Notes under the pieces: model-generated
The model's database searches: none
Told to the model about the DNA's origin: nothing
Seen by the model: only the letters and a program-made list of their open reading frames with translations
Translations under genes and position numbers: made by a program
In this document: positions 1 to 64,000 of the stretch, in pieces
How the letters are laid out: each line of letters opens with the position of its first letter
Numbering within the stretch: position 1 is the first letter of the stretch
Assembly: GCA_029573725.1 (NCBI GenBank)
Contig: JAKQDQ010000178.1
Coordinates: 531,929 to 595,928 of the forward strand
DNA: 64,000 nt
Source of the DNA: Verrucomicrobiota bacterium
GTDB lineage: Bacteria; Verrucomicrobiota; Verrucomicrobiia; Limisphaerales; JADLHS01
Direction: 5' to 3'

Positions 1-58
1 ATAGGGCTCGGCATGGGAAATGTCCTATGTCGAGCACTTTTCCGGAGCCTACACATCT

Positions 59-1063
59 ATGAAGCAATACCAGCTACATGTTCTATGCCGACTGCTGATT
101 GCAGTTTTAATTCTATGCGCCCAAGACAAGACCCAAGCTCAACCAGCATTGCCTGACCCCACCCTTTTACTTCAGGGTGTTGTTTCGTCGAGACTTCAGT
201 TTCCCGCTCTTGAAATGGAAGTAGAGATGGAAAATAGCGACTCTTTTGGAAAGCATACAGCAGATTACTCGATTGAGTTTGATGGGGAACGGCGACGATT
301 TCGTCGGTTGGATCCGCCTGGTCGGGCAGCAAGAGCCGCTTACGACGGGCGTGAAATCGTGTGTTATGATCCGAGCCTTCAAGTCGCTGAAAAACGGTTT
401 ATTGATGGCTATAGTCGTGATTTCGCGTTCGATCCTCGAACTCTTGGCGTGAACCATTATTTTCTAGCACCCATTACAATCCACTCGGCACTTCAATTTG
501 AAGACGGTGGTGCTGCTGTTTTAGTTGGGAAGGAATTGATTTCGTCAAACGAGACTTGGCACGTGAAGGTCACACCATCACCAAAATGGAACAATCCTGA
601 AGGTTATTTCATTGATGTTTGGATAGACGCACAGTTTAGAGTGCATCGCTACGTGCAAAATGGAGTTGAGGTGGTTTCTTACTACAACAAGGATGTAGTC
701 GAAGGCCTGCCAAACAAAGTTATTGCGACCCGTAAGGTTAATGGAGCCGTAAATGGCTACACATCGTGCGTGATACGGAAGGCGAAGCTTATAAAGGACA
801 GACTTCCTGATTCAACATGGACAATTGAAGGCATCAATCCTCCGAACAGCACACCCGTCCATGACATTCCTTCTGCTGCTCGTGTGGGTTATTGGGATGG
901 TACGCGCGTTGTTGCTTCGTTTGTTGAGGCTCAAGCAGCCCCAGTACGTGTTGAAAAGTCCAAGGTTTGGTTTTTTCGGATCATACTCTGTTTATTTGCC
1001 ATCGCCCCCGTAACGTTTTTGGTAAAGCGGCGGCTTTCACGTCAGGGCAAACGGCCAGCATGA
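59..1063 (+). CDS. Secreted, C-terminally membrane-anchored protein of unknown function
   Basis: I do not recognise this 334-residue protein. From the ATG at 59 it starts with a plausible signal peptide (basic residues, then LLIAVLILCA, with a possible cut after Gln-Ala-Gln). A further 13 codons are open upstream, but they would bury the signal. The middle is rich in beta-strand-like, polar segments, loosely resembling LolA-fold lipoprotein-sorting-like proteins; that is only an impression. The last 30 residues hold one membrane helix (VWFFRIILCLFAIAPVTFLV) followed by a basic tail, so the bulk probably faces the periplasm. Its codon use is more AT-rich than most of the window, which may mean foreign origin. 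The next DNA downstream is gene debris. Confidence 0.7.
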   Translation: MKQYQLHVLCRLLIAVLILCAQDKTQAQPALPDPTLLLQGVVSSRLQFPALEMEVEMENSDSFGKHTADYSIEFDGERRRFRRLDPPGRAARAAYDGREIVCYDPSLQVAEKRFIDGYSRDFAFDPRTLGVNHYFLAPITIHSALQFEDGGAAVLVGKELISSNETWHVKVTPSPKWNNPEGYFIDVWIDAQFRVHRYVQNGVEVVSYYNKDVVEGLPNKVIATRKVNGAVNGYTSCVIRKAKLIKDRLPDSTWTIEGINPPNSTPVHDIPSAARVGYWDGTRVVASFVEAQAAPVRVEKSKVWFFRIILCLFAIAPVTFLVKRRLSRQGKRPA

Positions 1064-1130
1064 TTTACTTTCCTCGTTACCAGAGCGGTAGGTGATTTTC
1101 CCAAAAAGCTAAACCCGTTTGACCAACCTA

Positions 1131-1442
1131 CAACCCGTATCTCGTGCCGTGGACGAATTCGCTCTTCGAGAACGCGCCCGCCGACGCGATGGGCATCCGC
1201 GCGCGCTGGGATCAGATGGGTTGGAAGGACAAGAAACTCTGGGTCATCGGCGGCGACGGCGCGATGCTCGACATCGGTTTCCAAAGTTTGAGCCGCATGC
1301 TGGCCAGCGGCATGAACATCAAGGTGCTCGTGCTCGACACACAGGTTTATTCCAACACGGGCGGGCAATCGTCCACCGCCACGTTTATGGGCCAGAACAC
1401 CAAGTTCACCGTCCACGGCAAGGCCATTCCCGGCAAGATCGT
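1131..1442 (+). pseudogene. Fragment of 2-oxoacid (pyruvate):ferredoxin oxidoreductase, TPP-binding domain
   Basis: The frame from about 1132 reads NPYLVPWTNSLFENAP, then VIGGDGAMLDIG, then LDTQVYSNTGGQSS. These are hallmark motifs of the thiamine-diphosphate/Mg-binding domain of pyruvate:ferredoxin oxidoreductase (NifJ/PFOR type). Only about 100 residues of a family that is usually over 1100 residues are present. There is no start, and the frame runs straight into the left inverted repeat of the mobile element at 1443. The motif residues are still intact, so the truncation is probably fairly recent. It cannot make a working enzyme. Confidence 0.85.
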
Positions 1443-1849
1443 AAAGGGGTCAGTTCTTGGTATTGTTCACTCCCATCATTCACCTGAGGGCTCCTTGCCG
1501 CCACCGGTGCAAACGGTTGTTCAGATAGCCCGCCGTGCCCATCCCCAGGCGCTCGGCAATCCACTTCACCGTCACCACTGTCTCCGCTCGCACCCGGGCC
1601 GCTATTGCCACCTTGCTCAAGTCGCCTTTCGCCCGCGCCGCCAAATCGCCCGCCCGCCATTTTCGACGTTTCAATGCTTCAGCAATCATTCGCTCCCGGT
1701 CCTGGTCATCTTTGAAAATCTCCTCCCGCCGCTCGCCACGATTCATCACAGGATAAATCGCGCCGGGATAGTCCACGCGTAACTTCCGCGCCATGACCAG
1801 GCCCGCCCAGTGGACAGCGAGTAGTCATTACCAAGAACTGACCTCTTTT
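1443..1849 (-). mobile_element. 407-bp element with terminal inverted repeats carrying a deleted RAYT transposase, copy 1
   Basis: The left end (1443-1464) and right end (1827-1848) are inverted repeats of 22 bp with two mismatches; the shared core is GGTCAGTTCTTGGTA. Inside is a minus-strand gene for a 104-residue protein. A second copy of exactly the same length lies at 11479-11885 and differs at about a dozen positions (around 97% identity by eye). The left end abuts a PFOR fragment and the right end abuts an IS256-type transposase fragment. No clear target duplication is visible. By structure it is a non-autonomous derivative of a REP/RAYT-type Y1 transposon. Confidence 0.8.
1480..1794 (-). 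CDS. Internally deleted REP-associated tyrosine transposase (catalytic core missing), copy 1
   Basis: The 104-residue product has two recognisable parts. Residues 1-35 (MARKLRVDYPGAIYPVMNRG onward) match the start of REP-associated Y1 transposases. The last 70 residues (from about ERMIAEALKRR, through VTVKWIAERLGMGT) match the C-terminal helix-turn-helix-like region that such proteins carry in this phylum. The middle, which should hold the HxH metal motif and the catalytic tyrosine, is absent, so the protein cannot cleave DNA. The reading frame across the deletion is intact and also open in copy 2. It could bind element ends and act as a repressor or helper of a full-length transposase elsewhere, which is inference. 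Confidence 0.65.
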   Translation of the reverse strand: MARKLRVDYPGAIYPVMNRGERREEIFKDDQDRERMIAEALKRRKWRAGDLAARAKGDLSKVAIAARVRAETVVTVKWIAERLGMGTAGYLNNRLHRWRQGALR

Positions 1850-2180
1850 CGCAGCGCCTTCAACTCCCCGGATCGGCCCAGCGCCAAACGGCGACTCGAA
1901 GAAATCGCGTCTGATTACACCCGGAGCGCTCCCAAGCTGACCGCTTGGATAAAGGAAAACCTGCCCCAAGGCTTCACGGGCTTTTCCCTGCCCGTCGCCC
2001 ACCAACGCGCTCGAACGGGCCAACAGGAAACTCCAGCGCCGCACGCGCAGCGCCGGACTCTTTCCCAACGAAACGTCGCCGCTCCGATTGGTCAGTACGC
2101 TGCTGACCAAGTTTAGTGACAAATGGGAAAACGGAAAAATCCACCTCAACATGGAATGCCTAACCTATCCCTCAGTTTGA
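1850..2180 (+). pseudogene. C-terminal remnant of an IS256/Mutator-family transposase
   Basis: Translation gives FNSPDRPSAKRRLEEI and APKLTAWIKENLPQGF, then after a frame change near 2003 NALERANRKLQRRTRSAG and LFPNETSPLRLV, ending KWENGKIHLNM near 2165 with a stop at 2178-2180. These match the conserved end of Mutator/IS256 transposases (APKLxAWxEExLPEG, then TTNxLERxNxExKRRTRVAxLFPNE). Two frames are needed and the catalytic DDE region is absent, so it is dead. It begins directly at the right end of element copy 1. Confidence 0.8.
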
Positions 2181-2235
2181 GGCTCAATGATTCTACAGAA
2201 AAGAATTTGCGCCGCCTGACACCAATGCGCTTCAT

Positions 2236-2672
2236 GATTTATGTAAACGCTTCAGTGAGCCGCGCTACCCTGGGAAACCGTTGCCACAACTCCGTCGGAG
2301 TTGAACCACGTCGGCTATCTACTCGACGAAAACCAAAAACGACATCACGCCCCCACCAACTTCGAGCCGACCATTGATTGCGTTGTGACAAAAATTCCCC
2401 GGTTCACGTTTGAGAAATGCTCGCAAGGTGCTGGCGCACGGCCACCATTCACGCTCACCACGCCGATGAAATCCGTGGGCGAAGCCATGGCCATCGGACA
2501 CACGTTCAATGAAAGCCTCCAAAAATGCCGGTGCTCCCTGGAGACACGGAGGCCGTGTGCCCACCAGCCGCCGCAGTCTGGGCTGACGATGGCAAGCCGT
2601 GGCAAATTGGAACAGAAATTTACGGCGACAGCGACATCCTATCGCCTGGCGAGGATAGAGGAGCGCCGTGAC
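2236..2672 (+). pseudogene. carB: Frameshifted fragment of carbamoyl-phosphate synthase large subunit
   Basis: Pieces of CarB occur in order but in different frames. [13 protein letters not shown] near 2240 corresponds to the family's MNxRVSRSSALASK. Next comes LDENQK, and after a one-base shift DIT...[15 protein letters not shown], then PRFTFEK near 2400 and [20 protein letters not shown] near 2470-2520. Similarity fades after DGKPWQIG near 2590. Only about 140 of some 1070 residues remain, with several frameshifts, so this is a relic. A functional carB would have to be elsewhere in the genome. An open frame of 255 codons that spans it (2301-3068) is an accident of this decay. Confidence 0.75.
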
Positions 2673-2678
2673 ATGCTC

Positions 2679-3287
2679 TTACCGTGGGGCGTCCAAACTG
2701 GCCGGATTCAACGCTGCCCCACGTCGAAATGTTCCGTCCGCGTTCCGATGCAGGTCATCATCCGTCCAAAGCTTACCGTCGCGGCCCGCGGAACGGATTT
2801 CGTAGCGTCCACCACCCAGAGCGTGAAAAAACAGCGGTGTATCCCACCGATCCACCAACTGGCCGGCCGGGTTCAAGGCAATATGACGATCCGGCAGGAG
2901 ACGTTCGCCGGCAGCATTCTTGCCGCGGAACAGGCCGGCCCAGTCCTCATTGGCGCTCAACGGACGATTGGCGGCGGACTTCAAAAGCAGGAGCGAATTT
3001 TCCATGAGCCGCGACATCAGGATGAGATCGTTTTCGGGAGGGAGATTGGTGTTGGCGTAATCGTATAGAATGGTTTCGCCCAATAACGACCCGGGTTGCC
3101 TCAGTTGAGCTGCCCCGGATGTCGGCTCCGCAACCAACACTGTATGGGTTTCCGGGGCCTCAGCGTCAGCGGCTTCTGACGCTGAGGGCTTCGAAAACTT
3201 CCACTGCATTTGCGACAGCAAGAACAACACGACTACAACCGGCAGCACGAGCAACCACGCAGACAGGATGCGCGTGGCCCGCTTCAC
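2679..3287 (-). CDS. Small membrane-anchored protein coupled to the DUF1501 gene
   Basis: The GTG start at 3287-3285 overlaps the TGA of the DUF1501 gene (3286-3284), a GTGA arrangement typical of translational coupling, so I prefer it to an in-frame ATG 45 bases upstream. The 202-residue product has a basic start, one membrane helix ([18 protein letters not shown]) and an extracytoplasmic body. Its end ([20 protein letters not shown], then [13 protein letters not shown]) resembles the C-terminal calcium-site region of type II secretion pseudopilin G, although the N-terminus is not a prepilin signal. It is the last gene of the DUF1800-DUF1501 operon. Function unknown. Confidence 0.7.
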
Positions 3288-4750
3288 GATAAAACAAACC
3301 CCAACGGCGCGCTGCCGGAGTTGGGATTCCAAAAGTTCGCCACATTGGGCAGCACGTAACTCATGTTGCCGGCGGACACGCCAAACCAGCGCAGTAATTC
3401 CGCAAAATACAAATCCGCGGAAACACCGGGCAGCAATCGCCCACCCCGGCCCACATCGTCCGGGCCGTCCAGGGTAAGATCGGGATAGCTACCAAAAATT
3501 TTGCCGCCATCCACTTTACCGCCGAAGACCAGCGCGTTGCCGCCCCAGGCGTGGTCGGTGCCGCGGCCGTTTGAGCGCAACGTGCGACCGAAATCCGACG
3601 CCGTGAACGTAATCACATCATCCTGCAGGCCCAGCGTCTCCAACGCCTGCTGATACGCGCCCACTGCCGCATCAAGAACCGATAACATGCCGGCCTGGGT
3701 GTTCAGCAGTTCGCTGTGATGATCCCAGCCACCGTATTGCACGAAGAACGTCTGCCGCCGTAAACCGAGTTGACTGCGAATCTTGATCGTCTTGACCACG
3801 GCTTTGAGCGTGGTGGCAACATAATTGGCCGGCGGAAACAACGCGTCCACCGCGCCACCCAGTTGCGCATTGGCGGAATCGAACTGGGATTGAAACAATA
3901 ACTGCGCCTCGTCACTGTGCCGGGTGAGTTGGGAGAAACTTTCCGTGAGCAGATTCGCATAGGTTTGATCGAGGGTGTTGCGCAAGGCGGCGTTCTTGAG
4001 CTGGAGTGGATTCGGATTCGCGCCGCCGGTGTTGCCTTCGAACGACAACGCGCCCGAAGGCGTGATGACGAATTGTTGCGTCGAGTTGCCAACCTGGAAC
4101 ACGTTGTTGCCTCCGAGCGAAATGCTCATGGAGTTGTTCCCCGTGTTGTAGTAGCTGTGCAAAATGTCGGCGCACCGCCCGGCCCAGCCGCTCAGTTGCG
4201 TCAGGCCCTGCGGCACCGCCGTCTGCCATTGCTCGATCTGGTCGCTGTGCGAAAACAACGCCTTTGGCACGGGCAGCGCGGCGTTCTGGCCGTTTTCCCA
4301 CGCATTGAACTGCGCCTTGGTGATGGGTTGAACCAGCGTGCCGACGTTTGCGACAAAGGCGAGCCGCCGTTTGCCCGCAAACGCGCCCGTGCCATTCGCC
4401 ATCGCCTGCAGATTCGCACACGCGGGATGCAAACCGTAATTCGCAGCCGGCGCGGTGAGTTGCCGCAGCGCATTGCGATCAAGGGCGAGGCCGCCACCGC
4501 TGCCAAAGGGACCGCGCGTAATTGCGTAGGTGTTGTAGGCCGACGACTCCCAGGGTACCAGCCAGTTGAATGAGTCAATGCCGCCACTGAGAAAAATACA
4601 GACCAGGGCCTTGTGGTCGTTCAACGGACCACCCTGCGCGGCGACGCTGTTGGCGAGCTTGAGATTGAGCAGCGTATTGAGAATCGCCGACGAACCGATG
4701 GCGGCGCAGTTCAGTTGCTTGAGAAATCCGCGACGGGAAATGGGTTTCAT
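3284..4750 (-). CDS. DUF1501 domain protein with twin-arginine-type signal
   Basis: The ATG at 4750 gives MKPISRRGFLKQLNC, a Tat-like signal, and a 488-residue protein of normal DUF1501 length. Family-typical segments are VCIFLSGGIDSFNWLVPW near residue 57, ALFSHSDQIEQW, QYGGWDHH and FGRTLRSNGRGTDHAWGG. DUF1501 proteins are related to the alkaline phosphatase/sulfatase fold and are usually exported. Their substrate is not established. It follows the DUF1800 gene by 133 bases and overlaps the next gene by 4. Codons at 4237-4283 are nearly duplicated in the leader of this operon (10212-10256). Confidence 0.93.
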   Translation of the reverse strand: MKPISRRGFLKQLNCAAIGSSAILNTLLNLKLANSVAAQGGPLNDHKALVCIFLSGGIDSFNWLVPWESSAYNTYAITRGPFGSGGGLALDRNALRQLTAPAANYGLHPACANLQAMANGTGAFAGKRRLAFVANVGTLVQPITKAQFNAWENGQNAALPVPKALFSHSDQIEQWQTAVPQGLTQLSGWAGRCADILHSYYNTGNNSMSISLGGNNVFQVGNSTQQFVITPSGALSFEGNTGGANPNPLQLKNAALRNTLDQTYANLLTESFSQLTRHSDEAQLLFQSQFDSANAQLGGAVDALFPPANYVATTLKAVVKTIKIRSQLGLRRQTFFVQYGGWDHHSELLNTQAGMLSVLDAAVGAYQQALETLGLQDDVITFTASDFGRTLRSNGRGTDHAWGGNALVFGGKVDGGKIFGSYPDLTLDGPDDVGRGGRLLPGVSADLYFAELLRWFGVSAGNMSYVLPNVANFWNPNSGSAPLGFVLS

Positions 4751-4883
4751 AATGAAAAAGCTCCAAGCACCAATATCCAAGCTCTGGGGAAACCCCAAGT
4801 AACAAACCACAAACAAGCATGTCCAGTCATGGGAGCTTGGCGCTTGATGTTTCTTTGGAGCTTGGCGACTGGAAATTGTTGCT
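4751..4883. other. Intergenic linker with direct and inverted GGAGCTTGG words
   Basis: The spacer between DUF1800 and DUF1501 has GGAGCTTGGCG at 4832-4842 and again at 4857-4867. The complementary word occurs as AAGCTCCAAGCACC (4759 onward) and CCAAGCTCT (near 4778). These can pair across the spacer. It may be a decayed family of intergenic repeats or an mRNA structure separating the two cistrons. Confidence 0.4.
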
Positions 4884-7800
4884 TCATCGCTGCACTGCTC
4901 CTTCCGGACAGGCGGCCGCAAGATAGACCGCAAGACGCGTACGCAGCAGCCGATCATGCGCGGGAATTTGTTGCACGGCGTTCAGAATGTTATCCCGCGT
5001 CGCGGCGCTCATGGTGCCCCCGCAGAACAATAAATTCACCTGATCCAACAGCTTCGGGGCGTCAGCGGCCTGGGAGACGAGCTCCGCGTAGTCCGGCGGG
5101 AACTGGTAGCTGTTGTAATACGCCAGCCCGGATTGCGTCATCTCCCACAGCTTGTTTGGAAACGAAATGCTCGAATAGCTGTCGGTGATTTGGAATACCG
5201 GACCAACCAGTCCGAGTTGCGTCAGCAAGCCCGGCGGCTGGTAATTCGGGCGAAAAAAGTTGAACACACTCGGTGAATACGTCGGCTCCTGGAACGCTGC
5301 CTCGTTGAAGTCGCCCCAAGTCCACCAGAGCAAATTCGTGTGACGACCGACGTTCCCGGCCCGTGCGATCGCCATCGCCCGTTGCACGGGTTCTTTCAAG
5401 CGACCAAACTCCGGGGCCCCCGCATACCACCGCGCGTCGCGGGCTTCTTCATCAAGCAGAATCGCCCGCACTACCGCAGCCAGATTGCCGCGCTGGCCCG
5501 TGCCATCATTGGCAAACACGGCCGCCACCCGCGCCACGTAATTCGACGACGGATTGCTGGTGACCAAGAATTGAATCAGTTGTTTGCCGATGAACGGCCC
5601 GGTGTTCGGATGCTCAAACAAATTGTGCAACGCATCCTCCACGTCGCGTACGCCGTTGGCGACCGTGGGTGCGCGGGCGGGAATGATGTGGCCGTTCAAC
5701 AGCGTCTTCTCGCCGAAGTCATGTTTTTCCGCCCACATCTGCATCGGCACGGAATTGTCATCGTCCGTCCAGCCATTGTTGCCCCACCGTTGGCCGCCGA
5801 ACCATAGACCGGTGAACACACGCGCAAATTCGGTGATCTGCGCATTGCCATAGGTGGGAATCGGCTGGCCGAACGCATCCAGTTTGCGCGTCCCGTCCGG
5901 ATGCAATTCCCACAGGCCAATACTGAACAACTGCATCACCTCGCGGGCGAAGTTTTCGTCCGGATACTGATTGATTTCGGGCCGGGCCTTCTGATTGCCG
6001 ATGTGGCTCAAGTAACGTCCCATCACCGGGTGGAAGGTAACTTCTCGCAGCACGTCGTAATAATTGCCAAACGCGTTCCGCACGAAAATGTCGTAGTAAT
6101 CCGCCACGGCCAGCGGTTTGTTTTCGAGGCCCGGATCGCGGCGCGACACGACGCATATCTGGCTCAACGCGAACGCCACGCGCTGCCGCAACTGATCCGG
6201 CCCGCTCAGCGCCGCCCGCGCAAACGGCGTGGTGCAGTTGTTGCCAAACAGGAAATTGTCCATCTCGCTGTAGAGATAGGTGAGGTCCGTGCGCGGCCCG
6301 TTGAAGTCAGCGTAAATCTGCTCTATGTAGGGCCGGTGCCGAGTGGCGGGCGCGTTGGTGATCTGATCGTCAATCCAGTTGGCGAGGCCGAGTTGTTGCA
6401 CGCGATCCAGTTCGTGCAAAGTTACGCCGAAGGTTGCCTGCTGCAGCAGCCGCGCCGCCTGCGACCGCGTCGTCAGTTCCGATTCGCCGCCCGGCCCACC
6501 AGCCATTTGCTGCACAAAGCTCGCAAAGTCGCCGGACACCGAACCAACGACCGCGCCGTTGCTGTTGATGAGCGGCATGGCGGCGCGCGTACTGTTGGCA
6601 CGCAATGGATCGCTGCCCAGAACCGTTTCCGCCCAGTCCGGCACGTCATCGCCATCGGAGTCTTTGTCCTCCGTCGCCACGCGATAGAATTCCTGATTCG
6701 TGAGAGCGATGCGGTTGGTCAGAACGGCGAAAGCCGTGCCGCCGCTAAGCCATGCCATGCCGTGAAACTGCGCCCAGTTAGTTAGCGTGGAACTAAGATA
6801 CATGCGCTGGTCCTTGCCCGCGATGAACGGCCATGTGACCACGACATCGCCAGCCTGCGGCATGAGGGCGATCTCTGGCTTCGATTCGGGATCAAACGGG
6901 TCCGTGCCCCACTGGGCTTCGAGCGCATTGCTCGCCCCGTCACCATCTTCGTCTCCATTCGGGGCCAGCCCGAACGCGCGGTAGCGCACTTCCCAGGCAT
7001 CTGGAAGACCGTTGCCGTCGAGGTCCTGGCCGGCTGGCCACACTTGCCCGGCAAACTCCGGTTTGCTCGCTGCGAGCAGTGGATTCGATGAATTCGCGCG
7101 CTCAACAAAATCGCTGACGCCGTCGCCATCGGTGTCGGGGTTGTGCGGGTGCGTACCCGCGAGAAATTCATCGCGATTGTTCAGGCCATCGGCGTCCGCA
7201 TCGAGCGTTGCATCGGCCGCGGAGAATTTATTGAAGCCGTGCAAATCCTCCCACCAGTCGGGCATCCCGTCCTTGTCCGAATCTTTGGCGCGCGCAAAGG
7301 CGGGCAGGTTTTTGACGATGTTGGTGGTGATGAACAGTTGCACGCCCTGATGCACAATGATGTTCACCTCGTTGATCCCACCGCCGAAGTCCGTCCAGGT
7401 GGCCGTGCCGTTGTCGAGACTGCCGCGCGCGGTGCAATTGTTGAAGGTGCGGGTAACGACGACGGTGTTGCTGGTCTGATTGCGAATCTCGAAGGTAACC
7501 GTCCACGAATTGCTGTTCGCCCCACGCTGCGCGAAGAGGCGAAACTGGAGACGATCCGAAATATCCGCCGGGCCGTAGCCGCTGAAGCCGAGGGCGGAAG
7601 TCAGATTGGGTGGCGGATTGTTGTAGTTGGCGTCCCAAAGCGTGTTGTTGGGTTGGTTCGGCGCACTGAAACCGCCAAGGACCTCCGAGTGGAACAGATA
7701 GGAAAGCGAACCGTTGTAGTGGCGAAGCTCCATGCCGAACGTGCGCCAGCCGGTCGTGGCGGGATTCCGCACCCCAAAGGAAATCAACTGGTCTTCGTTC

Positions 7801-10013
7801 CAGATGTTCGGTGCGAGCGCGCCCGCGCCGTGATCCCAGACCAGTTGTACGTTCTCCAGATTCCATTCCCAACGCGACGGCGAACTGCGGAAGTAAGGAA
7901 CATATCCGATGAAGGTGGGGCTGCTCACGGGATTGTAGGTTGGATCAGTGCCACGCTGAAATTCCTCACGATCGGTCACCCCGTCGCTGTCGGTGTCGGC
8001 AAGCAACGGGTTCGATGGAATTGCAGCATTGACTTCCGCACCATCGGACAAGCCATCGCCATCGGTGTCGGCGTTGAGCGGGTCGGTGCCGAGCGCGATT
8101 TCCTGCGCGTCGGTCAGGCCGTCGCCATCCGTGTCCGGATGGTGCGGGTCCGAGCCGTAAAGGAATTCCTGAAAATTGGTCAGCTCGTCGCCGTCGCTGT
8201 CCGTCGCCGTCAGCGCTGGCGAGGCGGGCTGGAGGCGGTATTTCATTTCATACCAGTCGGGGATGCCCGAGCCGTCCGCGTCCAGATTGCGGTCAATGAT
8301 TTGCACCGCGTGAATGCCCACCGCCCAGCCGTTGAGGTTCGTGAGCGTCAGAGTGGCGACGCTGGAACTGAGATTGGTGTAACGGACGAAATTGCCGCGT
8401 TGATAATTCACGAGGTCAGGACGGATTTCCACGAAGTCCGGCTGCGGCGCGGTAGTCATGGTTTCAAAGAGACGATCCGTGGCCGGATTGCTGCCCAACC
8501 GGAGGCGGCCTCGTTGGCCGTCATACGAACCGCCCACATGAACATAAAGATCGTAGTTGGCAAACGGGATATTGCTCAACGTGAGCGTCACCGGCGTGGC
8601 CGTGTAGGCCCGAATGAAACCGCTCATCAACTTGCGGTCAGACGAACCGCTGTTGCCGCTCGCCGCAGTGGCCTCAGCGGTCCAGTTGAAGGTGAAGTTG
8701 GTGAGAATAACCCCGTCGCTGCGGACGATCTGATTCGTCAGCGGGGTGAGGATATCCGCCTTGCCACCGGCGGGCCGGGTCCAAGTGCGAAGGGGCAACG
8801 TGTTGTTCCAGTACGTTTGCGGCACGACTCCGGTGGTTTCGTTCGTGGTGAGCGTTCCATTCAAATCCCCCTGCGAAACGAAGTTGATCCCCACACCACC
8901 GCGAAAAATTGTGGGCACGCTGGCTGCCGCCAGCGGGTCTGAGCCAACGCGACGTTCGAGCGAATCGGGTGCGCCATCGCCGTCGGAATCCACCAACTGC
9001 GGATTCGACGGTGGCCAGCCATGCACTTCGTCACCGTCGAATATGGAATCGCCATCCGTATCCGGGTTGTTTGGATTCGTGCCCAGCGCCAGTTCCTCAC
9101 CATCGCTCAGGTCGTCACCATCCGTGTCATACTTGTTCGGGTCGGTGGCGTTCACGCCGCCGTTGTATTCCTGCAACGCGGTGAGGCCATCGCCGTCGCG
9201 GTCGCTGGCGGCGTCAGTGGCGTTGTTGTCACTCAATCTGTTGTCCTCCTCCCACCAACGCGGCAAGCCGTCGCCATCGGCATCGGCCAGCGCGGTGGGA
9301 TCGGCTTCGAGTTGCACGTAATCGAATTGAATCCAGTAGCCGGTGTTGGCGGTGAAGGGGCCAACGCGACTAATCTCGATGGTGTTGGGGCCGGTGGAGG
9401 CGTTCACACTGGTGGCCGGAAAATCCAGGATGATCCGGGTGTCGCGATCCACACGATTGGAGTAAAGCAGCGTCCCCTGACCGGTGGCATTGAGGAAACG
9501 CACCACGACATCATGTTCACCAAAACCTTCGCCGCTCTGGCTCAATTGACTCAACCACACCCCGCCCCAAATCAGTTCAAAGCTCAGGCGCAGCCGGGAT
9601 TGCGCCCCCGCCTGGGCGCTGTTCAGAAAAAAGTGGACGCGATTCGTGCGGTCGCCGTCCGTGAGGGCGCGCTCCCAGGCAGCGTCCGGTTCGTTGAACG
9701 CCACGGGCAAATTGGTGGTCAGCCCGTTGAAGCCGATGGGATAAGTGCCGGCCAGGTAGAAATCATCGTCGCGGCCGGGATTGTTGCCTGCGTTGTACAG
9801 CGGATCGCCGGGCAGCCGGGTCACGCGTCCGGGCCGGGGATCGTTCTGGAAATTCTCCTGCGAAAACTCATCCGTGGGCGCATAGCCGGAAGCGAACGGG
9901 TCTTCGTCCTGACCGATTTGCCACACGAGATGCAGTTGCGCTGGCGCTGTAAGCGTAACAAACCAGAACGCGCATAGCATGAACGCAAGTCGGCGGGCGA
10001 TGACCATAAGCAT
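4884..10013 (-). CDS. Giant secreted DUF1800 protein with thrombospondin type-3-like calcium repeats
   Basis: The product is about 1709 residues if it starts at the ATG at 10013 (a second ATG two codons later is equally possible). A signal peptide ([20 protein letters not shown]) is followed by a beta-rich region. After it come several blocks of short Asp-rich repeats such as [26 protein letters not shown] and [12 protein letters not shown], which resemble thrombospondin type-3 calcium-binding repeats. The last third is a DUF1800 domain ([20 protein letters not shown], then [20 protein letters not shown]). DUF1800 and DUF1501 genes are commonly paired and both products are exported. Their biochemical role is unknown. 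The first gene of the operon. Confidence 0.9.
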
Positions 10014-10211
10014 GTTTCGGGCGAAGCAGCAATCCCAAGGCCAGCGTACGGCGACGGAAAACCGCAATCGCCGGGACAAGCTATCCGCCCCCCCGGCTGG
10101 GCGTCAACGCCGCCGATGGGAACTTTTGGCGTGGTTCCGTGCTGCCCCAAGTCGGAACAGGACACGCAGACGTAAGTGCGGAAATGGGACGATTCGCGCC
10201 GTCGGCACCTC

Positions 10212-10256
10212 TCTGGTCGCTGTGAAAACAACGCCTTCGGCACGGGCAGCGCGGCG
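10212..10256. repeat. 45-nt near-identical copy of DUF1501 coding bases 4237-4283
   Basis: The two stretches align from TCTGGTCGCTGTG to GGCAGCGCGGCG with a single substitution and a 2-base gap. On the minus strand both read AALPVPKALFS before the gap shifts the frame. A match this long cannot be chance. The copy lies about 200 bases upstream of the DUF1800 start, in the same orientation as the coding copy. Confidence 0.75.
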
Positions 10257-10382
10257 GTGACCGTGAGCCCCGCCCCCAACGTCCACCACACGGCGCGACG
10301 GCGGAAGTAGCGGTGCAGGTCAAAACCCATCGTTTCAGTTCTACGGAAGTTCGCCGGTCCAAGTCGAAACTTTTCCACCTCC

Positions 10383-10430
10383 CCGGCAGGAGGCATTTGC
10401 CTCTATCAGCAGGAGGTATTCGCCTCTGCC
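10383..10430. repeat. Two tandem imperfect hairpin units
   Basis: The unit GCAGGAGGCATTTGCCTCT is followed after a few bases by GCAGGAGGTATTCGCCTCT. Each can fold (GAGGC with GCCTC, loop of 4; or GAGG with CCTC). This is the layout of REP/BIME-type repeats or of a regulatory RNA structure. Only one pair is seen in the window. Confidence 0.5.
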
Positions 10431-10594
10431 CAACAGGGCATCTACCCATCTAGGCGGTCCTTTGGATAACATTTCTAATCACACCCACGATGTACGAACA
10501 ACCAATTCAGTGTTCAGATGAACACCCAAAGGTATACAGGACGCCCAAACCAAAGCCGAAAACCCACCCAACACAGCTACCAAACCCAATGCCT

Positions 10595-10888
10595 ATGAAC
10601 TCCAACCACACCTTGGCCATCATCACGATCTCCATGTTTGCCTCCCTCGGTGTGATTGCTGATGAGAACAATTCTGCGGAAACGAAGAGTTATCCGATCA
10701 GCATCAACGCCGAGATGGGCAGTACCGGTTTAGGTGGCAAGATCTCGTGGCGCTTCCTTGATCATTTTGGCGTGCGTGGCGGCATTCCGAAAAACGAATT
10801 GAGCCATCAGCAGCAGGATCTGGAGGACGCGGTCAAGATTATCAAATTCTGGCCTGTGTTGAAGCTCTACGTGAGTTTTCAGTTCTAA
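10595..10888 (+). CDS. Short outer-membrane beta-barrel-like protein, apparently internally deleted
   Basis: From the ATG at 10595 (another ATG two codons earlier), the 97-residue product has a signal-like start (LAIITISMFASLGVIA). A first strand region typical of porin-like proteins follows (MGSTGLGGKISWRFLDHFGV), and it ends LKLYVSFQF, an aromatic C-terminus like a barrel assembly signal. Proteins with this beginning and end (KFWPVLKLYVSF) are normally 200 residues or more. Here the junction at about GVRGGIPKNELSHQQQ suggests that most barrel strands were lost in frame. It could be a remnant, or a short oligomerising barrel. Confidence 0.55.
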   Translation: MNSNHTLAIITISMFASLGVIADENNSAETKSYPISINAEMGSTGLGGKISWRFLDHFGVRGGIPKNELSHQQQDLEDAVKIIKFWPVLKLYVSFQF

Positions 10889-10970
10889 AAGCGAGTTAAG
10901 GCTGAAACGACGGCGCAACCTTCCAGACGCACCGATTCCTCCGCACCAATCGAGCGAACAACCAAAAACC

Positions 10971-11291
10971 ATGAAACCAAAAGTATTTGTTTTCACCCAC
11001 GCATTTGCCTGTCTCTTGCTCCTCGGGGCCGGCTGTTCGACTTCAATGTCCAAACGCTTGAACCGGCTCGAATTGGGCATGAAGCCCGCCCAAGCGAAGA
11101 AGATTCTGGGGGACGATTATGTGGTAAAAGCCTCCCGGACTGATGCCAATGGGGCGACGTTGCAACTTTGGGAGTATCGCGACAAGAAAACCGAGGAAGC
11201 TTACAGCATCTATTTCAAGGATGGTTTCCTGGCGCAGTGGGGCATTCCAGCCAGACAGGATTTCCCGGAACTCAACCTGCCAAAACGATGA
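10971..11291 (+). CDS. BamE/SmpA-like lipoprotein
   Basis: The 106-residue protein has a lipoprotein signal ending LLLLGAGC (lipobox, with Cys near residue 23), so it is lipid-anchored. It is followed by LNRLELGMKPAQAKKILGDD and LQLWEYRDKKTEEAYSIYFKDG, the pattern of the SmpA/OmlA/BamE fold (two helices, then strands). BamE proper assists the BAM complex, but many small BamE-like lipoproteins have other, unknown roles. It follows the shortened barrel gene by 82 bases in the same direction, so a joint transcript is possible. Confidence 0.75.
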   Translation: MKPKVFVFTHAFACLLLLGAGCSTSMSKRLNRLELGMKPAQAKKILGDDYVVKASRTDANGATLQLWEYRDKKTEEAYSIYFKDGFLAQWGIPARQDFPELNLPKR

Positions 11292-11478
11292 TGTCCCGCC
11301 ACAAATTCCGAACCCAACCCGGGCGACCGTTTTTCCCAGTCTCGACCGCACTCTCGGGATTTGAAGCCGCGAAAGAGAAATTGGGCGATCCGGCGCGTCA
11401 GGAGAAAATGAATTTTCGTGCGCGTAGGAATTCGGAGGGTTCGGCTCCCGAGTAACTGGGATTTGTTTGAATTTGCAG

Positions 11479-11885
11479 AAAGGGATCAGTTCTTGGTATT
11501 ATTCACTCCCATCATTCACCTGAGGGCTCCTTGCCGCCACCGGTGCAAACGGTTGTTGAGATAGCTCGCCGTGCCCATCCCCAGGCGCTCGGCAATCCAC
11601 TTCACCGTCACCAGCGTCTCCGCCCGCACCGGCGCCGCTATTGCCACCTTGCTCAAGTCGCCTTTCGCCCGCGCCGCCAAATCGCCCGCCCGCCATTTTC
11701 GACGTTTCAATGCTTCAGCAATCATCCGCTCCCGGTCCTGGTCATCTTTGAAAATCTCCTCCCGCCGCTCGCCACGATTCATCACAGGATAAATCGCGCC
11801 GGGATAGTCCACGCGTAACTTCCGCGCCATGACCAGGCCCGCCCAGTGGACAGCGAGTAGTCAATACCAAGAACTGACCCCTTTT
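11479..11885 (-). mobile_element. 407-bp element with terminal inverted repeats, copy 2
   Basis: Its structure is the same as the element at 1443-1849: left inverted repeat at 11479-11500, right at 11863-11884, one mismatch between them, and one minus-strand gene inside. The right tip is duplicated: CTGACCCCTTTTC occurs at 11874-11886 and again at 11888-11900. The right side abuts a formylglycine-generating-enzyme-like fragment. Both copies are in the same orientation, 10 kb apart, so recombination between them could delete or duplicate the DUF1800/DUF1501 operon. Confidence 0.8.
11516..11830 (-). CDS. Internally deleted REP-associated tyrosine transposase, copy 2
   Basis: This 104-residue product differs from copy 1 at three residues (Arg to Pro, Val to Leu and Gly to Ser in the C-terminal half). 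As in copy 1, the N-terminal signature MARKLRVDYPGAIYPVMNRG is joined directly to the C-terminal DNA-binding-like region. The HUH motif and catalytic tyrosine are missing. The frame is intact in both copies, which hints at spread by a full-length transposase acting in trans rather than by independent deletion. Confidence 0.65.
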   Translation of the reverse strand: MARKLRVDYPGAIYPVMNRGERREEIFKDDQDRERMIAEALKRRKWRAGDLAARAKGDLSKVAIAAPVRAETLVTVKWIAERLGMGTASYLNNRLHRWRQGALR

Positions 11886-11900
11886 CACTGACCCCTTTTC

Positions 11901-12113
11901 GACATAGCCAATGGATTCAATGGCGGGTATGCGGTGACGGATTCCACGGCTTATTTGAATAGCCAGAATTATTTGACGGACGTAGGCGCGTTCAGCTTAG
12001 CCGACAGTTTTTATGGGACGTTTGATCAAGGCGGGAGTGTGTGGGAGTGGAATGATGCCGTAACCGGGTCTGCGCGTGGTGTGCGCGGCGGGAGGTGGGG
12101 CGGCGCAGGATGC
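11901..12113 (+). pseudogene. Fragment of a formylglycine-generating-enzyme-like (SUMF1) domain protein
   Basis: From 11901 the frame reads IANGFNGGYAVTDSTAY, then YLTDVGAFSLADSFYGTFD, then QGGSVWEWNDAVTG and ARGVRGGRWGG. This is the typical end of the FGE-sulfatase domain (FDQGGNVWEWNE...RGGSW). The front two thirds are gone and replaced by element copy 2. After GGRWGG the sequence loses similarity. It cannot be functional. Confidence 0.8.
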
Positions 12114-12200
12114 AATGCGGGGGAAGCGGAGTCGCAGCCCGGCGGCACCGGAGATTCAGCGCCCTGCGCCGGCCGGACCCGCTGCCAGTCCTGGGGGTAA

Positions 12201-12965
12201 TCAACGGGTGGGTGTTGGGTCCGCGTTGCGCGCGGCAGGCGGGGGCAGTTCGCGGATTCGTAAGTTGCGAAACCATGCCTCGCTGCGATGGTCGGTCAGC
12301 ATGAGATGGCCCCGGATTGCGGTTCCGAACCCCGGTTCGTCCTTGAACTTGCTGTGTTGCAGGGCGGCCTTGAGTTCCGGGCTGCCCAGTTCATACGCGA
12401 GCACCTTGACGTCATTGAGCCAGTGTTCGACGTGGCCGCCTTGAACCAGAATGCGGGAACGATTCCATTGACCGCAGGGTTTGACGGGCGATTTCACCTG
12501 AAGCGGCAGCACGTCGTAAAACGCCGCGGTTTGCCGGCGCGGATCAGTGGTGGTGGTGTCGTCCACCATTTGATACTCGTGGCCGGGGGCGGACGGACGG
12601 TTTTCGGTGACAAAATATTTCACGCCATTGTTGGCCGCGGCGGGGAGTTTCCACTCCCATTCGAACACAAAATTTTCATACGTCGCCTCGGTGATGAGAT
12701 TGCCGCCAGCGCCGCCTGCAGACAATTTCAAGCAGCCCTCCTGCACCGTCCAGCCGGAGGAGGGGAAGGTCTTCCGGTTGTATCCCCGCCAGCCGGCGGT
12801 GGATTTGCCGTCGAACAGGGACTGCCAGGCCTGCGGTTCCGCTTCCGCCGGCCCGGCCCGGCCCACCCCCGCCGCAATGAACAACCCGACGGCCAGCAGC
12901 CATCGCATTTGCGGAGACTTCGCGCGGGCGGAGGGTTGTTGCTGGGCAGCCGGGTTGGTGGTCAT
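12201..12965 (-). CDS. Secreted DUF1080 (3-keto-disaccharide hydrolase-like) protein
   Basis: The 254-residue protein has a signal peptide (MRWLLAVGLFIAAGVGRA) after a 19-residue leader. A full DUF1080 domain follows: WQSLFDGKSTAGWRGY, YENFVFEWEWKLPAAANNGV, HEYQMVDDT, and near the end GFGTAIRGHLMLTDH and AWFRNLRIREL. DUF1080 has a concanavalin-like jelly-roll fold and is linked to hydrolysis of 3-keto-sugars or to carbohydrate binding. Its ATG (12965-12963) overlaps the TGA of the preceding gene as ATGA, so the two are probably translated together. It is the last gene of the operon that starts with the sialidase-like gene. Confidence 0.88.
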   Translation of the reverse strand: MTTNPAAQQQPSARAKSPQMRWLLAVGLFIAAGVGRAGPAEAEPQAWQSLFDGKSTAGWRGYNRKTFPSSGWTVQEGCLKLSAGGAGGNLITEATYENFVFEWEWKLPAAANNGVKYFVTENRPSAPGHEYQMVDDTTTTDPRRQTAAFYDVLPLQVKSPVKPCGQWNRSRILVQGGHVEHWLNDVKVLAYELGSPELKAALQHSKFKDEPGFGTAIRGHLMLTDHRSEAWFRNLRIRELPPPAARNADPTPTR

Positions 12966-14662
12966 GGTCGGGGGAAATTCAATGCGGGCAACCGGTAAAT
13001 TTCCACATCGTCAAACCAGCATCCGTCGGCATCGGTTTTCTGATTGTGGACGTTGAGCAGCACCACGAGGCGGCCCGCTTCCGCTGGCACGGTGACGGTT
13101 CCCCATGCGGTCAGCCAATCCCCCGGTCCGGCTTTGAAGGTGAAGACGCGATCCTCCGCCTCGTGGACCCAGTTTCCTTCGGAGGTCTGCCAGCGAACCC
13201 TCAAGTCGGAGGTGGCCGCGCCTGACAACCGGGACTTCGCTTGCACCACGTAGATCTGATGGGGCGCTGCGGGAAGCCACTGCAAAAAGCAACCGCGCGT
13301 CACCCGACTGGCGCGCCCGGAACCGCCGCCGATCTGGCTATCCCAGGTAAAAGTGCCGGTGGCCTGCTTTTCGTCCTGCCACACGTTCCAACCTTCCGGT
13401 CGGGTGGCGCCTTGAGCCGGCCCGCGATCAAACGCACCGTTCACCGCCAGATTGGTGGTGGCGTTCCGGGCTTGCAGACGGGCCAGTTCCGCGCGCGCCG
13501 CTCCGACGGGATCACGCACCCAAGCAATCGTGCGCGTGATGCCGGGCAAGGCTTCCTCCCACGAACGACCTTTGCCCACCGTGTGGGCCAGCGCTTCCGC
13601 GCGCCACGGCTGCTCCCTGGCCAACCCACTCCACCAACGGGATTGCTCGCCGTAAATCCAGACGTATTCGTCCGCCGCATCGCGCGCGGCATTCAAATTG
13701 CGCGCCAACCGCTTGAGGCGCGAGCCGTCCAACGGCGGACGGTAATATTGATTGCCCGGTTCATTGACAAACATGTCGAGGTAAAAACCGAAACCGGCCT
13801 GCACCTGTTGCCGGTACTTGGCGCGACTCTCCGGCGCAACCAGTTTGATGCACGGGCCCGACCAGGAGCGCATGTTGAGCGCGGCGCGCTGGTAGGCTTC
13901 CACACTGTCCAGGTAGTATCCGTTTTCGCATCCGTCCACGAGGATCATTTCGGGTGGTGCGGCGTCGAGCATGCCGTTGAAAAATGCGGGCAGCAACCCG
14001 TAGTGGTCATGGATCAGCACCGGGACGGGAGCCTCCGCCTGGCCCGCGTGCTGCACCACGCTGTTGAGGAACAAAGCCAGCACCACGGCCTGCGGCATCT
14101 CCGCGGCCAGACGGCGGATGACCTGCGCGCCGCGCCGCCGGGCAAGCGCCGCGGTTTCAGCGAAGGAACGTTTTTTGGCCGGATCGAATTTCCACTGATT
14201 CTCCCCGTAAGGTTCGAAGTCGAAGGCCAGCCCCTTCGCACCGCCCTCGCGGGCGAGCCAGCCGCAGATGCCGATTTTTCCCGCCAGGGCGTCCCAAGCT
14301 TCGTCATCCGCCCAGTCCAGAAATTGGGGCGTCGCGTTGAAGAGCAGAAAATTCTGTGTGTAGTTTGTAAACCGGCAGGCGCGCAGGTCTTCCCGCGCGA
14401 CCTGGAACCATTCCTTGCGCCATGGAGTCGGATCCCAGCCGCTCTGGGTGGTGACCGGCCGGCCGGTGTCGGATTGAGCGGTAACCCGGAAGATGACGCC
14501 GTCGAACGGGCCTTCCCGTTCCATCTCGGGACCGAACTGGCGCAGAAACGCCGGGTCCGGAATGTCCCAGCCCAGTTCGATGAATTTCCGGTCGGCGGCG
14601 CGCGTGCCGGGCAGAGCCAGCAGCCCCAGACCAGTCAGCAAAATCAAGATGGTGCGTTGCAT
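12962..14662 (-). CDS. Putative secreted glycoside hydrolase-like protein with C-terminal carbohydrate-binding-like module
   Basis: The start at 14662 gives a signal peptide (MQRTILILLTGLGLLALP, cut near TRAA) and 566 residues. Residues from about 25 to 380 look like a TIM-barrel enzyme (KFIELGWDIPDPAFLRQF, GLAFDFEPYGENQWKFD, MILVDGCENGYYLDS, FYLDMFVNEPGNQYY). The last 140 residues (NLAVNGAFDRG to WFDDVEIYRLP) match the pattern of CBM4/9-type jelly-roll modules. I cannot assign a GH family. Asp and Glu in FDFEPYGE are candidate catalytic residues. It lies between a sialidase-like gene and a DUF1080 gene, consistent with breakdown of a decorated glycan. Confidence 0.7.
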   Translation of the reverse strand: MQRTILILLTGLGLLALPGTRAADRKFIELGWDIPDPAFLRQFGPEMEREGPFDGVIFRVTAQSDTGRPVTTQSGWDPTPWRKEWFQVAREDLRACRFTNYTQNFLLFNATPQFLDWADDEAWDALAGKIGICGWLAREGGAKGLAFDFEPYGENQWKFDPAKKRSFAETAALARRRGAQVIRRLAAEMPQAVVLALFLNSVVQHAGQAEAPVPVLIHDHYGLLPAFFNGMLDAAPPEMILVDGCENGYYLDSVEAYQRAALNMRSWSGPCIKLVAPESRAKYRQQVQAGFGFYLDMFVNEPGNQYYRPPLDGSRLKRLARNLNAARDAADEYVWIYGEQSRWWSGLAREQPWRAEALAHTVGKGRSWEEALPGITRTIAWVRDPVGAARAELARLQARNATTNLAVNGAFDRGPAQGATRPEGWNVWQDEKQATGTFTWDSQIGGGSGRASRVTRGCFLQWLPAAPHQIYVVQAKSRLSGAATSDLRVRWQTSEGNWVHEAEDRVFTFKAGPGDWLTAWGTVTVPAEAGRLVVLLNVHNQKTDADGCWFDDVEIYRLPALNFPRP

Positions 14663-14767
14663 GACACTCTCCGCCTGCCGCGACTTTACTGCGGACGGCG
14701 GCGGGTTTAAATCAAAATGCACCGGTGCGGGAGGGTGCGGACCGGCTGGCATTTGCCTGACCGTGGC

Positions 14768-15919
14768 TCACTTGGACAACCAGCTTTTCACCCGACCGCC
14801 ATGCTGAATCCAGTCTTCGTCGAGTACCGCATGATTGATGACGGTGCGTTCGTGCGAAGTGAAGATGAGGTGGATTTTTCCGTCGCGTGTCTGCACCGCC
14901 GCCGGGTAGGCATAATCGTAAGGTCCTTCGGCCACATTCCGCCGCCAGGGCCAGGATTGATCGCCATCGGCGGAAAGGGCGACCGTCAACGGCGTCCGTT
15001 CGTTCATGTTGTCATTGAACACCAGCAGCAGCTTGCCGCTGGCCAGCTTGATGAAATCCAGCGCAGCGTTGGGATTTTTGAATGACGAATTCTCACCCGC
15101 GCTCCAGGTCCAACCGCCGTCGTGGGATTCCGCGCGGATGGCCCAGCCGTTGGTGGTTGGCTCATAATCGCCGCCCCGCCGCGCGTAAGCCACCAGCCGG
15201 TCTTTTTGGATTTCCACCGCCACGGGCTGGATGTTGCCCGTCGTCGAGCGGATGCGTCCCGTTGGCTGCCAGGTCCGGTGCTGGACGTCGTAGCGCAGGA
15301 ACAGTCCGGCGCTGTCGGCGGCAATTTTTTCGGTGTCATTCCCGCGCTCCTGATACAGGGGCAGCAGATAATCGCCCCCCTGCAGAACAATCGGCCGGTT
15401 GCAAACCATCATGCCTTCCTCGCTGACCAGCGGAAAGGCATCTGACCAGGTTGCGGCGTTGTCGGTGGACACCTTGGCCTGCACGCGCGAGCTGGACCAG
15501 GTCTCGCCATAGCGCACGACATAAAACAACCAGACCAAACCGTCCGGCGCCTGCCAGACCACGCCGTTGCCCAGCGAGCGGAACGGATCGTGGGCGATGC
15601 GCACCGGCTTGCTCCACTTGCGGCTGCCGGACTTCAAGCGCGAGCCGAACACGCCCGTATCAAGCGCGTATTCACCTTCACCGCCGTAATAAACCACGTA
15701 GAGATCGCCGTTTGCGAGTGCCTCGATACGTGCCGGATGTTTGTACGGACCCGTTTTTACTTCCGGCCCGAACACCCGCTCAATACGCAATTCGCCCGCC
15801 CAGCCCGACGTCATCAGGGTCAGCAGCAATCCGAGCGTGATGCCTGGCCGCCACCGGCTCCGGGGCAACTGGTGGCTCCGGGAGAATGAAATGGAATGGA
15901 TCATGACGGGCAAAAGCAT
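14768..15919 (-). CDS. Secreted sialidase/BNR-repeat family protein
   Basis: The 383-residue protein has a signal region (RWRPGITLGLLLTLMTSGWA) after about 20 residues; an ATG five codons downstream (15904) is an alternative start. At least three Asp-box motifs of the SxDxGxxW kind are seen: STDNAATWSD, SHDGGWTWSAG and SADGDQSW. An RIEAL segment near the front and CNRPIVLQGGDYLLPLY in the middle are typical of the exo-alpha-sialidase-like BNR family in this phylum. True sialidase activity is not assured, because such proteins also include rhamnosidases and others. It is the first gene of a three-gene minus-strand operon. Confidence 0.82.
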   Translation of the reverse strand: MLLPVMIHSISFSRSHQLPRSRWRPGITLGLLLTLMTSGWAGELRIERVFGPEVKTGPYKHPARIEALANGDLYVVYYGGEGEYALDTGVFGSRLKSGSRKWSKPVRIAHDPFRSLGNGVVWQAPDGLVWLFYVVRYGETWSSSRVQAKVSTDNAATWSDAFPLVSEEGMMVCNRPIVLQGGDYLLPLYQERGNDTEKIAADSAGLFLRYDVQHRTWQPTGRIRSTTGNIQPVAVEIQKDRLVAYARRGGDYEPTTNGWAIRAESHDGGWTWSAGENSSFKNPNAALDFIKLASGKLLLVFNDNMNERTPLTVALSADGDQSWPWRRNVAEGPYDYAYPAAVQTRDGKIHLIFTSHERTVINHAVLDEDWIQHGGRVKSWLSK

Positions 15920-16336
15920 GCCTGCCCGCGGGGTTCAAGCCAAGTTAATCCAGCCTCCAGGATGTCTGCCCATGGCGTTGGGGGAACGAGAATTTATATT
16001 GACTTTGCCGGCGTCCGCAGTTTTACTATCGCACCAGCAAAGACCCACAATCAGCAGCAAACCGGTGACGGTGGACGGCTGATGCCGGGATCCGTTCCGA
16101 ACCTCGAATCTGACGTATGCCAAGAACCGGGCGCCGCAGCGTGGCCGCGAAACACGTGGTGTGCGGATTTGTCCCTGTCGCCAGCCGGTGCGTGCAGGTT
16201 AACCTGCAGCCCCATGACCGCAGGCGTCCCCGGCTTCCGGCTTCGCCCTGATCACCATCCGATGCCCACGATTCTTCCAGCAGCCAAACCTATCCAGATC
16301 CGTTACCACCAGTCCAATCCACAACACCAACAAACA
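15920..16336. other. Divergent intergenic region upstream of the sialidase and LamG genes
   Basis: These 417 bases separate two divergent secreted-protein genes. A possible sigma-70 promoter toward the LamG gene is TTGACT at 15999-16004 with TACTAT at 16024-16029 (spacing 19; TTTACT two bases earlier gives 17). No operator palindrome stands out. A long frame in phase with the LamG gene crosses this region but looks non-coding. Confidence 0.35.
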
Positions 16337-19300
16337 ATGAAAACCAAACTCGTTACTCCACTGGCGATTGCTGCCGCGGCTTCCCTCGCGGCATCCATCA
16401 GCCAGGCACAGATCACCGATGATCTTGTCGTGCACATGACGTTCGATGGGAAAAGCATCTCCGGGAGCTACTCGAACACGGTTTCGAACGGCATTGAGGG
16501 CTACCCGGTCGGCACGCCCGTAGAGGGTCCCGGCAAGCTCGGGCAATGTGTCGTGCTGGCGGTGGATGGGCCGAACGGCATCAACAATTATGTCACGCTT
16601 GGCTACCCGGCCGAATTGATGTTCGGTGCGGTCTCGGACAGTTCCGCCACCGATTTCAGCATTGCCTTTTGGTGCAACTACACGAACCAGGTCAGTGACC
16701 CTTGTTTCATCGGCAGCCAGAATTGGGTTAACAGCCAAAACCCGGGCTGGGGCATTTACATGCAGGGCAGTGGGAACATGCGGATCGTGACGAAGGACGA
16801 TTCCGGTGATGGTTCCCACCGCACCGACACCACCGTCGGCAATCCCGCAGGGATGCTCCGGGACGGCACGTGGCATCATGTGGTGGTGACTTGGGGGCGG
16901 CAAGGGAACATGTCGGTGTACAAAGATGGGGCTTTGGTTTCGGTGGTCTCGGTGGCTGCCACCACCGGTCTGATTGATACTTTTGGCATCGGTCAGGCGG
17001 TCAACATCGGTCAGGACGGCACCGGGTATTACCAGGGCGCGGACTTTAATTACAAGGACTTGCAATTCGACGATCTGGGCATTTGGCGTCGGGAACTTTC
17101 CGCCGGCGAGGTCAATCAGATTTACGTGTATGGGAATGGTGGCACCAACATTTCCCTTGTGCCGACGATTGTGGACCCTTATGTCAAATCCACCGTGCCG
17201 GGGTTCAATGCGGCCGCCGTCAATCCCTCCACTCCGGTGGTGGTCACCATCATGGATGGGGCCAATACTCTGGCCAACGCCTCGGTGGTTTTGACCATCA
17301 ACGGCAGCGAGGTGCCGGTTTCCATCACCAAAACCGGGGCCGAATCGACCGTGACCTACACGCCGACCGGACTCTGGCCGGCAGGACCGAGCACCGCCAC
17401 GATTGTGTTTAGCGGAAGCGGTCCCTCGCCGGTATTCGTGACCAACACGTGGCAATTCACTGTGGCTCCCTTCATCACGTTGACCCCCGCCATGAAGGTG
17501 ACTCCCGATCCCCTGAAGCCGGGCTTCCAATGGAATGTCTTTGCGAATTCCGCCAATACTGTCAACACCAGTGCGCGGGCCGAGGCCGCCCTGGCCGGCC
17601 AGCTCAAGGATCCGCTGGACGGCGTGACGCCGCTGCCGAACAACGCGGACCCGAACGCACAGGGCGCGGCCATCGCGCCGGCGTCGCCCGCCAGCCCCGG
17701 CAATGCGCCCATCAAGTTTGAAATTGCCGGGCCGTTGAATTTGGATGCGGCTTCCGCCGGCACCGGAAACTTCGTTCCAGATGGTCAGATGCCCGGAGTG
17801 CCCGCTGTGGATGCCATGACCGACGGAATTGCGGCCGAAGCCATCACTTACATCAGCCTCCCCGCTGGTCTGGTCATCATGGGCATCAACAGCGACGACG
17901 GCTTCAAGACCACCGCGGGCTTGGTGCCGCAAGATGTGCTGGGGGGGGTTAAGGCTGCGGAGTTTGAAGGCGCACGGGCTCCGGCCAACACCCTCTTCTA
18001 TCTCTCGGTGCAGGAAGCGGGGGTCTATGGTTTCCGCACGCTCTATGAGAACGGGACCGGCGGCGCGGCGATCGAATGGTTCACGGTCAATTCCGGTACC
18101 AATGTCCTGGTCAACGATACTGCCAATGGTGGCTACGCCTCCTACCGCGCCGCCACCACACCGACCCCGCCCTACGTCAAATACGCCAATCCCACCCCGG
18201 TGCCACGCCAGGTCCATGACCTTAGCCGGTCGCTGACCCTCGTTCTCTCGGACGGCACCACCGCGCTGAACGACAACTCGGTCGTGCTCAAACTGGATGG
18301 CAACGTCGTGACGCCGGCCAGGGTGCGTTCCGGCAGTACATTGACGTTGACCTATACTCCCGCCGGACTGCAGTTTCCTGGCGACCGTCACCTTGCGGAA
18401 CTGAGCTTCAGCAATGTGGGGGGGAGTTACAGCGTCACCAATCGTTGGAGTTTTTTTGGCCTTCAGAACATTCTGCTGCCCAGTCCGGTCCTGACCGAAA
18501 ACTTTGACGCCTACACCGAAGGGACGGTGCCCACCGGCTGGACCGAGTGGAACTTTACCGACTGCTCCGACACCTATTGCGATGTGCCGGGCGCCAACCT
18601 CGATGATCTGACATCCGATACCTACAAAGGCTGGGTGGTGGTTTCCCGGGCCCGCCTGGAAGTTCTGAAAGGCCGCATCTTCCAGGTCGCTCCGGGGCAG
18701 ACCAACAACGGGGCGGAAGTCACCCTGGACGACTTGAGCACCGGCAACGTGATTTATGCGGAATCCGACACGCGCGACGGCAATCAAGTCCAGTTCATTA
18801 CCTCCAGCGCTTACGATCTCTCGGCGGTGGCCAACCCGGCCATTTCGTTGAGCAGCTTGTACGAGCAGAATCAGGACAGCACTGGCACGCTGGAATACTC
18901 CGTGGACGGCGGGAACACCTGGTTGCCCGTGTTCATCTACCTGGACCAGGTGGATGACGGAGGTGACATCATACTCAACCCCGACGGCACGGTGGACGCC
19001 ATCGCCACCCTCACCGGACTCAATGACGACACGGCGATGTGGGTGGATAACAGTGTTCCGAAGGGCGGCAAATACGGTGATGCGCTGGCCGGCCCGGTCA
19101 CGCCGGCCCTCGGGCGATTCATCCTGCCGCGTAATAATGATGATCAACTCGCAGACAAACGGCTGGAAATCTATCGTCTGCCGGCCGCGAGTCATAAGTC
19201 AGACGTCCGCTTGCGGTTCGCCCAGCTCGGCACGGGAAGCTGGTATTGGGGTGTGGACAACATCCGGTTTTATGATGTGGCCGCGGCCCCAGCCCCCGCC

Positions 19301-19471
19301 CTCAGCATCGTGCCCGGTGTGGGCAGCGTCACGTTGTACTGGACCGGTAACGGCACCTTGCTGAGTGCGCCTACCGTCAATGGTCCGTGGGCTCCCGCCA
19401 CGAGCCAGGCCAATCCGCAAACGGTCATCACCTCCAACACGAGCACCTTCTGGCGCATTGGGCCGCCTTGA
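16337..19471 (+). CDS. Large secreted LamG-domain protein with Ig-like repeats
   Basis: The ATG at 16337 gives a clean signal peptide (MKTKLVTPLAIAAAASLAAS, cut after SQAQ) and 1044 residues. Upstream in-frame codons are rejected. Residues about 25-260 form a LamG/concanavalin-like domain (DLVVHMTFDGKSISGSYSN, DFSIAFWCNYTNQV, GTWHHVVVTWGRQGNMSVYKDG, LDDLGIWRREL-type end). Two Ig-like or FN3-like blocks follow, both opening with PYVK. A long beta-rich region ends in a second jelly-roll-like domain (NPAISLSSLYEQNQDSTGT). The C-terminus ends SNTSTFWRIGPP and has no PEP-CTERM signal. It probably binds carbohydrate or is a surface protein. It lies between two glycan-degradation operons and is followed by a strong terminator. 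Confidence 0.85.
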   Translation: MKTKLVTPLAIAAAASLAASISQAQITDDLVVHMTFDGKSISGSYSNTVSNGIEGYPVGTPVEGPGKLGQCVVLAVDGPNGINNYVTLGYPAELMFGAVSDSSATDFSIAFWCNYTNQVSDPCFIGSQNWVNSQNPGWGIYMQGSGNMRIVTKDDSGDGSHRTDTTVGNPAGMLRDGTWHHVVVTWGRQGNMSVYKDGALVSVVSVAATTGLIDTFGIGQAVNIGQDGTGYYQGADFNYKDLQFDDLGIWRRELSAGEVNQIYVYGNGGTNISLVPTIVDPYVKSTVPGFNAAAVNPSTPVVVTIMDGANTLANASVVLTINGSEVPVSITKTGAESTVTYTPTGLWPAGPSTATIVFSGSGPSPVFVTNTWQFTVAPFITLTPAMKVTPDPLKPGFQWNVFANSANTVNTSARAEAALAGQLKDPLDGVTPLPNNADPNAQGAAIAPASPASPGNAPIKFEIAGPLNLDAASAGTGNFVPDGQMPGVPAVDAMTDGIAAEAITYISLPAGLVIMGINSDDGFKTTAGLVPQDVLGGVKAAEFEGARAPANTLFYLSVQEAGVYGFRTLYENGTGGAAIEWFTVNSGTNVLVNDTANGGYASYRAATTPTPPYVKYANPTPVPRQVHDLSRSLTLVLSDGTTALNDNSVVLKLDGNVVTPARVRSGSTLTLTYTPAGLQFPGDRHLAELSFSNVGGSYSVTNRWSFFGLQNILLPSPVLTENFDAYTEGTVPTGWTEWNFTDCSDTYCDVPGANLDDLTSDTYKGWVVVSRARLEVLKGRIFQVAPGQTNNGAEVTLDDLSTGNVIYAESDTRDGNQVQFITSSAYDLSAVANPAISLSSLYEQNQDSTGTLEYSVDGGNTWLPVFIYLDQVDDGGDIILNPDGTVDAIATLTGLNDDTAMWVDNSVPKGGKYGDALAGPVTPALGRFILPRNNDDQLADKRLEIYRLPAASHKSDVRLRFAQLGTGSWYWGVDNIRFYDVAAAPAPALSIVPGVGSVTLYWTGNGTLLSAPTVNGPWAPATSQANPQTVITSNTSTFWRIGPP

Positions 19472-19485
19472 TGGAGGCAGTCACT

Positions 19486-19517
19486 CCAAAGGCCGGGCGG
19501 TTTCGCCCGGCCTTTGG
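19486..19517. terminator. Strong hairpin terminator between convergent genes
   Basis: A perfect 14-base stem, CCAAAGGCCGGGCG with CGCCCGGCCTTTGG, has a GTTT loop and is followed by CTTTCC. It lies 14 bases after the LamG gene stop. The opposite side lacks a U-rich tail, so it mainly serves the plus strand. Confidence 0.8.
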
Positions 19518-19787
19518 CTTTCCATGCCCGATCCGCCTTTGGTCCGATCTGAAGGAATGAACTGACCTGTTTCGACGCCGGTTCCTGAAGCCCGTTTTTC
19601 CCACCGGGCCCGGTAGAGTTCCACGCTTCACGGCCCTTACGGCGCTGCTTCGACCGGGCGCCGCAATGCTTCCCGCTGACGAAGCCGGGTGGGAGTTGGG
19701 CGCGGGTCGGCACGCGTGCCGCGCCTACGGTGTCGGTCGTAACGACAGCGGGCTGGGAACAATGCTCCGGGTTTCACGCGGGCGGGA
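19518..19787. other. Intergenic spacer with a possible solo element end
   Basis: No gene is seen here. At 19559-19574 the sequence GAACTGACCTGTTTCG resembles the right tip of the 407-bp elements (GAACTGACCTCTTTTCG at 1836-1851), with a one-base gap and one mismatch. It may be a leftover of an excised or decayed copy. Confidence 0.35.
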
Positions 19788-20984
19788 TCAACGGGACCGA
19801 GCCTGGTCAGGCCATGCGCGCAGGCGTTCATTGGCTTGTTGAATCGCCTCCAACTGCCAGGCGCGTCCGTTGGTCGTGGTGACGTTCCAATCCTTGGCCT
19901 GATAATCGAAATCAAACACCCAGAGCGCGCTCAAGGGAATCTGATTCGTTTCCATGGCGGAAAGGATCGTGGCGAAATCAGCGCGGGCGGCGGGGGTGTC
20001 ATTGCCCGACACCCCAAACTCACCCACAAACAACGGCTTCTGTTCCGCCCGCGCCACCGTCACGGCTTGAGCGAGCCGGCCCAGGTCGTTGGTCAAATCG
20101 TACGCGCGCACGGAAAGCGAGTTGATGGGCGGGGGATTATCCGCCGCGAGCATTGCTGCAAATTGTTCCGGGGTATCGTTCTGCCAGCTACGTTCCTGTT
20201 GTTGGTGCCAGGCGGAGGGACGGGGAAAAGCGTTGCCGCTGATGATCAACCGATGGGAATCGTATTTCCGCACTTCATTGGCGAACGCGCGGAAGGCGAT
20301 CCGGATATCCTCGTGCGTTACTTCGTCTTCCGCGGTACGTTGCGCCGGCGTGCCCAGATGCGGTGCCACCGGCGGGCGATGGGTGGCGGCGTTGGGCAGA
20401 TCTGCAGCCAGATTATATTCGTTGCCAAATTCCCAGGCCCAGATGGCCGGTGATTGCACATAGCGCGTCACCAGTTCGCGGGTGTAATCGCGCATGAACG
20501 CAATGGAGCGACTGTTCGTATCCCCCCAGCGCGTGCAAGGTTCGCCCATCAGGTCCGGCACGGTGCTCAAGTTCCAGAACAACGACGGAATCAATCCGAC
20601 TCCCTGCCGCTCGGCGCACCGCACCACCGCGTCCAACTGCGTGAAGTACTGCGCGCGGTTGGTTTGATAAAGTTGCCAATTGACGGGCCAATAACCACCG
20701 GCGGAAAAGCGGACGAACGGAATCTTCCGCGCGGCCAGTTCCCGGAAACCGGCGGCGTAATCCGTCCGTGGCGATTGGGCCAACGTGCGCACGAAGGCAT
20801 CGTAGTAGTTCACGCCAATACCGCGAAACGGCGCGCCTTGCAGCCGCAATTCGCCGTGTTCATTGACGGTCAAACCCGGTTGTGCAGAGAAGCTGAATTG
20901 ACCGGCAGCCACTAACAGCCCGACCGCCAGCAACCAGCTTCCGCATCCGCCGTTTGATTTAATCTGGAACCGAAAATGACGCAT
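19788..20984 (-). CDS. Secreted GH5-like glycoside hydrolase
   Basis: The 398-residue protein has a signal peptide (WLLAVGLLVAAGQFSFSA) after a short basic start. It has a TIM-barrel layout with FRGIGVNYYDAF near residue 54, the acid/base motif WEFGNEY (Glu189) and the nucleophile motif FVGEFGVSG (Glu322), both in clan GH-A positions. This places it among GH5-type endo-glycanases or mannanases, without a subfamily or substrate. It is the last gene of the minus-strand operon with the GH10 xylanase and the GH99-like protein (83 bases after the xylanase). Confidence 0.85.
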   Translation of the reverse strand: MRHFRFQIKSNGGCGSWLLAVGLLVAAGQFSFSAQPGLTVNEHGELRLQGAPFRGIGVNYYDAFVRTLAQSPRTDYAAGFRELAARKIPFVRFSAGGYWPVNWQLYQTNRAQYFTQLDAVVRCAERQGVGLIPSLFWNLSTVPDLMGEPCTRWGDTNSRSIAFMRDYTRELVTRYVQSPAIWAWEFGNEYNLAADLPNAATHRPPVAPHLGTPAQRTAEDEVTHEDIRIAFRAFANEVRKYDSHRLIISGNAFPRPSAWHQQQERSWQNDTPEQFAAMLAADNPPPINSLSVRAYDLTNDLGRLAQAVTVARAEQKPLFVGEFGVSGNDTPAARADFATILSAMETNQIPLSALWVFDFDYQAKDWNVTTTNGRAWQLEAIQQANERLRAWPDQARSR

Positions 20985-21067
20985 AAAGTTTGAGATAGCC
21001 TAACCGGCGCGGCGCCGGAGGCGCAACGCGGTTGCACTGGTGACGACAAAATGAATCCGCCGACGGC

Positions 21068-22399
21068 TCACGGCAGTTCGATGTCGAATTGGTTTTTGTC
21101 GCCCGGTCGCCACTGAACCTCCTTCGTGATGGTGCGGTCGTCCGGCGTTGTGATGGTGATTCGGTGGGTGCCGTGAAACACGCGCACCGACATGACGCCC
21201 GCCGCATCAGAACGGCCTTCAAGCTTGCTCCACCATTGATCGCGGATAAGCGCTTTCAGGCGCTCGTAAACCGGTTTGGGTGACATATCGTGCCGCAACC
21301 AACCAGCCGGGGCGCGTTGCCAGGCGCCGCGATCAGAAAAATCCCACCAGGTAATCGCCTCCACCGCCGGGTGCGCAAAAAGCGCCGTGTAAAAATTCGC
21401 CGTTTGCTCCGCTTGATGCGCCTCGCCTTCCGCCGTGGTGCCACCCCAATGCTCACCCGGCCCCAACCGCGGACCACTCAAGATGGTGGTTTCCGTAAAA
21501 TGCAGTGGTCGCCCCAGTTCCGCGTAGGCATCGCTGACCCCCCACACGATGGACAACGGCCAGACCCGGTCGTGCATGTGCGTCTGCAAACCCACGACGT
21601 CGAAAAGCGATTTCGATGCGGCCTGTACGTCTCGCAGCAGCTTCAGGTAGGGCGCGTCGTTGCGATAATCATTTACCAGCAATGTAGCGGTCGGGTGGGC
21701 CGCGCGCGCCACGCGCAAATGTTTGGCCGCGTATTCCACCGGACCGAGGCGTTTGGCCCAACGCGCCATTCGCGTCTGATTGGCGCCTTCGGGAATATGC
21801 GTGGCTTCGTTGACCACGTCCCACACGTCAATGTGCCCCTGGTAACGGGCAATAATCTCACGGACCCGCGCAGTTGAGAGCGCCTCCAGCTCGGCGTCCG
21901 TTTCCGGCAGCCAGCCCGGGGAACCAGCCGGATGATCCCAGACCAGCGGATGCCCCTTGCAGGTAATGCCCTGCTCCCGGCACCACGCGACAACGCGATC
22001 GGTATATTCGTAATTTGGCTGGCCTCGTTTGGCCTCGTAAGCCGCCCAATAGAAACCAAGCGTGGCAAAGTTGAATACGGCCGCGAACTGGCGGCGGTAT
22101 TGAGCTTCCAGGTCTGGAACGCCGATGTGATCCCACATGAACGCATTGCCACCAAACCGAAAATCGTGGCGCAGTTGTTCGAGGCGGATGGGCACGCCAA
22201 CCACCGGTCGCCCCTGCGGATCGCGCAACCGGATTTGCCCGGCACTTTTGCGGTGCTGCTCGATACGAGCCGGACATTGGGAAAGAATTTCTTCATCTGA
22301 CCGCTGCGCCCCGGCGGCATTCGCCACTCTGATTCCCGGAGCGAGTGACAGCGTGGCCGCAGCGGTGGTTTTCAAAAAGTTGCGGCGGGTCAGACGCAT
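21068..22399 (-). CDS. Exported GH10 endo-1,4-beta-xylanase
   Basis: The 443-residue protein begins MRLTRRNFLKTTAAATLSLA, a Tat-type signal, so it is exported folded. A short beta domain (residues 55-85) precedes the GH10 barrel. The motifs are HPLVWD (about 150), WDVVNEA with acid/base Glu198, DYRND, GLQTHMH, the nucleophile in HFTETT (Glu303) and WWDFSD near 355. The C-terminal 60 residues form a beta domain. Family members cleave xylan backbones. Some verrucomicrobial relatives act on other beta-1,4 glycans. It starts 8 bases after the GH99-like gene stop. Confidence 0.92.
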   Translation of the reverse strand: MRLTRRNFLKTTAAATLSLAPGIRVANAAGAQRSDEEILSQCPARIEQHRKSAGQIRLRDPQGRPVVGVPIRLEQLRHDFRFGGNAFMWDHIGVPDLEAQYRRQFAAVFNFATLGFYWAAYEAKRGQPNYEYTDRVVAWCREQGITCKGHPLVWDHPAGSPGWLPETDAELEALSTARVREIIARYQGHIDVWDVVNEATHIPEGANQTRMARWAKRLGPVEYAAKHLRVARAAHPTATLLVNDYRNDAPYLKLLRDVQAASKSLFDVVGLQTHMHDRVWPLSIVWGVSDAYAELGRPLHFTETTILSGPRLGPGEHWGGTTAEGEAHQAEQTANFYTALFAHPAVEAITWWDFSDRGAWQRAPAGWLRHDMSPKPVYERLKALIRDQWWSKLEGRSDAAGVMSVRVFHGTHRITITTPDDRTITKEVQWRPGDKNQFDIELP

Positions 22400-22407
22400 A
22401 ACGCAGT

Positions 22408-25182
22408 TTATTTTTCCAACCGGATGAACGCCAGTTCCACTTGAACATTGGCCCGTGTGCCGGGGTCGAGGCGCAACCGGGCGATCGTGCCGCGCCAGCG
22501 CGGGTTCCGGGCAACAGGAATCCGGTACTCATGCCATCGGCCGTCACCGCGAACGGCAAAGCGTTCGCTGCTGCTTTCGGTTTCCGCCTGTCGTGCGGTG
22601 CTCCAGAAAATTTGGGCCATGTCAGTGAAGGATTGGCCATCGGTGCGACGCAACCGCAGGCGCACGATCACGGTGCTGAAATCGGCGGCTTTGGCCTGCG
22701 TTGCCGGGCCGAAAAAAGCGGGGTCGTTTCCAGTCGTCCGCGCGTGCAAACAACCATCCTCAACTTTTACATCCGTCAGGTGCATGGTGTTGTTCCACCC
22801 CTGATCATCCCGTGTGAACTCCCAGGCAGTCCGGGAGGCTTCCGGCAGCGGAATGTCGTAGGGGCCCCTCCCCACGTCGGCGGGCGCCAGGTCCGTGTGC
22901 GCTTCGGGCGCATCGGTGAAGACGTGACGAATGGCGTCCAGGTAACCAAAGCCAAATTCCGCCTGGGGTTCGATGTACGAACCTTCGCCCCACTCGTTCC
23001 AGGCCTCGATCAGCACGGCGGGCGCCAGGTGCGGATTTGACGGCCGCTGCGCGAGGAGGGCTTTGGCGTCGCGCAGATGCTGCTCAAACAGCTGCGGTGT
23101 GCGCCCGAAACGCACGAGATTGTTTTCGCCATGCCACGGGCGGCTGTCCCAACCGCCGCTGAGCGGGAGCGGCGTCAGCGGGATGGGGCTTTCGGCCAGC
23201 AGATGTGCCCATTGGCGACGATGGGCGGGAATCAGGGTGGCGTAGGGGGCGAACTGCCCTTCGCCGGTCATGCCCAGATGGGGCCAGTTATAGGCCGTGA
23301 CCGCGTCGTAACCTTCCAGTGCGGCGCGGCGCGCCCCGCCCACGTCGCCGACGCACGCGATCAGGTAGAGTCCTTTCAGCCCGGCGCGCCGACATTCCTC
23401 ACGCATCGCCGTGAAGGCGCGTTTCACGCCGGCGCCGCCCAGATCGGCGGTCAAACGATCCGTGCTGAAAATGATGACGACCGGTTTGCCGTCGAAGGTC
23501 AGGTGCTCCGGACGGCGGAAATAATTTTCAATCCAGTATCGCGTGACCGCCAGGCAATCCTCCAGCGAAGAAGTCTGGGGCGGATTGTGATTGGCCCAGA
23601 GCAGACAGAACTTCAGGAGGTGACGATAGCGTGCCTTGAAGTAACCCTCGTGCAGAGCGTGTTCGAGGAAACGCGCGCCTTGCGACCAATACCAGTCGTA
23701 GGCAAAAAACGTGATGCCGTGTTCCACCGCCCATTTGATGTGCCAATCGGCCACTTCCGGATCCCCTTCCCGATACCAGCCGAGCACGGGACGGCGCTCA
23801 GGAAACCGCTGAATCGGCTGCCATTGGCTGGCCGTGTTCCAACCAGGAAAATAATAGACGCCCACTTCGATTGGTCCCCGCACGGGTTGAGGTTCAGGCA
23901 CGTAACCGGTCCTCGCCACGGATGGACGCGGAGTGAAATTGACGTGGGCTTGTCTGCGGGCGGCGGCGGTGTCCGGGGCGCTCAAGGTGAGCTGACAAAC
24001 ATTGCTGAGCGGGCGATCGGCCTCGACGCGCCAGGACCACGCCGTCTCGGCGCCGGACGCGAGCGGTTGATGGAACGGGTGAAGATTTGCCGGTTCAAGC
24101 AATTTGAGGCCCTCGGGAAGCTGGAGGTCGGCGCGGATGTTCGACGCCGATTTACCGCCGGTGTTGACCACCGTTGCGCGCAACGTGGCGGGGCGGCCGA
24201 CGCGCGGCAACGCTTCCTCCAGCGCGAAGGCAGTAAGTTCGAGTTGCGCCGGGCCTTGCGGCGCATCGGTGACCTTCAGCCAGCGCAATTGGACGGCGGC
24301 GTTTGCCGCGTCACTGGGGCGCAAACCGATCGCGCTGACGCGCCCGCGCCAGTTGACGGCGGAAAGAAGATCGAGATTGTAGGTGTGTTCGTGCCCATCC
24401 GCCCGGAGCGGGAATGAAAAACTGTGCAGCCCCGGTTTGTCGTCGCTGGCAAAAAACAGCGTGGCGCGTTCACCGCGGTCCACCGCCAGGCGCAGCGATA
24501 CGTAGGATTGATTGGTCGTGTCAATTTGCACCGGTGGACCGAGCAGCAGTCCGTTGGGCGGCGCCTTGAACTCGCCGTCTTTCCATGTCGGCGGAGCGGG
24601 TGAGTCCACCATCGCGAGCCACTGCCAACCCGCCGCGTCTTGGCGAAAATCAAAGTCCGCGGTGGTGCTTGGCGGCGCGGGCGTCAAATCAACCACACGG
24701 AGAGAAGTCAGCTCAAAGTGCGCGCCATCATAAACATCGAAGCGCAGCCGGACGATGCGTCCGTCCCTTTGCCAGCAGGGCAGCACCCGGTACGTGTGCC
24801 ATGTGTCGTCGCCCCGGACGTGGAAGCGGACGGTGTTTTCCTGCGTGAAGCCTCCGTAACGTCCGGTGGAGGTGTTGGCCCAAAACAGTTCCGCCGTGCC
24901 ATCGCGGTCCGCGCGCAACCGGATTTCCACCATCTGGAACGCCGAGGCCGGGAAATCGAGGCGGGAACGCAATTCCAGAATCGGATCCGTGCCGATGGCG
25001 CGGCAGCGCAGCACCCCATTCGTGACGGTGACGTCGGTCAAATCGCCATTGGGCTGCCAGCCCTGCAAGTCACCGGAGCGGTCAAAGTTCCATTCGACCA
25101 CTGTTGCTGCAGGCAGGCATCGGGCGGTGCCGGCGATCGCCAGGGCGAAGGCCACGAAGGTGGAGAGTCTGGTTCGTTTCAT
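22408..25182 (-). CDS. Secreted multidomain protein with GH99/WbsX-like catalytic domain
   Basis: The start at 25182 gives MKRTRLSTFVAFALAIAGTA as signal peptide and 924 residues. The front 330 residues hold two related beta-sandwich modules (WNFDRSGDLQGWQPNGDLTD and FDFRQDAAGWQWLAM), then an Ig-like domain. A catalytic region follows (VGVYYFPGWNTASQWQ, WHIKWAVEHGITFFAYDWYW, and near its end EAWNEWGEGSYIEP), which is the glycosyltransferase-WbsX/GH99-like family. A last module (WEFTRDDQGWNNTMHLTDV) repeats the front type. GH99 enzymes are endo-mannanases or mannosidases, but WbsX relatives include sulfated-glycan enzymes, so substrate is open. First gene of the operon. Confidence 0.85.
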   Translation of the reverse strand: MKRTRLSTFVAFALAIAGTARCLPAATVVEWNFDRSGDLQGWQPNGDLTDVTVTNGVLRCRAIGTDPILELRSRLDFPASAFQMVEIRLRADRDGTAELFWANTSTGRYGGFTQENTVRFHVRGDDTWHTYRVLPCWQRDGRIVRLRFDVYDGAHFELTSLRVVDLTPAPPSTTADFDFRQDAAGWQWLAMVDSPAPPTWKDGEFKAPPNGLLLGPPVQIDTTNQSYVSLRLAVDRGERATLFFASDDKPGLHSFSFPLRADGHEHTYNLDLLSAVNWRGRVSAIGLRPSDAANAAVQLRWLKVTDAPQGPAQLELTAFALEEALPRVGRPATLRATVVNTGGKSASNIRADLQLPEGLKLLEPANLHPFHQPLASGAETAWSWRVEADRPLSNVCQLTLSAPDTAAARRQAHVNFTPRPSVARTGYVPEPQPVRGPIEVGVYYFPGWNTASQWQPIQRFPERRPVLGWYREGDPEVADWHIKWAVEHGITFFAYDWYWSQGARFLEHALHEGYFKARYRHLLKFCLLWANHNPPQTSSLEDCLAVTRYWIENYFRRPEHLTFDGKPVVIIFSTDRLTADLGGAGVKRAFTAMREECRRAGLKGLYLIACVGDVGGARRAALEGYDAVTAYNWPHLGMTGEGQFAPYATLIPAHRRQWAHLLAESPIPLTPLPLSGGWDSRPWHGENNLVRFGRTPQLFEQHLRDAKALLAQRPSNPHLAPAVLIEAWNEWGEGSYIEPQAEFGFGYLDAIRHVFTDAPEAHTDLAPADVGRGPYDIPLPEASRTAWEFTRDDQGWNNTMHLTDVKVEDGCLHARTTGNDPAFFGPATQAKAADFSTVIVRLRLRRTDGQSFTDMAQIFWSTARQAETESSSERFAVRGDGRWHEYRIPVARNPRWRGTIARLRLDPGTRANVQVELAFIRLEK

Positions 25183-25549
25183 GATTGGTGCTGCGTGCCG
25201 GTGCGGACGGCGGCGCTGGATCACCCAGGGTGCAGGAGGCGCATGGCTGGTTGCGCGCCCTGACGCGTGGCAGTGTATCGTGCCGGTCGCGGCGGGCAAG
25301 CGTCGCGTGGCGGCGGCAAGGGCATGGCGCAGAAGCCGTCAGCCGCCGCGCCTGACGGATGAGCGGGTGGCGGGATTCGGGAGAGTTGTGGGGCGGCCAG
25401 CAGGGCTGGTTTCCCGCGCCCCGGCTGGTTTGTGGGACGTTCCGCGTGAACCGCCCAAATGCGGAACGGAGCCTTGCCTCAGCCCGGTTGCGCTGTATTC
25501 TTCCCGTCAAGAATCGGGCAACGCCTGAAGTATTTTTGCATTTTGGCCC
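25183..25549. other. Divergent intergenic region with no recognised gene
   Basis: These 367 bases lie between the GH99-like gene (leftward) and the response regulator (rightward), so both promoters should be here. I see no clear -35/-10 pair, operator or structured RNA. Open frames crossing it have no recognisable content. Confidence 0.5.
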
Positions 25550-26224
25550 ATGAGCGTAGGCAAAAAGAAGATCAAAGTTCTAATCGTTGACGACCATCCC
25601 GTAGTCCGAAAAGGGCTGATGTCCTGCCTCGCCAACAAGGAGCATTTGAAAATTGTTGGTGAAGCCAGCAACGGCCCGGAGGCGATCAAGCTGACGACGG
25701 AACAGTCGCCCGACGTCGTGTTGATGGACGTTTCCATGCCGGGGATGGACGGTCAGGTTGTGACCGAAGCACTGCGCAAGGAGGCGCCACAGGTCAAGGT
25801 GCTGATTCTGTCCATGCAATCCAGCCGGGAGCCCGTGCTGCGGCTCATTCGGGCCGGGGCGCGCGGCTACGTGTTGAAGGATGCGCCGCCGGATGAACTG
25901 ATCAGCGCCATTGAGGCGGTGCATGCGGGGGAGGCGTATTTCAGCAAGCCGGTCGCCCAGATTGCGCTGAATCAATACATTTCGGATGCGGACGACACCA
26001 AGCCGGTGGCCAAGCTGAGCGAGCGTGAGCGCGAGGTGCTGGCTCTGATCGCCGAAGGCAAGAGCAACAAGGAAATTGCCGTGCATCTGGGCATCGGCGT
26101 GCGCACCACCGAGACGCATCGCGAACGCATCATGCGCAAGCTGGGCATTCACAGTGTGGCGGGACTCACCAAGTTCGCCATCGCCAACGGCATTTCTTCC
26201 CTCGAAGAAAGCGACAAACCCTGA
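25550..26224 (+). CDS. NarL/FixJ-type response regulator
   Basis: The 224-residue protein has an N-terminal receiver domain (IKVLIVDDHPVVRKGL, phosphoacceptor Asp60 in VVLMDVSMPGMDG, Thr/Ser position in VLILSMQSS, Lys in GYVLKD near 109). It also has a C-terminal LuxR-type HTH (LSEREREVLALIAEGKSNKE, GVRTTETHRERIMRKLGI), residues about 155-215. It should bind DNA when phosphorylated by a histidine kinase. No kinase gene lies in this window, so it is an orphan here. It precedes a sodium:solute symporter by 98 bases, and could regulate it or the divergent glycanase operon. Confidence 0.93.
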   Translation: MSVGKKKIKVLIVDDHPVVRKGLMSCLANKEHLKIVGEASNGPEAIKLTTEQSPDVVLMDVSMPGMDGQVVTEALRKEAPQVKVLILSMQSSREPVLRLIRAGARGYVLKDAPPDELISAIEAVHAGEAYFSKPVAQIALNQYISDADDTKPVAKLSEREREVLALIAEGKSNKEIAVHLGIGVRTTETHRERIMRKLGIHSVAGLTKFAIANGISSLEESDKP

Positions 26225-26322
26225 CCGTGCGCCCCGCCGGCCTTCGATTTTCCCCGGTCCGCGCCCCACATCCGCCGGCGCCGGCCGCGCCCCGGCGTGG
26301 CGACAGACGCTGATCCCGGTCC

Positions 26323-27795
26323 ATGCATCTCCATCCGCTTGATCTGATCATCATCGTCCTCTACATGGCGGGCACCCTGGGGGTGGGCTGGTGGTTCAGC
26401 CGGCGGCAGCGCAACATTCGCGACTATTTCCTTTCGGGCAAGGACACTCCGTGGTGGGCCCTCATGGGTTCGATTGTCGCCACGGAAACCTCCACCGTCA
26501 CCTTCATCAGCGTGCCCGCTTACGCCTTCGCCGTGAACGCCACCGGCACGGGCGGTGATTTTACCTTCCTCCAAATTGTCATCGGTTACCTCGTCGGACG
26601 ATTGATCATCGTGGCGCTGTTCATCCCGCTGTATTTCAAGGGCGAACTCTTCACGGTCTATCAGGTGCTGGATCAACGCTTTGGCGGGCGCGTGAAACGC
26701 ACCGCTGCCTCGCTGTTTCTGGTGACGCGCTCCATTGCGGATGGCATCCGTTTGTTTCTCACGGCCATTGTCCTGGTGGCCCTGACCGGTCTGGCCGACC
26801 CGGTTTCCATCCTCATTCTCGGCATCGTCACCATCATCTACACCTACCTGGGGGGCATGGCGGCGGTGATCTGGACTGACGCCATCCAACTGGTCATCTA
26901 CCTGATCGGTGCGGTGGCGGCGGCGTGGGTGTTGCTCGGTAAAATTCCCGGCGGCTGGAACGAGGTGGTCACCGTCGGCAGCCAATTGCACAAGTTCAAC
27001 CTGTTCGACTTCACCTTTGATCTCAGCCGCAACTACACCTTCTGGTCCGGCGTCATCGGCGGTGCGTTTCTCACCACGGCGACGCATGGGACGGACCAGC
27101 TCATGGTGCAACGCTACCTCAGCGCGCGGAATGCCCGTCAGGCGACGCTGGCGTTGCTGACCAGTGGCGTCGTGATTCTTGCCCAGTTCGTGCTCTTCCT
27201 GATGATCGGCGTCATGCTCTACATCTTTTATCAAACCGCCGGCCCGCTCCCGGCCGAAGTCGCGGCGCGTGCCGATCGTGTCTTTCCGCACTTCATTGTC
27301 ACGGAACTGCCGGTTGGTCTCATCGGTTTGGTGGTGGCCGCCATTTTTGCCGCCGCCATGAGCACCCTGTCCGGGTCGCTCAATTCGCTTTCCGCCTCGG
27401 CGGTCACGGATTTTTACCGGCCGTTGCTGGCCCCCAACAAGTCCGACCGGCATTACCTCAACGTCTCCCGGCTGCTGACGGCGCTCTGGGGCGCAGTGCA
27501 AATCCTCGTGGCCCTGGTGGCCATCGCCATGAAAGGTCGCGGCGTGGATGCGGTCCTGGCCGTGGCGTCCTTCACCAACGGCCCCATCCTCGGACTGTTT
27601 TTCATGAGCGCCCTCACCCGGCGCATCGGGGCGAAAGGCGCCCTGACCGGGGTGGTGGTGGGAATCCTGGCCATGCTGTTCGTCTGGTTGCGGCTCAGCC
27701 TTTCCTGGCAATGGTATGTGCTGGTCGGCTCCCTCATCACCCTCGGAGCGGGGTATGTTGCCAGCCTGTTGCTGGAGCGGCCGCGCCAAGGCTAG
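26323..27795 (+). CDS. Sodium:solute symporter (SSS family)
   Basis: The 490-residue inner-membrane protein has about 13 hydrophobic helices. Typical SSS segments are [21 protein letters not shown] (residues 36-56), [12 protein letters not shown], a central [17 protein letters not shown] (the family signature) and [20 protein letters not shown]. The substrate cannot be told; the group includes sugar, sialic acid, inositol and amino acid carriers. The nearby glycan-degradation genes make a sugar or uronate plausible. It is followed by the Dus gene after 24 bases. Confidence 0.9.
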
Positions 27796-27819
27796 TCCCT
27801 CAACCCGCCCGCCCAGCGA

Positions 27820-28845
27820 TTGCACGCCGCAGTTCCAACCCTGCCCACGACCTTTGCCCGGCTGCTCGAGGGGGCCGCCCCGATCCTGGCGCTCGCCCCG
27901 ATGCAGGATGTCACGGACGCCCGGTTTTGGGCGCTCATCCAGCAACGTGGCGGCGCGGATGTTTATTGGACCGAGTACTTTCGCGTGCATGCCGTTTCGC
28001 GACTGGAAAAATGGATTGTCGCCGACATTGAAACGAACCCCACGGGACGCCCCATCGTGGCGCAGATGATCGGCAATGACATTCCGTCGTTGCTCCGCAC
28101 CGCCCGGGAACTGGAAAAACTCCCCGTGGCGGCGATTGACCTGAACCTGGGCTGCCCGGCCCCCATCGTTTTCAAGAAGTGTGCCGGGGGTGGTTTGTTG
28201 CGCGAACCGCAGCGCATTGACGCCATCCTTGGCGCCCTGCGGGACGCCATTCGCATCAAATTCACGGTGAAAACCCGGCTGGGTTTTCACGCCGTCGGGG
28301 AGTTTGAACGGTTGCTCCCCATCTTTGCCCGTCACGCGTTGGACGCGCTGACGATTCATGTCCGGACCGTGGCGCAAGGGTACCGGCTGCCCGTACATTA
28401 TGACTTTGTGCGCACGGCCGTTGCGGCGCTGCGCTGTCCGGTGATTGGCAACGGACACATTTATTCCGCCCGGCAGGCGCAGACGGTGTTGGCCGAGACC
28501 GGGGCGCACGGCCTGATGATCGGACGCGGGGTCATTCGCAACCCGTGGTTGTTCAACCAGATCCGGCAGCAGTTGCGCGGCGAGCCGGTGGTGCTTCCGA
28601 CCGGCCGGGAAGTGTTGGCCTATATTCACGAACTGTGGGAATCCCAGGTCCGTTTGGACGCGCCGGAGAAAATCCAGTGCGAACGCATGAAGAAGTTCAT
28701 GAACTACCTGGGCGAAGGTGTGGCGGAGGATTTCCTGTACCGCATCCGCCGCTCGCAAACCCGGAGGGAGTTTTTTGACCTTTGCCGCAATTTCCTCGAT
28801 CACGACCAGCCCCTGCCGCTGGCCCCCGCCGACGTTCATCCCTGA
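27820..28845 (+). CDS. tRNA dihydrouridine synthase family protein
   Basis: The TTG at 27820 is the likely start. The first ATG lies inside the conserved LALAPMQDVTDARF motif and would remove the first strand of the barrel. The 341-residue FMN enzyme has the family motifs MIGNDIPSLL, IDLNLGCPAPIVFKKCAGGGLL (catalytic Cys in GCP), TVKTRLG, TIHVRT, VIGNGHIYS and GLMIGRG. It reduces uridine to dihydrouridine in tRNA. Which Dus subgroup it belongs to cannot be settled. It sits 24 bases after the symporter gene, which probably reflects shared transcription rather than shared function. Confidence 0.88.
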   Translation: MHAAVPTLPTTFARLLEGAAPILALAPMQDVTDARFWALIQQRGGADVYWTEYFRVHAVSRLEKWIVADIETNPTGRPIVAQMIGNDIPSLLRTARELEKLPVAAIDLNLGCPAPIVFKKCAGGGLLREPQRIDAILGALRDAIRIKFTVKTRLGFHAVGEFERLLPIFARHALDALTIHVRTVAQGYRLPVHYDFVRTAVAALRCPVIGNGHIYSARQAQTVLAETGAHGLMIGRGVIRNPWLFNQIRQQLRGEPVVLPTGREVLAYIHELWESQVRLDAPEKIQCERMKKFMNYLGEGVAEDFLYRIRRSQTRREFFDLCRNFLDHDQPLPLAPADVHP

Positions 28846-28941
28846 TCGCGCGGCGGCCGGTTAAAATCCGGCCGGGATTTTGTAGCTGCGCAGGAGCAGC
28901 CCATTCTGCAGTATTGCGGCAACGAAGTGAGCACCGGACCT

Positions 28942-29733
28942 ATGAATCCCATGCACGAAATTGACTACCAGGTTCACGGCGACGCCATGCAGTTCGTCGA
29001 AGTGGAACTCGACCCGATGGAGGCCGCCGTCGCGGAGGCCGGCGGCATGATGTACATGGACGAGGGCATCGAGATGGAAACCATCTTCGGCGACGGCTCG
29101 CAACAAAGCAGTGGTTTCCTCGGGGCGTTGATGGGCGCAGGCAAGCGGCTGCTCACCGGCGAGTCGCTCTTCATGACGGTGTTTCAAAATCGCGGGCAGG
29201 GGAAGAAACGCGTGGCCTTCGGCGCGCCTTATCCCGGCAAGATCATCCCCGTCCACCTCGCGGCCATCGGCGGCGAATTGATCGCGCAAAAGGATTCCTT
29301 CCTGTGTGCGGCCAAGGGCGTGAGCGTGGGCATTGCGTTCAACAAGAAGATCGGGGCGGGGCTGTTTGGCGGTGAAGGCTTCATCATGCAGCGGTTGCAG
29401 GGCGATGGCTGGGCGTTCCTCCACGCCGGCGGCAATATTCATGAACGGGTGCTCGGCCCGGGGCAGGTGTTGCGCGTGGACACCGGCTGCATCGTGGGGT
29501 TCCAGCCCAGCGTGGCATACGACATCCAATACGTGGGCAAGATCAAATCCGCGTTGTTTGGCGGCGAGGGCCTGTTTTTCGCCACGTTGCGTGGCCCGGG
29601 AAAAATCTGGCTGCAATCGTTGCCTTTGAGCCGCATGGCGGACCGCATCGTCTCGGCCTCGCGGGCGACCGGACGCAAGGAAGAAGGCTCGATCCTCGGA
29701 GGGTTGGGCAATCTGCTCGACGGCGACGGTTGA
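28942..29733 (+). CDS. AIM24/TIGR00266 family protein
   Basis: The 263-residue protein begins at the ATG at 28942 (a GTG lies five codons upstream). It shows the family's repeated beta pattern: FVEVELDPMEAAVAEAGGMMYMD, KRLLTGESLFMTVFQNRG, PGKIIPVHLAAIGGELIAQK, LFGGEGFIMQRLQGDGWAFLHAGG and SALFGGEGLFFATLRGPGKI. The family is a beta-helix-like fold, named after the yeast mitochondrial biogenesis protein AIM24. The bacterial role is unknown. There is no signal peptide or membrane helix, so it is probably cytoplasmic. Confidence 0.88.
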   Translation: MNPMHEIDYQVHGDAMQFVEVELDPMEAAVAEAGGMMYMDEGIEMETIFGDGSQQSSGFLGALMGAGKRLLTGESLFMTVFQNRGQGKKRVAFGAPYPGKIIPVHLAAIGGELIAQKDSFLCAAKGVSVGIAFNKKIGAGLFGGEGFIMQRLQGDGWAFLHAGGNIHERVLGPGQVLRVDTGCIVGFQPSVAYDIQYVGKIKSALFGGEGLFFATLRGPGKIWLQSLPLSRMADRIVSASRATGRKEEGSILGGLGNLLDGDG

Positions 29734-29741
29734 CGATGGGG

Positions 29742-30233
29742 CATTGTGCAACGCGGGCATCAACACGGGTTGCCTCCGGCCGGGCGTACGTGGGCCTCCA
29801 GATCCCGCCGGGATTCACGCGCGAGCAGCTGCTGGTGAGTTCGCTGTCGCGCTGGGGGGCTGATACTCGGCAAGCTGGTGCCCGATCTGGTCATCGGCAT
29901 GGTGATGAGTGCGATTTTGTTCGCCTTGCTGAGCCTGGGATTGCTCATCTCCACCCGGGCGCAGAACCAGATGCAGGCATTGCAGATAAGCATGATGTTC
30001 ATCCTGTCAGGCGTGCTTTTCTCGGGCTTCATTTTCCCACGGGAAACCTGCCGCAAATCTTCTATGGCCTCAGCACGGTCATTCCGGTGACGTATTCCAT
30101 TGAACTGGAACGCGCGGTGATCTTGCGGGGCGCGGGACTGGCGGAGATCCCGGGCCATCTCGTCGTGCTGGCGGGAATGGGCATGGCGTTGTTCGGTCTG
30201 GGTGTGGTACGGTTTCGGCGGCAAACGGCATGA
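29742..30233 (+). pseudogene. Decayed ABC-2 type transporter permease
   Basis: Three pieces in two frames match an ABC-2 permease. RAYVGLQIPPGFTREQLL (near 29785) comes from the periplasmic region. GLILGKLVPDLVIGMVMSAI to SGVLFSGFIFPRE is the membrane core. Then, after a shift near 30045, NLPQIFYGLSTVIPVTYS runs to the end VRFRRQTA. More than half of the protein is missing and two frameshifts are needed. The final stop still overlaps the DUF983 start (ATGATGA at 30230), so the decay kept the original junction. No partner ATPase gene is present. Confidence 0.8.
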
Positions 30234-30634
30234 TGAATTCACCGATACCGAAACTGGGGACCGTCCTCTGGCGGGGGCTGCGGCGGCGTTGCCCGCGGTG
30301 TGGGCAGGGCGCCATTTACCGGAGTTTTCTGCGCATGCACGATCACTGCGCGGTTTGCGGGTTGAAGTTCATGCACGACCAGGGCGATCTGTGGGTGTAC
30401 ATCATCATTGTGGATCGCGCGCTGTTCATCCTGCCGCTGATTGCCATGCTGTATTTCAGGCTCTACAATCCCTACACCGTCTGGTTCGCGCTTTTCATCG
30501 GGCTGCTGGTGGGGGGAATGTTTTATACGGTGCCGCATCGCAATTCCATCTGTCTCGGCCTCGACCATTGGGCGCACCGCAAATGGGGGCGCAATGATTC
30601 CGACCGGACGCCGGCCGCGCCTCCCGAGTCATGA
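30230..30634 (+). CDS. DUF983 zinc-ribbon membrane protein
   Basis: The 134-residue protein has a zinc-ribbon-like set of cysteines (Cys21 and Cys24 in CPRC, Cys40 and Cys43 in CAVC). Two hydrophobic helices follow ([20 protein letters not shown] and [17 protein letters not shown]). This is the DUF983 layout. The function of the family is unknown; some members sit near cytochrome oxidase genes. The start overlaps the end of the dead permease, and the stop overlaps the next gene (ATGA at 30631-30634), suggesting coupled translation. Confidence 0.85.
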
Positions 30635-31875
30635 AGCCGCCGCTTCCGTCGTCCGTTGCCGCCACCCCCCGGCTGCGCCTGCGCCTGACCGCCGCCGCCG
30701 AAGCCATCGTGCGGCGCGGGCATCCGTGGGTTTTTGCCGACAGCGTGCGGGAGCAAAATCGCGAGGGTGCGGCGGGAGAGCTGGCGGCGATCTTCGATCG
30801 GAATGACAAGTTTTTCGCAATCGGTTTTTATGATCCGCAATCACCGATTCGCGTCCGGATTCTGCACGTGGGCCAATCGCTGGCGATTGATGAAAAATTC
30901 TGGCGGGATCGTTTGGTTGCCGCGTTGACGCGCCGCCGCGAATGGTTTGACGCGCAAACCACCGGGTACCGGTTGATCAACGGCGAGAGCGATGGCTGGC
31001 CGGGACTTGTGCTGGATCGCTACGAGCAAACCTGCGTATTGAAAATTTACACGGCGGCGTGGTTTGCACATCTGACCGGAATCGTTCACTTGATTCGCGA
31101 GCACCTGCATCCCGAATTGATCGTCCTGCGCTTGAGTCGAAAGCTGGGGGTGTCCGTTCCGCTCCGGACGGACGGCGAAGTTTTGTTTCAAGGCGGGCCG
31201 GCTCCACCAGCCAATACGACCGTTATTTTTCAGGAACATGGATTGCGCTTGGAAGCGGACGTCCGGCGGGGACAAAAGACCGGCTTCTTTCTTGACCAAC
31301 GCGAAAACCGGCAACAAGTCGAAGCGCTCGCGGCCCATCGCACGGTGTTGAATGCTTTCAGTTTCTCGGGCGGCTTTTCCCTCTACGCGGCCCGGGGCGG
31401 AGCCACATCCGTTACGGACCTCGATCTCAGCGCGCACGCTTTGGCCGCGGCCCGCCGCAATTTTGCGCTGAACCACAATCACCCGACGATTGCCGCGTGC
31501 CGGCGCGAACAAATTCAGGCCGATGCGTTCCAGTGGCTGGCGCACAACCTGGATCGAAAATTCGATCTTGTGATCCTGGATCCGCCCTCGCTGGCCCGAC
31601 GTGAAGCGGAACGTGCCGGGGCCATTCGAGCCTACGAAAAGTTGGCTGGTGCGGGCATCGCCCACTTGCGAAGGAACGGAATTTTGGTTGCGTGCTCTTG
31701 CTCCGGGCATGTGCCCCAGGAAGAGTTTTTCGGCGCAGTCCGGACGGCCGCCCGCCGTTCTGACCGCCGGCTGATCGAGTGGCAAACAACGGGGCAGCCA
31801 CCGGATCATCCGGCCACTTTCAAAGAGGCGGCATATTTGAAGGCGATTTACTTGCGCGAGCGCGGCGGAAAATAA
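30631..31875 (+). CDS. RlmI-like class I rRNA cytosine methyltransferase
   Basis: The 414-residue protein has an N-terminal PUA-like domain ([14 protein letters not shown], then [15 protein letters not shown]), a linker domain ([18 protein letters not shown]) and a Rossmann methyltransferase ([51 protein letters not shown]). The DPP and CSCS motifs are those of the RlmI/RlmK 5-methylcytosine rRNA methyltransferase family. The E. coli RlmI target is C1962 of 23S rRNA. Whether the site is the same here is not known. Start overlaps the DUF983 stop. Confidence 0.88.
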
Positions 31876-31956
31876 AGTCGGCGGTTGCGGTCCCCCTTTC
31901 GGCTTCCGTCGTGCCGCCAACGGACATCCGGCTTTCGCTGCGTTGTTGAAGCCGAC

Positions 31957-34011
31957 TCAACGGCGCGTTCGTCCGCCGCGTTGCAATCCGATCCCGGCAA
32001 ACGGAATGGGCTCAAACCCGGGAAGTTTTTTGAACACGCTCGCATCCCGGCGCAGTTGGAAATTCAATTGTTGGGCGTCCACAAAGCCCGGGTCCTGATT
32101 GGTGACGAGGTTGTCGCGAAGCTCCCAATTTCCGGTCTGCACTGCGCCGCAGTGGACGATGACGTTGTTGGTTGCATAATTGCGCCGCGGCGCCCCGGCG
32201 AACTCCAGCAGCCGCCGGACTTCGGGGTACCGATCGGTAAAGGGTGGTTGAGTGATGTCCACGTCGCGGCGCAATTTGGTCTGCCATAATTCGCCCTCCA
32301 GCCATTCCCGCCAATGCGCGTCCGGCCAGGGACTGCTGCCCAACGCCAGCGGACAATCAATAAACACGCAGTTGCGCACGATGTTGTCGTGGCCGCCATG
32401 TGAAAACACCGCGCCAAAACCACCGCCCGCCGCGCGATAGAACACATTGCCCAACACCGTTTGTCCGCCCGCTCCGTCGTCGAAGTAAACCGCGCAACTA
32501 CCGTGTGTCCGCTGGCTGCCGATGTGGTGCCAGAAATTGTAACGCAACACCGACCCGCGCTCGGAGGGATCGCGCCCCATGTAAAACGCGCCGCAGTCGT
32601 CCGTCTCCATGCCGGTGTGGTGGATTTCATTAAACTCAATCAAGTGATCATTGCCCGCCAAGCCAATGGCTTGATGCGGTCCATCGTGCAATAAATTATG
32701 AGCCAGTCGGACGCCGACGCCGTTCAAATGCACGTGGTAAGCATGCGTGTGTTGCCGGCGTGAAACATTATAGATGTGATTGTTCACGGCCTCATGGCCG
32801 CATGACGTGAGCGATTTGCGGTCGCCGCCCCCAATCTTCAATCCCGACGTGCCGGTTTCAAAAATATCGCAGCCCTCCACCCGGTGGCGCGCTCCGCCGG
32901 CGACGACAATTCCCGCCATGCCGGTATTGCGCACCCGACAATCAATGATGCGATTGTCCGCTCCGCCATTGATTTGCACCGCATCGCCAATACAAGTTTC
33001 GACCGTCAGTCCCTGCAAGCGGACATGGGTTGCGTTGCTGAGGGAAATGACCGGCTGACTCAACGTCGAGAGGACCACCCGCGCACCTTTTAACGTGGCC
33101 GGCGGCCAGAAGAACAAACGGCTGGAGGCGCGATCAATGAAGTATTCGCCCGGTTGATCCAGTTCCTCCAACAGGTTCAACGCGAAAAACCGGCGCGGGC
33201 CGGGATTGCCGCCGCCGAGACCATAACCGTGATTGCGCGCCAGAGTGATGCGTTGTTCCGCCGGATTGATTTGGCCAATGCGGATCGTTTCGCTGGCCCA
33301 ATCAAAACACCAGTAGCCCTGCAACCAGACGGCCGGCGTCTGCAGCCAGCGCGTTGGTCGATTGCCCTCGTAAATGAACGCACCCAATTGATCCGACGCA
33401 TGGTTGCGCCACGGTGCCGGGCCGCTTTCGATCACTTCATGAAACTCGGCCCAGCCGGCGTTGGGCCAGCGCGCCAGCGTCATGCGCTGATCGTTGAAAA
33501 ACAATTCCGGCACCAACGCCGCACCACTGAATTGATCGGGAAACGCGCCGAGGTTGGCGATGCCCAGCTCATGCAACCCGGCAACCCGGACGTGCCGGCG
33601 CGCCCGGGCATCCAACCGCGCCAAATCCGCGGCGTTGGCGACAACCGCAAAATCCTTTGCTGCCAAACCGCGACCACCGATAAGCCGCACCTCGTCCTGA
33701 CGAAACGCGCGATAGAGGATCGGGGAGTCGGTTGTGCCGCTGTCCTCGGCGGTCAAGGTGAAACTGGTGGCCAATGGATAATCTCCGCGATGAATCAAAA
33801 CTGTGACGCCGCCGGCGGGCAATCCCCCCGTGACGCGCAGCGCGCGGATTGCGTCCCGGGCAGCTCCCCAGGTGGCGAACGGCGCACGGCCCGTGCCGGG
33901 ATTCGCGTCGCTACCGTTGACCGCCACATGAAATTCCATTGGCTTTGCGGCGGCAACCGCCGGCGCGCTCAGCGCTGTGGCCAGCGCGAGCAGACAAAGC
34001 GTGCGTTTCAT
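31957..34011 (-). CDS. Secreted right-handed parallel beta-helix protein
   Basis: The ATG at 34011 gives MKRTLCLLALATALSAPAVA as signal peptide and 684 residues. Residues from about 20 begin FHVAVNGSDANPGTGRAPFA, the usual entry to pectate-lyase-like secreted proteins. The region from about 345 to 620 has coil repeats (GLTVETCIGDAVQINGG, IIDCRVRNTGMAGIVVAGG, VEGCDIFETGTSGLKIGGG). It is probably a polysaccharide lyase or glycoside hydrolase, but no family can be fixed. Such proteins are usually secreted. It is divergent from the PTS EIIA gene and convergent with the methyltransferase gene. Confidence 0.85.
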   Translation of the reverse strand: MKRTLCLLALATALSAPAVAAAKPMEFHVAVNGSDANPGTGRAPFATWGAARDAIRALRVTGGLPAGGVTVLIHRGDYPLATSFTLTAEDSGTTDSPILYRAFRQDEVRLIGGRGLAAKDFAVVANAADLARLDARARRHVRVAGLHELGIANLGAFPDQFSGAALVPELFFNDQRMTLARWPNAGWAEFHEVIESGPAPWRNHASDQLGAFIYEGNRPTRWLQTPAVWLQGYWCFDWASETIRIGQINPAEQRITLARNHGYGLGGGNPGPRRFFALNLLEELDQPGEYFIDRASSRLFFWPPATLKGARVVLSTLSQPVISLSNATHVRLQGLTVETCIGDAVQINGGADNRIIDCRVRNTGMAGIVVAGGARHRVEGCDIFETGTSGLKIGGGDRKSLTSCGHEAVNNHIYNVSRRQHTHAYHVHLNGVGVRLAHNLLHDGPHQAIGLAGNDHLIEFNEIHHTGMETDDCGAFYMGRDPSERGSVLRYNFWHHIGSQRTHGSCAVYFDDGAGGQTVLGNVFYRAAGGGFGAVFSHGGHDNIVRNCVFIDCPLALGSSPWPDAHWREWLEGELWQTKLRRDVDITQPPFTDRYPEVRRLLEFAGAPRRNYATNNVIVHCGAVQTGNWELRDNLVTNQDPGFVDAQQLNFQLRRDASVFKKLPGFEPIPFAGIGLQRGGRTRR

Positions 34012-34244
34012 CAGACACATAAAAGACCGGGGACTTGCGGCGAAGCAATCTTTGGATTTGAGGCGCGGAGCAGCGGCCCGCCCGCCAGAATTGAAGTGCC
34101 GATCCGGAAAACTGGGGCTGCGGGGTGTTTCCCGCACGATGATTTTTCACGGCGCGTGAAGGTCGTGGTGTTGCCAGCGTTGCTTTCAAAATAATTCGCC
34201 CTTGAATTGTGGCGTATCTTCGGGCGAAATGGGGGCACGGCGCT

Positions 34245-34709
34245 ATGGAATTAGCTGACATCCTGACGCAAGACCAGATTCTCACGGACCTGGCAGCGGC
34301 TGACCGTTGGCAGGCCATTGATGAACTGATCAATGCCCTGGTGACGGCGGGAAAAATTCAACCGGAACACCGCGCCGCCATCGCGGAAGTCGTCAAGAAG
34401 CGCGAACGCGCCATGAGCACGGGCATCGGCTTTGGCATTGGGATCCCGCACGCTTCCACCAATTTGATCCCGGAAGTCGTGGGCGCGCTGGGGCGTTCCA
34501 AGCAGGGCGTCAACTTCGACGCGCTCGACAATCAGCCGGTCACCCTCGTCATGTTGTTCCTGGTACCGCAGGGCCAGTTCCAAAAACACCTGCACACCCT
34601 CGCCAACATTGCCAAAATTCTCCACAAGGCGGAGTTTCGTCAGACCCTGGAAAGCGCGCCCGACGCGGCGGCCATGCTCCAGGCGATCAAACGTCAGGAG
34701 CGCAAATAG
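34245..34709 (+). CDS. PTS EIIA domain protein (nitrogen-type/fructose-type)
   Basis: The ATG at 34245 gives 154 residues; an upstream GTG would add 12 codons with no similarity. It has the EIIA fold pattern, with the phosphorylatable His69 in FGIGIPHAST. VGALGRSKQGVNFDALDNQP and LVMLFLVPQGQFQKHLHTLA follow. This is the PtsN/fructose-EIIA group. No EIIB/EIIC genes are seen, so a regulatory role is more likely than sugar import. It precedes argS by 31 bases in the same direction. Confidence 0.88.
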   Translation: MELADILTQDQILTDLAAADRWQAIDELINALVTAGKIQPEHRAAIAEVVKKRERAMSTGIGFGIGIPHASTNLIPEVVGALGRSKQGVNFDALDNQPVTLVMLFLVPQGQFQKHLHTLANIAKILHKAEFRQTLESAPDAAAMLQAIKRQERK

Positions 34710-34740
34710 CCGCGCGCCCGGCGCAGTCAGCCGGCCGGGG

Positions 34741-36540
34741 ATGCCTGCGATGAAGCCAGAAATTTTCGTGCTGCCGCATCAACAGATTGAAAAGCATTTG
34801 CAGGCGGCCGTGCGCCGCGTGTTGCCGGAGGCGGATCCGACGCACGTGTTGCTGCGCCCGTGTCCGGATGTCAGGTTTGGTGATTACCAATGCAGCGCCT
34901 TGATGGCGCTGGCCAAAGCCCGCCGGATCAACCCCCGTCAACTGGCCGCCGGGGTGATGGCCGGGTTGGACGTGCGGGCGTGGTGCGAATCCGTGACGAT
35001 TGCCGGTGCCGGTTTCTTGAATTTCCGGCTCAAAACCTCGACCTTGGCAGAGACGCTGCAAGCGGCGGCGCGCGGCGAGCATTTATTTTTCACCAAAACC
35101 GCCGCGGCGCGCTGCATTGTCGTGGACTTCAGCTCGCCCAACGTGGCCAAGCCCATGCATGTGGGGCACATCCGTTCCACGGATATCGGTGACGCGCTGC
35201 AGCGGATTCTGCGTCTGCTGGGGCATCGGGTCATCACCGACAACCACATCGGAGATTGGGGCACCCAATTTGGGAAGCTGCTATTGGGTTGGAAGGAGAT
35301 TTTGGATCGGGCGGCGCTTGAACGCGATGCGATCACCGAACTGGAACGGCTGTATAAAGTCGTCAATGCCGCGTGTGATGCGGACCCGCAACGTCTGGAA
35401 GCCGCGAAGCACGAGCTGGTCAAACTGCAGGCGGGAGACGCGGAAAATCTCGCGATCTGGAAGGAAATGACCCGGCTCTCGCAAGTTCAGTTTGATGCGA
35501 TCTACAACCGGCTCGGAGTGAAATTCGATGTGACGCTGGGGGAAAGTTTTTACAACGCGCAACTGCCCGACGTGGTTCGAGATCTGGTGGCGCGCGGCAT
35601 CGCACGGGAAAGCGAGGGGGCCATGGGCGTTTTTAGTGACGGTTCCGTGCCGCCCAAGGAGGACGTGTTCCTGGTCAATCGCGACGGCGAGTGGGTGGCG
35701 GATCCGGCGCTGGTGCAAAAAAGCGACGGCGGTTTCAATTACACCACCACGGATCTGGCCACGATTGATTATCGCCTGAAAACCTGGTCGCCCCAGGAAA
35801 TTATCTACGTGGTGGATGACCGGCAAAGCGGCCACTTCAAAAAATTGTTCGCCACTTTCGCCCGCTGGCAGCCGGAGGCCGCCCGGCGTGTCCGGCTGGT
35901 TCACGTCGGCTTTGGGAAGATTCTTGGTGACGACGGCAAACCTTTCAAAACGCGCAGCGGCGAGACGGTCAAGCTGGGGGAACTGATGGATGAGGCGCAG
36001 GAACGCGCGTTCCGCGTGGTGTCCGAAAAAAACGCCGGGCTGGACGAGGCACAGCGGCGGACCATCGCCCGCGTGGTGGGGTTGGGCGCCATCAAGTACG
36101 CCGACCTGTCGCCCAACCGGCAGAGCGATTATGTGTTCAGCTGGGACAAGATGCTGGCCCTCAGCGGCAACACCGCGCCGTACCTGCAATACGCCTATGC
36201 GCGGATCCAGAGCATTTTCCGCAAAGCCGCGCTGTCCCACGAGGACCGGGTCGTTGCGGCCATTACCCTGGAGCAGCCGGCGGAGGTGGCGCTGGCCAAA
36301 CACTTGCTGAATTTTGGCCTGGCCCTGGAGACCGCCGCCAGCGAGTACCGCCCCAATTTCATTTGCACCTACCTGTACGAACTGGCCGGGTGCTTCACCT
36401 CCTTCTACGAAACCTGCCCGGTGCTCAAAGCCGAAAGCGCGGCGCGGCAGGCCAGCCGGTTGCACCTTTGCGATCTCACCGCCCGCGTCCTGAAGCTGGG
36501 ATTGGAAGTCCTGGGGATCGACGTCCTGGAACAAATGTAA
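34741..36540 (+). CDS. argS: Arginyl-tRNA synthetase
   Basis: Start at the ATG at 34741 (a second ATG three codons on) gives 599 residues. The N-terminal Add-1 type domain precedes VDFSSPNVAKPMHVGHIRST, whose HVGH is the class I HIGH motif. NHIGDWGTQFGKLL follows. At the KMSKS position a divergent GKPFKTRSGE appears, typical of ArgRS. The C-terminal DALR domain ends LKLGLEVLGIDVLEQM. It charges tRNA-Arg using ATP and arginine in the cytoplasm. Complete and without anomalies. Confidence 0.97.
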   Translation: MPAMKPEIFVLPHQQIEKHLQAAVRRVLPEADPTHVLLRPCPDVRFGDYQCSALMALAKARRINPRQLAAGVMAGLDVRAWCESVTIAGAGFLNFRLKTSTLAETLQAAARGEHLFFTKTAAARCIVVDFSSPNVAKPMHVGHIRSTDIGDALQRILRLLGHRVITDNHIGDWGTQFGKLLLGWKEILDRAALERDAITELERLYKVVNAACDADPQRLEAAKHELVKLQAGDAENLAIWKEMTRLSQVQFDAIYNRLGVKFDVTLGESFYNAQLPDVVRDLVARGIARESEGAMGVFSDGSVPPKEDVFLVNRDGEWVADPALVQKSDGGFNYTTTDLATIDYRLKTWSPQEIIYVVDDRQSGHFKKLFATFARWQPEAARRVRLVHVGFGKILGDDGKPFKTRSGETVKLGELMDEAQERAFRVVSEKNAGLDEAQRRTIARVVGLGAIKYADLSPNRQSDYVFSWDKMLALSGNTAPYLQYAYARIQSIFRKAALSHEDRVVAAITLEQPAEVALAKHLLNFGLALETAASEYRPNFICTYLYELAGCFTSFYETCPVLKAESAARQASRLHLCDLTARVLKLGLEVLGIDVLEQM

Positions 36541-36690
36541 GTAGTTTCCGGTCTTTTCAGTGCGGAACGTACGAGGCTAGACTCGGCGCGAACAAGATTG
36601 CGTGAATCCGCTCGCGCCGCGATGGATTCGCCAACCTCGAACCAACTTGAATACATCATGTCATCCCGTCACCACGGCCGGAAAATTGTT

Positions 36691-37377
36691 ATGAAAAAAA
36701 TCCTGCTTGCCTCCCTCGTTTGCACGTCACTATGTCTGAGCCAATGGGCTTCCGCCGACATCCTCGCGCAATGGAACTTTGATGCCTTGACGCTCCCCAA
36801 TACGCCCAGCAACACCCCGTCAGTGGGGCAGATCGTCGCCGACCTGGGCACCGGGTCGGCGTTCGGCTACCATGCCAATGGGGCCACCGTCTGGTCCACC
36901 CCCGCGGGCAACGGCTCGCCAAAATCCTTCAGCGCCAACAACTGGTCGGTCGGTGATTATTTCCAATTTGAAAGCAGCTCGCTCGGTCATGCGGGCCTGA
37001 TCGTCTCCTTCGATCAGACGGGCAGCAATACCGGTCCGGGCACGTTCGGATTCCAGTACAGCACCGATGGCCTCACCTTTACGCAGTTTGCCACCTACAG
37101 CCTCATCAACGCTGGCTGGAGCACCCAGAATCCCACTCCGAACCCGAGTTCCTACAGTTTTGATCTCAGTGCGCTGACGCTATTGGATAACGCTCCGGCC
37201 ATATACTTTCGTCTGGTGGATCTCGACACGACCGCCATCAATGGCAATAACGTTGCCTCGGGAGGCACGGGGCGCGTGGATAATTTCACCATCGCCACGG
37301 TGCCCGAACCGGGCTCGCTGACCTTGGTGGGCGTCTTCGGCCTGCTGGGAGTGTTCCTGAAGCGCCGCCGGCATTAA
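36691..37377 (+). CDS. PEP-CTERM sorted secreted protein
   Basis: The ATG at 36691 gives MKKILLASLVCTSLCLSQWA as signal peptide and 228 residues. The mature part is Ser/Thr/Asn-rich and beta-rich (ILAQWNFDALTLPNTP, FGFQYSTDGLTFTQFATY). The end, VPEPGSLTLVGVFGLLGVFL then KRRRH, is a classic PEP-CTERM sorting signal: the VPEP motif, a helix and a basic tail. It is processed by an exosortase encoded elsewhere. A terminator follows at 37401. Confidence 0.93.
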   Translation: MKKILLASLVCTSLCLSQWASADILAQWNFDALTLPNTPSNTPSVGQIVADLGTGSAFGYHANGATVWSTPAGNGSPKSFSANNWSVGDYFQFESSSLGHAGLIVSFDQTGSNTGPGTFGFQYSTDGLTFTQFATYSLINAGWSTQNPTPNPSSYSFDLSALTLLDNAPAIYFRLVDLDTTAINGNNVASGGTGRVDNFTIATVPEPGSLTLVGVFGLLGVFLKRRRH

Positions 37378-37400
37378 TTCAGAGCGTATCGCCAACCCTC

Positions 37401-37439
37401 GGGCGGAAGCTTGGCATCAGCTTCCGCCCATTTATTTTT
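37401..37439 (+). terminator. Intrinsic terminator after the PEP-CTERM gene
   Basis: An 11-base perfect stem (GGGCGGAAGCT with AGCTTCCGCCC, 7-base loop) is followed by TTTATTTTT. It begins 24 bases after the stop at 37377. The hairpin and U-tract are textbook. Confidence 0.88.
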
Positions 37440-37496
37440 CCAGAAGAATGATGCAGGTTGCGCTGGACTGTGGTAATAATTCCCGCTGTCCAAGCC

Positions 37497-38159
37497 ATGA
37501 AAACCACCAGCGCCTTCACGCTGATTGAGTTGTTGGTCGTCATCGCCATCATCGCGCTTCTGGCGGCGCTGTTGCTGCCGTCGTTGAGCCGGGCCCGGGA
37601 AAAGGTTCGCACCGTCAGCTGCCTGAACAATTTGAAGCAGTGGGGGCTGGGAACGCAGATTTACGCCGCTGAAAATGACGACTTCCTGCCGCAGGACGGC
37701 TCGGCCAGCGGGAACTCCACCGAACACGGCTGGTATATTGATCTGCCCCGCGCCCTGGGCATTCCGACGTACGCCGAGGTGCCCTGGCGAACCAATGCCG
37801 CCTTGGATCCCGGACGCACCATCTGGCTTTGTCCAACCAATCCCCGGCGCAGCAATGGCGCCAATTTGTTCCATTACTGCCTGAATCGGCACGTGAACCT
37901 GACGGGCGTGGGGAACCGGGTGAAGATTTCCGCCATCCCGCGCCCCAGCGCGACCATTTGGTTGTTTGACAATGGCGGTGCCGCGCCCGTGGCGCAGCAG
38001 AACAACGTCCATTCCAATTTGCACGCGGCGGGAGCGAATTTCACCTTTCTGGACGGACATTCGGCCCGTTTTTCGAACCGGGATTACTGGGATTTCTCAC
38101 ACAACGTCGGTCGCACGAACCACCCGGATCTGGTCTGGATTCCTTACGCCGGCTGGTAG
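37497..38159 (+). CDS. Type II secretion/pilin-like pseudopilin (prepilin signal)
   Basis: The ATG at 37497 gives 220 residues beginning [20 protein letters not shown]. The prepilin site has Ala instead of the usual Gly before Phe (SA|FTLIELL), which prepilin peptidases tolerate. The helix continues [18 protein letters not shown] and [20 protein letters not shown]. The end contains [12 protein letters not shown]. This is the abundant DUF1559-like group of PVC pseudopilins with the FLDGH motif. Function unknown. It follows the PEP-CTERM gene after a terminator. Confidence 0.9.
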
Positions 38160-38305
38160 CCAGTCGCCGGCGGGCCTCCGGCATCGCGCGCGCGGACCGC
38201 GCGCCCCCGGCTTGCGCTCGCTGCCAGCGGGGATGGTAAATTCGTTGGCATTCTGGGGCGACGGGGTATGCTGCGTCTGGCCCGGGACGTTCCGGTGCGA
38301 ACGCC

Positions 38306-38995
38306 ATGCAAGTCATCCGAACCCCACAGGGACTGCGCCTCCAGCAACACGGCGTCGTGATCAGTGAACTGCGCGTCACTCCCGGGCCCACGCATAGCGT
38401 CTTTGACATTCTGGCCGCCTTGCTGGTGGGGCTGCACCCGGCCGGCGGCACAGGCGTCTTGGGCTTTGCCGGTGGCGGCATGATCGCCCCCTTGGCGGCC
38501 CTGGGCTGGCGCACCCCGTTGACGGCCGTGGATTTGGACCGGGCCAGTTACGAGCTGTTTTGCCGGCACTGTCCGCAATGGTCGGATCTGGTGCAGTGGC
38601 ATCAGGCCGAAGCCGCAACCTGGTTGCGCCAACAGCCGCAGTCATTCGGCCTGCTCCTGGACGATCTTTCCATTCCGACGCACGATGACGTCATCAAGCC
38701 TGAAATCTCCTGGACCACGCTGCCGGCCTTGATGCGCGGTCACCTGGGGGCCGGCGGCTGCGCCATTTTCAATCTGGTTTCGCCGCCGCCCGATGGTTGG
38801 CCGGGCGGTTTGGGGAAGCTCGCCGCGCTTTTTGCGCAAGCCTGCGTGTTGCACCTGGATGAGTTTGAGAACCGCCTGCTGCTGGCCGGTGACCGCCTCC
38901 CTGAGCCACGGTCTCTGGGTCGGCAACTGCAACGATTGTTGCGCACGTTGGGCTCGCGCCAGGCCGGACGCGTCCACTTGCGCCGGTGGCGCTGA
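38306..38995 (+). CDS. Spermidine synthase/methyltransferase-like Rossmann protein
   Basis: The 229-residue protein has a class I nucleotide-binding core (VLGFAGGGMIAPLAALGWRT, then AVDLDRASYELFCRH) and a later LLLDDLSIPTHDDV. This pattern resembles spermidine synthases and SAM methyltransferases, but no family can be named. It is cytoplasmic, with no signal or membrane helix. Its stop lies one base from the stop of the convergent DAHP synthase gene, which leaves no room for a terminator between them. Confidence 0.6.
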   Translation: MQVIRTPQGLRLQQHGVVISELRVTPGPTHSVFDILAALLVGLHPAGGTGVLGFAGGGMIAPLAALGWRTPLTAVDLDRASYELFCRHCPQWSDLVQWHQAEAATWLRQQPQSFGLLLDDLSIPTHDDVIKPEISWTTLPALMRGHLGAGGCAIFNLVSPPPDGWPGGLGKLAALFAQACVLHLDEFENRLLLAGDRLPEPRSLGRQLQRLLRTLGSRQAGRVHLRRWR

Positions 38996-38996
38996 G

Positions 38997-40049
38997 TCAG
39001 GTCGCCGTGCCCAGTCGTTCGTATCCCCAGCGCAGCATGCGTTCGGTGGTTTCCCAATTCACACAGGCATCGGTGATGCTCACGCCGTATTGCAGTTCAG
39101 GAACCGGGCGGGGAAAGGGTTGATTGCCTTCATGCAGATGGCTTTCCACCATCATGCCAATCACCGAACGGGTGCCGGTCGCCCGCTGCTCGATGACGCT
39201 GTGCCAGATGTCCTCCTGGCGCGCGTGCCGCTTCTCCGAGTTGGCGTGACTGCAATCCACCATGATCACCGCCGGCAATTTTTCCTTGCGCAACGCCGCT
39301 TCCGCCGCGGCGATGCTGGTGGCGTCGTAATTGGTCCGGCCGCGGCCTCCCCGTAAAATCACATGTCCATCCGGATTTCCGTCCGTCCGCACAATGCTCG
39401 TCACGCCGTCCTGGTCCATGCCCAGGAAGCTGTGGTGGTTGCGTGCGGCCCCCATCGCATCAATTGCCACCTGCAGGCTGCCGTCGGTGGCGTTTTTGAA
39501 TCCCACCGGCATCGAGAGGCCGCTGGCCATCTGTCGGTGGGTTTGCGACTCGGTGGTGCGCGCGCCAATCGCCGCCCAGCTGATCAAATCCGAGATGTAT
39601 TGCGGCACGATCGGATCGAGAAATTCGGTCGCCGTGGGCAGGCCCATCCCCATGATTTGCACCAGCAACCGTCGCGCGATCTTGAGCCCCGCCTCGATGT
39701 TTTCCGACCCGTCCAGGTACGGATCGTTGATCATGCCCTTCCAGCCGATGGTGGTCCGCGGCTTTTCAAAATAGACCCGCATGACGATTTCCATCCGGTC
39801 GGCCAGCTCCTTTCGCAGGGTGTTCAGACGCTGGGCGTACTCGAGGGCGCTCTTTTGATCGTGGATGGAGCAGGGGCCCACGATGGTCAGCAGGCGGGAA
39901 TCCTCCTGCCGGATGATACGGATGATGCGTTCGCGGCTGGTGACCACCGTTGTGACGGCTTCCGGCGTGGCCGGGAGCAACGCCTTGATCGCATTCGGCG
40001 AGGGCAGCCGCACGATTTCGCGCACATGAATGTCTTGCGTCTTGAACAT
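38997..40049 (-). CDS. aroG: 3-deoxy-7-phosphoheptulonate (DAHP) synthase, class I
   Basis: The ATG at 40049 gives 350 residues, the normal AroF/G/H length. Motifs are [93 protein letters not shown] and [12 protein letters not shown]. It joins phosphoenolpyruvate and erythrose 4-phosphate at the entry to the shikimate pathway. Which of the feedback classes (Phe, Tyr or Trp) it belongs to cannot be read. No other aro gene is nearby. The symbol reflects the family, not proven orthology to E. coli AroG. Confidence 0.94.
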
Positions 40050-40254
40050 GGCGTTCCAATATACCCGGCCGGGTGCGCGGCAAAAGCAAAGAAATCCATC
40101 CAGCCGGGCGATCTGAGCGAAAAGTTTTGTTACCGGGGGAGGGGAGACTTGTTTATGGAAACAGGTCGTTGCGCCCAAAGTGGGTGCTGCCCGGTTTGGG
40201 CATGCCACCCTGGGCCAACAGACCAAAGCGCAGGCCCTCCCTGCCGCTCCGGAT

Positions 40255-41835
40255 TCAAGCCGCCGCCCAATATCGCACGTTCAAATTTGGAAACAGATTG
40301 TCGCGCGCCTCAATCGTCGCGAGCCAGCTCCGGTTGAGCCGTCCGTTGAGGAGCTGGGTGTGCAAGGTGTGGAAACGCCGCAAATGGGTGTTGACCCGCT
40401 GGCGCGCGTAATCGCCTCCCGTCCCGGCCGACAACAGAAACGCCCAGTCACTGGCCTGGGCGAGGAGCAATTCCCGCGCGGCTTGCTGCAGGGCGCGCCG
40501 TTGCCAGTGCCCCGGCCGCGGATGTTTCCTGACCAGTTCGCTCATGCGCTCCTGGGCCGGTTGCAGGCGCCGATGCATCCATTCATTTTCGTGGTTCAGC
40601 CAGACGCGATAGTAACCCGCTTCCCCCCAGCTGGATGCGGCGGGCGCGGCAACCTGGTGGGTGGAATGTTGCGCCAGATAGTCCGTGGGCGTGATGAGTG
40701 CGAGCGCCTCCGGTTTCCGGGCGGCCCGGCGGACCAGTTGGTCCAGAAACTCCGGGCCTTCATACCACCAGTGACCGAACAGCTCCGCATCATACGGCGA
40801 GACGATCAGCGGCGGGCGGTCCAGCCCCGCACCGACCTGCTGCACCTGCGCCAGACGCGCGTCCCAAAAATGTTGCGCATGTTCGGCCGCTGCCTGACGG
40901 GCCGCGGCCGGCTGGTAGGGCTGCTTGGCCGCCTGGTTGCCGGTGATGCGGTAATACTTGAACCCGGTGAAGCCACGGTGTTCAGGACAGGGCAGGCAGG
41001 GCTGCACGTAATCGAAGTCCAGGTCGAAGCCGATGTCGCGGTAAAAATCGCGATAGCGCGGGTCGCCGGGATAGCCTTCCGTCCGGCTCCACACCTGGCG
41101 CGAGGACTCCCCGTCACGCCCGAACACGGCGAGCGCCTGGGAGGTCATCACGGGAGCAAACACACCGTATCGCGGCCGGGGCCGGGCGTGGAGCAACCCA
41201 TGGGTGGCCACAATGAACCAGCGCACCCCCGCTTCCCGCAGAAAAATCTCGACGTCGCCGGAATACGCGCATTCCGGCAGCCAGAACCCGCGCGGGTCAC
41301 AGCCGAAACAATCGCGGTACTGATCCCGCGCCACCAGAATCTGTGCCCGCATCGAAGGGGGGTGGTTGCCCATCAAGGGCAGCAATCCGTGCGTCGCACC
41401 CGTGGTGATGATTTCAATTTGCCCCCGCTCCTGCATGCGCCGGAAGCCCTGCACCAGATCGCCTTTCAGCCGCCGATAAAGTTTCCGCGCGGCGGTGAAG
41501 CGCGCGTGGTACATCTGCGCCAGGGGATGGAAATCCGGCTCCCGGCGCGTGCGCTGGATCTCCGTTTTCGCCAGGGTGATGAGCGCGTCGAGACGTTGTT
41601 CATAACGCGCCTGCAACAACGGATCGCGCAACATGGCGCACAACGTCGGCGACAAGGTCAGGGTCAAACGCGCGCGCCGACGCTCCCGCCACCAGTCCTC
41701 CAGCCGCTGCAACAGGGGAAGGTAGGATTCCGTGATGGCTTCAAACAACCAGCTCTCCTCCAGAAATTTTGGATGTTCCGGATGCCGGACAAACGGCAGG
41801 TGCGCGTGCAACACAATGGCAAGATAACCGGGCAT
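40255..41835 (-). CDS. GH57 alpha-1,4-glucan branching enzyme
   Basis: The start at 41835 ([15 protein letters not shown]) gives 526 residues; an ATG 8 codons upstream is less likely. GH57 motifs are HAHLPFVRH (His10 and His12), GATHGLLPL, the nucleophile in FWLPECAY (Glu188) and the acid/base in [15 protein letters not shown] (Asp349). A C-terminal DUF1957 helical domain follows ([10 protein letters not shown]). Family members make alpha-1,6 branches in glycogen. It lies 102 bases downstream of the DUF4912 gene, a pairing that is frequent in my memory of such genomes. Confidence 0.9.
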
Positions 41836-41937
41836 GGCGGCAAATTTGTGCGGCCACACTTACCCGAAATCCACCGAGACCGGAATGAGAAAATCCCGGC
41901 CGTCCGGATTTCTCATGCCCGAAGTCCGCCCAAAGTT

Positions 41938-43074
41938 TCAGAGCGCACGCGGCCAGGAGGAGGTCGCGGCCGGGCTGCTGTCGCCCAGATCGAAGCCGGC
42001 CGTCCCCTCGGTCCCGTGCAACGGGTTTGCGCATGTCATTGACCAGGAGCTGGCGGCGGGGTCAAAGGTGAGCGACGGCGACCACACTTCCGGGGGGGCG
42101 GCCTCCCCGTCCGGTTGCGTTTGCCGCCACGCCGGCTCCCGGTGGCGCGGGCGGATTTGTGCCAGGGCCGCTTCCAGGGCGTGGTGCGACAGTGCGGGCG
42201 CAGGGCCCGCCGTTTTTGCAGGGACAGGCAAGCCTTGAAAGGGCACGGTGACAAACGTCAGCGGGGTGGGCGCAGCCACCTGCGCGGGCGGGGTGCGCTG
42301 CGGCGCGGAGAAGCAAAGTGATTTCCAGCGCCGCCCGCTCCGGTAATAACCAAGTTCGACCCGGTACGCTGCGCCCGGGGTTTCCACATGGACAAACCAG
42401 TATTGGGATTCGGGATGCACGTGATGTTCGGCAACCGGTCCGGCGCTGCCGGCTGCGTCATGCACCCGCAAGATCAGATGCCGGTCCATGGAGAGCGCGT
42501 TGTGGCGGAATTGTTCCGTTCGCGGCAAATCCCAATGCGCGTACAACCAGTGCGGATCGCGTACCGTCAGGTAAAGTTTGGCCAGGCGGGAGCGGACCAC
42601 CCGCGTGGACCCCGGTTCGGGAACGGCCGGTGCCGCGATCCGTTCTGCCGGGGCGCCGGACTCTGGAAGGTCATCTGCGGTCAGAAAATCCCGGATTTTT
42701 GGCCGCGCCTCCGCACGACGGCGCGACTTGACCCGGCCCGGGGTGCGCATCCGGAGCATGCGCTTCGGGGCTGCCTGCTTGCGCTTTTTTGGGAGCGGGG
42801 CGGGTTTTCGCCTGAAGATCCTGGGGCGCAGGCGCTTTGGGCGCCCGGGTTTCACCGGAGTGGCGGCGCGTGCGCGGGTTTTCCCTGGTCGAGAAGCTTT
42901 TCGGACGGCGGTCGGGGACGTCCCGGCTTTTGCACGGGTTGTGCGCCTGGAACGGCCTTTTTTGGCGGTGGACCCGGTGTTTCGGCTCCGGGTCCGGACG
43001 CGGACACGACGGGGCACCGACCTGGTGACTGGGAGGGTTTTCTTTCGTTTTGTTCCCACGGGCCCGCGCTTCAT
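41938..43074 (-). CDS. DUF4912 protein with long basic N-terminal tail
   Basis: The 378-residue protein starts with about 130 residues that are extremely rich in Arg, Lys and Pro, with few acidic residues, like histone H1-type tails. The DUF4912 core follows (SRLAKLYLTVRDPHWLYAHW, LILRVHDAAG, YWFVHVETPGAAYRVELGYY, FSAPQRTPPAQ). The C-terminal 100 residues are Pro/Ala-rich with low complexity. DUF4912 is of unknown function but is often next to GH57 branching enzymes, as here. No signal peptide or membrane helix is seen. The tail could bind RNA, DNA or polyanionic glycan. Confidence 0.75.
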   Translation of the reverse strand: MKRGPVGTKRKKTLPVTRSVPRRVRVRTRSRNTGSTAKKGRSRRTTRAKAGTSPTAVRKASRPGKTRARAATPVKPGRPKRLRPRIFRRKPAPLPKKRKQAAPKRMLRMRTPGRVKSRRRAEARPKIRDFLTADDLPESGAPAERIAAPAVPEPGSTRVVRSRLAKLYLTVRDPHWLYAHWDLPRTEQFRHNALSMDRHLILRVHDAAGSAGPVAEHHVHPESQYWFVHVETPGAAYRVELGYYRSGRRWKSLCFSAPQRTPPAQVAAPTPLTFVTVPFQGLPVPAKTAGPAPALSHHALEAALAQIRPRHREPAWRQTQPDGEAAPPEVWSPSLTFDPAASSWSMTCANPLHGTEGTAGFDLGDSSPAATSSWPRAL

Positions 43075-43198
43075 GAAAATTATGGGTCGAGACTAAGGCC
43101 AGAATCCGGCGCGTGCAATGTGAAATCCCCGACAGCCGGAATGGTGCGCTCATTGTGATGTCGCTTCGCGCCCCGGCCTCTGGCAATTTGAAGGCGCG

Positions 43199-44203
43199 AT
43201 GAAATGTTTCGTGACCGGCGCCTCGGGTTTTGTCGGCGCCAACCTGGTGCATGAACTGGTGGCGCGCGGCCATCAGGTCAAAGTGCTCCTGCGATCCGGG
43301 AGCGATCAACGCGGGCTGGCCGGCGTCACGGTGGAAGCGGTGACCGGCGACGTCGGCGATCGGGCCCGGTTGACCGCGGCCATGCGGGGCTGCGATTGGT
43401 GCTTTCACGTTGCGGCGAGTTATCATCTGTGGTTGCGCGACTATGCGCCGATGTATGCCGCCAATGTGACGGGCACGCGCAATGTTCTGGAAGCCGCGGG
43501 TGCGGCAGGTTGTTCCCGCATCGTCTATACCAGCACCGTGGGGTGCATCGGTTTGCCGAAACTGCGGGACGGATGCATCACGCCCACGGATGAAGCGACG
43601 CCCGTCAGCGAGGCCCAGATGAGCAATCACTACAAACGCTCGAAGTGGCGGGCCGAAGTCGTCGCGCGCGAACTGGCAGCCAGGGGACTGCCGGTGGTCA
43701 TCGTCAATCCGAGCGCCCCCATCGGACCGCGCGATGTCAAACCCACCCCCACCGGCCAGGTCATCGTGGACTTTCTCAATCGCGCCATGCCCGCGTTTCT
43801 TGACACGGGCCTGAACTGGGTGCATGTGCGCGACGTCGCGATCGGGCATGTCCTCGCCGCGGAGCAGGGGCGGATCGGGGAACGTTATATTCTCGGCAAC
43901 GCCGAAGGCAACTGGACCATGCGCGAAGCGTTTGCGGTGCTCGAGGAAATTTCCGGTGTGCCCGCGCCGCGCATCCGGATTCCGTACGGCGTCGCGCTCG
44001 GCGCCGCGTATGCGGCCGAAGCCGTGTCGGCACTCACCGGCAGACCACCCCGGGCGCCGCTCGGCGGGGTGCGCATGGCCAAATACAAGATGTTTTTCAA
44101 TCCGGCCAAGGCCATCCGCGAACTGGGACTGCCCCAGACGCCGCCCCGCCAGGCGCTCGCCGACGCCGTGGCCTGGTTTCGCGCGCACGGGCTGGCCCGC
44201 TAA
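43199..44203 (+). CDS. NAD-dependent sugar epimerase/dehydratase, HpnA-like
   Basis: The 334-residue SDR protein has the nucleotide-binding GASGFVGANLV motif (residues 7-17), Ser112 in TSTVG, and the YxxxK pair Tyr145/Lys149 in HYKRSKW. VVIVNPSAPIGPRDVKPTPTG is the characteristic hopanoid-associated sugar epimerase (HpnA) segment. HpnA proteins act on sugar nucleotides for hopanoid head groups, but no other hopanoid gene is seen here, so the role is uncertain. No signal peptide or helices; cytoplasmic. Confidence 0.82.
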   Translation: MKCFVTGASGFVGANLVHELVARGHQVKVLLRSGSDQRGLAGVTVEAVTGDVGDRARLTAAMRGCDWCFHVAASYHLWLRDYAPMYAANVTGTRNVLEAAGAAGCSRIVYTSTVGCIGLPKLRDGCITPTDEATPVSEAQMSNHYKRSKWRAEVVARELAARGLPVVIVNPSAPIGPRDVKPTPTGQVIVDFLNRAMPAFLDTGLNWVHVRDVAIGHVLAAEQGRIGERYILGNAEGNWTMREAFAVLEEISGVPAPRIRIPYGVALGAAYAAEAVSALTGRPPRAPLGGVRMAKYKMFFNPAKAIRELGLPQTPPRQALADAVAWFRAHGLAR

Positions 44204-44339
44204 ACGCGGTGCATCCGGTGACCCCGGCCGGTTGCCGTGTCTTGGAGTGGTGTTGGCCGACAGCGCTCCCCGCCGGCGGCGGTTTAAAGCGGACAATCCC
44301 GTGCTGCGGCCGGAATGCGCAATTGTGTCGCGGGGTAGT

Positions 44340-44369
44340 TTGACTGAATCATTTAATTAGCCATACTGT
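44340..44369 (+). promoter_or_regulatory. Possible sigma-70 promoter of the small Cys/His protein gene
   Basis: TTGACT at 44340-44345 and TACTGT at 44364-44369 are separated by 18 bases in a locally AT-rich stretch (GAATCATTTAATTAGC), about 40 bases before the ATG at 44410. The -35 box is good and the -10 box is poor. Confidence 0.35.
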
Positions 44370-44409
44370 CAGTGCGGAACAATCCAGAATCCGCGAACAA
44401 AGGAATATT

Positions 44410-44778
44410 ATGAAAATGAAATCATTCAAATGGATGGGAGCTGCGCTCGCGCTGGCGACCTTCGGCAGTCTTGGGGGCTGGGTTTCCACCGCGCAGGCCG
44501 CTGACGAAACCATCAAGGGCGAAATTGTGGATCTGATGTGCTACATCGATCATGGTGCGAAGGGCGGCAAACATGCCGATTGCGCCCAAAGCTGCATCAA
44601 GGGCGGGGGCCCGGTGGGCATTCTGACGGCAGACAACCAGCTGTATCTGGTAATTGGCGAACACAAACCCATCAATGACAAGCTCGCGCCGCTGGCCGCC
44701 AAAACGGTCACCCTCAAGGGCAAAGTGGTGGAACGCAACGGCATGAAGATGATCGAGAACGTTGAAATCCAAAAGTGA
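44410..44778 (+). CDS. Small secreted protein with Cys/His cluster, unknown function
   Basis: The 122-residue protein has a signal peptide (WMGAALALATFGSLGGWVSTAQA). Its mature part opens with IKGEIVDLMCYIDHGAKGG, then KHADCAQSCIKGGGPVGIL. Cys44, His48, His55, Cys58 and Cys62 are suitably placed to bind a metal or cofactor. The second half is beta-rich (LYLVIGEHKPIND, KTVTLKGKVVERNGMKMIE), an OB-like layout. I do not recognise a named family; similar small DUF-type proteins occur near heme or copper genes. The membrane protein at 44836 follows after 57 bases. Confidence 0.7.
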   Translation: MKMKSFKWMGAALALATFGSLGGWVSTAQAADETIKGEIVDLMCYIDHGAKGGKHADCAQSCIKGGGPVGILTADNQLYLVIGEHKPINDKLAPLAAKTVTLKGKVVERNGMKMIENVEIQK

Positions 44779-44835
44779 TCCCACTTTAACTTGGCGTCAC
44801 CGGCGTTGTCCGAATGCCGGTGACGTTCGCTTTCC

Positions 44836-45342
44836 GTGAACGAATTTTTCAAGACTCTGCAGCAGCCGGAATACGTGCATGTGCTGCTTAATCATCTGCC
44901 GATCATCGGCCTGTTTGTGGCATTGCTTGGCCTGGGCGCCGCGCTGTTTCTCAAGCCGCGCGCCCCGTTGTTTCTGACCCTGGCCCTGGTCGGTCTGATG
45001 GCGCTTTCCGTTGTGCCGGTCAAACGGTCCGGTGATCGCGGTGCGGACCGTGTTCTGGCCATGTCCGATGACGAGGGTCAGGCTTATTTGAAGTATCACG
45101 AACAGCTGGCGCAACGGTGGCTGTTCCTCTATCTGCTGACCGCGCTGGCGGCGGCGGGGACCTTCGTGGTGGGCTGGAAATGGCCCCGGCGGTTCCGGCT
45201 CGCCGCGAGCGGGGTTTTGTTGCTCGGTTTGGCCAGTCTCGTGGCGGGCGCGGTCATTGCCGATTACGGAGGGAAAATCCGTCATCGCGAGTTCCGTAAT
45301 GGTCCACCACCGGTCGTCACCACTGCGACGGACAACGGGTGA
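44836..45342 (+). CDS. Four-helix membrane protein, DUF2231-like
   Basis: The GTG start at 44836 gives 168 residues with about four hydrophobic helices. It opens EYVHVLLNHLPIIGLFVALL, which has two histidines before the first helix, similar to DUF2231-type proteins (HPxxVHFP or HxxLNHLP motifs that may bind heme or a metal). A loop (RSGDRGADRVLAMSDDEGQA) precedes the last two helices. The gene follows the Cys/His secreted protein, so a small redox or metal pair is possible. Function unknown. Confidence 0.7.
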   Translation: MNEFFKTLQQPEYVHVLLNHLPIIGLFVALLGLGAALFLKPRAPLFLTLALVGLMALSVVPVKRSGDRGADRVLAMSDDEGQAYLKYHEQLAQRWLFLYLLTALAAAGTFVVGWKWPRRFRLAASGVLLLGLASLVAGAVIADYGGKIRHREFRNGPPPVVTTATDNG

Positions 45343-45406
45343 GCGGCGGCGCGCGGGGGAGATGGCGGGCAATGGGCGCGCCGAACGACGGCCCGGCCGG
45401 CCCGGT

Positions 45407-46348
45407 TCAGGCTGGTACTTTGAGCTGCTTGACGATGTCCGCCACCACGCCGGAGGCGGTCAATCCGGAAAAGCGGGCCTGGGGTTGCATCACCAAGCGA
45501 TGGGCAATCACCGGCACGGCCAGCTCTTGAATCTGCTCGGGGGTCACAAAATCCTGGCCATCAAACAACGCCAGGGCCTGCGCGCCTTTCATCAACGCCA
45601 ATGAAGCCCGCGGGCTGGCGCCCAATTGCACCCCGTTGGCCGTCCGCGTGGCACTCACCAGGTCCACCACATAGCGCTTCAACTCGGCGCTAAACCGGAT
45701 GCCTTGCGCGGCGCGTTTGACCATGAGAATGTCCTGCAAGGTGGCGCAGCTGGTCAGGGATTCGAGCGGATGGCCGGTGGCCTGTGCGGTGAGCACCGTC
45801 ACCTCGTCGTCCGGCGGCACATAACCCAGCGTGAACTGCATGGCGAACCGGTCCATCTGCGCCTCCGGCAATGGATACGTGCCCCGAAATTCCACCGGGT
45901 TCTGGGTCGCAATCACGAAGAATACTTCCGCCAGATCGCGCCGTTCCCCGTCCACGCTGACCTGCCGTTCGCCCATGGCTTCCAGCAGCGCGGATTGGGT
46001 GCGGGGGGAGGCGCGATTGATTTCGTCCGCCAGCAAGATGTTCGTGAAAATCGGGCCCTCGTGAAAATGAAAGTGCTGGTCGCGCTGGCTGAAGATGGAG
46101 ACCCCCAAGATGTCGGAGGGCAGCAAATCCGGGGTGAATTGTACGCGCTTGAACCGCGCGTCCACGGAACGGGCCAGCGCCTTGGCCAGCGTGGTTTTGC
46201 CCGTGCCCGGAAAGTCCTCCAGCAAAACGTGCCCGCCGCTCGCCAGCGCCGCCAACAGTTTGCGGGTGGCGCCGGATTGGCCTTGCATCACCCGGCTGAT
46301 GTTGGTGGCCAGTTGTTGCAGGATCGTATGCGCGGAAAGTGCGTCCAT
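45407..46348 (-). CDS. MoxR-family AAA ATPase
   Basis: The 313-residue protein has Walker A in LLEDFPGTGKTTLAKALA (about 43-58) and Walker B in NILLADEINRASPRTQSALL (Asp108/Glu109). The MoxR-specific stretches FVIATQNPVEFRGTYPLPEAQ and DRFAMQFTLGYV follow, with a C-terminal AAA-lid. MoxR proteins assist maturation of partner complexes, usually with DUF58 and VWA genes nearby. None is in this window, so the partner is elsewhere. It is divergent from nagB with a 166-base spacer. Confidence 0.93.
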   Translation of the reverse strand: MDALSAHTILQQLATNISRVMQGQSGATRKLLAALASGGHVLLEDFPGTGKTTLAKALARSVDARFKRVQFTPDLLPSDILGVSIFSQRDQHFHFHEGPIFTNILLADEINRASPRTQSALLEAMGERQVSVDGERRDLAEVFFVIATQNPVEFRGTYPLPEAQMDRFAMQFTLGYVPPDDEVTVLTAQATGHPLESLTSCATLQDILMVKRAAQGIRFSAELKRYVVDLVSATRTANGVQLGASPRASLALMKGAQALALFDGQDFVTPEQIQELAVPVIAHRLVMQPQARFSGLTASGVVADIVKQLKVPA

Positions 46349-46514
46349 CAGCTTCCCTGTCCAGCCGCCCGCCCTGCGGGGCCGGCCGAGTTGCCGCCGG
46401 CGAACCCGGCGTCGCCCGAATTCCAGTTCTGCTCCATGACGCAGAGCGTAACGCGCGCCCGCCCCTCCCGCAATTCTTAGTGTCCAAATCGCGCCGGTTT
46501 ACTAAGCTGGACCG

Positions 46515-47300
46515 ATGGAACTGATTATTCAGCGTGACCCGGAGGCGGCCGCCCTGCTGCTGGCCCGAATCGTGGCCAATGAAATGCGCACCAATCCGCG
46601 CACCGTGCTGGGATTGGCCACGGGCAACACCATGGAAGCCGTTTATCGGCATCTGGTCCACATGCACCAAACCAGCAAATTGAGTTTCGCCAAAGTGCGC
46701 ACGTTCAACCTGGATGAATACGTCGGCCTCGCGCCCGACGACAAGAACTCGTATCGCCATTTTATGAACGAGCGCCTGTTCCATCAGGTCAACATCAAGC
46801 TGGAAAACACGCACCTGCCCGACGGCTGTGCGGCCGACTTGGAGGCCGAATGTCGCGATTACGAAAAACGCATCGAGAAGGCGGGCGGCATCGATCTGCA
46901 ACTGCTCGGCATCGGGAAGTCGGGCCACATCGGCTTCAATGAGCCGCTTTCCGCGTTGCGATCCCGCACCCGGGTGAAGGCCCTCGCTCCGGCGACTATC
47001 AAGCAAAACGCGCCGCTCTTCGGCGCGGAGCACCGGGTGCCGCGGCGCGCCCTGACCATGGGGGTGGGCACCATTCTGGAGGCCCGCCGCTGCCTGCTGC
47101 TGGCCACCGGCGAAGCCAAGGCGGAGATAATTGCCCGGGCCGTCGAAGGCCCCATCACCAGCATGGTTACCGCCAGTGCGTTGCAATTGCACCCGCGCGC
47201 CACCGTGATTGTGGATGAAGCCGCCGCGACCAAGTTGAAGGAACGCGAATACTACCGCTGGATCTTCGCCAACGAACCGGAGTGGGAGGAATACCGCTGA
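46515..47300 (+). CDS. nagB: Glucosamine-6-phosphate deaminase
   Basis: The 261-residue protein has TVLGLATGNTMEAVYRHL, TFNLDEYVGLAPDDKNSYRHF (the general base is Asp67) and GIGKSGHIGFNEP, where His138 should open the sugar ring (most relatives have Asn before GHIGFNEP, here Ser). RTRVKALAPATI follows. It converts glucosamine 6-phosphate to fructose 6-phosphate and ammonia in amino sugar catabolism. The sialidase and symporter in the same window make amino-sugar use plausible, though nagA is not seen. Confidence 0.93.
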   Translation: MELIIQRDPEAAALLLARIVANEMRTNPRTVLGLATGNTMEAVYRHLVHMHQTSKLSFAKVRTFNLDEYVGLAPDDKNSYRHFMNERLFHQVNIKLENTHLPDGCAADLEAECRDYEKRIEKAGGIDLQLLGIGKSGHIGFNEPLSALRSRTRVKALAPATIKQNAPLFGAEHRVPRRALTMGVGTILEARRCLLLATGEAKAEIIARAVEGPITSMVTASALQLHPRATVIVDEAAATKLKEREYYRWIFANEPEWEEYR

Positions 47301-47993
47301 CCGCCACGAGCGCGTGCGCGGGCGTCAGAACGTCCGCCAAGGTTAAACAATCGCAACGATGAATCGGGCCCCGTGTCCGTCCGGTGGAAATGCCGGAACC
47401 CCGCCCCGCGGCGACCGGGGCCATTTGCCCGTTCGAACTTCTCCAATTTCCAGCCGTAAAGAAGCGCCTTCACCCGCAGTCTCACCGGCGCCGTGGCGAC
47501 CGGTAATGGTGGCATTCCACTGTTGCGCCAGACCGATCGGCGGCGAATTTTGTTTCCTCCCGCCCGCTCCGCGCGGTGAACGGTGGATAAGTAAACGTGC
47601 GTGCTGCTCCCGGCACGCCGACCCACCACGGGAGTGAGCGACGAGTGTCGGCGTGTTGTAAAACTCACCGTTTCGGGCGCTTCAAAGCCGCTCCGCCTCC
47701 GACGTCCTCTTCCAATCGGCATCACCCCGATCTGATGAAATTTCCGGGCTGACTGCGCATGTTGCAGAACGCGCCGGTCCACGCCATCGAGGTTGTCAAC
47801 CCGGACGAAGCGGCGTTCGTCATTCTGCAGGTCGGGGTGCGTTCAACGCCTGACCAAGGAATGCGGCCGGCCTACGAGAGTGCCGGTGGGTTCCGGTTGA
47901 CCCGGTGACGCTGGGCCAGGCGGTCGCCGGGATCATTTCTGCAACCTGGAAACCCGCTCGACGTCATCAAACTCCAGGCGTTAACATGGGCGC
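47301..47993. other. 693-base intergenic region without a convincing gene
   Basis: No protein family is recognised in any frame. An inverted repeat CACGCCGAC...GTCGGCGTG lies at about 47610-47660 and could fold. Several weak open frames run on the minus strand, but their content is Arg-rich and unlike any protein I know. It may be a decayed gene or an intergenic repeat family. Confidence 0.45.
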
Positions 47994-50900
47994 ATGCTTG
48001 CACCCAAAGCTCAGAGGCGTTGCCGCCGGTGGGAGGCCGCCACGCGTCGCTGCCCGCACCCATTCGCGCCGGGACCTTTGCACTCCGTCCCGTCGGCCAC
48101 CGGCCGTTCGTGGCTCCGGTTCGCCGCCTGGTGTTGCGGTCTGGCGCTGGGGCTGACCTCCTGGGCGCAGGACGGATTTGTGTCCATTTTTAACGGGCGC
48201 GATCTTGAAGGCTGGGAGGGCAAGCCCGGCTGGTGGCGGGTGGAGGACGGCGCGATTACGGCCGAGAGCACCCCCGAAAAGCCATGCACCAAGCATAATT
48301 ACCTCATCTGGCGCGGCGGGGCGCCGGCCGATTTTGAGCTGCAATTTGAGTTTCGCATCCGGGGCGGCAACTCCGGCGTGCAATTCCGCAGCCGCGAGGT
48401 TGAGGATTGGGACATGCGCGGTTATCAGGCGGACATCGAGGCCGGCCCGGAGTGGACCGGCGCGCTCTTCGAGCACGCCCGCGGCGGGATTGCCATGCGC
48501 GGGGAGTCGGTGATCATCGCTCCCGACGGCAGCAAGCAAACGACGAATTTTGCGTCCGGCAGCGATTTGTTCCAGCACCTCCGCACGAATGATTGGAACC
48601 AATACCGCATTGTGGCGCGCGGGCCGGAAATCCAGCTTTTCATCAACGGCGTGAAGATGTCCCAGGCGGTGGACCGGCAGACGGGGCAGGCGGCGGCGCA
48701 GGGTCTCATCGGTCTGCAAATGCATCCGGGACCGCCGATGAAAGTCCAGTTCCGCCATTTGAAGCTCAAGGAATTCACCGCCGCGGATCGCGCGACGCCG
48801 CCGGAAAAATTGACCGTGCCGCCCGGCTTCAAGGTCGAATTGGTTTATGCCCCGAACCGGGCCACCGAGGGTTCGTGGGTCAGCATGTGTGTTGACGCCA
48901 AAGGACGGTTGCTCTTCTCGGGGCAGTATGATGAAGGGCTCTACCGGCTTACGCCGCCGGCCTTGGGGGATGATCCCGCGCGGACGCGGGTCGAAAAGAT
49001 CAACGTGGATTTGAGCGGCGCCCAGGGTTTGTGCTGGACGTTTGATGGTTTATATGCGCTCGTTTCCAAGAATGGCAGGACTCCGAGCGGACTTTATCGG
49101 GTGCGCGACACCGACGGCGACGATCAATTGGATGCCGTGGAATTGTTGCGCGCGCTGGAAGGCGGCGGCGATCACGGCTGGCACGGGGTGCTGCCCGGGC
49201 CCGATGGGCAATCTCTTTACGTGGTCGCCGGCAACCAAACTGTGCCGCCGGCCTTGGAGGCTTCACGCGTTCCGTTGGTGTGGGGTGAGGATCAATTGCT
49301 GCGCCGGCTGCCGGACGCGGGCGGATTCATGACGGATGCGCTCGCTCCCGGGGGAGTGATCTATCGCGTCAGTCCCGACGGTCGAAACTGGGAAATGATC
49401 GCCAGCGGCTTCCGCAACAGCTACGACGCGGCGTTTGATCAGAACGGGGAATTATTCACTTACGACGCGGATATGGAATGGGATTTCGGCACGCCCTGGT
49501 ATCGGCCCACGCGGATTTGTCACGTCACCAGCGGTGCGGAATTTGGCTGGCGCAACGGCAGCGGCAAGTGGCCGGCCTGGTATCCCGACAGCGTTCCGGG
49601 CATTGTGAACATCGGCCCGGGTTCGCCGACCGGTGTGGCGTTTGGTTACGCCACCGCCTTTCCCGAGCGCTATCGCAACGCCCTGTTCGCCGGCGACTGG
49701 ACGTTCGGGCGCATCTACGCGGTTCACCTGGCGGATGCCGGGGCAACGTATCGCGGCGAGGCGGAGGTTTTTCTTTCCGGTGTTCCTCTGCCCGTGGTGG
49801 ACCTCGTGGCCCATCCCCTGGATCACGCGCTGTATTTCATCACCGGAGGCTGGCGCATCCAGACCGGCGTCTATCGGGTGATCTACACCGGACCGGCAGC
49901 GGCGGGTGCGCCGGCAACGAAATTGCCGCGCCCGCCCGGACAGCTCGCGCGGCTGAAATTGGAGGCGTTGCACGGGCACGCGAGCGAAGGTGCGTTGACG
50001 ACGCTCTGGCCGTATCTCGGGAGCGCTGACCGGGCGTTGCGTTATGCCGCACGCGTGGCGCTCGAATGGCAGCCGGTTTCCACCTGGCGCGAACGGGCGC
50101 TCCAGGAAACCCATCCGGCCGCCTCCCTGACCGCCCTGCTGGCCCTGAGCCGGGTTTCCAGTCGCGACGAATGGCATCGCCGGCCCACGGATCCCGCCCC
50201 GGACCGGGCGCTGCAACACCAGATTCTGGCGGCGCTGGCCCGCCTGGATTGGGCGGGCTTGTCCGCGGAACAGCAAGCCGATCTGCTGCGCAACTACGCG
50301 GTTTGTCTGACCCGGTTCGGCCCTCCCGATTCCGCGGGCCGCCGGGCGCTGCTCACGCGGCTTGAGCCGTGGTTCCCGGGGCCGACCCGCGAAGTGAACC
50401 GGCAGCTGTGCGAGTTGCTGGTTTACCTGCAATCGTCGCAGGTGGCCCCGGTCGCGTTGCGCCTGTTGGAGGAAGCCCCGACCCAGGAGGAGCAGATTGA
50501 CCTGGTGAAATCGTTGCGTGTCCTCAAGGCGGGCTGGACCCCGTCCTTGCGCCGCGAGTATTTTGGGTGGTTTCAAAAGGCCGCGGCGTACCGCGGCGGC
50601 GCCAGTTTCCGCGGGTTCATCAAACAGATCCGCCAAGACGCGCTGGCCGCGCTGACGTCCGCCGAGCGTGATGCCTTGGCGGATGTGCTGGCGCTCCCGG
50701 AAACAACCGCCGCAACGGAGGCCGCCTTCTTTAAGGGCCGGACGGCCACAGATTGGACCGTTGATCAGCTCGCGCCTGCCTTGGCGGCGGATTTGCATGA
50801 GCGGGATTTTGCGCGCGGCCGAAAACTGTTCTCTGCGGCTTCCTGTTTCCAGTGTCATGCGCTTGCGGGCGAGGGTGGTGCGGTCGGACCAGACCTGACT

Positions 50901-51281
50901 CGCGTGGCCGGACGGTTTAGTCCGCGGGAGCTGTTGGAATCCATTCTTGAACCCAATCGGGCCATCAGCGACCTGTACCAAAACGTGCGCATCACCAAAC
51001 GGGATGGCGAGGTGGTTGTGGGACGGATTGTTTATCATCTACCGGACGGTTCGGTGAACGTGAATCCGAACATGCTTGATCCGGCCCAGGTCATCGCGGT
51101 GAAACGGAGCGAGATCGCGAAAATTGAACCCTCACCCGTTTCGCCCATGCCGGAGGGGTTGTTGGCTCCGATGCAACAGGACGAAATTCTCGATCTGCTG
51201 GCCTATTTGCTTGCCGGTGGTGATCCGGCGCACCCAATTTTCAAAGCGAGCCGGCCCGCCGTCAAAACCGCCGGGCAATAG
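47994..51281 (+). CDS. Fusion of DUF1080, PVC-type dehydrogenase and cytochrome-c-like heme domains
   Basis: The 1095-residue protein has a signal-like segment (WLRFAAWCCGLALGLTSWA, residues about 39-57). Residues 60-265 are a DUF1080 domain (FVSIFNGRDLEGWEGKPGWW, NSGVQFRSREVEDW, YQADIEAGPEWTGALFEHA). Residues 280-640 are a PVC membrane-bound dehydrogenase-type beta-propeller (VPPGFKVELVYAPNRATEGS, DALAPGGVIYRVSPDG, GFRNSYDAAFDQNGELFTYD). A helical, HEAT-like stretch follows. Near the end SCFQCHALAGEGGAVGPDLT (Cys about 951, His about 955) is the heme site of the PVC heme-binding domain. It probably oxidises a sugar-like compound and passes electrons on, bound outside the cytoplasm. Confidence 0.85.
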   Translation: MLAPKAQRRCRRWEAATRRCPHPFAPGPLHSVPSATGRSWLRFAAWCCGLALGLTSWAQDGFVSIFNGRDLEGWEGKPGWWRVEDGAITAESTPEKPCTKHNYLIWRGGAPADFELQFEFRIRGGNSGVQFRSREVEDWDMRGYQADIEAGPEWTGALFEHARGGIAMRGESVIIAPDGSKQTTNFASGSDLFQHLRTNDWNQYRIVARGPEIQLFINGVKMSQAVDRQTGQAAAQGLIGLQMHPGPPMKVQFRHLKLKEFTAADRATPPEKLTVPPGFKVELVYAPNRATEGSWVSMCVDAKGRLLFSGQYDEGLYRLTPPALGDDPARTRVEKINVDLSGAQGLCWTFDGLYALVSKNGRTPSGLYRVRDTDGDDQLDAVELLRALEGGGDHGWHGVLPGPDGQSLYVVAGNQTVPPALEASRVPLVWGEDQLLRRLPDAGGFMTDALAPGGVIYRVSPDGRNWEMIASGFRNSYDAAFDQNGELFTYDADMEWDFGTPWYRPTRICHVTSGAEFGWRNGSGKWPAWYPDSVPGIVNIGPGSPTGVAFGYATAFPERYRNALFAGDWTFGRIYAVHLADAGATYRGEAEVFLSGVPLPVVDLVAHPLDHALYFITGGWRIQTGVYRVIYTGPAAAGAPATKLPRPPGQLARLKLEALHGHASEGALTTLWPYLGSADRALRYAARVALEWQPVSTWRERALQETHPAASLTALLALSRVSSRDEWHRRPTDPAPDRALQHQILAALARLDWAGLSAEQQADLLRNYAVCLTRFGPPDSAGRRALLTRLEPWFPGPTREVNRQLCELLVYLQSSQVAPVALRLLEEAPTQEEQIDLVKSLRVLKAGWTPSLRREYFGWFQKAAAYRGGASFRGFIKQIRQDALAALTSAERDALADVLALPETTAATEAAFFKGRTATDWTVDQLAPALAADLHERDFARGRKLFSAASCFQCHALAGEGGAVGPDLTRVAGRFSPRELLESILEPNRAISDLYQNVRITKRDGEVVVGRIVYHLPDGSVNVNPNMLDPAQVIAVKRSEIAKIEPSPVSPMPEGLLAPMQQDEILDLLAYLLAGGDPAHPIFKASRPAVKTAGQ

Positions 51282-51370
51282 CCGTGCCGGCCCGCCGGCC
51301 TCCGGCGTGGCGGGCGGCGCGGAATTTCACGCCGGACCGGGGCCGGGGGCGGCTTTTGTGTTGACGGTGC

Positions 51371-52093
51371 TTACTCCGGCGTCAGGGCGGCGCCTTGGGC
51401 GTCTTGGGCGGCACGCAATTTGAGCAAGGCCTTCTGTGCGGCGTCGCTTTCGGCGGCTTTCTTGTTTTTTCCGATGCCGCGCGCCAGTTCCCTGCCGCCG
51501 TGCTGCACCACGCATTCGAACACGCGATCGTGATCTGGTCCGCTTACGGAAATGACCGAGTAGTGGGGAGCGTCCGGCGACCCGGCCTGCAGTAATTCCT
51601 GCAGCTCGCCCTTCGGATTGTCCAGGGACAGCGGCAACGTCAAATCCTGCAGGAGCCCGGCAAATTCCCGCAGCACAAAAGTCCGCACGGTTTCATAACC
51701 GCCATCCAGGAACAGCGCGCCCACCAGCGCCTCAAATGCATCCGCCAGAGCGGAGGTCCGCTCGCGGCCGCCGTGCGTTGCTTCGCCGTGGCTCAGGATC
51801 AACTGCGCGCCAAGCTCAAGCGCGCGTCCGAGTTGCGCCAGCGAACGACGATTCACCAGCCGGGCGCGCGCCTTGGTCAGTGGTCCCTCCTCATCGGCGG
51901 GGAATCGCTCATACAGTTCGCGGGTCAGAATGAGTTGAATGACGGCATCGCCCAGAAATTCGAGGCGTTGATTGTGTTCCGTGGGCGCGCCTTTCTCGTG
52001 CGCCGTGGAGGGATGGGTCAAGGCTATCCGCAACAAACGGGCGTCGCGAAACCGGTAACCCAGGCGGGCTTGGAGATCAGCGAGCGTCGGCAC
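51371..52093 (-). CDS. rnc: Ribonuclease III
   Basis: The 240-residue protein has the RNase III signature NQRLEFLGDAVIQLILTREL (Glu45, Asp49) and DAFEALVGALFLDGG (Asp118, Glu121), the four acidic metal ligands. A C-terminal dsRNA-binding domain starts at about 160 (NPKGELQELLQAGSPD, ARGIGKNKKAAESDAAQKAL). It cuts double-stranded RNA in rRNA and mRNA processing. It is convergent with the large fusion gene and sits 9 bases after the zinc-ribbon gene stop, so both probably share a transcript. Confidence 0.95.
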   Translation of the reverse strand: MPTLADLQARLGYRFRDARLLRIALTHPSTAHEKGAPTEHNQRLEFLGDAVIQLILTRELYERFPADEEGPLTKARARLVNRRSLAQLGRALELGAQLILSHGEATHGGRERTSALADAFEALVGALFLDGGYETVRTFVLREFAGLLQDLTLPLSLDNPKGELQELLQAGSPDAPHYSVISVSGPDHDRVFECVVQHGGRELARGIGKNKKAAESDAAQKALLKLRAAQDAQGAALTPE

Positions 52094-52102
52094 AACCGGG
52101 GC

Positions 52103-52726
52103 TCAGGGGGAGGTCGCCGCGGTTTCGCCGACCGGTGGCGCGGCGGGTGCCGCCTGCCAGTCCGCCACGGCCGGATCGGTCGGGGGGGTGGTTGTCGCCG
52201 TCACCGCCGGCGCCGGTGGTTGATCCAGGCCGTGTTCCAGCAAGTGGGCCACGTCGCGTTGAACCTCCTCCAACTGATCCAGGCGCAGTTCGGGATCGGT
52301 GATGGTGAACACGTCGCCGGTTTTGGGCTGTTCGTAAATGAACCGGCGCTTGCCCTCGCGCACGAGCTGTTCCTTCACCTTGAGCAGCCGTTTCCGTTCG
52401 AGCATTACGGCGAGAATGTAACCGGCCGGGATGTGGCGCGGGTCGTTGAGTTCGATCAGCTTCTTCAGCAGTGTTTCGGCGTTCTCTTTTTTGATGACTT
52501 CCGTGGGGGGCGGCGGCAGTTCGTACGTGCCCTGCCAGCGGGAGATCAGCCCCTGCTGGCCGGGCGCGTCGGCTTGGCGCTCCTGCCAGCACGCTTCACA
52601 GACGTCCGAGCGCCGCAGTTCGGGCGGCACGTCAAACAACAGCGTATGGTAGGTTTGCTGGTCGGCGAACGGCCGTTGGCACGTCGCACAGCTTCGGGCG
52701 CGGGATTGAATGTTCCACTCGTTCAT
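52103..52726 (-). CDS. Zinc-ribbon-type hypothetical protein
   Basis: The ATG at 52726 gives 207 residues; one extra ATG directly upstream makes no difference. Two CxxC pairs (Cys13/Cys16 and Cys43/Cys46, CATC and CEAC) suggest a zinc site in the first 50 residues. The middle is helical (NAETLLKKLIELNDPRHIPA, YILAVMLERKRLLKVKEQLV) and the end is low-complexity Pro/Ala/Thr. I do not know a function. Similar proteins in PVC bacteria sit upstream of rnc, as here. Confidence 0.75.
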   Translation of the reverse strand: MNEWNIQSRARSCATCQRPFADQQTYHTLLFDVPPELRRSDVCEACWQERQADAPGQQGLISRWQGTYELPPPPTEVIKKENAETLLKKLIELNDPRHIPAGYILAVMLERKRLLKVKEQLVREGKRRFIYEQPKTGDVFTITDPELRLDQLEEVQRDVAHLLEHGLDQPPAPAVTATTTPPTDPAVADWQAAPAAPPVGETAATSP

Positions 52727-52834
52727 CAATACAACTGATCGGTCGCATGGTGATTATTTGCCGGGCCGACCGGGAGTTCAATCTTCAATTCTGTTGCCGC
52801 GCCGCCGGGCCGGGCCACCCGGCCCGGCCCGGCA

Positions 52835-53098
52835 TCATGGATTGAGCAGCACATTGCGCAGGCGCTGGTGCCAGACGGCCGGCACGTGGCGCGAAAAGCG
52901 GACCCGTCCATCCCGGTGCAGGATGATCCGGCCCCGGGTGATTCCCGCCGTTTGCACCACTTCCGCCACGGCGCGCATGACGTGCGGCTGCAGCGTTTCG
53001 CCGGCGGCGTGCAACGTGCCGTTCCGAATGCGGATCAGAGTGCGCGCGCGCCACCACCACAGGAGGCCGCCTTCCGGCAAATTCATGGCCGGGGGCAC
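52835..53098 (-). CDS. Small DUF3634-like protein
   Basis: The 87-residue protein (an ATG at codon 5 is possible) reads LLWWWRARTLIRIRNGTLHA, GETLQPHVMRAVAEVVQTAG, GRIILHRDGRVRFSRHVPA and HQRLRNVLLNP. The pattern of a short basic N-terminal stretch and the RVRFSRxxPxxxHQRLRN end recalls DUF3634. Function unknown. It lies 13 bases after the PBP4-type gene stop and 109 bases before the zinc-ribbon gene. Confidence 0.65.
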   Translation of the reverse strand: MPPAMNLPEGGLLWWWRARTLIRIRNGTLHAAGETLQPHVMRAVAEVVQTAGITRGRIILHRDGRVRFSRHVPAVWHQRLRNVLLNP

Positions 53099-53110
53099 CG
53101 CGGAAGGGGT

Positions 53111-54694
53111 TCACTCATCACTGCGTCCGGTGAAGTTCGCGAGCAGCAGGATGACCTTGTCGAGTTCGTCCCGCGCGTTGAAGGCGGCGGACGGTGCGGC
53201 GTAGCGGTTCAACATCAGGCTGAACACCAGTTTCTCGCCGGCGGCGGTGGTCAGGTAGCCGGAAGTGGAATGGGCCCAGCGCAGCGTGCCGGTTTTGGCG
53301 TGAACATTATTTTCGCCGCGTGTGCCTTTGAGCCGGTGGCGCAGCGTCCCGTCCCGTCCCGCGATCGGCAGTGCCTGATAATAACTCGCGGCTTCGGGAT
53401 GCCGGCTCATGAATTGCAGCAACTGGATGGTGGCGTTGGGAGTCACCAGATTGTTCCGTGCCAGGCCCGAGCCCTCTTCAAATTGGACGTCACCCCGCGG
53501 GATTCCCACCTTGCGGAAAAACTGGTACAGTGCGCGCACGCCGTACTCCTCGGAAGTGCCGGAGCTGCCGGCGGCGTCCACAAACCAATCCCGCGGGGGC
53601 GCCGACGGGTCGGCCAGGGCGCGTTCGCGTTCCCGCGAGCCGACATGCGCCAGCAGCAGATCGGTGTAGAGATTCTGCGAGGGTTTTTGCACGAGCACGT
53701 TGAGTTCGCGCACGGGGGCGGATTCCACAAACCCCAGTTCCACCAGGTGGCTGGTGTCCAGCGGCACGCCGCGCCGCTCCAGCCAGTGAATCGTGCGGCT
53801 GGCCCCCGTCACCCGGATGCCATTTTGCGCCAGCGCCGCCCGGAACAGTTCGACGAACACTCCGGCGGGATTGCTGAAGGTCACATCGTCGGAATAGGCG
53901 TTGGTTTGATTCAGGGGCAACTGGCCGCTGACGTAAATGACGTTCCGGCCCACGGGACGGTAGAGCAACATCTGGCGTGGCGTGTCGGGAGCGCTGGTTT
54001 GCGCCTGATTGACCAGCGTGACCTGGCGGGTGGCCGGTCGCAGCTCCAACCGCACGGGCGCGCCCTCCGCCGGCCCCGGTCGCGCGACCAGTTGCAACGT
54101 GTTGTCGTTGATGGTCAGCGCCGAAATTTCCGCGCCATAATAGTAATTCATGTCGTCCCAGACCCAGCCCGAGCCGTAGGGGGCGCCGACGATGAAACTG
54201 TCGTCGCCGATCAAGTCACCGGAAATTTTGCGCACGCCCGCGTTGGTTAAAGCTGCCACCAGCGGTTGCAACGCGCGCAGGATGTCGCCCTGGCCGGCTT
54301 TGAGGTTGAACGTCGGATCGCCCCGGCCGTAGAGCAACAGATCGGATTTCAGGTGTCCGCGCCGATCCGGTCTGGCCGCGCTGTAGAGCGAGGTGCGGAT
54401 GCGGTAATCGCCGCCCAGCTGATCCAGCACCATCGCCATCGTGTAGAGTTTGCAGTTGGAAGCCGGGCTTAACAGCTTGTTCGGCGCGTGTTCGAACAGC
54501 GTCCTGCCGGTTTCGAGGGAGACGGCTTTGATGCCGAAAATCGCCGCATCGAAGCGCGGTTGCTGGACCAGCCCGGCCAGCTGTTGCCGCAAGGCCGCCA
54601 GGGTGGCGGGCGCGTTGGTGGTCTGGGCGAAACCCGGAAGGAACGCACCCAATCCCAGCACGACGCCCAACCAGCCGCGGAACAGAAACCTCAT
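53111..54694 (-). CDS. D-Ala-D-Ala carboxypeptidase/endopeptidase, PBP4 (S13) family
   Basis: The ATG at 54694 gives MRFLFRGWLGVVLGLGAFLP as signal peptide and 527 residues. The S13 motifs are SNCK with catalytic Ser79/Lys82, SQN in VLVQKPSQNLYTDLLL as the SxN motif, and HAKTGTL near 460-470 as KTG. PBP4/DacB proteins trim peptidoglycan peptides in the periplasm. The gene is 44 bases after the lpxD gene stop, and both concern the cell envelope, so joint transcription is likely. Confidence 0.92.
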   Translation of the reverse strand: MRFLFRGWLGVVLGLGAFLPGFAQTTNAPATLAALRQQLAGLVQQPRFDAAIFGIKAVSLETGRTLFEHAPNKLLSPASNCKLYTMAMVLDQLGGDYRIRTSLYSAARPDRRGHLKSDLLLYGRGDPTFNLKAGQGDILRALQPLVAALTNAGVRKISGDLIGDDSFIVGAPYGSGWVWDDMNYYYGAEISALTINDNTLQLVARPGPAEGAPVRLELRPATRQVTLVNQAQTSAPDTPRQMLLYRPVGRNVIYVSGQLPLNQTNAYSDDVTFSNPAGVFVELFRAALAQNGIRVTGASRTIHWLERRGVPLDTSHLVELGFVESAPVRELNVLVQKPSQNLYTDLLLAHVGSRERERALADPSAPPRDWFVDAAGSSGTSEEYGVRALYQFFRKVGIPRGDVQFEEGSGLARNNLVTPNATIQLLQFMSRHPEAASYYQALPIAGRDGTLRHRLKGTRGENNVHAKTGTLRWAHSTSGYLTTAAGEKLVFSLMLNRYAAPSAAFNARDELDKVILLLANFTGRSDE

Positions 54695-54738
54695 GCGGCA
54701 ATTTTTCCAGCCCGGCCGGCGTTTGGCCAGATGCATTT

Positions 54739-55770
54739 TCAGCGGGATGCAGCATTCGCCGCCTCCAGCTTTTGCTCCAACTGGCGGACGCGCCGCAGCA
54801 ACTCGGGCAGTTTTTGCATCGCCAGCATCTGCCGTTTAGTTTGTTTGTCGGGCAGCGCCGGGCTGCCGAGCACGGTTTGTCCGTCGGGAATGTTGTGCAT
54901 CACGCCGGACTGCGCGGCGACGGTGACCTTGTTCCCGATTTTCAAGTGCCCCGCCAGGCCCGCCTGCCCGGCGAGGATGACGTAATTGCCCAGGTGCGTG
55001 CTGCCCGCGATGCCCGCCTGGGAAATCACCAGGCAATGTTCCCCGATCCGGACGTTGTGTCCGATTTGCACCAGGTTATCAATTTTCGTGCCCCGGCCGA
55101 TCACCGTCGGCCCCAGCGCGCCCCGGTCCACGGTCACATTGGCGCCGAGCTCAACGTCGTCGCCAAGAACCACGTGGCCGATCTGCGGCACTTTGCGATG
55201 CCGGCCATGGTCCAGCACGTAACCGTAACCGTCGGCGCCCACCACCGTGCCGGCATGAATCCGCACGCGTTGTCCCAGCTCGGTCCGCGGATACAGCACT
55301 GCATGTGGAAACAGCACGCAATCCGCGCCCAATACCGAATCTGCGCCGACATAATTGCAGGCGTGCAGGACGGCCTTGGCGCCGAGCCTGACCCGTTCGC
55401 CGAGGACACAGTACGGTCCCACGTGCGCGGTGGGATCCACCTGCGCGGATTCCGCCACCACCGCCGTGGGATGAATCCCGGCGGGCAGGGCCGGCTCGGG
55501 ATGGAACAGCTCCAGCGCCCGGGCGAAGGCAATCCGGACGTTGCCGACCCGGATCAGCACCTTGCCACTCTGCGAAGCCGTTTGCGCCCCGACAATGATT
55601 GCCGCCGCGGCCGATTGTTCGGCCTGGCCCAAAAACTCGTCGTTTTCCGCAAAAGTCAGGTCGCCGTGCCGCGCCTGGCCGGCCGGCGCGAAGCCGTGCA
55701 GCGGGGTTTGGCCGTCGCCCACCAGTTCCCCTTGCAGGTGTTGCGCTACTGCTGCGGCAGAAAAAATCAT
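54739..55770 (-). CDS. lpxD: UDP-3-O-acylglucosamine N-acyltransferase
   Basis: The 343-residue protein has the N-terminal uridine-binding domain ([20 protein letters not shown]), then left-handed beta-helix hexapeptide repeats ([20 protein letters not shown] onward). The catalytic His238 is in [18 protein letters not shown]-terminal coiled helix ends [17 protein letters not shown]. It adds the second acyl chain in lipid A synthesis, so this organism makes an outer membrane with LPS. Upstream, the Gfo/Idh/MocA gene is divergent. Confidence 0.95.
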
Positions 55771-55854
55771 AGTTTGGCGGCAAGTCGTTCGTTGACTTGA
55801 AAAATTTTCGTCACTATAAAGACGCCCGGCAGCAATTCAACCCCTACTTTGACT

Positions 55855-57024
55855 ATGGCAAAAACTTTACGAGTCGGCATGATCGGATACCGGTTCATGG
55901 GCAAGGCGCATTCCAACGCCTGGCGTCAGGCGCCGCGCTTCTTTCCGCTCAAGGCCCACGTGGAAATGCACACCCTCTGTGGCCGCAACGCCGCCGGCGT
56001 GCAGGCCGCGCGCGCCCAACTGGGTTGGCAGCATGCGTCCACCAACTGGCGCGAGGTGGTGGAGGATCCGCTGATTGACATCGTGGACATCAACACGCCG
56101 AACGATTCGCACGCGGAGATCGCCATTGCCGCGGCCCGGAATGGCAAGCATGTTCTGTGCGAAAAACCCCTGGCCCTGACCGTGCCGCAAGCCGAACAAA
56201 TGCTCGCCGCCGTGCAAAAGGCCCGGGTCGTTCACATGGTCTGCCATAATTACCGGCGCATCCCGGCCATTGCCCAGGCCAAAAAAATGATCCAGGAAGG
56301 CGCCCTCGGGCAGGTGTACCATTTCCGCGCCCGCTACGCCCAGGATTGGCCGGCCGATCCCCAATTCCCGCTCGTCTGGCGACTGCAAAAAGAGGTCAGC
56401 GGCAGCGGCGCCCACGGCGATATCAACGCGCACATCCTGGATCTCGGGCGCTATCTGGTCGGCGAATTCACCGCTGTGACCGGGCTGTTGCACACGTTCA
56501 TTACCGAACGTCCCCTGCCTGAGGCGCCCGGCAAAGAACAGGGATTGGGGGGCAAGGCGGCGGCCCGGCTCGGCAAGGTGACCGTGGATGATGCGTCCCT
56601 GTTCATCGGCCGGTTCGCCAATGGCGCGCTGGCGAACCTCGAAGCCACACGCATGGCCTTGGGCCGGAAGAACCACATCGAAATTGAAATCAACGGCAGC
56701 AAAGGCTCGCTCTACTTCGATTTCGAGGACATGAACCGGCTCAAATTTTTCTCCAACGACGACCCGAAGGACCGCCAGGGCTTCCACGACATCCTGGTCA
56801 CCAAAGGCGGGGTGCATCCCTATTGTGCCCAGTGGTGGCCGGAAGGACATCTGATTGGTTACGAGCACACTTTCATTCACACCATTGTGGACTTCGTCAA
56901 CGCCTGCGTGGACGGCAAGCCGGTGCAACCGACCTTTGAAGACGGCGTGCAAAACCAACGGGTGCTGGCGGCGGTGGAAAAATCCGCCGCCACCGGCAAA
57001 TGGGTGCAGGTCAAAACGGCCTGA
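55855..57024 (+). CDS. Gfo/Idh/MocA family oxidoreductase
   Basis: The ATG at 55855 gives 389 residues; an ATG two codons upstream is the alternative. The Rossmann nucleotide site is LRVGMIGYRFMGKAHSNAWR. DIVDINTPNDSHAEIAIAAA and KHVLCEKPLALTVPQAEQML contain the conserved EKP. SGSGAHGDINAHILDLGRYL contains the conserved aspartate/histidine dyad of the C-terminal domain. Substrate is a sugar or inositol-like compound, not identifiable. There is no Tat signal, so it is cytoplasmic, unlike many PVC relatives. Confidence 0.9.
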   Translation: MAKTLRVGMIGYRFMGKAHSNAWRQAPRFFPLKAHVEMHTLCGRNAAGVQAARAQLGWQHASTNWREVVEDPLIDIVDINTPNDSHAEIAIAAARNGKHVLCEKPLALTVPQAEQMLAAVQKARVVHMVCHNYRRIPAIAQAKKMIQEGALGQVYHFRARYAQDWPADPQFPLVWRLQKEVSGSGAHGDINAHILDLGRYLVGEFTAVTGLLHTFITERPLPEAPGKEQGLGGKAAARLGKVTVDDASLFIGRFANGALANLEATRMALGRKNHIEIEINGSKGSLYFDFEDMNRLKFFSNDDPKDRQGFHDILVTKGGVHPYCAQWWPEGHLIGYEHTFIHTIVDFVNACVDGKPVQPTFEDGVQNQRVLAAVEKSAATGKWVQVKTA

Positions 57025-57780
57025 ATCCCGAGCGGGGTAAAATGCCGCCACGGGCCATGGGGACAAGGGGTGCTAGGCGATCACCCACCCCCGCATTGAT
57101 TTCCTCCAGGCTGCTGACAGCCGGTTGCTCTCCATTCCCCAAGTCTGCCGTCCCGTTGTGAAATTCCAGCGCAAGCACTCCGCTGAATTTGGGAAATCCA
57201 CTTGCTTGAACCCCGTTTCCCACGACACCTACAAGGCGATTTGGAGCGCGCGCTGGATCAACCAGTTACCTTTGGGGTGAGACGGAGCGCCGCTTTGGGG
57301 GCGGGCAGGGCGTCAAGGAATTCGTCAAAACGAAGTTGCCGCGCGGGGCTGAAGACCGGCAAAGAATCCTCAAGCTTTGTCGAGATTTGGAGGAGACGAG
57401 TTCCAACGTTGGCGCAATTTGCCACTACGAGTGGAGCGACGGGAAAACCAGGGAAACTGGCTTCCTCGTTTTGGAATCCCGCGAGGTACTCAAAGACGAG
57501 CCGTAGGTCACTGACTACCTTTCAGAGCCAAAGGAAGAGTGAACCGGCTCTTCGCACACACGGTGCAAAGGTGTTGCCCCGTTCAGGCCTCACCCATGCG
57601 AGGCATGCGTGGGGCGTCGCGAGGCGGGAGACGGAAATGGGAGCGGGCCGGGCCGATCATCAAGGCGGAGCTGAAAGCGCCGCCGTGGCGGGGGGATTTG
57701 TTGAATCGCACCAAGGGGAAGGGAGCAAACCAGCCCGGGGGTTATGCGAGTTGCCGGCGGCCGGAACAATCCGTCGTTAA
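57025..57780. other. 756-base intergenic region with protein-like debris
   Basis: No gene starts cleanly here. On the plus strand a stretch near 57300-57507 reads GVKEFVKTKLPRGAEDRQRI, LKLCRDLEETSSNVGAICHY, EWSDGKTRETGFLVLE and ends at a stop. It looks like real protein but has no ATG or GTG start in frame. A second frame nearby reads DTYKAIWSARWINQLPLG and ends at a stop near 57281. These may be broken parts of one or two genes. Confidence 0.45.
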
Positions 57781-60432
57781 TCAGGGCGACTTGATCCGAT
57801 AATAGCGGGTGGAAAAATTGGTCGCCTGCCAGTCGGTGACGGACACCGTGCCACTCGCGCCCGCCTGGTTGGTGAGGAGGGGCGTCCAACCGATCGGCGG
57901 GGTCAAATTGGAGGTGGCTTCCAAAATCAAGGTTTGGCCGGGGGCGCCGGTGAGCACGAGACTGATGCTTCCATCGGGCAGCCGGGTAAGGGCACTGAAC
58001 GCGGTCGGACCGCCGGGCGCGGGGGGCGCGACGCCCCAGAACTGCACTTCGGCCACATTGCACCAACCGCCATCGGGCCCGAGGTACCGGACGTAACGAA
58101 ACGGCGTGGGATTGGAGAGGTTCATGACGGTCAACTTGCCGGTGGGCGGCAGGGTGGTGACGGTGCCCAGGGTCACGACGCCGCTGCTGAAATCAGGCAC
58201 GTTGGCCCCTTGGAACTGGCCGCCGAGCATGCGCTCGACGTGACCCACGCGCGGGCAATAACGCACCTGGCGGATGGATTTGGCCGTGCCGAGATCCAGG
58301 CCGGCCCAATCGCCGCTGCCGTTGGCGGCGTCATAAAAAGTGGTGAGACTGTTATCGAATACATTGGTGATGGTATTGCCGTTGCCCCAAGTTCCCGGAG
58401 TGCCGATGACGAGGCCGGACAACTTCAGCGGCGTGGCCGGTTGGGCCTGGACTTCCGGTGAATCCGCGCTCTCGCCGACCGCGTTCACGGCGGAAACGAC
58501 GTAATAATAGGTTGTACCGGCGTTGCGTCCGTTGTCCGTGAATTGGTTCGTGGTCCATCCGCTTGCGATGACGGCATAAGGGCCGCCCGGATTCGTGGCG
58601 CGTTTCACGTTGTAGCTGGTGGCGAAGGCGGGAGCACGCCAGGCTAGCAGGATCTGGGTGCCGCTGATGCCGGCGGCGGTCACGTTCCACGGCACGTGCG
58701 GCACGGACGGGGCGTCGCCCCAAAATTCAATTTCCGCGAGATTGCAGGAGCCACCGGTGGGACCGAAGTAGCGCACGTAGCGGTAGGCGGTGTTGTTCGG
58801 GATTACTTGCGTGGTCAGCACGCCTTCTGCGGGCGTGTAGTTGATGGTAAAGAGGCTGACGACATCGCTGCTGAAATCAGCGACGGAGGACGCCTGAATC
58901 TGGCCGCCGTTCATGCGGCCGGCATACCCGGTGCGCGGGCAGTAGCGAATTTTGGTGACGGCGAGGTTTGAACCGGCGCCGAGATCCAGGCCCACCCAAT
59001 CGCCGGTCTCATTGGCGGCGTCGTAGAAGGTGTTTAGGTTGCCATCCAGGGCCTTGACAAACGTGTTCCCGCCGCCCCAGGTGCCGGGGGTGCCGATGCC
59101 GCTGCCGGTCAGTTTGACCGACGGTTTTTCGCCCTGCAGATAAACGATGCCGATGGCCGGCCGGCCCGTGCTGTCCACGATCCGGTAATTAAACCAGTCC
59201 ATTTCCGCATGATCGGCCGCGCCTTGCACCCGGAGTTGGCCGGACTCGAGCGTCACGGCGCCCCCGAGGCTGGTGGCGGCATCAAAACTCTCAATGGTGA
59301 GGGCGTCGCCGTTGGCATCATGATCGTTGGCCAGAACATTCAACAACGCCGAATCGTCCACCCCCACGTGGCTGAAATCCAGCGAGGCGCGTGGCGGCAA
59401 CGAGAAGGGGTAGCTGCCGAGCGGGTCCAACAGGCTCGATTTGTCCTGGCGGTGGCCCACGACGCGGGCCAGTTCCGGACTGGAAAAACGGCCCAGGGCG
59501 TTGCCGGACATGATGGTGGGGCCTTCCGGCGAATTGCCTTCATAATGCCCCGCACCCCAGTTATGCCCTGCCTCGTGGCGCCAATAAACATTGAAGTCAC
59601 CGTTCCCCTCGCTGTCGTTGATGGAATAGCGGAGCGACGAGCCAATCACGCCGACCCACGCCAGTCCGCCGCCCACCGAATCGGCAAACGCCCCCGCCGC
59701 CAGATCGTGCGTGCCGGGGGGCAGGACGTTGTTCCATTGATTCCGCATTTCGTCCAGCAAGGTGCCACCGCTCAGGCCTTGGTACGGATCGCGGGCCTGA
59801 CTGGCGCGGATGACGATGCGGCCGAGGCGATGCAGAATGCCCGCGTCGCGGAGGTAGTACATGTTGGCGCAGATCACCGAGTATTCAATGACTTCGATGT
59901 CGCCCTCCACGCTGGCGCCGCAGCGCGCAAAGTGTTCGTAGGAGGAATCCACCCCCACTTCCGCGGCGTACACCGAACTCCCCGCTCCGCCGGCGCCGAT
60001 GGTGAAGCCCGGCCAGTTTTTGGACCATGAGGCACTGCCGCGCGTGGCGATGGAATTGCCCTCGGTGAACCACTCGACCTCATTCTCGAAGCAGATGCGG
60101 GCGAGCAGCTGGCCGCCGGCCCGGAGCACGGCAGCGGCGAGCGCGCCGGGTTTTCCCTGCACGGTGCCGAAGTACGTGCGCGCCGGCGGCGCCGCATAGG
60201 GATCAAGCCCGCCGGAGCTGTTTTGCACCAGAACGTTGAAATTAGTGCTGCGAACGGGGTGCAGGGTGAAGTCCACCGTCACCACGCTGCCGCCATTGGT
60301 AAAGCTGGCGGTGAACGATGCGGGCGGGGTTTGGGCACGGAGCAAACCGATCGGGAGGCCGAGGCAGAGCGCGATCAGCCAACGGAAGCGGAGCCGACGG
60401 CACCGGCAGGACGGGAGTGTGCTGGGAATCAT
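57781..60432 (-). CDS. Secreted zinc metalloprotease with two discoidin-like domains
   Basis: The ATG at 60432 gives a signal region (RWLIALCLGLPIGLLRAQ, about residues 18-34) and 883 residues. HEAGHNWGAGH at residues 286-296 is the extended HExxHxxGxxH zinc motif of metzincin-type proteases (M12/reprolysin-like). After an Ig/cadherin-like region, two F5/8-type-C-like domains share the pattern GTPGTWGGGNTFVKALDGNL and YDAANETGDWVGLDLG, with an FN3 domain between. The C-terminus (VSVTDWQATNFSTRYYRIKSP) is typical of secreted verrucomicrobial proteins. Predicted to bind a surface glycan while cutting protein. Confidence 0.82.
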   Translation of the reverse strand: MIPSTLPSCRCRRLRFRWLIALCLGLPIGLLRAQTPPASFTASFTNGGSVVTVDFTLHPVRSTNFNVLVQNSSGGLDPYAAPPARTYFGTVQGKPGALAAAVLRAGGQLLARICFENEVEWFTEGNSIATRGSASWSKNWPGFTIGAGGAGSSVYAAEVGVDSSYEHFARCGASVEGDIEVIEYSVICANMYYLRDAGILHRLGRIVIRASQARDPYQGLSGGTLLDEMRNQWNNVLPPGTHDLAAGAFADSVGGGLAWVGVIGSSLRYSINDSEGNGDFNVYWRHEAGHNWGAGHYEGNSPEGPTIMSGNALGRFSSPELARVVGHRQDKSSLLDPLGSYPFSLPPRASLDFSHVGVDDSALLNVLANDHDANGDALTIESFDAATSLGGAVTLESGQLRVQGAADHAEMDWFNYRIVDSTGRPAIGIVYLQGEKPSVKLTGSGIGTPGTWGGGNTFVKALDGNLNTFYDAANETGDWVGLDLGAGSNLAVTKIRYCPRTGYAGRMNGGQIQASSVADFSSDVVSLFTINYTPAEGVLTTQVIPNNTAYRYVRYFGPTGGSCNLAEIEFWGDAPSVPHVPWNVTAAGISGTQILLAWRAPAFATSYNVKRATNPGGPYAVIASGWTTNQFTDNGRNAGTTYYYVVSAVNAVGESADSPEVQAQPATPLKLSGLVIGTPGTWGNGNTITNVFDNSLTTFYDAANGSGDWAGLDLGTAKSIRQVRYCPRVGHVERMLGGQFQGANVPDFSSGVVTLGTVTTLPPTGKLTVMNLSNPTPFRYVRYLGPDGGWCNVAEVQFWGVAPPAPGGPTAFSALTRLPDGSISLVLTGAPGQTLILEATSNLTPPIGWTPLLTNQAGASGTVSVTDWQATNFSTRYYRIKSP

Positions 60433-60808
60433 GGGGTTGGATTTCTTTGGATGAAAGCGTGCGGCGACCACAAGCGGACAGTCAGGAGTCCACGCCGCAG
60501 CGCATGGCCGGACCGGGCGTGGCGCGTCCGCTGCTGTCCGCAGCGGATGCCGGGCCAGGATGGCGGCGAGTCATGGATGACCCTGGGTTCATTCGTTCGC
60601 GTTGATTTCAAGCCGGCCAACGAACCGCGCCGGCAGCCGTCGGGTTTCACGACGCTGAGGGGATGATTGTTATCCAGGAGCGACGAATTGAGAATAGCCA
60701 CATTTGGGGGGGCTGCCGGGGCCGGTGGCCGGGGTGGAGGGGACTTCGGGATAAAGACAAACGGCAATCCATGACTGGATTGCCGTTGCGAAAAGTACGA
60801 CGCGCGCG
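60433..60808. other. Intergenic region between metalloprotease and gapA
   Basis: This 376-base region contains no gene. A hairpin with an 11-base stem (GCGTCCGCTGC with GCAGCGGATGC, one G-U type mismatch) lies at 60524-60550, upstream of the metalloprotease gene in its 5' leader. A terminator for gapA lies at 60760-60787. Confidence 0.5.
60760..60787 (-). terminator. Intrinsic terminator of gapA
   Basis: On the minus strand the stem AACGGCAATCC/GGATTGCCGTT (11 bases, loop of 6) is followed by TTGTCTTTAT. It lies 22 bases after the gapA stop, the right spot for ending that transcript. Confidence 0.8.
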
Positions 60809-62056
<1,248 letters not shown>

Positions 62057-63721
62057 TTATTCGTTCTTCGCCTCGTCGGCGGCGTCGAACGCGTATTGCA
62101 AGGCCACGAGGTCTTCCCCGGGTTTCAGCGCGTCGAGAGCGGCCTGTTCGGCTTTCAACTGCTCGGCCGAGTAATTGGCGGCCTTGATGGACAGGCCGAT
62201 GCGCCGGTCGCTGCGGTCAATCTTGATGACGCGCGCGGTGACGTCCTGGCCCACCTTGAGCACGTTTTTGATCTTATCCACGCGCTCCTCGCTGATCTGC
62301 GAGATGTGCACGAGACCGTCAATCTCGTGCTTGAGCCCGATGAACGCCCCAAAGCTGGCCAGCTTGGTCACCTGTCCGCTGACCAAGTCGCCCACCTTGT
62401 AGAGTTCGTCAATCTGATCCCACGGATCCTGGACGAGCTGTTTGATGCCAACGGCAATGCGCTGGTTCGCCTTGTCCACTTCGAGCACCTGCGCCTCGAC
62501 CTCGTCGCCCTTCTTGAAGACTTCACTAGGGTGATTGATTTTCCGTGTCCAGGAAATGTCGGACACGTGAATCATGCCGTCCAAGCCCTCTTCCAGCTCG
62601 ATGAAGGCGCCGTAGCTGGTGAGGTTGCGGATCTTGCCTTTGACGCGTGTGCCGGGCGGATATTTTTGCTCCGCGGTATCCCAGGGATTGGATTCCAGCT
62701 GGCGGATGCCGAGGGAAATTTTCTGTTCCTCGCGGTTGATGCCCAGCACGACCGCTTCGATTTCCTGATCCTGCTTGAGGACATCGCCCGGTTTGGCGAT
62801 GCGCTTGGTCCACGACAACTCCGTGACGTGCACCAGTCCCTCGACTCCCGGCTCGAGTTCCACGAACGCGCCGTAGGGCATGAGGTTGACCACCCGGCCC
62901 TTGACCTTCGAGCCGACGGGATACTTGGTTTCGATGTCCGCCCAGGGATTGGCCATTTTCTGCTTCAGGCCCAGACTGACGCGCTCCTTCTCCTTGTTGA
63001 CATCCAGAACCACCACATCCAGGTCCTGCCCCACTTTGAGCAGCTCGGACGGATGCCCGATGCGTCCCCAACTCATGTCGGTGATGTGCAGCAGACCGTC
63101 AATGCCGTTGAGATCAATGAACGCGCCGAAGTCGGTGATGTTCTTGACCGTGCCCTTGCGGATGTCGCCGGGCACCATTTCCTCCAGCAGCTTCTGACGG
63201 CGTTCGGCGCGTTCGGCCTCGATCAGCTCGCGCCGGGACAGGACGATGTTTTGCCGTTCCTGGTTGATTTTGACGACCTTGAATTCGTAGGTGTTGCCCA
63301 CGAATTGCGACAGGTTCTTCGGAGTGACGACATCAATTTGCGACGCGGGCAGGAAGGCCTCGACGCCGATGTTGACGACCAGCCCCCCTTTGACGACGGA
63401 TTTGACGCGGCCGGTGATGCGGCCGCCTTCGTTGCAGATGGTGAGAATCTTCTCCCAGTTTTGCTTGAACTCGGCCTTTTCCTTGGAGAGGACGACCATG
63501 CCGTCCTTGTCCTCCAATTTTTCGATGAGCACATCCACTTCATCGCCGATCTTGACGGTTTTGATGTCGTCAAACTCATTCGCGGGGATGACGCCTTCGC
63601 TTTTGTAGCCAATGTCCACCAGGGCTTCCTTGGCCCGGACTTCAATGACTCGGCCTTTGACAATTTCGCCTGCCGAAAAGCGCGTGTGGCTTTGCTTCAG
63701 GGCTTCTTCCATCGTGAGCAT
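62057..63721 (-). CDS. rpsA: 30S ribosomal protein S1
   Basis: The ATG at 63721 (or another at 63712) gives about 554 residues with six S1 RNA-binding domains. These are at GEIVKGRVIEVRAKEALVDI, GGRITGRVKSVVKGGLVVNI, GDIRKGTVKNITDFGAFIDL, GSKVKGRVVNLMPYGAFVEL, GTRVKGKIRNLTSYGAFIEL and GDLVSGQVTKLASFGAFIGL. The length and domain count match bacterial S1. It binds mRNA at translation initiation. An ATG upstream in frame would add 22 codons with no similarity. Confidence 0.96.
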   Translation of the reverse strand: MLTMEEALKQSHTRFSAGEIVKGRVIEVRAKEALVDIGYKSEGVIPANEFDDIKTVKIGDEVDVLIEKLEDKDGMVVLSKEKAEFKQNWEKILTICNEGGRITGRVKSVVKGGLVVNIGVEAFLPASQIDVVTPKNLSQFVGNTYEFKVVKINQERQNIVLSRRELIEAERAERRQKLLEEMVPGDIRKGTVKNITDFGAFIDLNGIDGLLHITDMSWGRIGHPSELLKVGQDLDVVVLDVNKEKERVSLGLKQKMANPWADIETKYPVGSKVKGRVVNLMPYGAFVELEPGVEGLVHVTELSWTKRIAKPGDVLKQDQEIEAVVLGINREEQKISLGIRQLESNPWDTAEQKYPPGTRVKGKIRNLTSYGAFIELEEGLDGMIHVSDISWTRKINHPSEVFKKGDEVEAQVLEVDKANQRIAVGIKQLVQDPWDQIDELYKVGDLVSGQVTKLASFGAFIGLKHEIDGLVHISQISEERVDKIKNVLKVGQDVTARVIKIDRSDRRIGLSIKAANYSAEQLKAEQAALDALKPGEDLVALQYAFDAADEAKNE

Positions 63722-64000
63722 AATTATTCCGTGAACTGAACCGACTGGGGCTTGAACGGGCGTGACAGCGACCCGGCGAAGCTCCATTGCCTAACTGACC
63801 GACGTTGCGGGGCAACGGAGGTTGAAGGTTAGGTTGTTTGTTAACTTTCTTTTCTCAGCCGTAATGAACTTCCACCCCGGTGGAGTTCAGGCGGGGGCAA
63901 TGGTAGTCGCCCCGACCGGAGAAGCAAGTATTTTGCAGTTCCGGACCAGGCCGGCGAAAACCGGCTTTGCGTCGGGGCAGGCTTCCCGGTAGATTGCGCG
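63722..64000. other. Leader of rpsA, window end
   Basis: No gene is recognised in these 279 bases. The stretch contains the rpsA promoter and leader in the minus direction. An AT-rich patch (GTTAACTTTCTTTTCTCAGC at 63840-63859) lies about 120-140 bases before the rpsA ATG. No clear promoter boxes were found. Confidence 0.4.

Follow-up and report, generated by a model that had tools for sequence, protein, structure and literature searches.

A 407-bp element with an in-frame transposase remnant in a Verrucomicrobiota genome, probably a non-autonomous deletion derivative of a TIRtron

Results and Discussion

Two 407-bp elements with inverted ends

The window analyzed is a 64,000-nucleotide stretch of a Verrucomicrobiota bacterium genome (GenBank assembly GCA_029573725.1, contig JAKQDQ010000178.1). 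Two 407-bp elements lie on its reverse strand, at 1443..1849 (copy 1) and 11479..11885 (copy 2). They are identical at 395 of 407 bases (97%), which bears out the near-identity noted in a previous sequence-only reading of the window, and the flanks of copy 2 are unlike those of copy 1. Copy 1 was classed by sequence comparison as a putative non-autonomous element (mini-TIRtron). In each copy the ends are 23-bp terminal inverted repeats (TIRs) that differ from one another at two positions. In copy 1 these are located at 1443..1465 (forward strand, gene 3' side; AAAGGGGTCAGTTCTTGGTATTG, the same end as on full-length parents) and 1826..1848 (reverse strand, gene 5' side), and in copy 2 at 11479..11501 (forward strand, gene 3' side) and 11862..11884 (reverse strand, gene 5' side). 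The inverted ends described earlier are real, but they had been given as 22 bp long, and the right end is located one base inside the terminus originally assigned.

Between the ends of each copy is a 104-codon ORF (1480..1794 in copy 1 and 11516..11830 in copy 2, both on the reverse strand), and the two encoded proteins are 97% identical. The ORF comprises residues 1-35 of a Y1 transposase followed by the C-terminal, predicted helix-turn-helix (HTH) region. No Pfam or NCBIfam model matched either protein, as would be expected if the catalytic domain were missing, and the Y1 catalytic domain (PF01797), the HUH motif and the catalytic tyrosine are absent from both ORFs.

Window 1144-1442 encodes part of a thiamine pyrophosphate enzyme (PF02775) that resembles pyruvate:ferredoxin oxidoreductase; copy 1 either interrupts this fragment or adjoins it, and the fragment reads directly into the element. 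Partial end sequences (TGACCCCTTTT) were observed in tandem beside element ends at window 11885-11905 and at loci L007, L070 and L099, with up to several repeats in genome G011; these may be traces of recurrent insertion at ends already present.

The full-length parent resembles the TIRtrons

Full-length genes sharing the same ends, the comparison suggested by the sequence-only reading, do exist. An element on contig C4 of genome G276 (L133/L152) has ends as in the window copies; its ORF encodes 312 aa and contains the motifs NHFH and YVHLNP. The parent element is approximately 1.04 kb long, and parent-type relatives of 298-320 aa are present in the genus, family and order, with ends that read (G)TAAAGGGGTCAGTT...ATTGAC upstream and the inverse downstream. 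Both protein motifs are invariant in 28 of 28 parents. The parent protein matched PF01797 (Y1_Tnp; 9.8e-15), and its structural model (mean pLDDT 86) matched ISDra2, IS608 and the E. coli RAYT structure 4er8 in a Foldseek search. Its C-terminal region is helical and HTH-like by prediction, with only weak matches to DnaA domain IV and no match to a Pfam HTH model.

The end motif GGGGTCAG is found in the window copies and in the full-length parents and fits the consensus GGGGWSAS, and no REP hairpin in the window ends folded better than shuffled sequences. Di Nocera et al. (2013; PMC3733652) gave the name TIRYT to RAYT-like genes with TIRs on either side and the name TIRtron to the corresponding elements, with GGGGWSAS as the end motif; Quentin et al. 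(2018; PMC6006769) place TIRYTs in subclass 2.1. Judged by their sequence features, the parents appear to fit the TIRYT/TIRtron type better than REP/RAYT systems, and the transposase, initially described as REP-associated, is better described as TIR-associated. Full-length TIRtrons directly adjoin truncated copies of the same family at G003:C125 (L037/L043) and at the right flank of L133, which suggests insertion into or beside each other.

A short direct repeat marks the deletion junction

Alignment with the G276 parent showed that the window ORF joins residues 1-35 directly to the part that follows E242-R243 (312 − 208 = 104 aa), in agreement with the composition proposed from the window alone. 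The HUH motif (H60-F-H62) and the YVHLNP tyrosine both lie inside the deleted part, and the loss of both, noted in the first reading, was thereby confirmed. The junction is located at 1691..1695 in copy 1 and, in identical form, at 11727..11731 in copy 2 (both on the reverse strand), and is marked by a GAGCG microhomology that falls on Glu-Arg codons. The parent carries GAGCG twice, at ATG+99 and at ATG+723, in both cases in phase 0 and over a Glu-Arg pair, and loss of one repeat with the intervening DNA removes 624 bp, or 208 codons. The reading frame of the 104-codon ORF is therefore preserved because the two repeats are in phase, and selection is not needed to account for it. Searches of the family, of 293 genomes from the order and of 384 from the class found the same 35|244 junction nowhere outside the source species.

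Four copies at unrelated sites

A DNA search of the source assembly (4.28 Mb, 187 contigs) for the 407-bp form returned four copies, not two, all on one contig (C71) at 455, 464, 533 and 543 kb. One identical junction is common to all four, which extends to two further copies the identity first noted for the window pair. The 1-kb flanks of the four copies are mutually dissimilar, with similarity ending at the inverted ends, and this indicates that each copy was inserted independently and that they do not stem from duplication of a single segment. The ORF is broken in two of the four, by a 4-bp deletion causing a frameshift in the 464-kb copy and by a TGA at codon 5 in the 455-kb copy, which has also lost its left end. 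The copies are consequently not always decayed, a possibility that the first reading had raised, as the other two ORFs are open.

Local segmental duplication or recombination, instead of transposition, might be proposed for the four copies, since they fall within approximately 90 kb of one contig (C71:455-544 kb). This is very unlikely: it is largely refuted by the dissimilar flanks, and it is also opposed by the occurrence of both orientations on C71 (two copies each way) and by same-junction derivatives at unrelated sites in other species. With four copies of one junction, unlike flanks and full-length elements with the same ends elsewhere, the earlier suggestion that a deletion derivative had multiplied, and not a full transposon, was upheld. 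The clustering itself (G000:C71:455557-544000 of a 4.28-Mb genome) may reflect local hopping, or other copies may have been lost at contig breaks. Compared with the window copies, the 464- and 455-kb copies (L003/L004) have in common a cluster of HTH-region changes, which resemble the local full-length pieces; exchange with another family member or gene conversion is a possible explanation for this cluster.

A second derivative with a different junction is present at the end of contig C91 (G000:C91:1-417, L095), and contigs C113, C145 and C178 each break off within a 3' piece of the TIRtron family. It could accordingly be argued that the shortened element is a longer repeat that collapsed in a metagenome assembly, given the 187 contigs and the truncation of these other family copies at contig ends (C91, C113, C145 and C178). 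Such an artefact can be given almost no weight: all four copies lie away from the ends of their 729-kb contig, they have a clean junction in common while differing in sequence, and similar deletions occur in many other assemblies, as well as at the orthologous locus of genomes G110 and G149.

No intact full-length copy of the subfamily, and hence no helper, was seen in the assembled genome, in which 13 end motifs were counted. The only two PF01797 genes of the genome encode short single-domain proteins of the IS200-like type, and these were rejected as helpers as they are different proteins. A further short repeat, CCCTGTAGGGGAGAAG...TTACCAAGAACCGACCCCTTTA, is present with a single end in L004 (near 1885-1915), L008 (1340-1405) and L015 (1460-1532), and is apparently another family of TIRtron remnants.

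Internal deletion recurs in related genomes

An order-wide protein search found derivatives with both ends and other junctions in genomes G079, G087, G269, G110 and G165, some in frame and some not. As a protein search favors in-frame cases, ends were also paired in one genus regardless of coding. In this survey only two of 18 elements were intact (L170 and L171), and the other 16 were deleted or frameshifted. In three of the eight short elements (258-429 bp), the frame begins at a native-like start and continues to the native C-terminus (L156, which begins ATGATC, L160 and L162); by chance, about one third would be expected to do so.

Junction A (L159 and L163, in which the start codon is absent) and junction C (L156 and L160, both in frame) are each present in two species, at sites unrelated to one another, which implies movement or copying of these derivatives. 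Junction B (L158, L162 and L164) was rejected as a mobile lineage, as it occupies one orthologous site in three species and was inherited vertically. In the sister species G149 and G110, the same locus (1.5-kb flank, 93% identical) holds a full-length element in G149 and one with 606 bp internally missing in G110; here the deletion happened in place. Taken together with the differing junctions, which mark many independent deletions, these observations indicate that TIRtrons are often internally deleted in this bacterial group. A search of a plasmid collection gave no match, and a search of viral contigs gave no relative; a scan of genome contigs gave seven relatives. One locus, L077, was initially taken for a contiguous (deleted) match and was rejected when it proved to be full-length.

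The 104-residue protein is most likely a passive remnant

An AlphaFold2 model of the 104-residue protein retained the C-terminal helices (residues 30-99; 1498..1707 on the reverse strand in copy 1), with pLDDT values of approximately 78-88 over residues 31-100 and residues 1-27 unstructured. A fold search with this model gave weak matches only, DnaA domain IV among them. The two window copies differ by five synonymous and three non-synonymous changes (dN/dS 0.19). The first reading had suggested that the short protein, if it binds element ends, could act as an inhibitor or helper, and trans repression has been proposed for KP-type deleted P elements. By this account, binding of the HTH region to the element ends or to the transposase represses transposition in trans or helps the full-length enzyme. 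The predicted retention of the fold, the open frame and low dN/dS of the window pair, and the in-frame state of both junction C derivatives in another genus are the points in its favor.

The ratio between copies was low, but it is not diagnostic. The frameshifted and stop-bearing copies gave a dN/dS of 0.18 between them, and derivatives of the surveyed genus that are start-less or out of frame gave 0.04-0.32 against the full-length gene or each other. Because copies unable to make the short protein have similarly low ratios, the ratio is a legacy of the parent gene and does not reflect use of the short protein, and dN/dS was set aside as proof of coding. The low values probably reflect the parent gene through recent deletion, or through exchange with full-length copies. 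The ORF is also not conserved among the four copies, half of which are broken, start-less derivatives have moved, the in-frame rate among short survey elements is near chance, and the junction microhomology alone accounts for the frame. A search around copy 1 revealed no promoter-like site, and PMC6006769 casts doubt on recognition of the ends by the C-terminal domain. A functional protein is, in consequence, an improbable explanation. A more specific form is likewise improbable; here the in-frame HTH remnant would be a trans-dominant TIRtron regulator, mini-elements would limit their own parents, and such repressors would arise by recurrent in-frame deletion at the Glu-Arg repeats.

Origin of the 407-bp elements

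The best explanation for these observations, to which a probability of roughly 0.88 is assigned, is that the 407-bp elements are MITE-like, non-autonomous deletion derivatives of a TIRtron, mobilized in trans as passengers and carrying a passive 104-aa remnant. Both ends are kept and are common to the autonomous element, the coding core is lost, and several copies (four) are present at unrelated sites. A full-length element of approximately 1.04 kb, encoding a 312-aa transposase, would have lost 624 bp between two GAGCG repeats, possibly by slippage between them, and no selection would have been needed for the remaining 104 codons to stay in frame. Both ends would be kept by the shortened element, which a full-length TIRYT would then copy in trans to new sites; this helper is presumably either absent from the genome or unassembled. 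The 104-aa product would most likely be a passive remnant, apparently without function. Against the passenger explanation it may be said that no helper is assembled and that transposition is deduced from the distribution of the copies, and a selectionist could still make use of the two open frames of four and the ratio of 0.19 between the window copies.

The same-junction derivatives at unrelated sites, together with the full-length and deleted forms of one orthologous locus, indicate that TIRtron ends are mobilized and show how miniature elements arise from transposase genes of this kind. The 407-bp element is, in addition, a ready minimal substrate for TIRYT activity.

Comparison with known systems

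The parents resemble the TIRtrons and TIRYTs in having a Y1/HUH transposase of approximately 310-320 aa with a C-terminal extension, here a predicted HTH, in their GGGGWSAS TIRs (here GGGGTCAG) and in the repetition of the TIRs elsewhere in the genome. The C-terminal HTH expected of TIRYTs is similar to Bac_DnaA_C, HTH_23 or HTH_28; the region examined here is helical by prediction, with weak DnaA matches. The window elements differ from TIRtrons in lacking the catalytic core, and a partial search of the literature found no description of TIRtron deletion derivatives.

With prokaryotic MITEs the elements have in common their small size, non-autonomy, conserved TIRs, origin by internal deletion of a full-length element and occurrence at unrelated sites. 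They differ from them in the 104-codon in-frame remnant, in ends that belong to a Y1 and not to a DDE transposase, and in numbering only four copies. The IS200/IS605 elements ISDra2 and IS608 are related through their structures, which the catalytic domain of the parent matches, whereas the parent differs in its predicted C-terminal HTH and in bearing terminal inverted repeats in place of subterminal hairpins. RAYT/REP systems and REPINs (PMC3116915, PMC8049555) offer a further parallel, in that they combine a related Y1 transposase with short non-autonomous elements with inverted ends. The ends described here have no REP hairpin and no GTAG-tagged REP, the copy number is low and a transposase remnant is retained inside the element; the origin of mini-TIRtrons nevertheless bears on how REPINs could have begun.

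Follow-up and report, generated by a model that had tools for sequence, protein, structure and literature searches.

Two groups of described proteins come closest to the gene pair reported here: CusF and SilF, which bear comparison with its exported member P0001, and DUF2231 (PF09990), which bears comparison with its membrane member P0002. CusF and SilF are the periplasmic chaperones for Cu(I) and Ag(I) in the Cus and Sil efflux systems. The mercury transporter MerC, a small four-helix membrane protein involved in metal resistance, is a further point of reference. The metal site of SilF consists of His63, Met74, Met76, and Trp71, as given in the available part of its description (PMC10656224). 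Like CusF and SilF, P0001 is small and exported and lies beside CusA-type pumps in some relatives, and its model points to an OB-type barrel; unlike SilF, its putative site is of the Cys3His type and sits on inserted helices. P0002 resembles DUF2231 proteins in its four predicted helices, with a motif of the H-x4-H-x-P type starting helix 1, a His opening helix 3, and GG after helix 4, and a DUF2231 gene is the partner of a P0001 relative in Phycisphaera; unlike DUF2231, the P0002 family has its own C-terminal R-H-x-E-F-R motif. In the available parts of the literature, PMC5877670 included, no description of the P0001–P0002 pair was found. The pair is probably an undescribed copper-handling accessory, most likely CusF-like in its working and linked to copper, with other ligands, another partner, and a putative metallochaperone role.

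Genomic setting of the pair

The analysis started from a window of 64 kb within a Verrucomicrobiota draft genome (4.28 Mb, 187 contigs, 96% complete). P0001 and P0002 lie where the first-pass annotation put them, on the same strand and separated by 57 bases (Table 1), between an upstream gene for an NAD-dependent epimerase (43199-44203) and a downstream gene on the opposite strand for a MoxR-type AAA ATPase (45407-46348). Farther along the window, 47994-51281 encodes a 1095-aa protein that combines a 3-keto-disaccharide hydrolase domain with a cytochrome c domain. The promoter candidate upstream of P0001 has 9/12 matches, and one such candidate was found against 0.4 expected.

The intergenic gap is largely taken up by a stem-loop, the stability of which was equaled by none of 200 shuffled sequences. 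A stem also stands between the genes in four of five relatives compared (L002, z -3.1; L009, -4.3; L010, -2.9; L012, -1.75), L005 having none. The stem-loop may damp expression of P0002, and P0001 may be made in excess over its partner. As a separate observation, the stem sequences differ between relatives, and terminator-like U-runs follow the stems of L009 (1431-1497) and L012 (1795-1898).

Table 1. Positions of the features of the P0001–P0002 locus within the window.
Feature	Position	Strand	Description
P0001	44410..44778	+	122 aa, exported; predicted OB fold, Cys3His core (C44, H55, C58, C62) plus H48, H85
Codons C44 to C62, conserved cluster C-x3-H-x6-H-x2-C-x3-C	44539..44595	+	Sequence, alignment, AlphaFold2 helices
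P0002	44836..45342	+	168 aa, GTG start; predicted four-helix membrane protein, DUF2231-related
15-bp stem-loop, P0001–P0002 gap	44793..44827	+	-26.2 kcal/mol, z -4.9
Possible sigma-70-like promoter TTGACT-16-CATACT, upstream of P0001	44340..44367	+	Weak

The exported protein and its putative metal site

P0001 carries a Sec-type signal peptide ending in STAQA-ADE; the first-pass annotation, which described a secreted protein with C44, H48, H55, C58, and C62, was accurate in both the export and the residue numbers. P0001 did not score above the threshold of any Pfam or NCBIfam family, and a Pfam scan of it gave no match up to E 10. PDB sequence searches, by protein and by profile, returned nothing. 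In 11 aligned homologues, C44, H48, H55, C58, C62, and H85 are invariant at a mean column identity of 58%, so the conservation of these residues lies above chance. Variation of the named Cys and His, which had been put forward as a possible counter-finding, was not seen among aligned members of P0001's own group, the 'CY.DH' type, within a wider family. That family includes other short types, i.e., a 'CYLEGGD' group (G100, G041, G092) and G191, and a long group of ~250 aa whose members often start with MNDEFYIGW and have the site in the C-terminal half. Verrucomicrobia MAGs are among the named relatives retrieved with P0001. Proteins of the 'MNDEFYIGWE...' kind with the same Cys3His site were seen at L016-L022, L024, L025, L028, and L041-L044; L020, the one long relative tested, had no Pfam or NCBIfam match.

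In a wider alignment of 40 relatives, selected with a motif that includes the site and hence circular for the motif residues, G37, D41, C44, H55, C58, and C62 are present in 40/40. With a pattern that fixes the three Cys and leaves the His free, H55 is kept in 41 of 42 distinct relatives; the odd short type G191 has Asn at this position. H48 is kept in 21 of the 42 and is confined to the P0002-associated subfamily, where H48 and H85 are both invariant. The core of the family is thus four residues, to which the partner group adds two His; of the five-residue cluster originally proposed, C44, H55, C58, and C62 stand family-wide, but H48 falls outside. The domain contains exactly three Cys in 39/42 sequences, an odd number, so that not every Cys can be engaged in a disulfide. 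Mature P0001 contains no Trp, and the wide family shows no conserved Met.

An AlphaFold2 model of P0001 (7 sequences; mean pLDDT 81, with blocks of ten at 81-96 from residue 31 on) places C44 and H48 in helix 42-48 and H55, C58, and C62 in helix 53-64, both helices being inserted between strands 1 and 2. Foldseek matched this model weakly to OB-type folds (best E 0.015, none at E<=0.001). The VIA-align matches were likewise mostly OB folds (best Z 6.4) and included SilF-Cu(I) (Z 5.6, rmsd 2.9, 70 aligned), all with Z under 8, a range that may reflect only a common arrangement. The model supports an OB fold for P0001; the fold matches do not prove kinship with CusF or SilF. Membership in CusF was rejected, as P0001 lacks the CusF ligand set (His, two Met, and a capping Trp), neither a CusF model nor any PDB chain matched it in sequence, and no CusF model match was obtained for 11 homologues.

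Several further candidates were set aside. ExtJ (NF040942), from a Geobacter selenite/tellurite cluster, was matched below cut-off by one member only (E 0.04) over residues 1-33, which are the signal peptide; lipoprotein signal peptidase and fimbrial matches were sub-threshold noise. L027 lacks Cys and matched by chance within a long protein; it was dropped from all counts.

The membrane partner and its association with P0001

No Pfam or NCBIfam match over cut-off and no PDB sequence match was found for P0002, the GTG start of which aligns with the starts of relatives. Its model shows four membrane helices (mean pLDDT 79), and H15, H20, H88, and H150 are invariant in 8 aligned partners at a mean column identity of 43%, in agreement with the four-helix, His-bearing membrane protein first proposed. 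The motif HVLLNHLP is present as annotated but occupies residues 15-22 (H15 to P22) and is not the literal opening of the protein. Across 63 distinct relatives, H15 is found in 62 and H88 in 61; 54 keep H150 and 48 keep H20, which is replaced by Pro in 14.

Over the 31 best rows of the alignment, the mean net charge is +2.0 for loop 1-2 and +2.2 for loop 3-4, as opposed to -2.6 for loop 2-3. By the positive-inside rule, both termini of P0002 should face the periplasm (N-out/C-out), which would place the four conserved His at the periplasmic face. A lipoprotein-like signal peptide, identified by eye ahead of helix 1 in L103, supports a periplasmic N terminus for the family.

The P0002 profile reaches true DUF2231 proteins (L075, PF09990 E 7e-22). 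Its hhalign comparison with six DUF2231-type proteins, five of which had been found with the P0002 profile itself, gave a probability of 97.8 over 146 columns (E 7.6e-13). H15, H88, and GG145-146 align across the 63 relatives, DUF2231-type members included. P0002 gave no PF09990 match, none of 8 homologues reaches the PF09990 cut-off, and distant relatives of P0002 yield sub-threshold DUF2231 matches (E 0.014 and 0.03). Judged by profile comparison, P0002 is a divergent DUF2231 relative below the Pfam cut-off; the earlier statement that the pair fits into no known family is correct by the cut-offs of Pfam and NCBIfam but overlooks this distant relationship. Membership in MerC (PF03203) was rejected at 21.4 bits vs. 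a cut-off of 27.6 (E 4e-4), and FAT domain and oxidase subunit III matches were dismissed as the usual matches of four-helix bundles.

Twenty genomes or contigs were found to hold a P0001 of the 'CY.DH' type (G000, G051, G047, G059, G097, G153, G158, G163, G187, G199, G217, G297, G311, G410, G428; L002, L003, L004, L005, L007), each genome being counted once; L006 is apparently the same as G311:C1 (both 113,214 bases). A P0002 relative is present in 19/20, G097 being the sole exception, and the proposed search for neighboring pairs found the genes adjacent, with P0002 directly downstream, in 13/20; the other suggested counter-finding, that no relative keeps the two genes side by side, did not occur. 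The other short P0001 types (G191, G100, G041, G092) had no P0002 match in four of four. In a draw of 288 genomes, with thresholds of E<1e-20 for the P0001 type and E<=1.4e-24 for P0002 relatives, 12 held a short P0001-type gene, 20 a close P0002 relative, and 11 both (Fisher p 8e-14 at the genome level and 2e-8 at the genus level, uncorrected for phylogeny). Because the genes are unlinked in 6 of these 11 genomes, their tie is not merely one of inheritance as a single locus. Over two draws, close P0002 relatives occurred without P0001 in 11 genomes (G300, G335, G362, G412, G192, G174, G148, G413, G425, G130, G039). In genomes of genus g102 (2.2-2.5 Mb; L081-L083, G187), two P0001-type genes and a single P0002 gene occur, all unlinked.

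Copper neighborhoods and competing readings

At L004 and L095, the gene order is CusA-type pump, P0001, P0002, with the pair directly after the pump. For the L095 pump, the score against PDB CusA is 1040 bits, vs. 505 against ZneA. Markers (CusA, copper-ATPase, multicopper oxidase, HMBD) lie within roughly 10 kb at 8 of 31 close P0002-relative loci, compared with 0/20 control stretches of 19.5 kb (390 kb), all taken from genomes holding P0002 relatives (p 0.012). The positive loci are G130, which belongs to the same family as the window genome, G039, G428, G300, G335, G362, G311 (second copy), and L004. The marker seeds were identified by Pfam and supplied by L004, G428, G311, and G335, which makes the scan circular in part; the markers at G130, G039, G300, and G362 do not depend on these seed loci. 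The count splits into 8/24 for the first set of loci and 0/7 for the later set (G000, G297, G199, G311 first copy, G412, G174, G425), and five further stretches fetched with the latter, which are P0001 loci, had no marker either.

No copper marker was found at 23/31 P0002 loci, and only 2/13 adjacent-pair loci (L004, G428) adjoin copper genes. The pair in the window (L177) has no copper marker within 10 kb; the nearest CusA-like gene in its genome (G000) is 50 kb away, and upstream of that gene what look by eye like genes for an HMBD-bearing adaptor and an outer-membrane factor were noted. The CusA-like seed was matched by pumps in 18/18 genomes tested, and the presence of a CusA-like gene alone is therefore uninformative.

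The P0002 homologues of copper loci have His- or Met-rich tails. At L086 (G311:C14, 3707-5467), a P0002 relative with His/Met-rich tails is followed by a lipoprotein-like protein that contains repeated 'MDHSKMPGM' units, by an outer-membrane factor, and by an HMBD-tailed multicopper oxidase. At L071-L076, DUF2231-type proteins are encoded beside two-component response regulator and sensor genes which, judged by eye, look like metal-sensing pairs.

A search of 72,556 plasmids with P0001 gave a sole match, on pPSMK1 of Phycisphaera mikurensis (Planctomycetes; E 2e-5, 36% identity); the corresponding search with P0002 gave none. On pPSMK1, the P0001 relative comes first, a DUF2231 protein second, and a Rieske protein third, flanked on one side by a cluster of copper oxidase, heavy-metal ATPase, and metal-sensitive regulator genes and on the other by a TolC-RND cluster. 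This copper-resistance island also holds a four-helix copper-binding protein. The P0001 relative keeps the C, H, C, and C of the core and has added His-rich ends. A search of the available literature for DUF2231 in connection with copper found nothing.

Taken as a periplasmic accessory for handling soft metals, the pair would most likely serve Cu(I) (and Ag(I)), a reading to which we give about an even chance. In this mechanism, exported P0001 would fold as a small OB barrel and bind metal at the Cys3His site on its two short helices between strands 1 and 2, P0002 would offer a second, His-rich site at the periplasmic face of the inner membrane, and P0002 would take metal from P0001 or give metal to it. 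The metal would thereby reach a Cus-type RND pump or other acceptors, or be kept off targets. The first-pass annotation had suggested a new metal or redox module with ligands fit for heme, copper, or iron. Its metal half gains indirect backing from the invariant Cys and His, the co-occurrence, the His/Met-rich tails, and the copper-efflux neighbors; for its redox half there is no more than a hint, from Rieske genes close to other branches, and heme found no specific support.

That redox half corresponds to an electron-transfer module, which we regard as unlikely. P0001 would hold a redox metal site, P0002 would act as a quinone site or as a small b-type cytochrome in the membrane, and the two would cooperate with Rieske-type proteins, perhaps in the reduction or oxidation of periplasmic metal ions. 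A gene in which a ferric-reductase-like membrane domain and a Rieske domain are fused does lie close to long P0001 relatives at 14/16 loci (directly upstream in L016 and L024), and a Rieske gene follows the pair in Phycisphaera, but 39 scanned neighborhoods of the short P0001 type or P0002 type in this phylum contained no Rieske match (1/20 in controls). The Cys3His domain may therefore have a redox function in one branch and move metal in the other. The four conserved His of P0002, predicted at one membrane face, also speak for this module, yet no similarity to a cytochrome b family exceeded cut-off, and the cytochrome oxidase subunit III folds in the VIA-align list for P0002 are helical-bundle matches, which mean little at Z under 13.

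Somewhat less likely still is service to another soft or transition metal (mercury, zinc, nickel, or cobalt), with copper loci as one setting of several. Cys3His sites suit zinc or mercury as well, and many loci lack copper genes; the sub-threshold MerC match of P0002, however, is partial (residues 91-142) and occurs in 1/8 family members, and the neighbors that can be named belong with copper or silver (a CusA-like pump, a copper oxidase, and an HMBD ATPase). A disulfide or thiol role for the P0001 Cys, as a redox sensor or thiol carrier that binds no metal, is improbable despite the periplasmic location and the placing of Cys58 and Cys62 about one helical turn apart in the model, given the joint conservation of three Cys and a His, spaced i, i+3, i+7 within a single predicted helix, the near-constant count of three Cys, the absence of a thioredoxin fold among P0001 matches, and the copper neighborhoods.

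The copper-handling reading can be joined with the long relatives in a broader one, which we hold tentatively and consider possible, if less probable than the accessory role itself. P0001 would then represent a second kind of metal-binding OB fold, with Cys3His on inserted helices, that works in two settings: with a DUF2231-type partner in periplasmic copper and silver traffic and, as the second domain of a longer protein near a ferric-reductase/Rieske protein, in metal-linked electron transfer. A search of the available literature on DUF2231 found nothing beyond a database of cysteines in DUF proteins. If the reading is true, a conserved Cys3His OB family would bring different chemistry, and DUF2231, a family of predicted membrane proteins so far uncharacterized, would receive its first role, that of a membrane metal site. 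The copper neighborhoods would also suggest a first function for the DUF2231 superfamily that is concrete enough to test.
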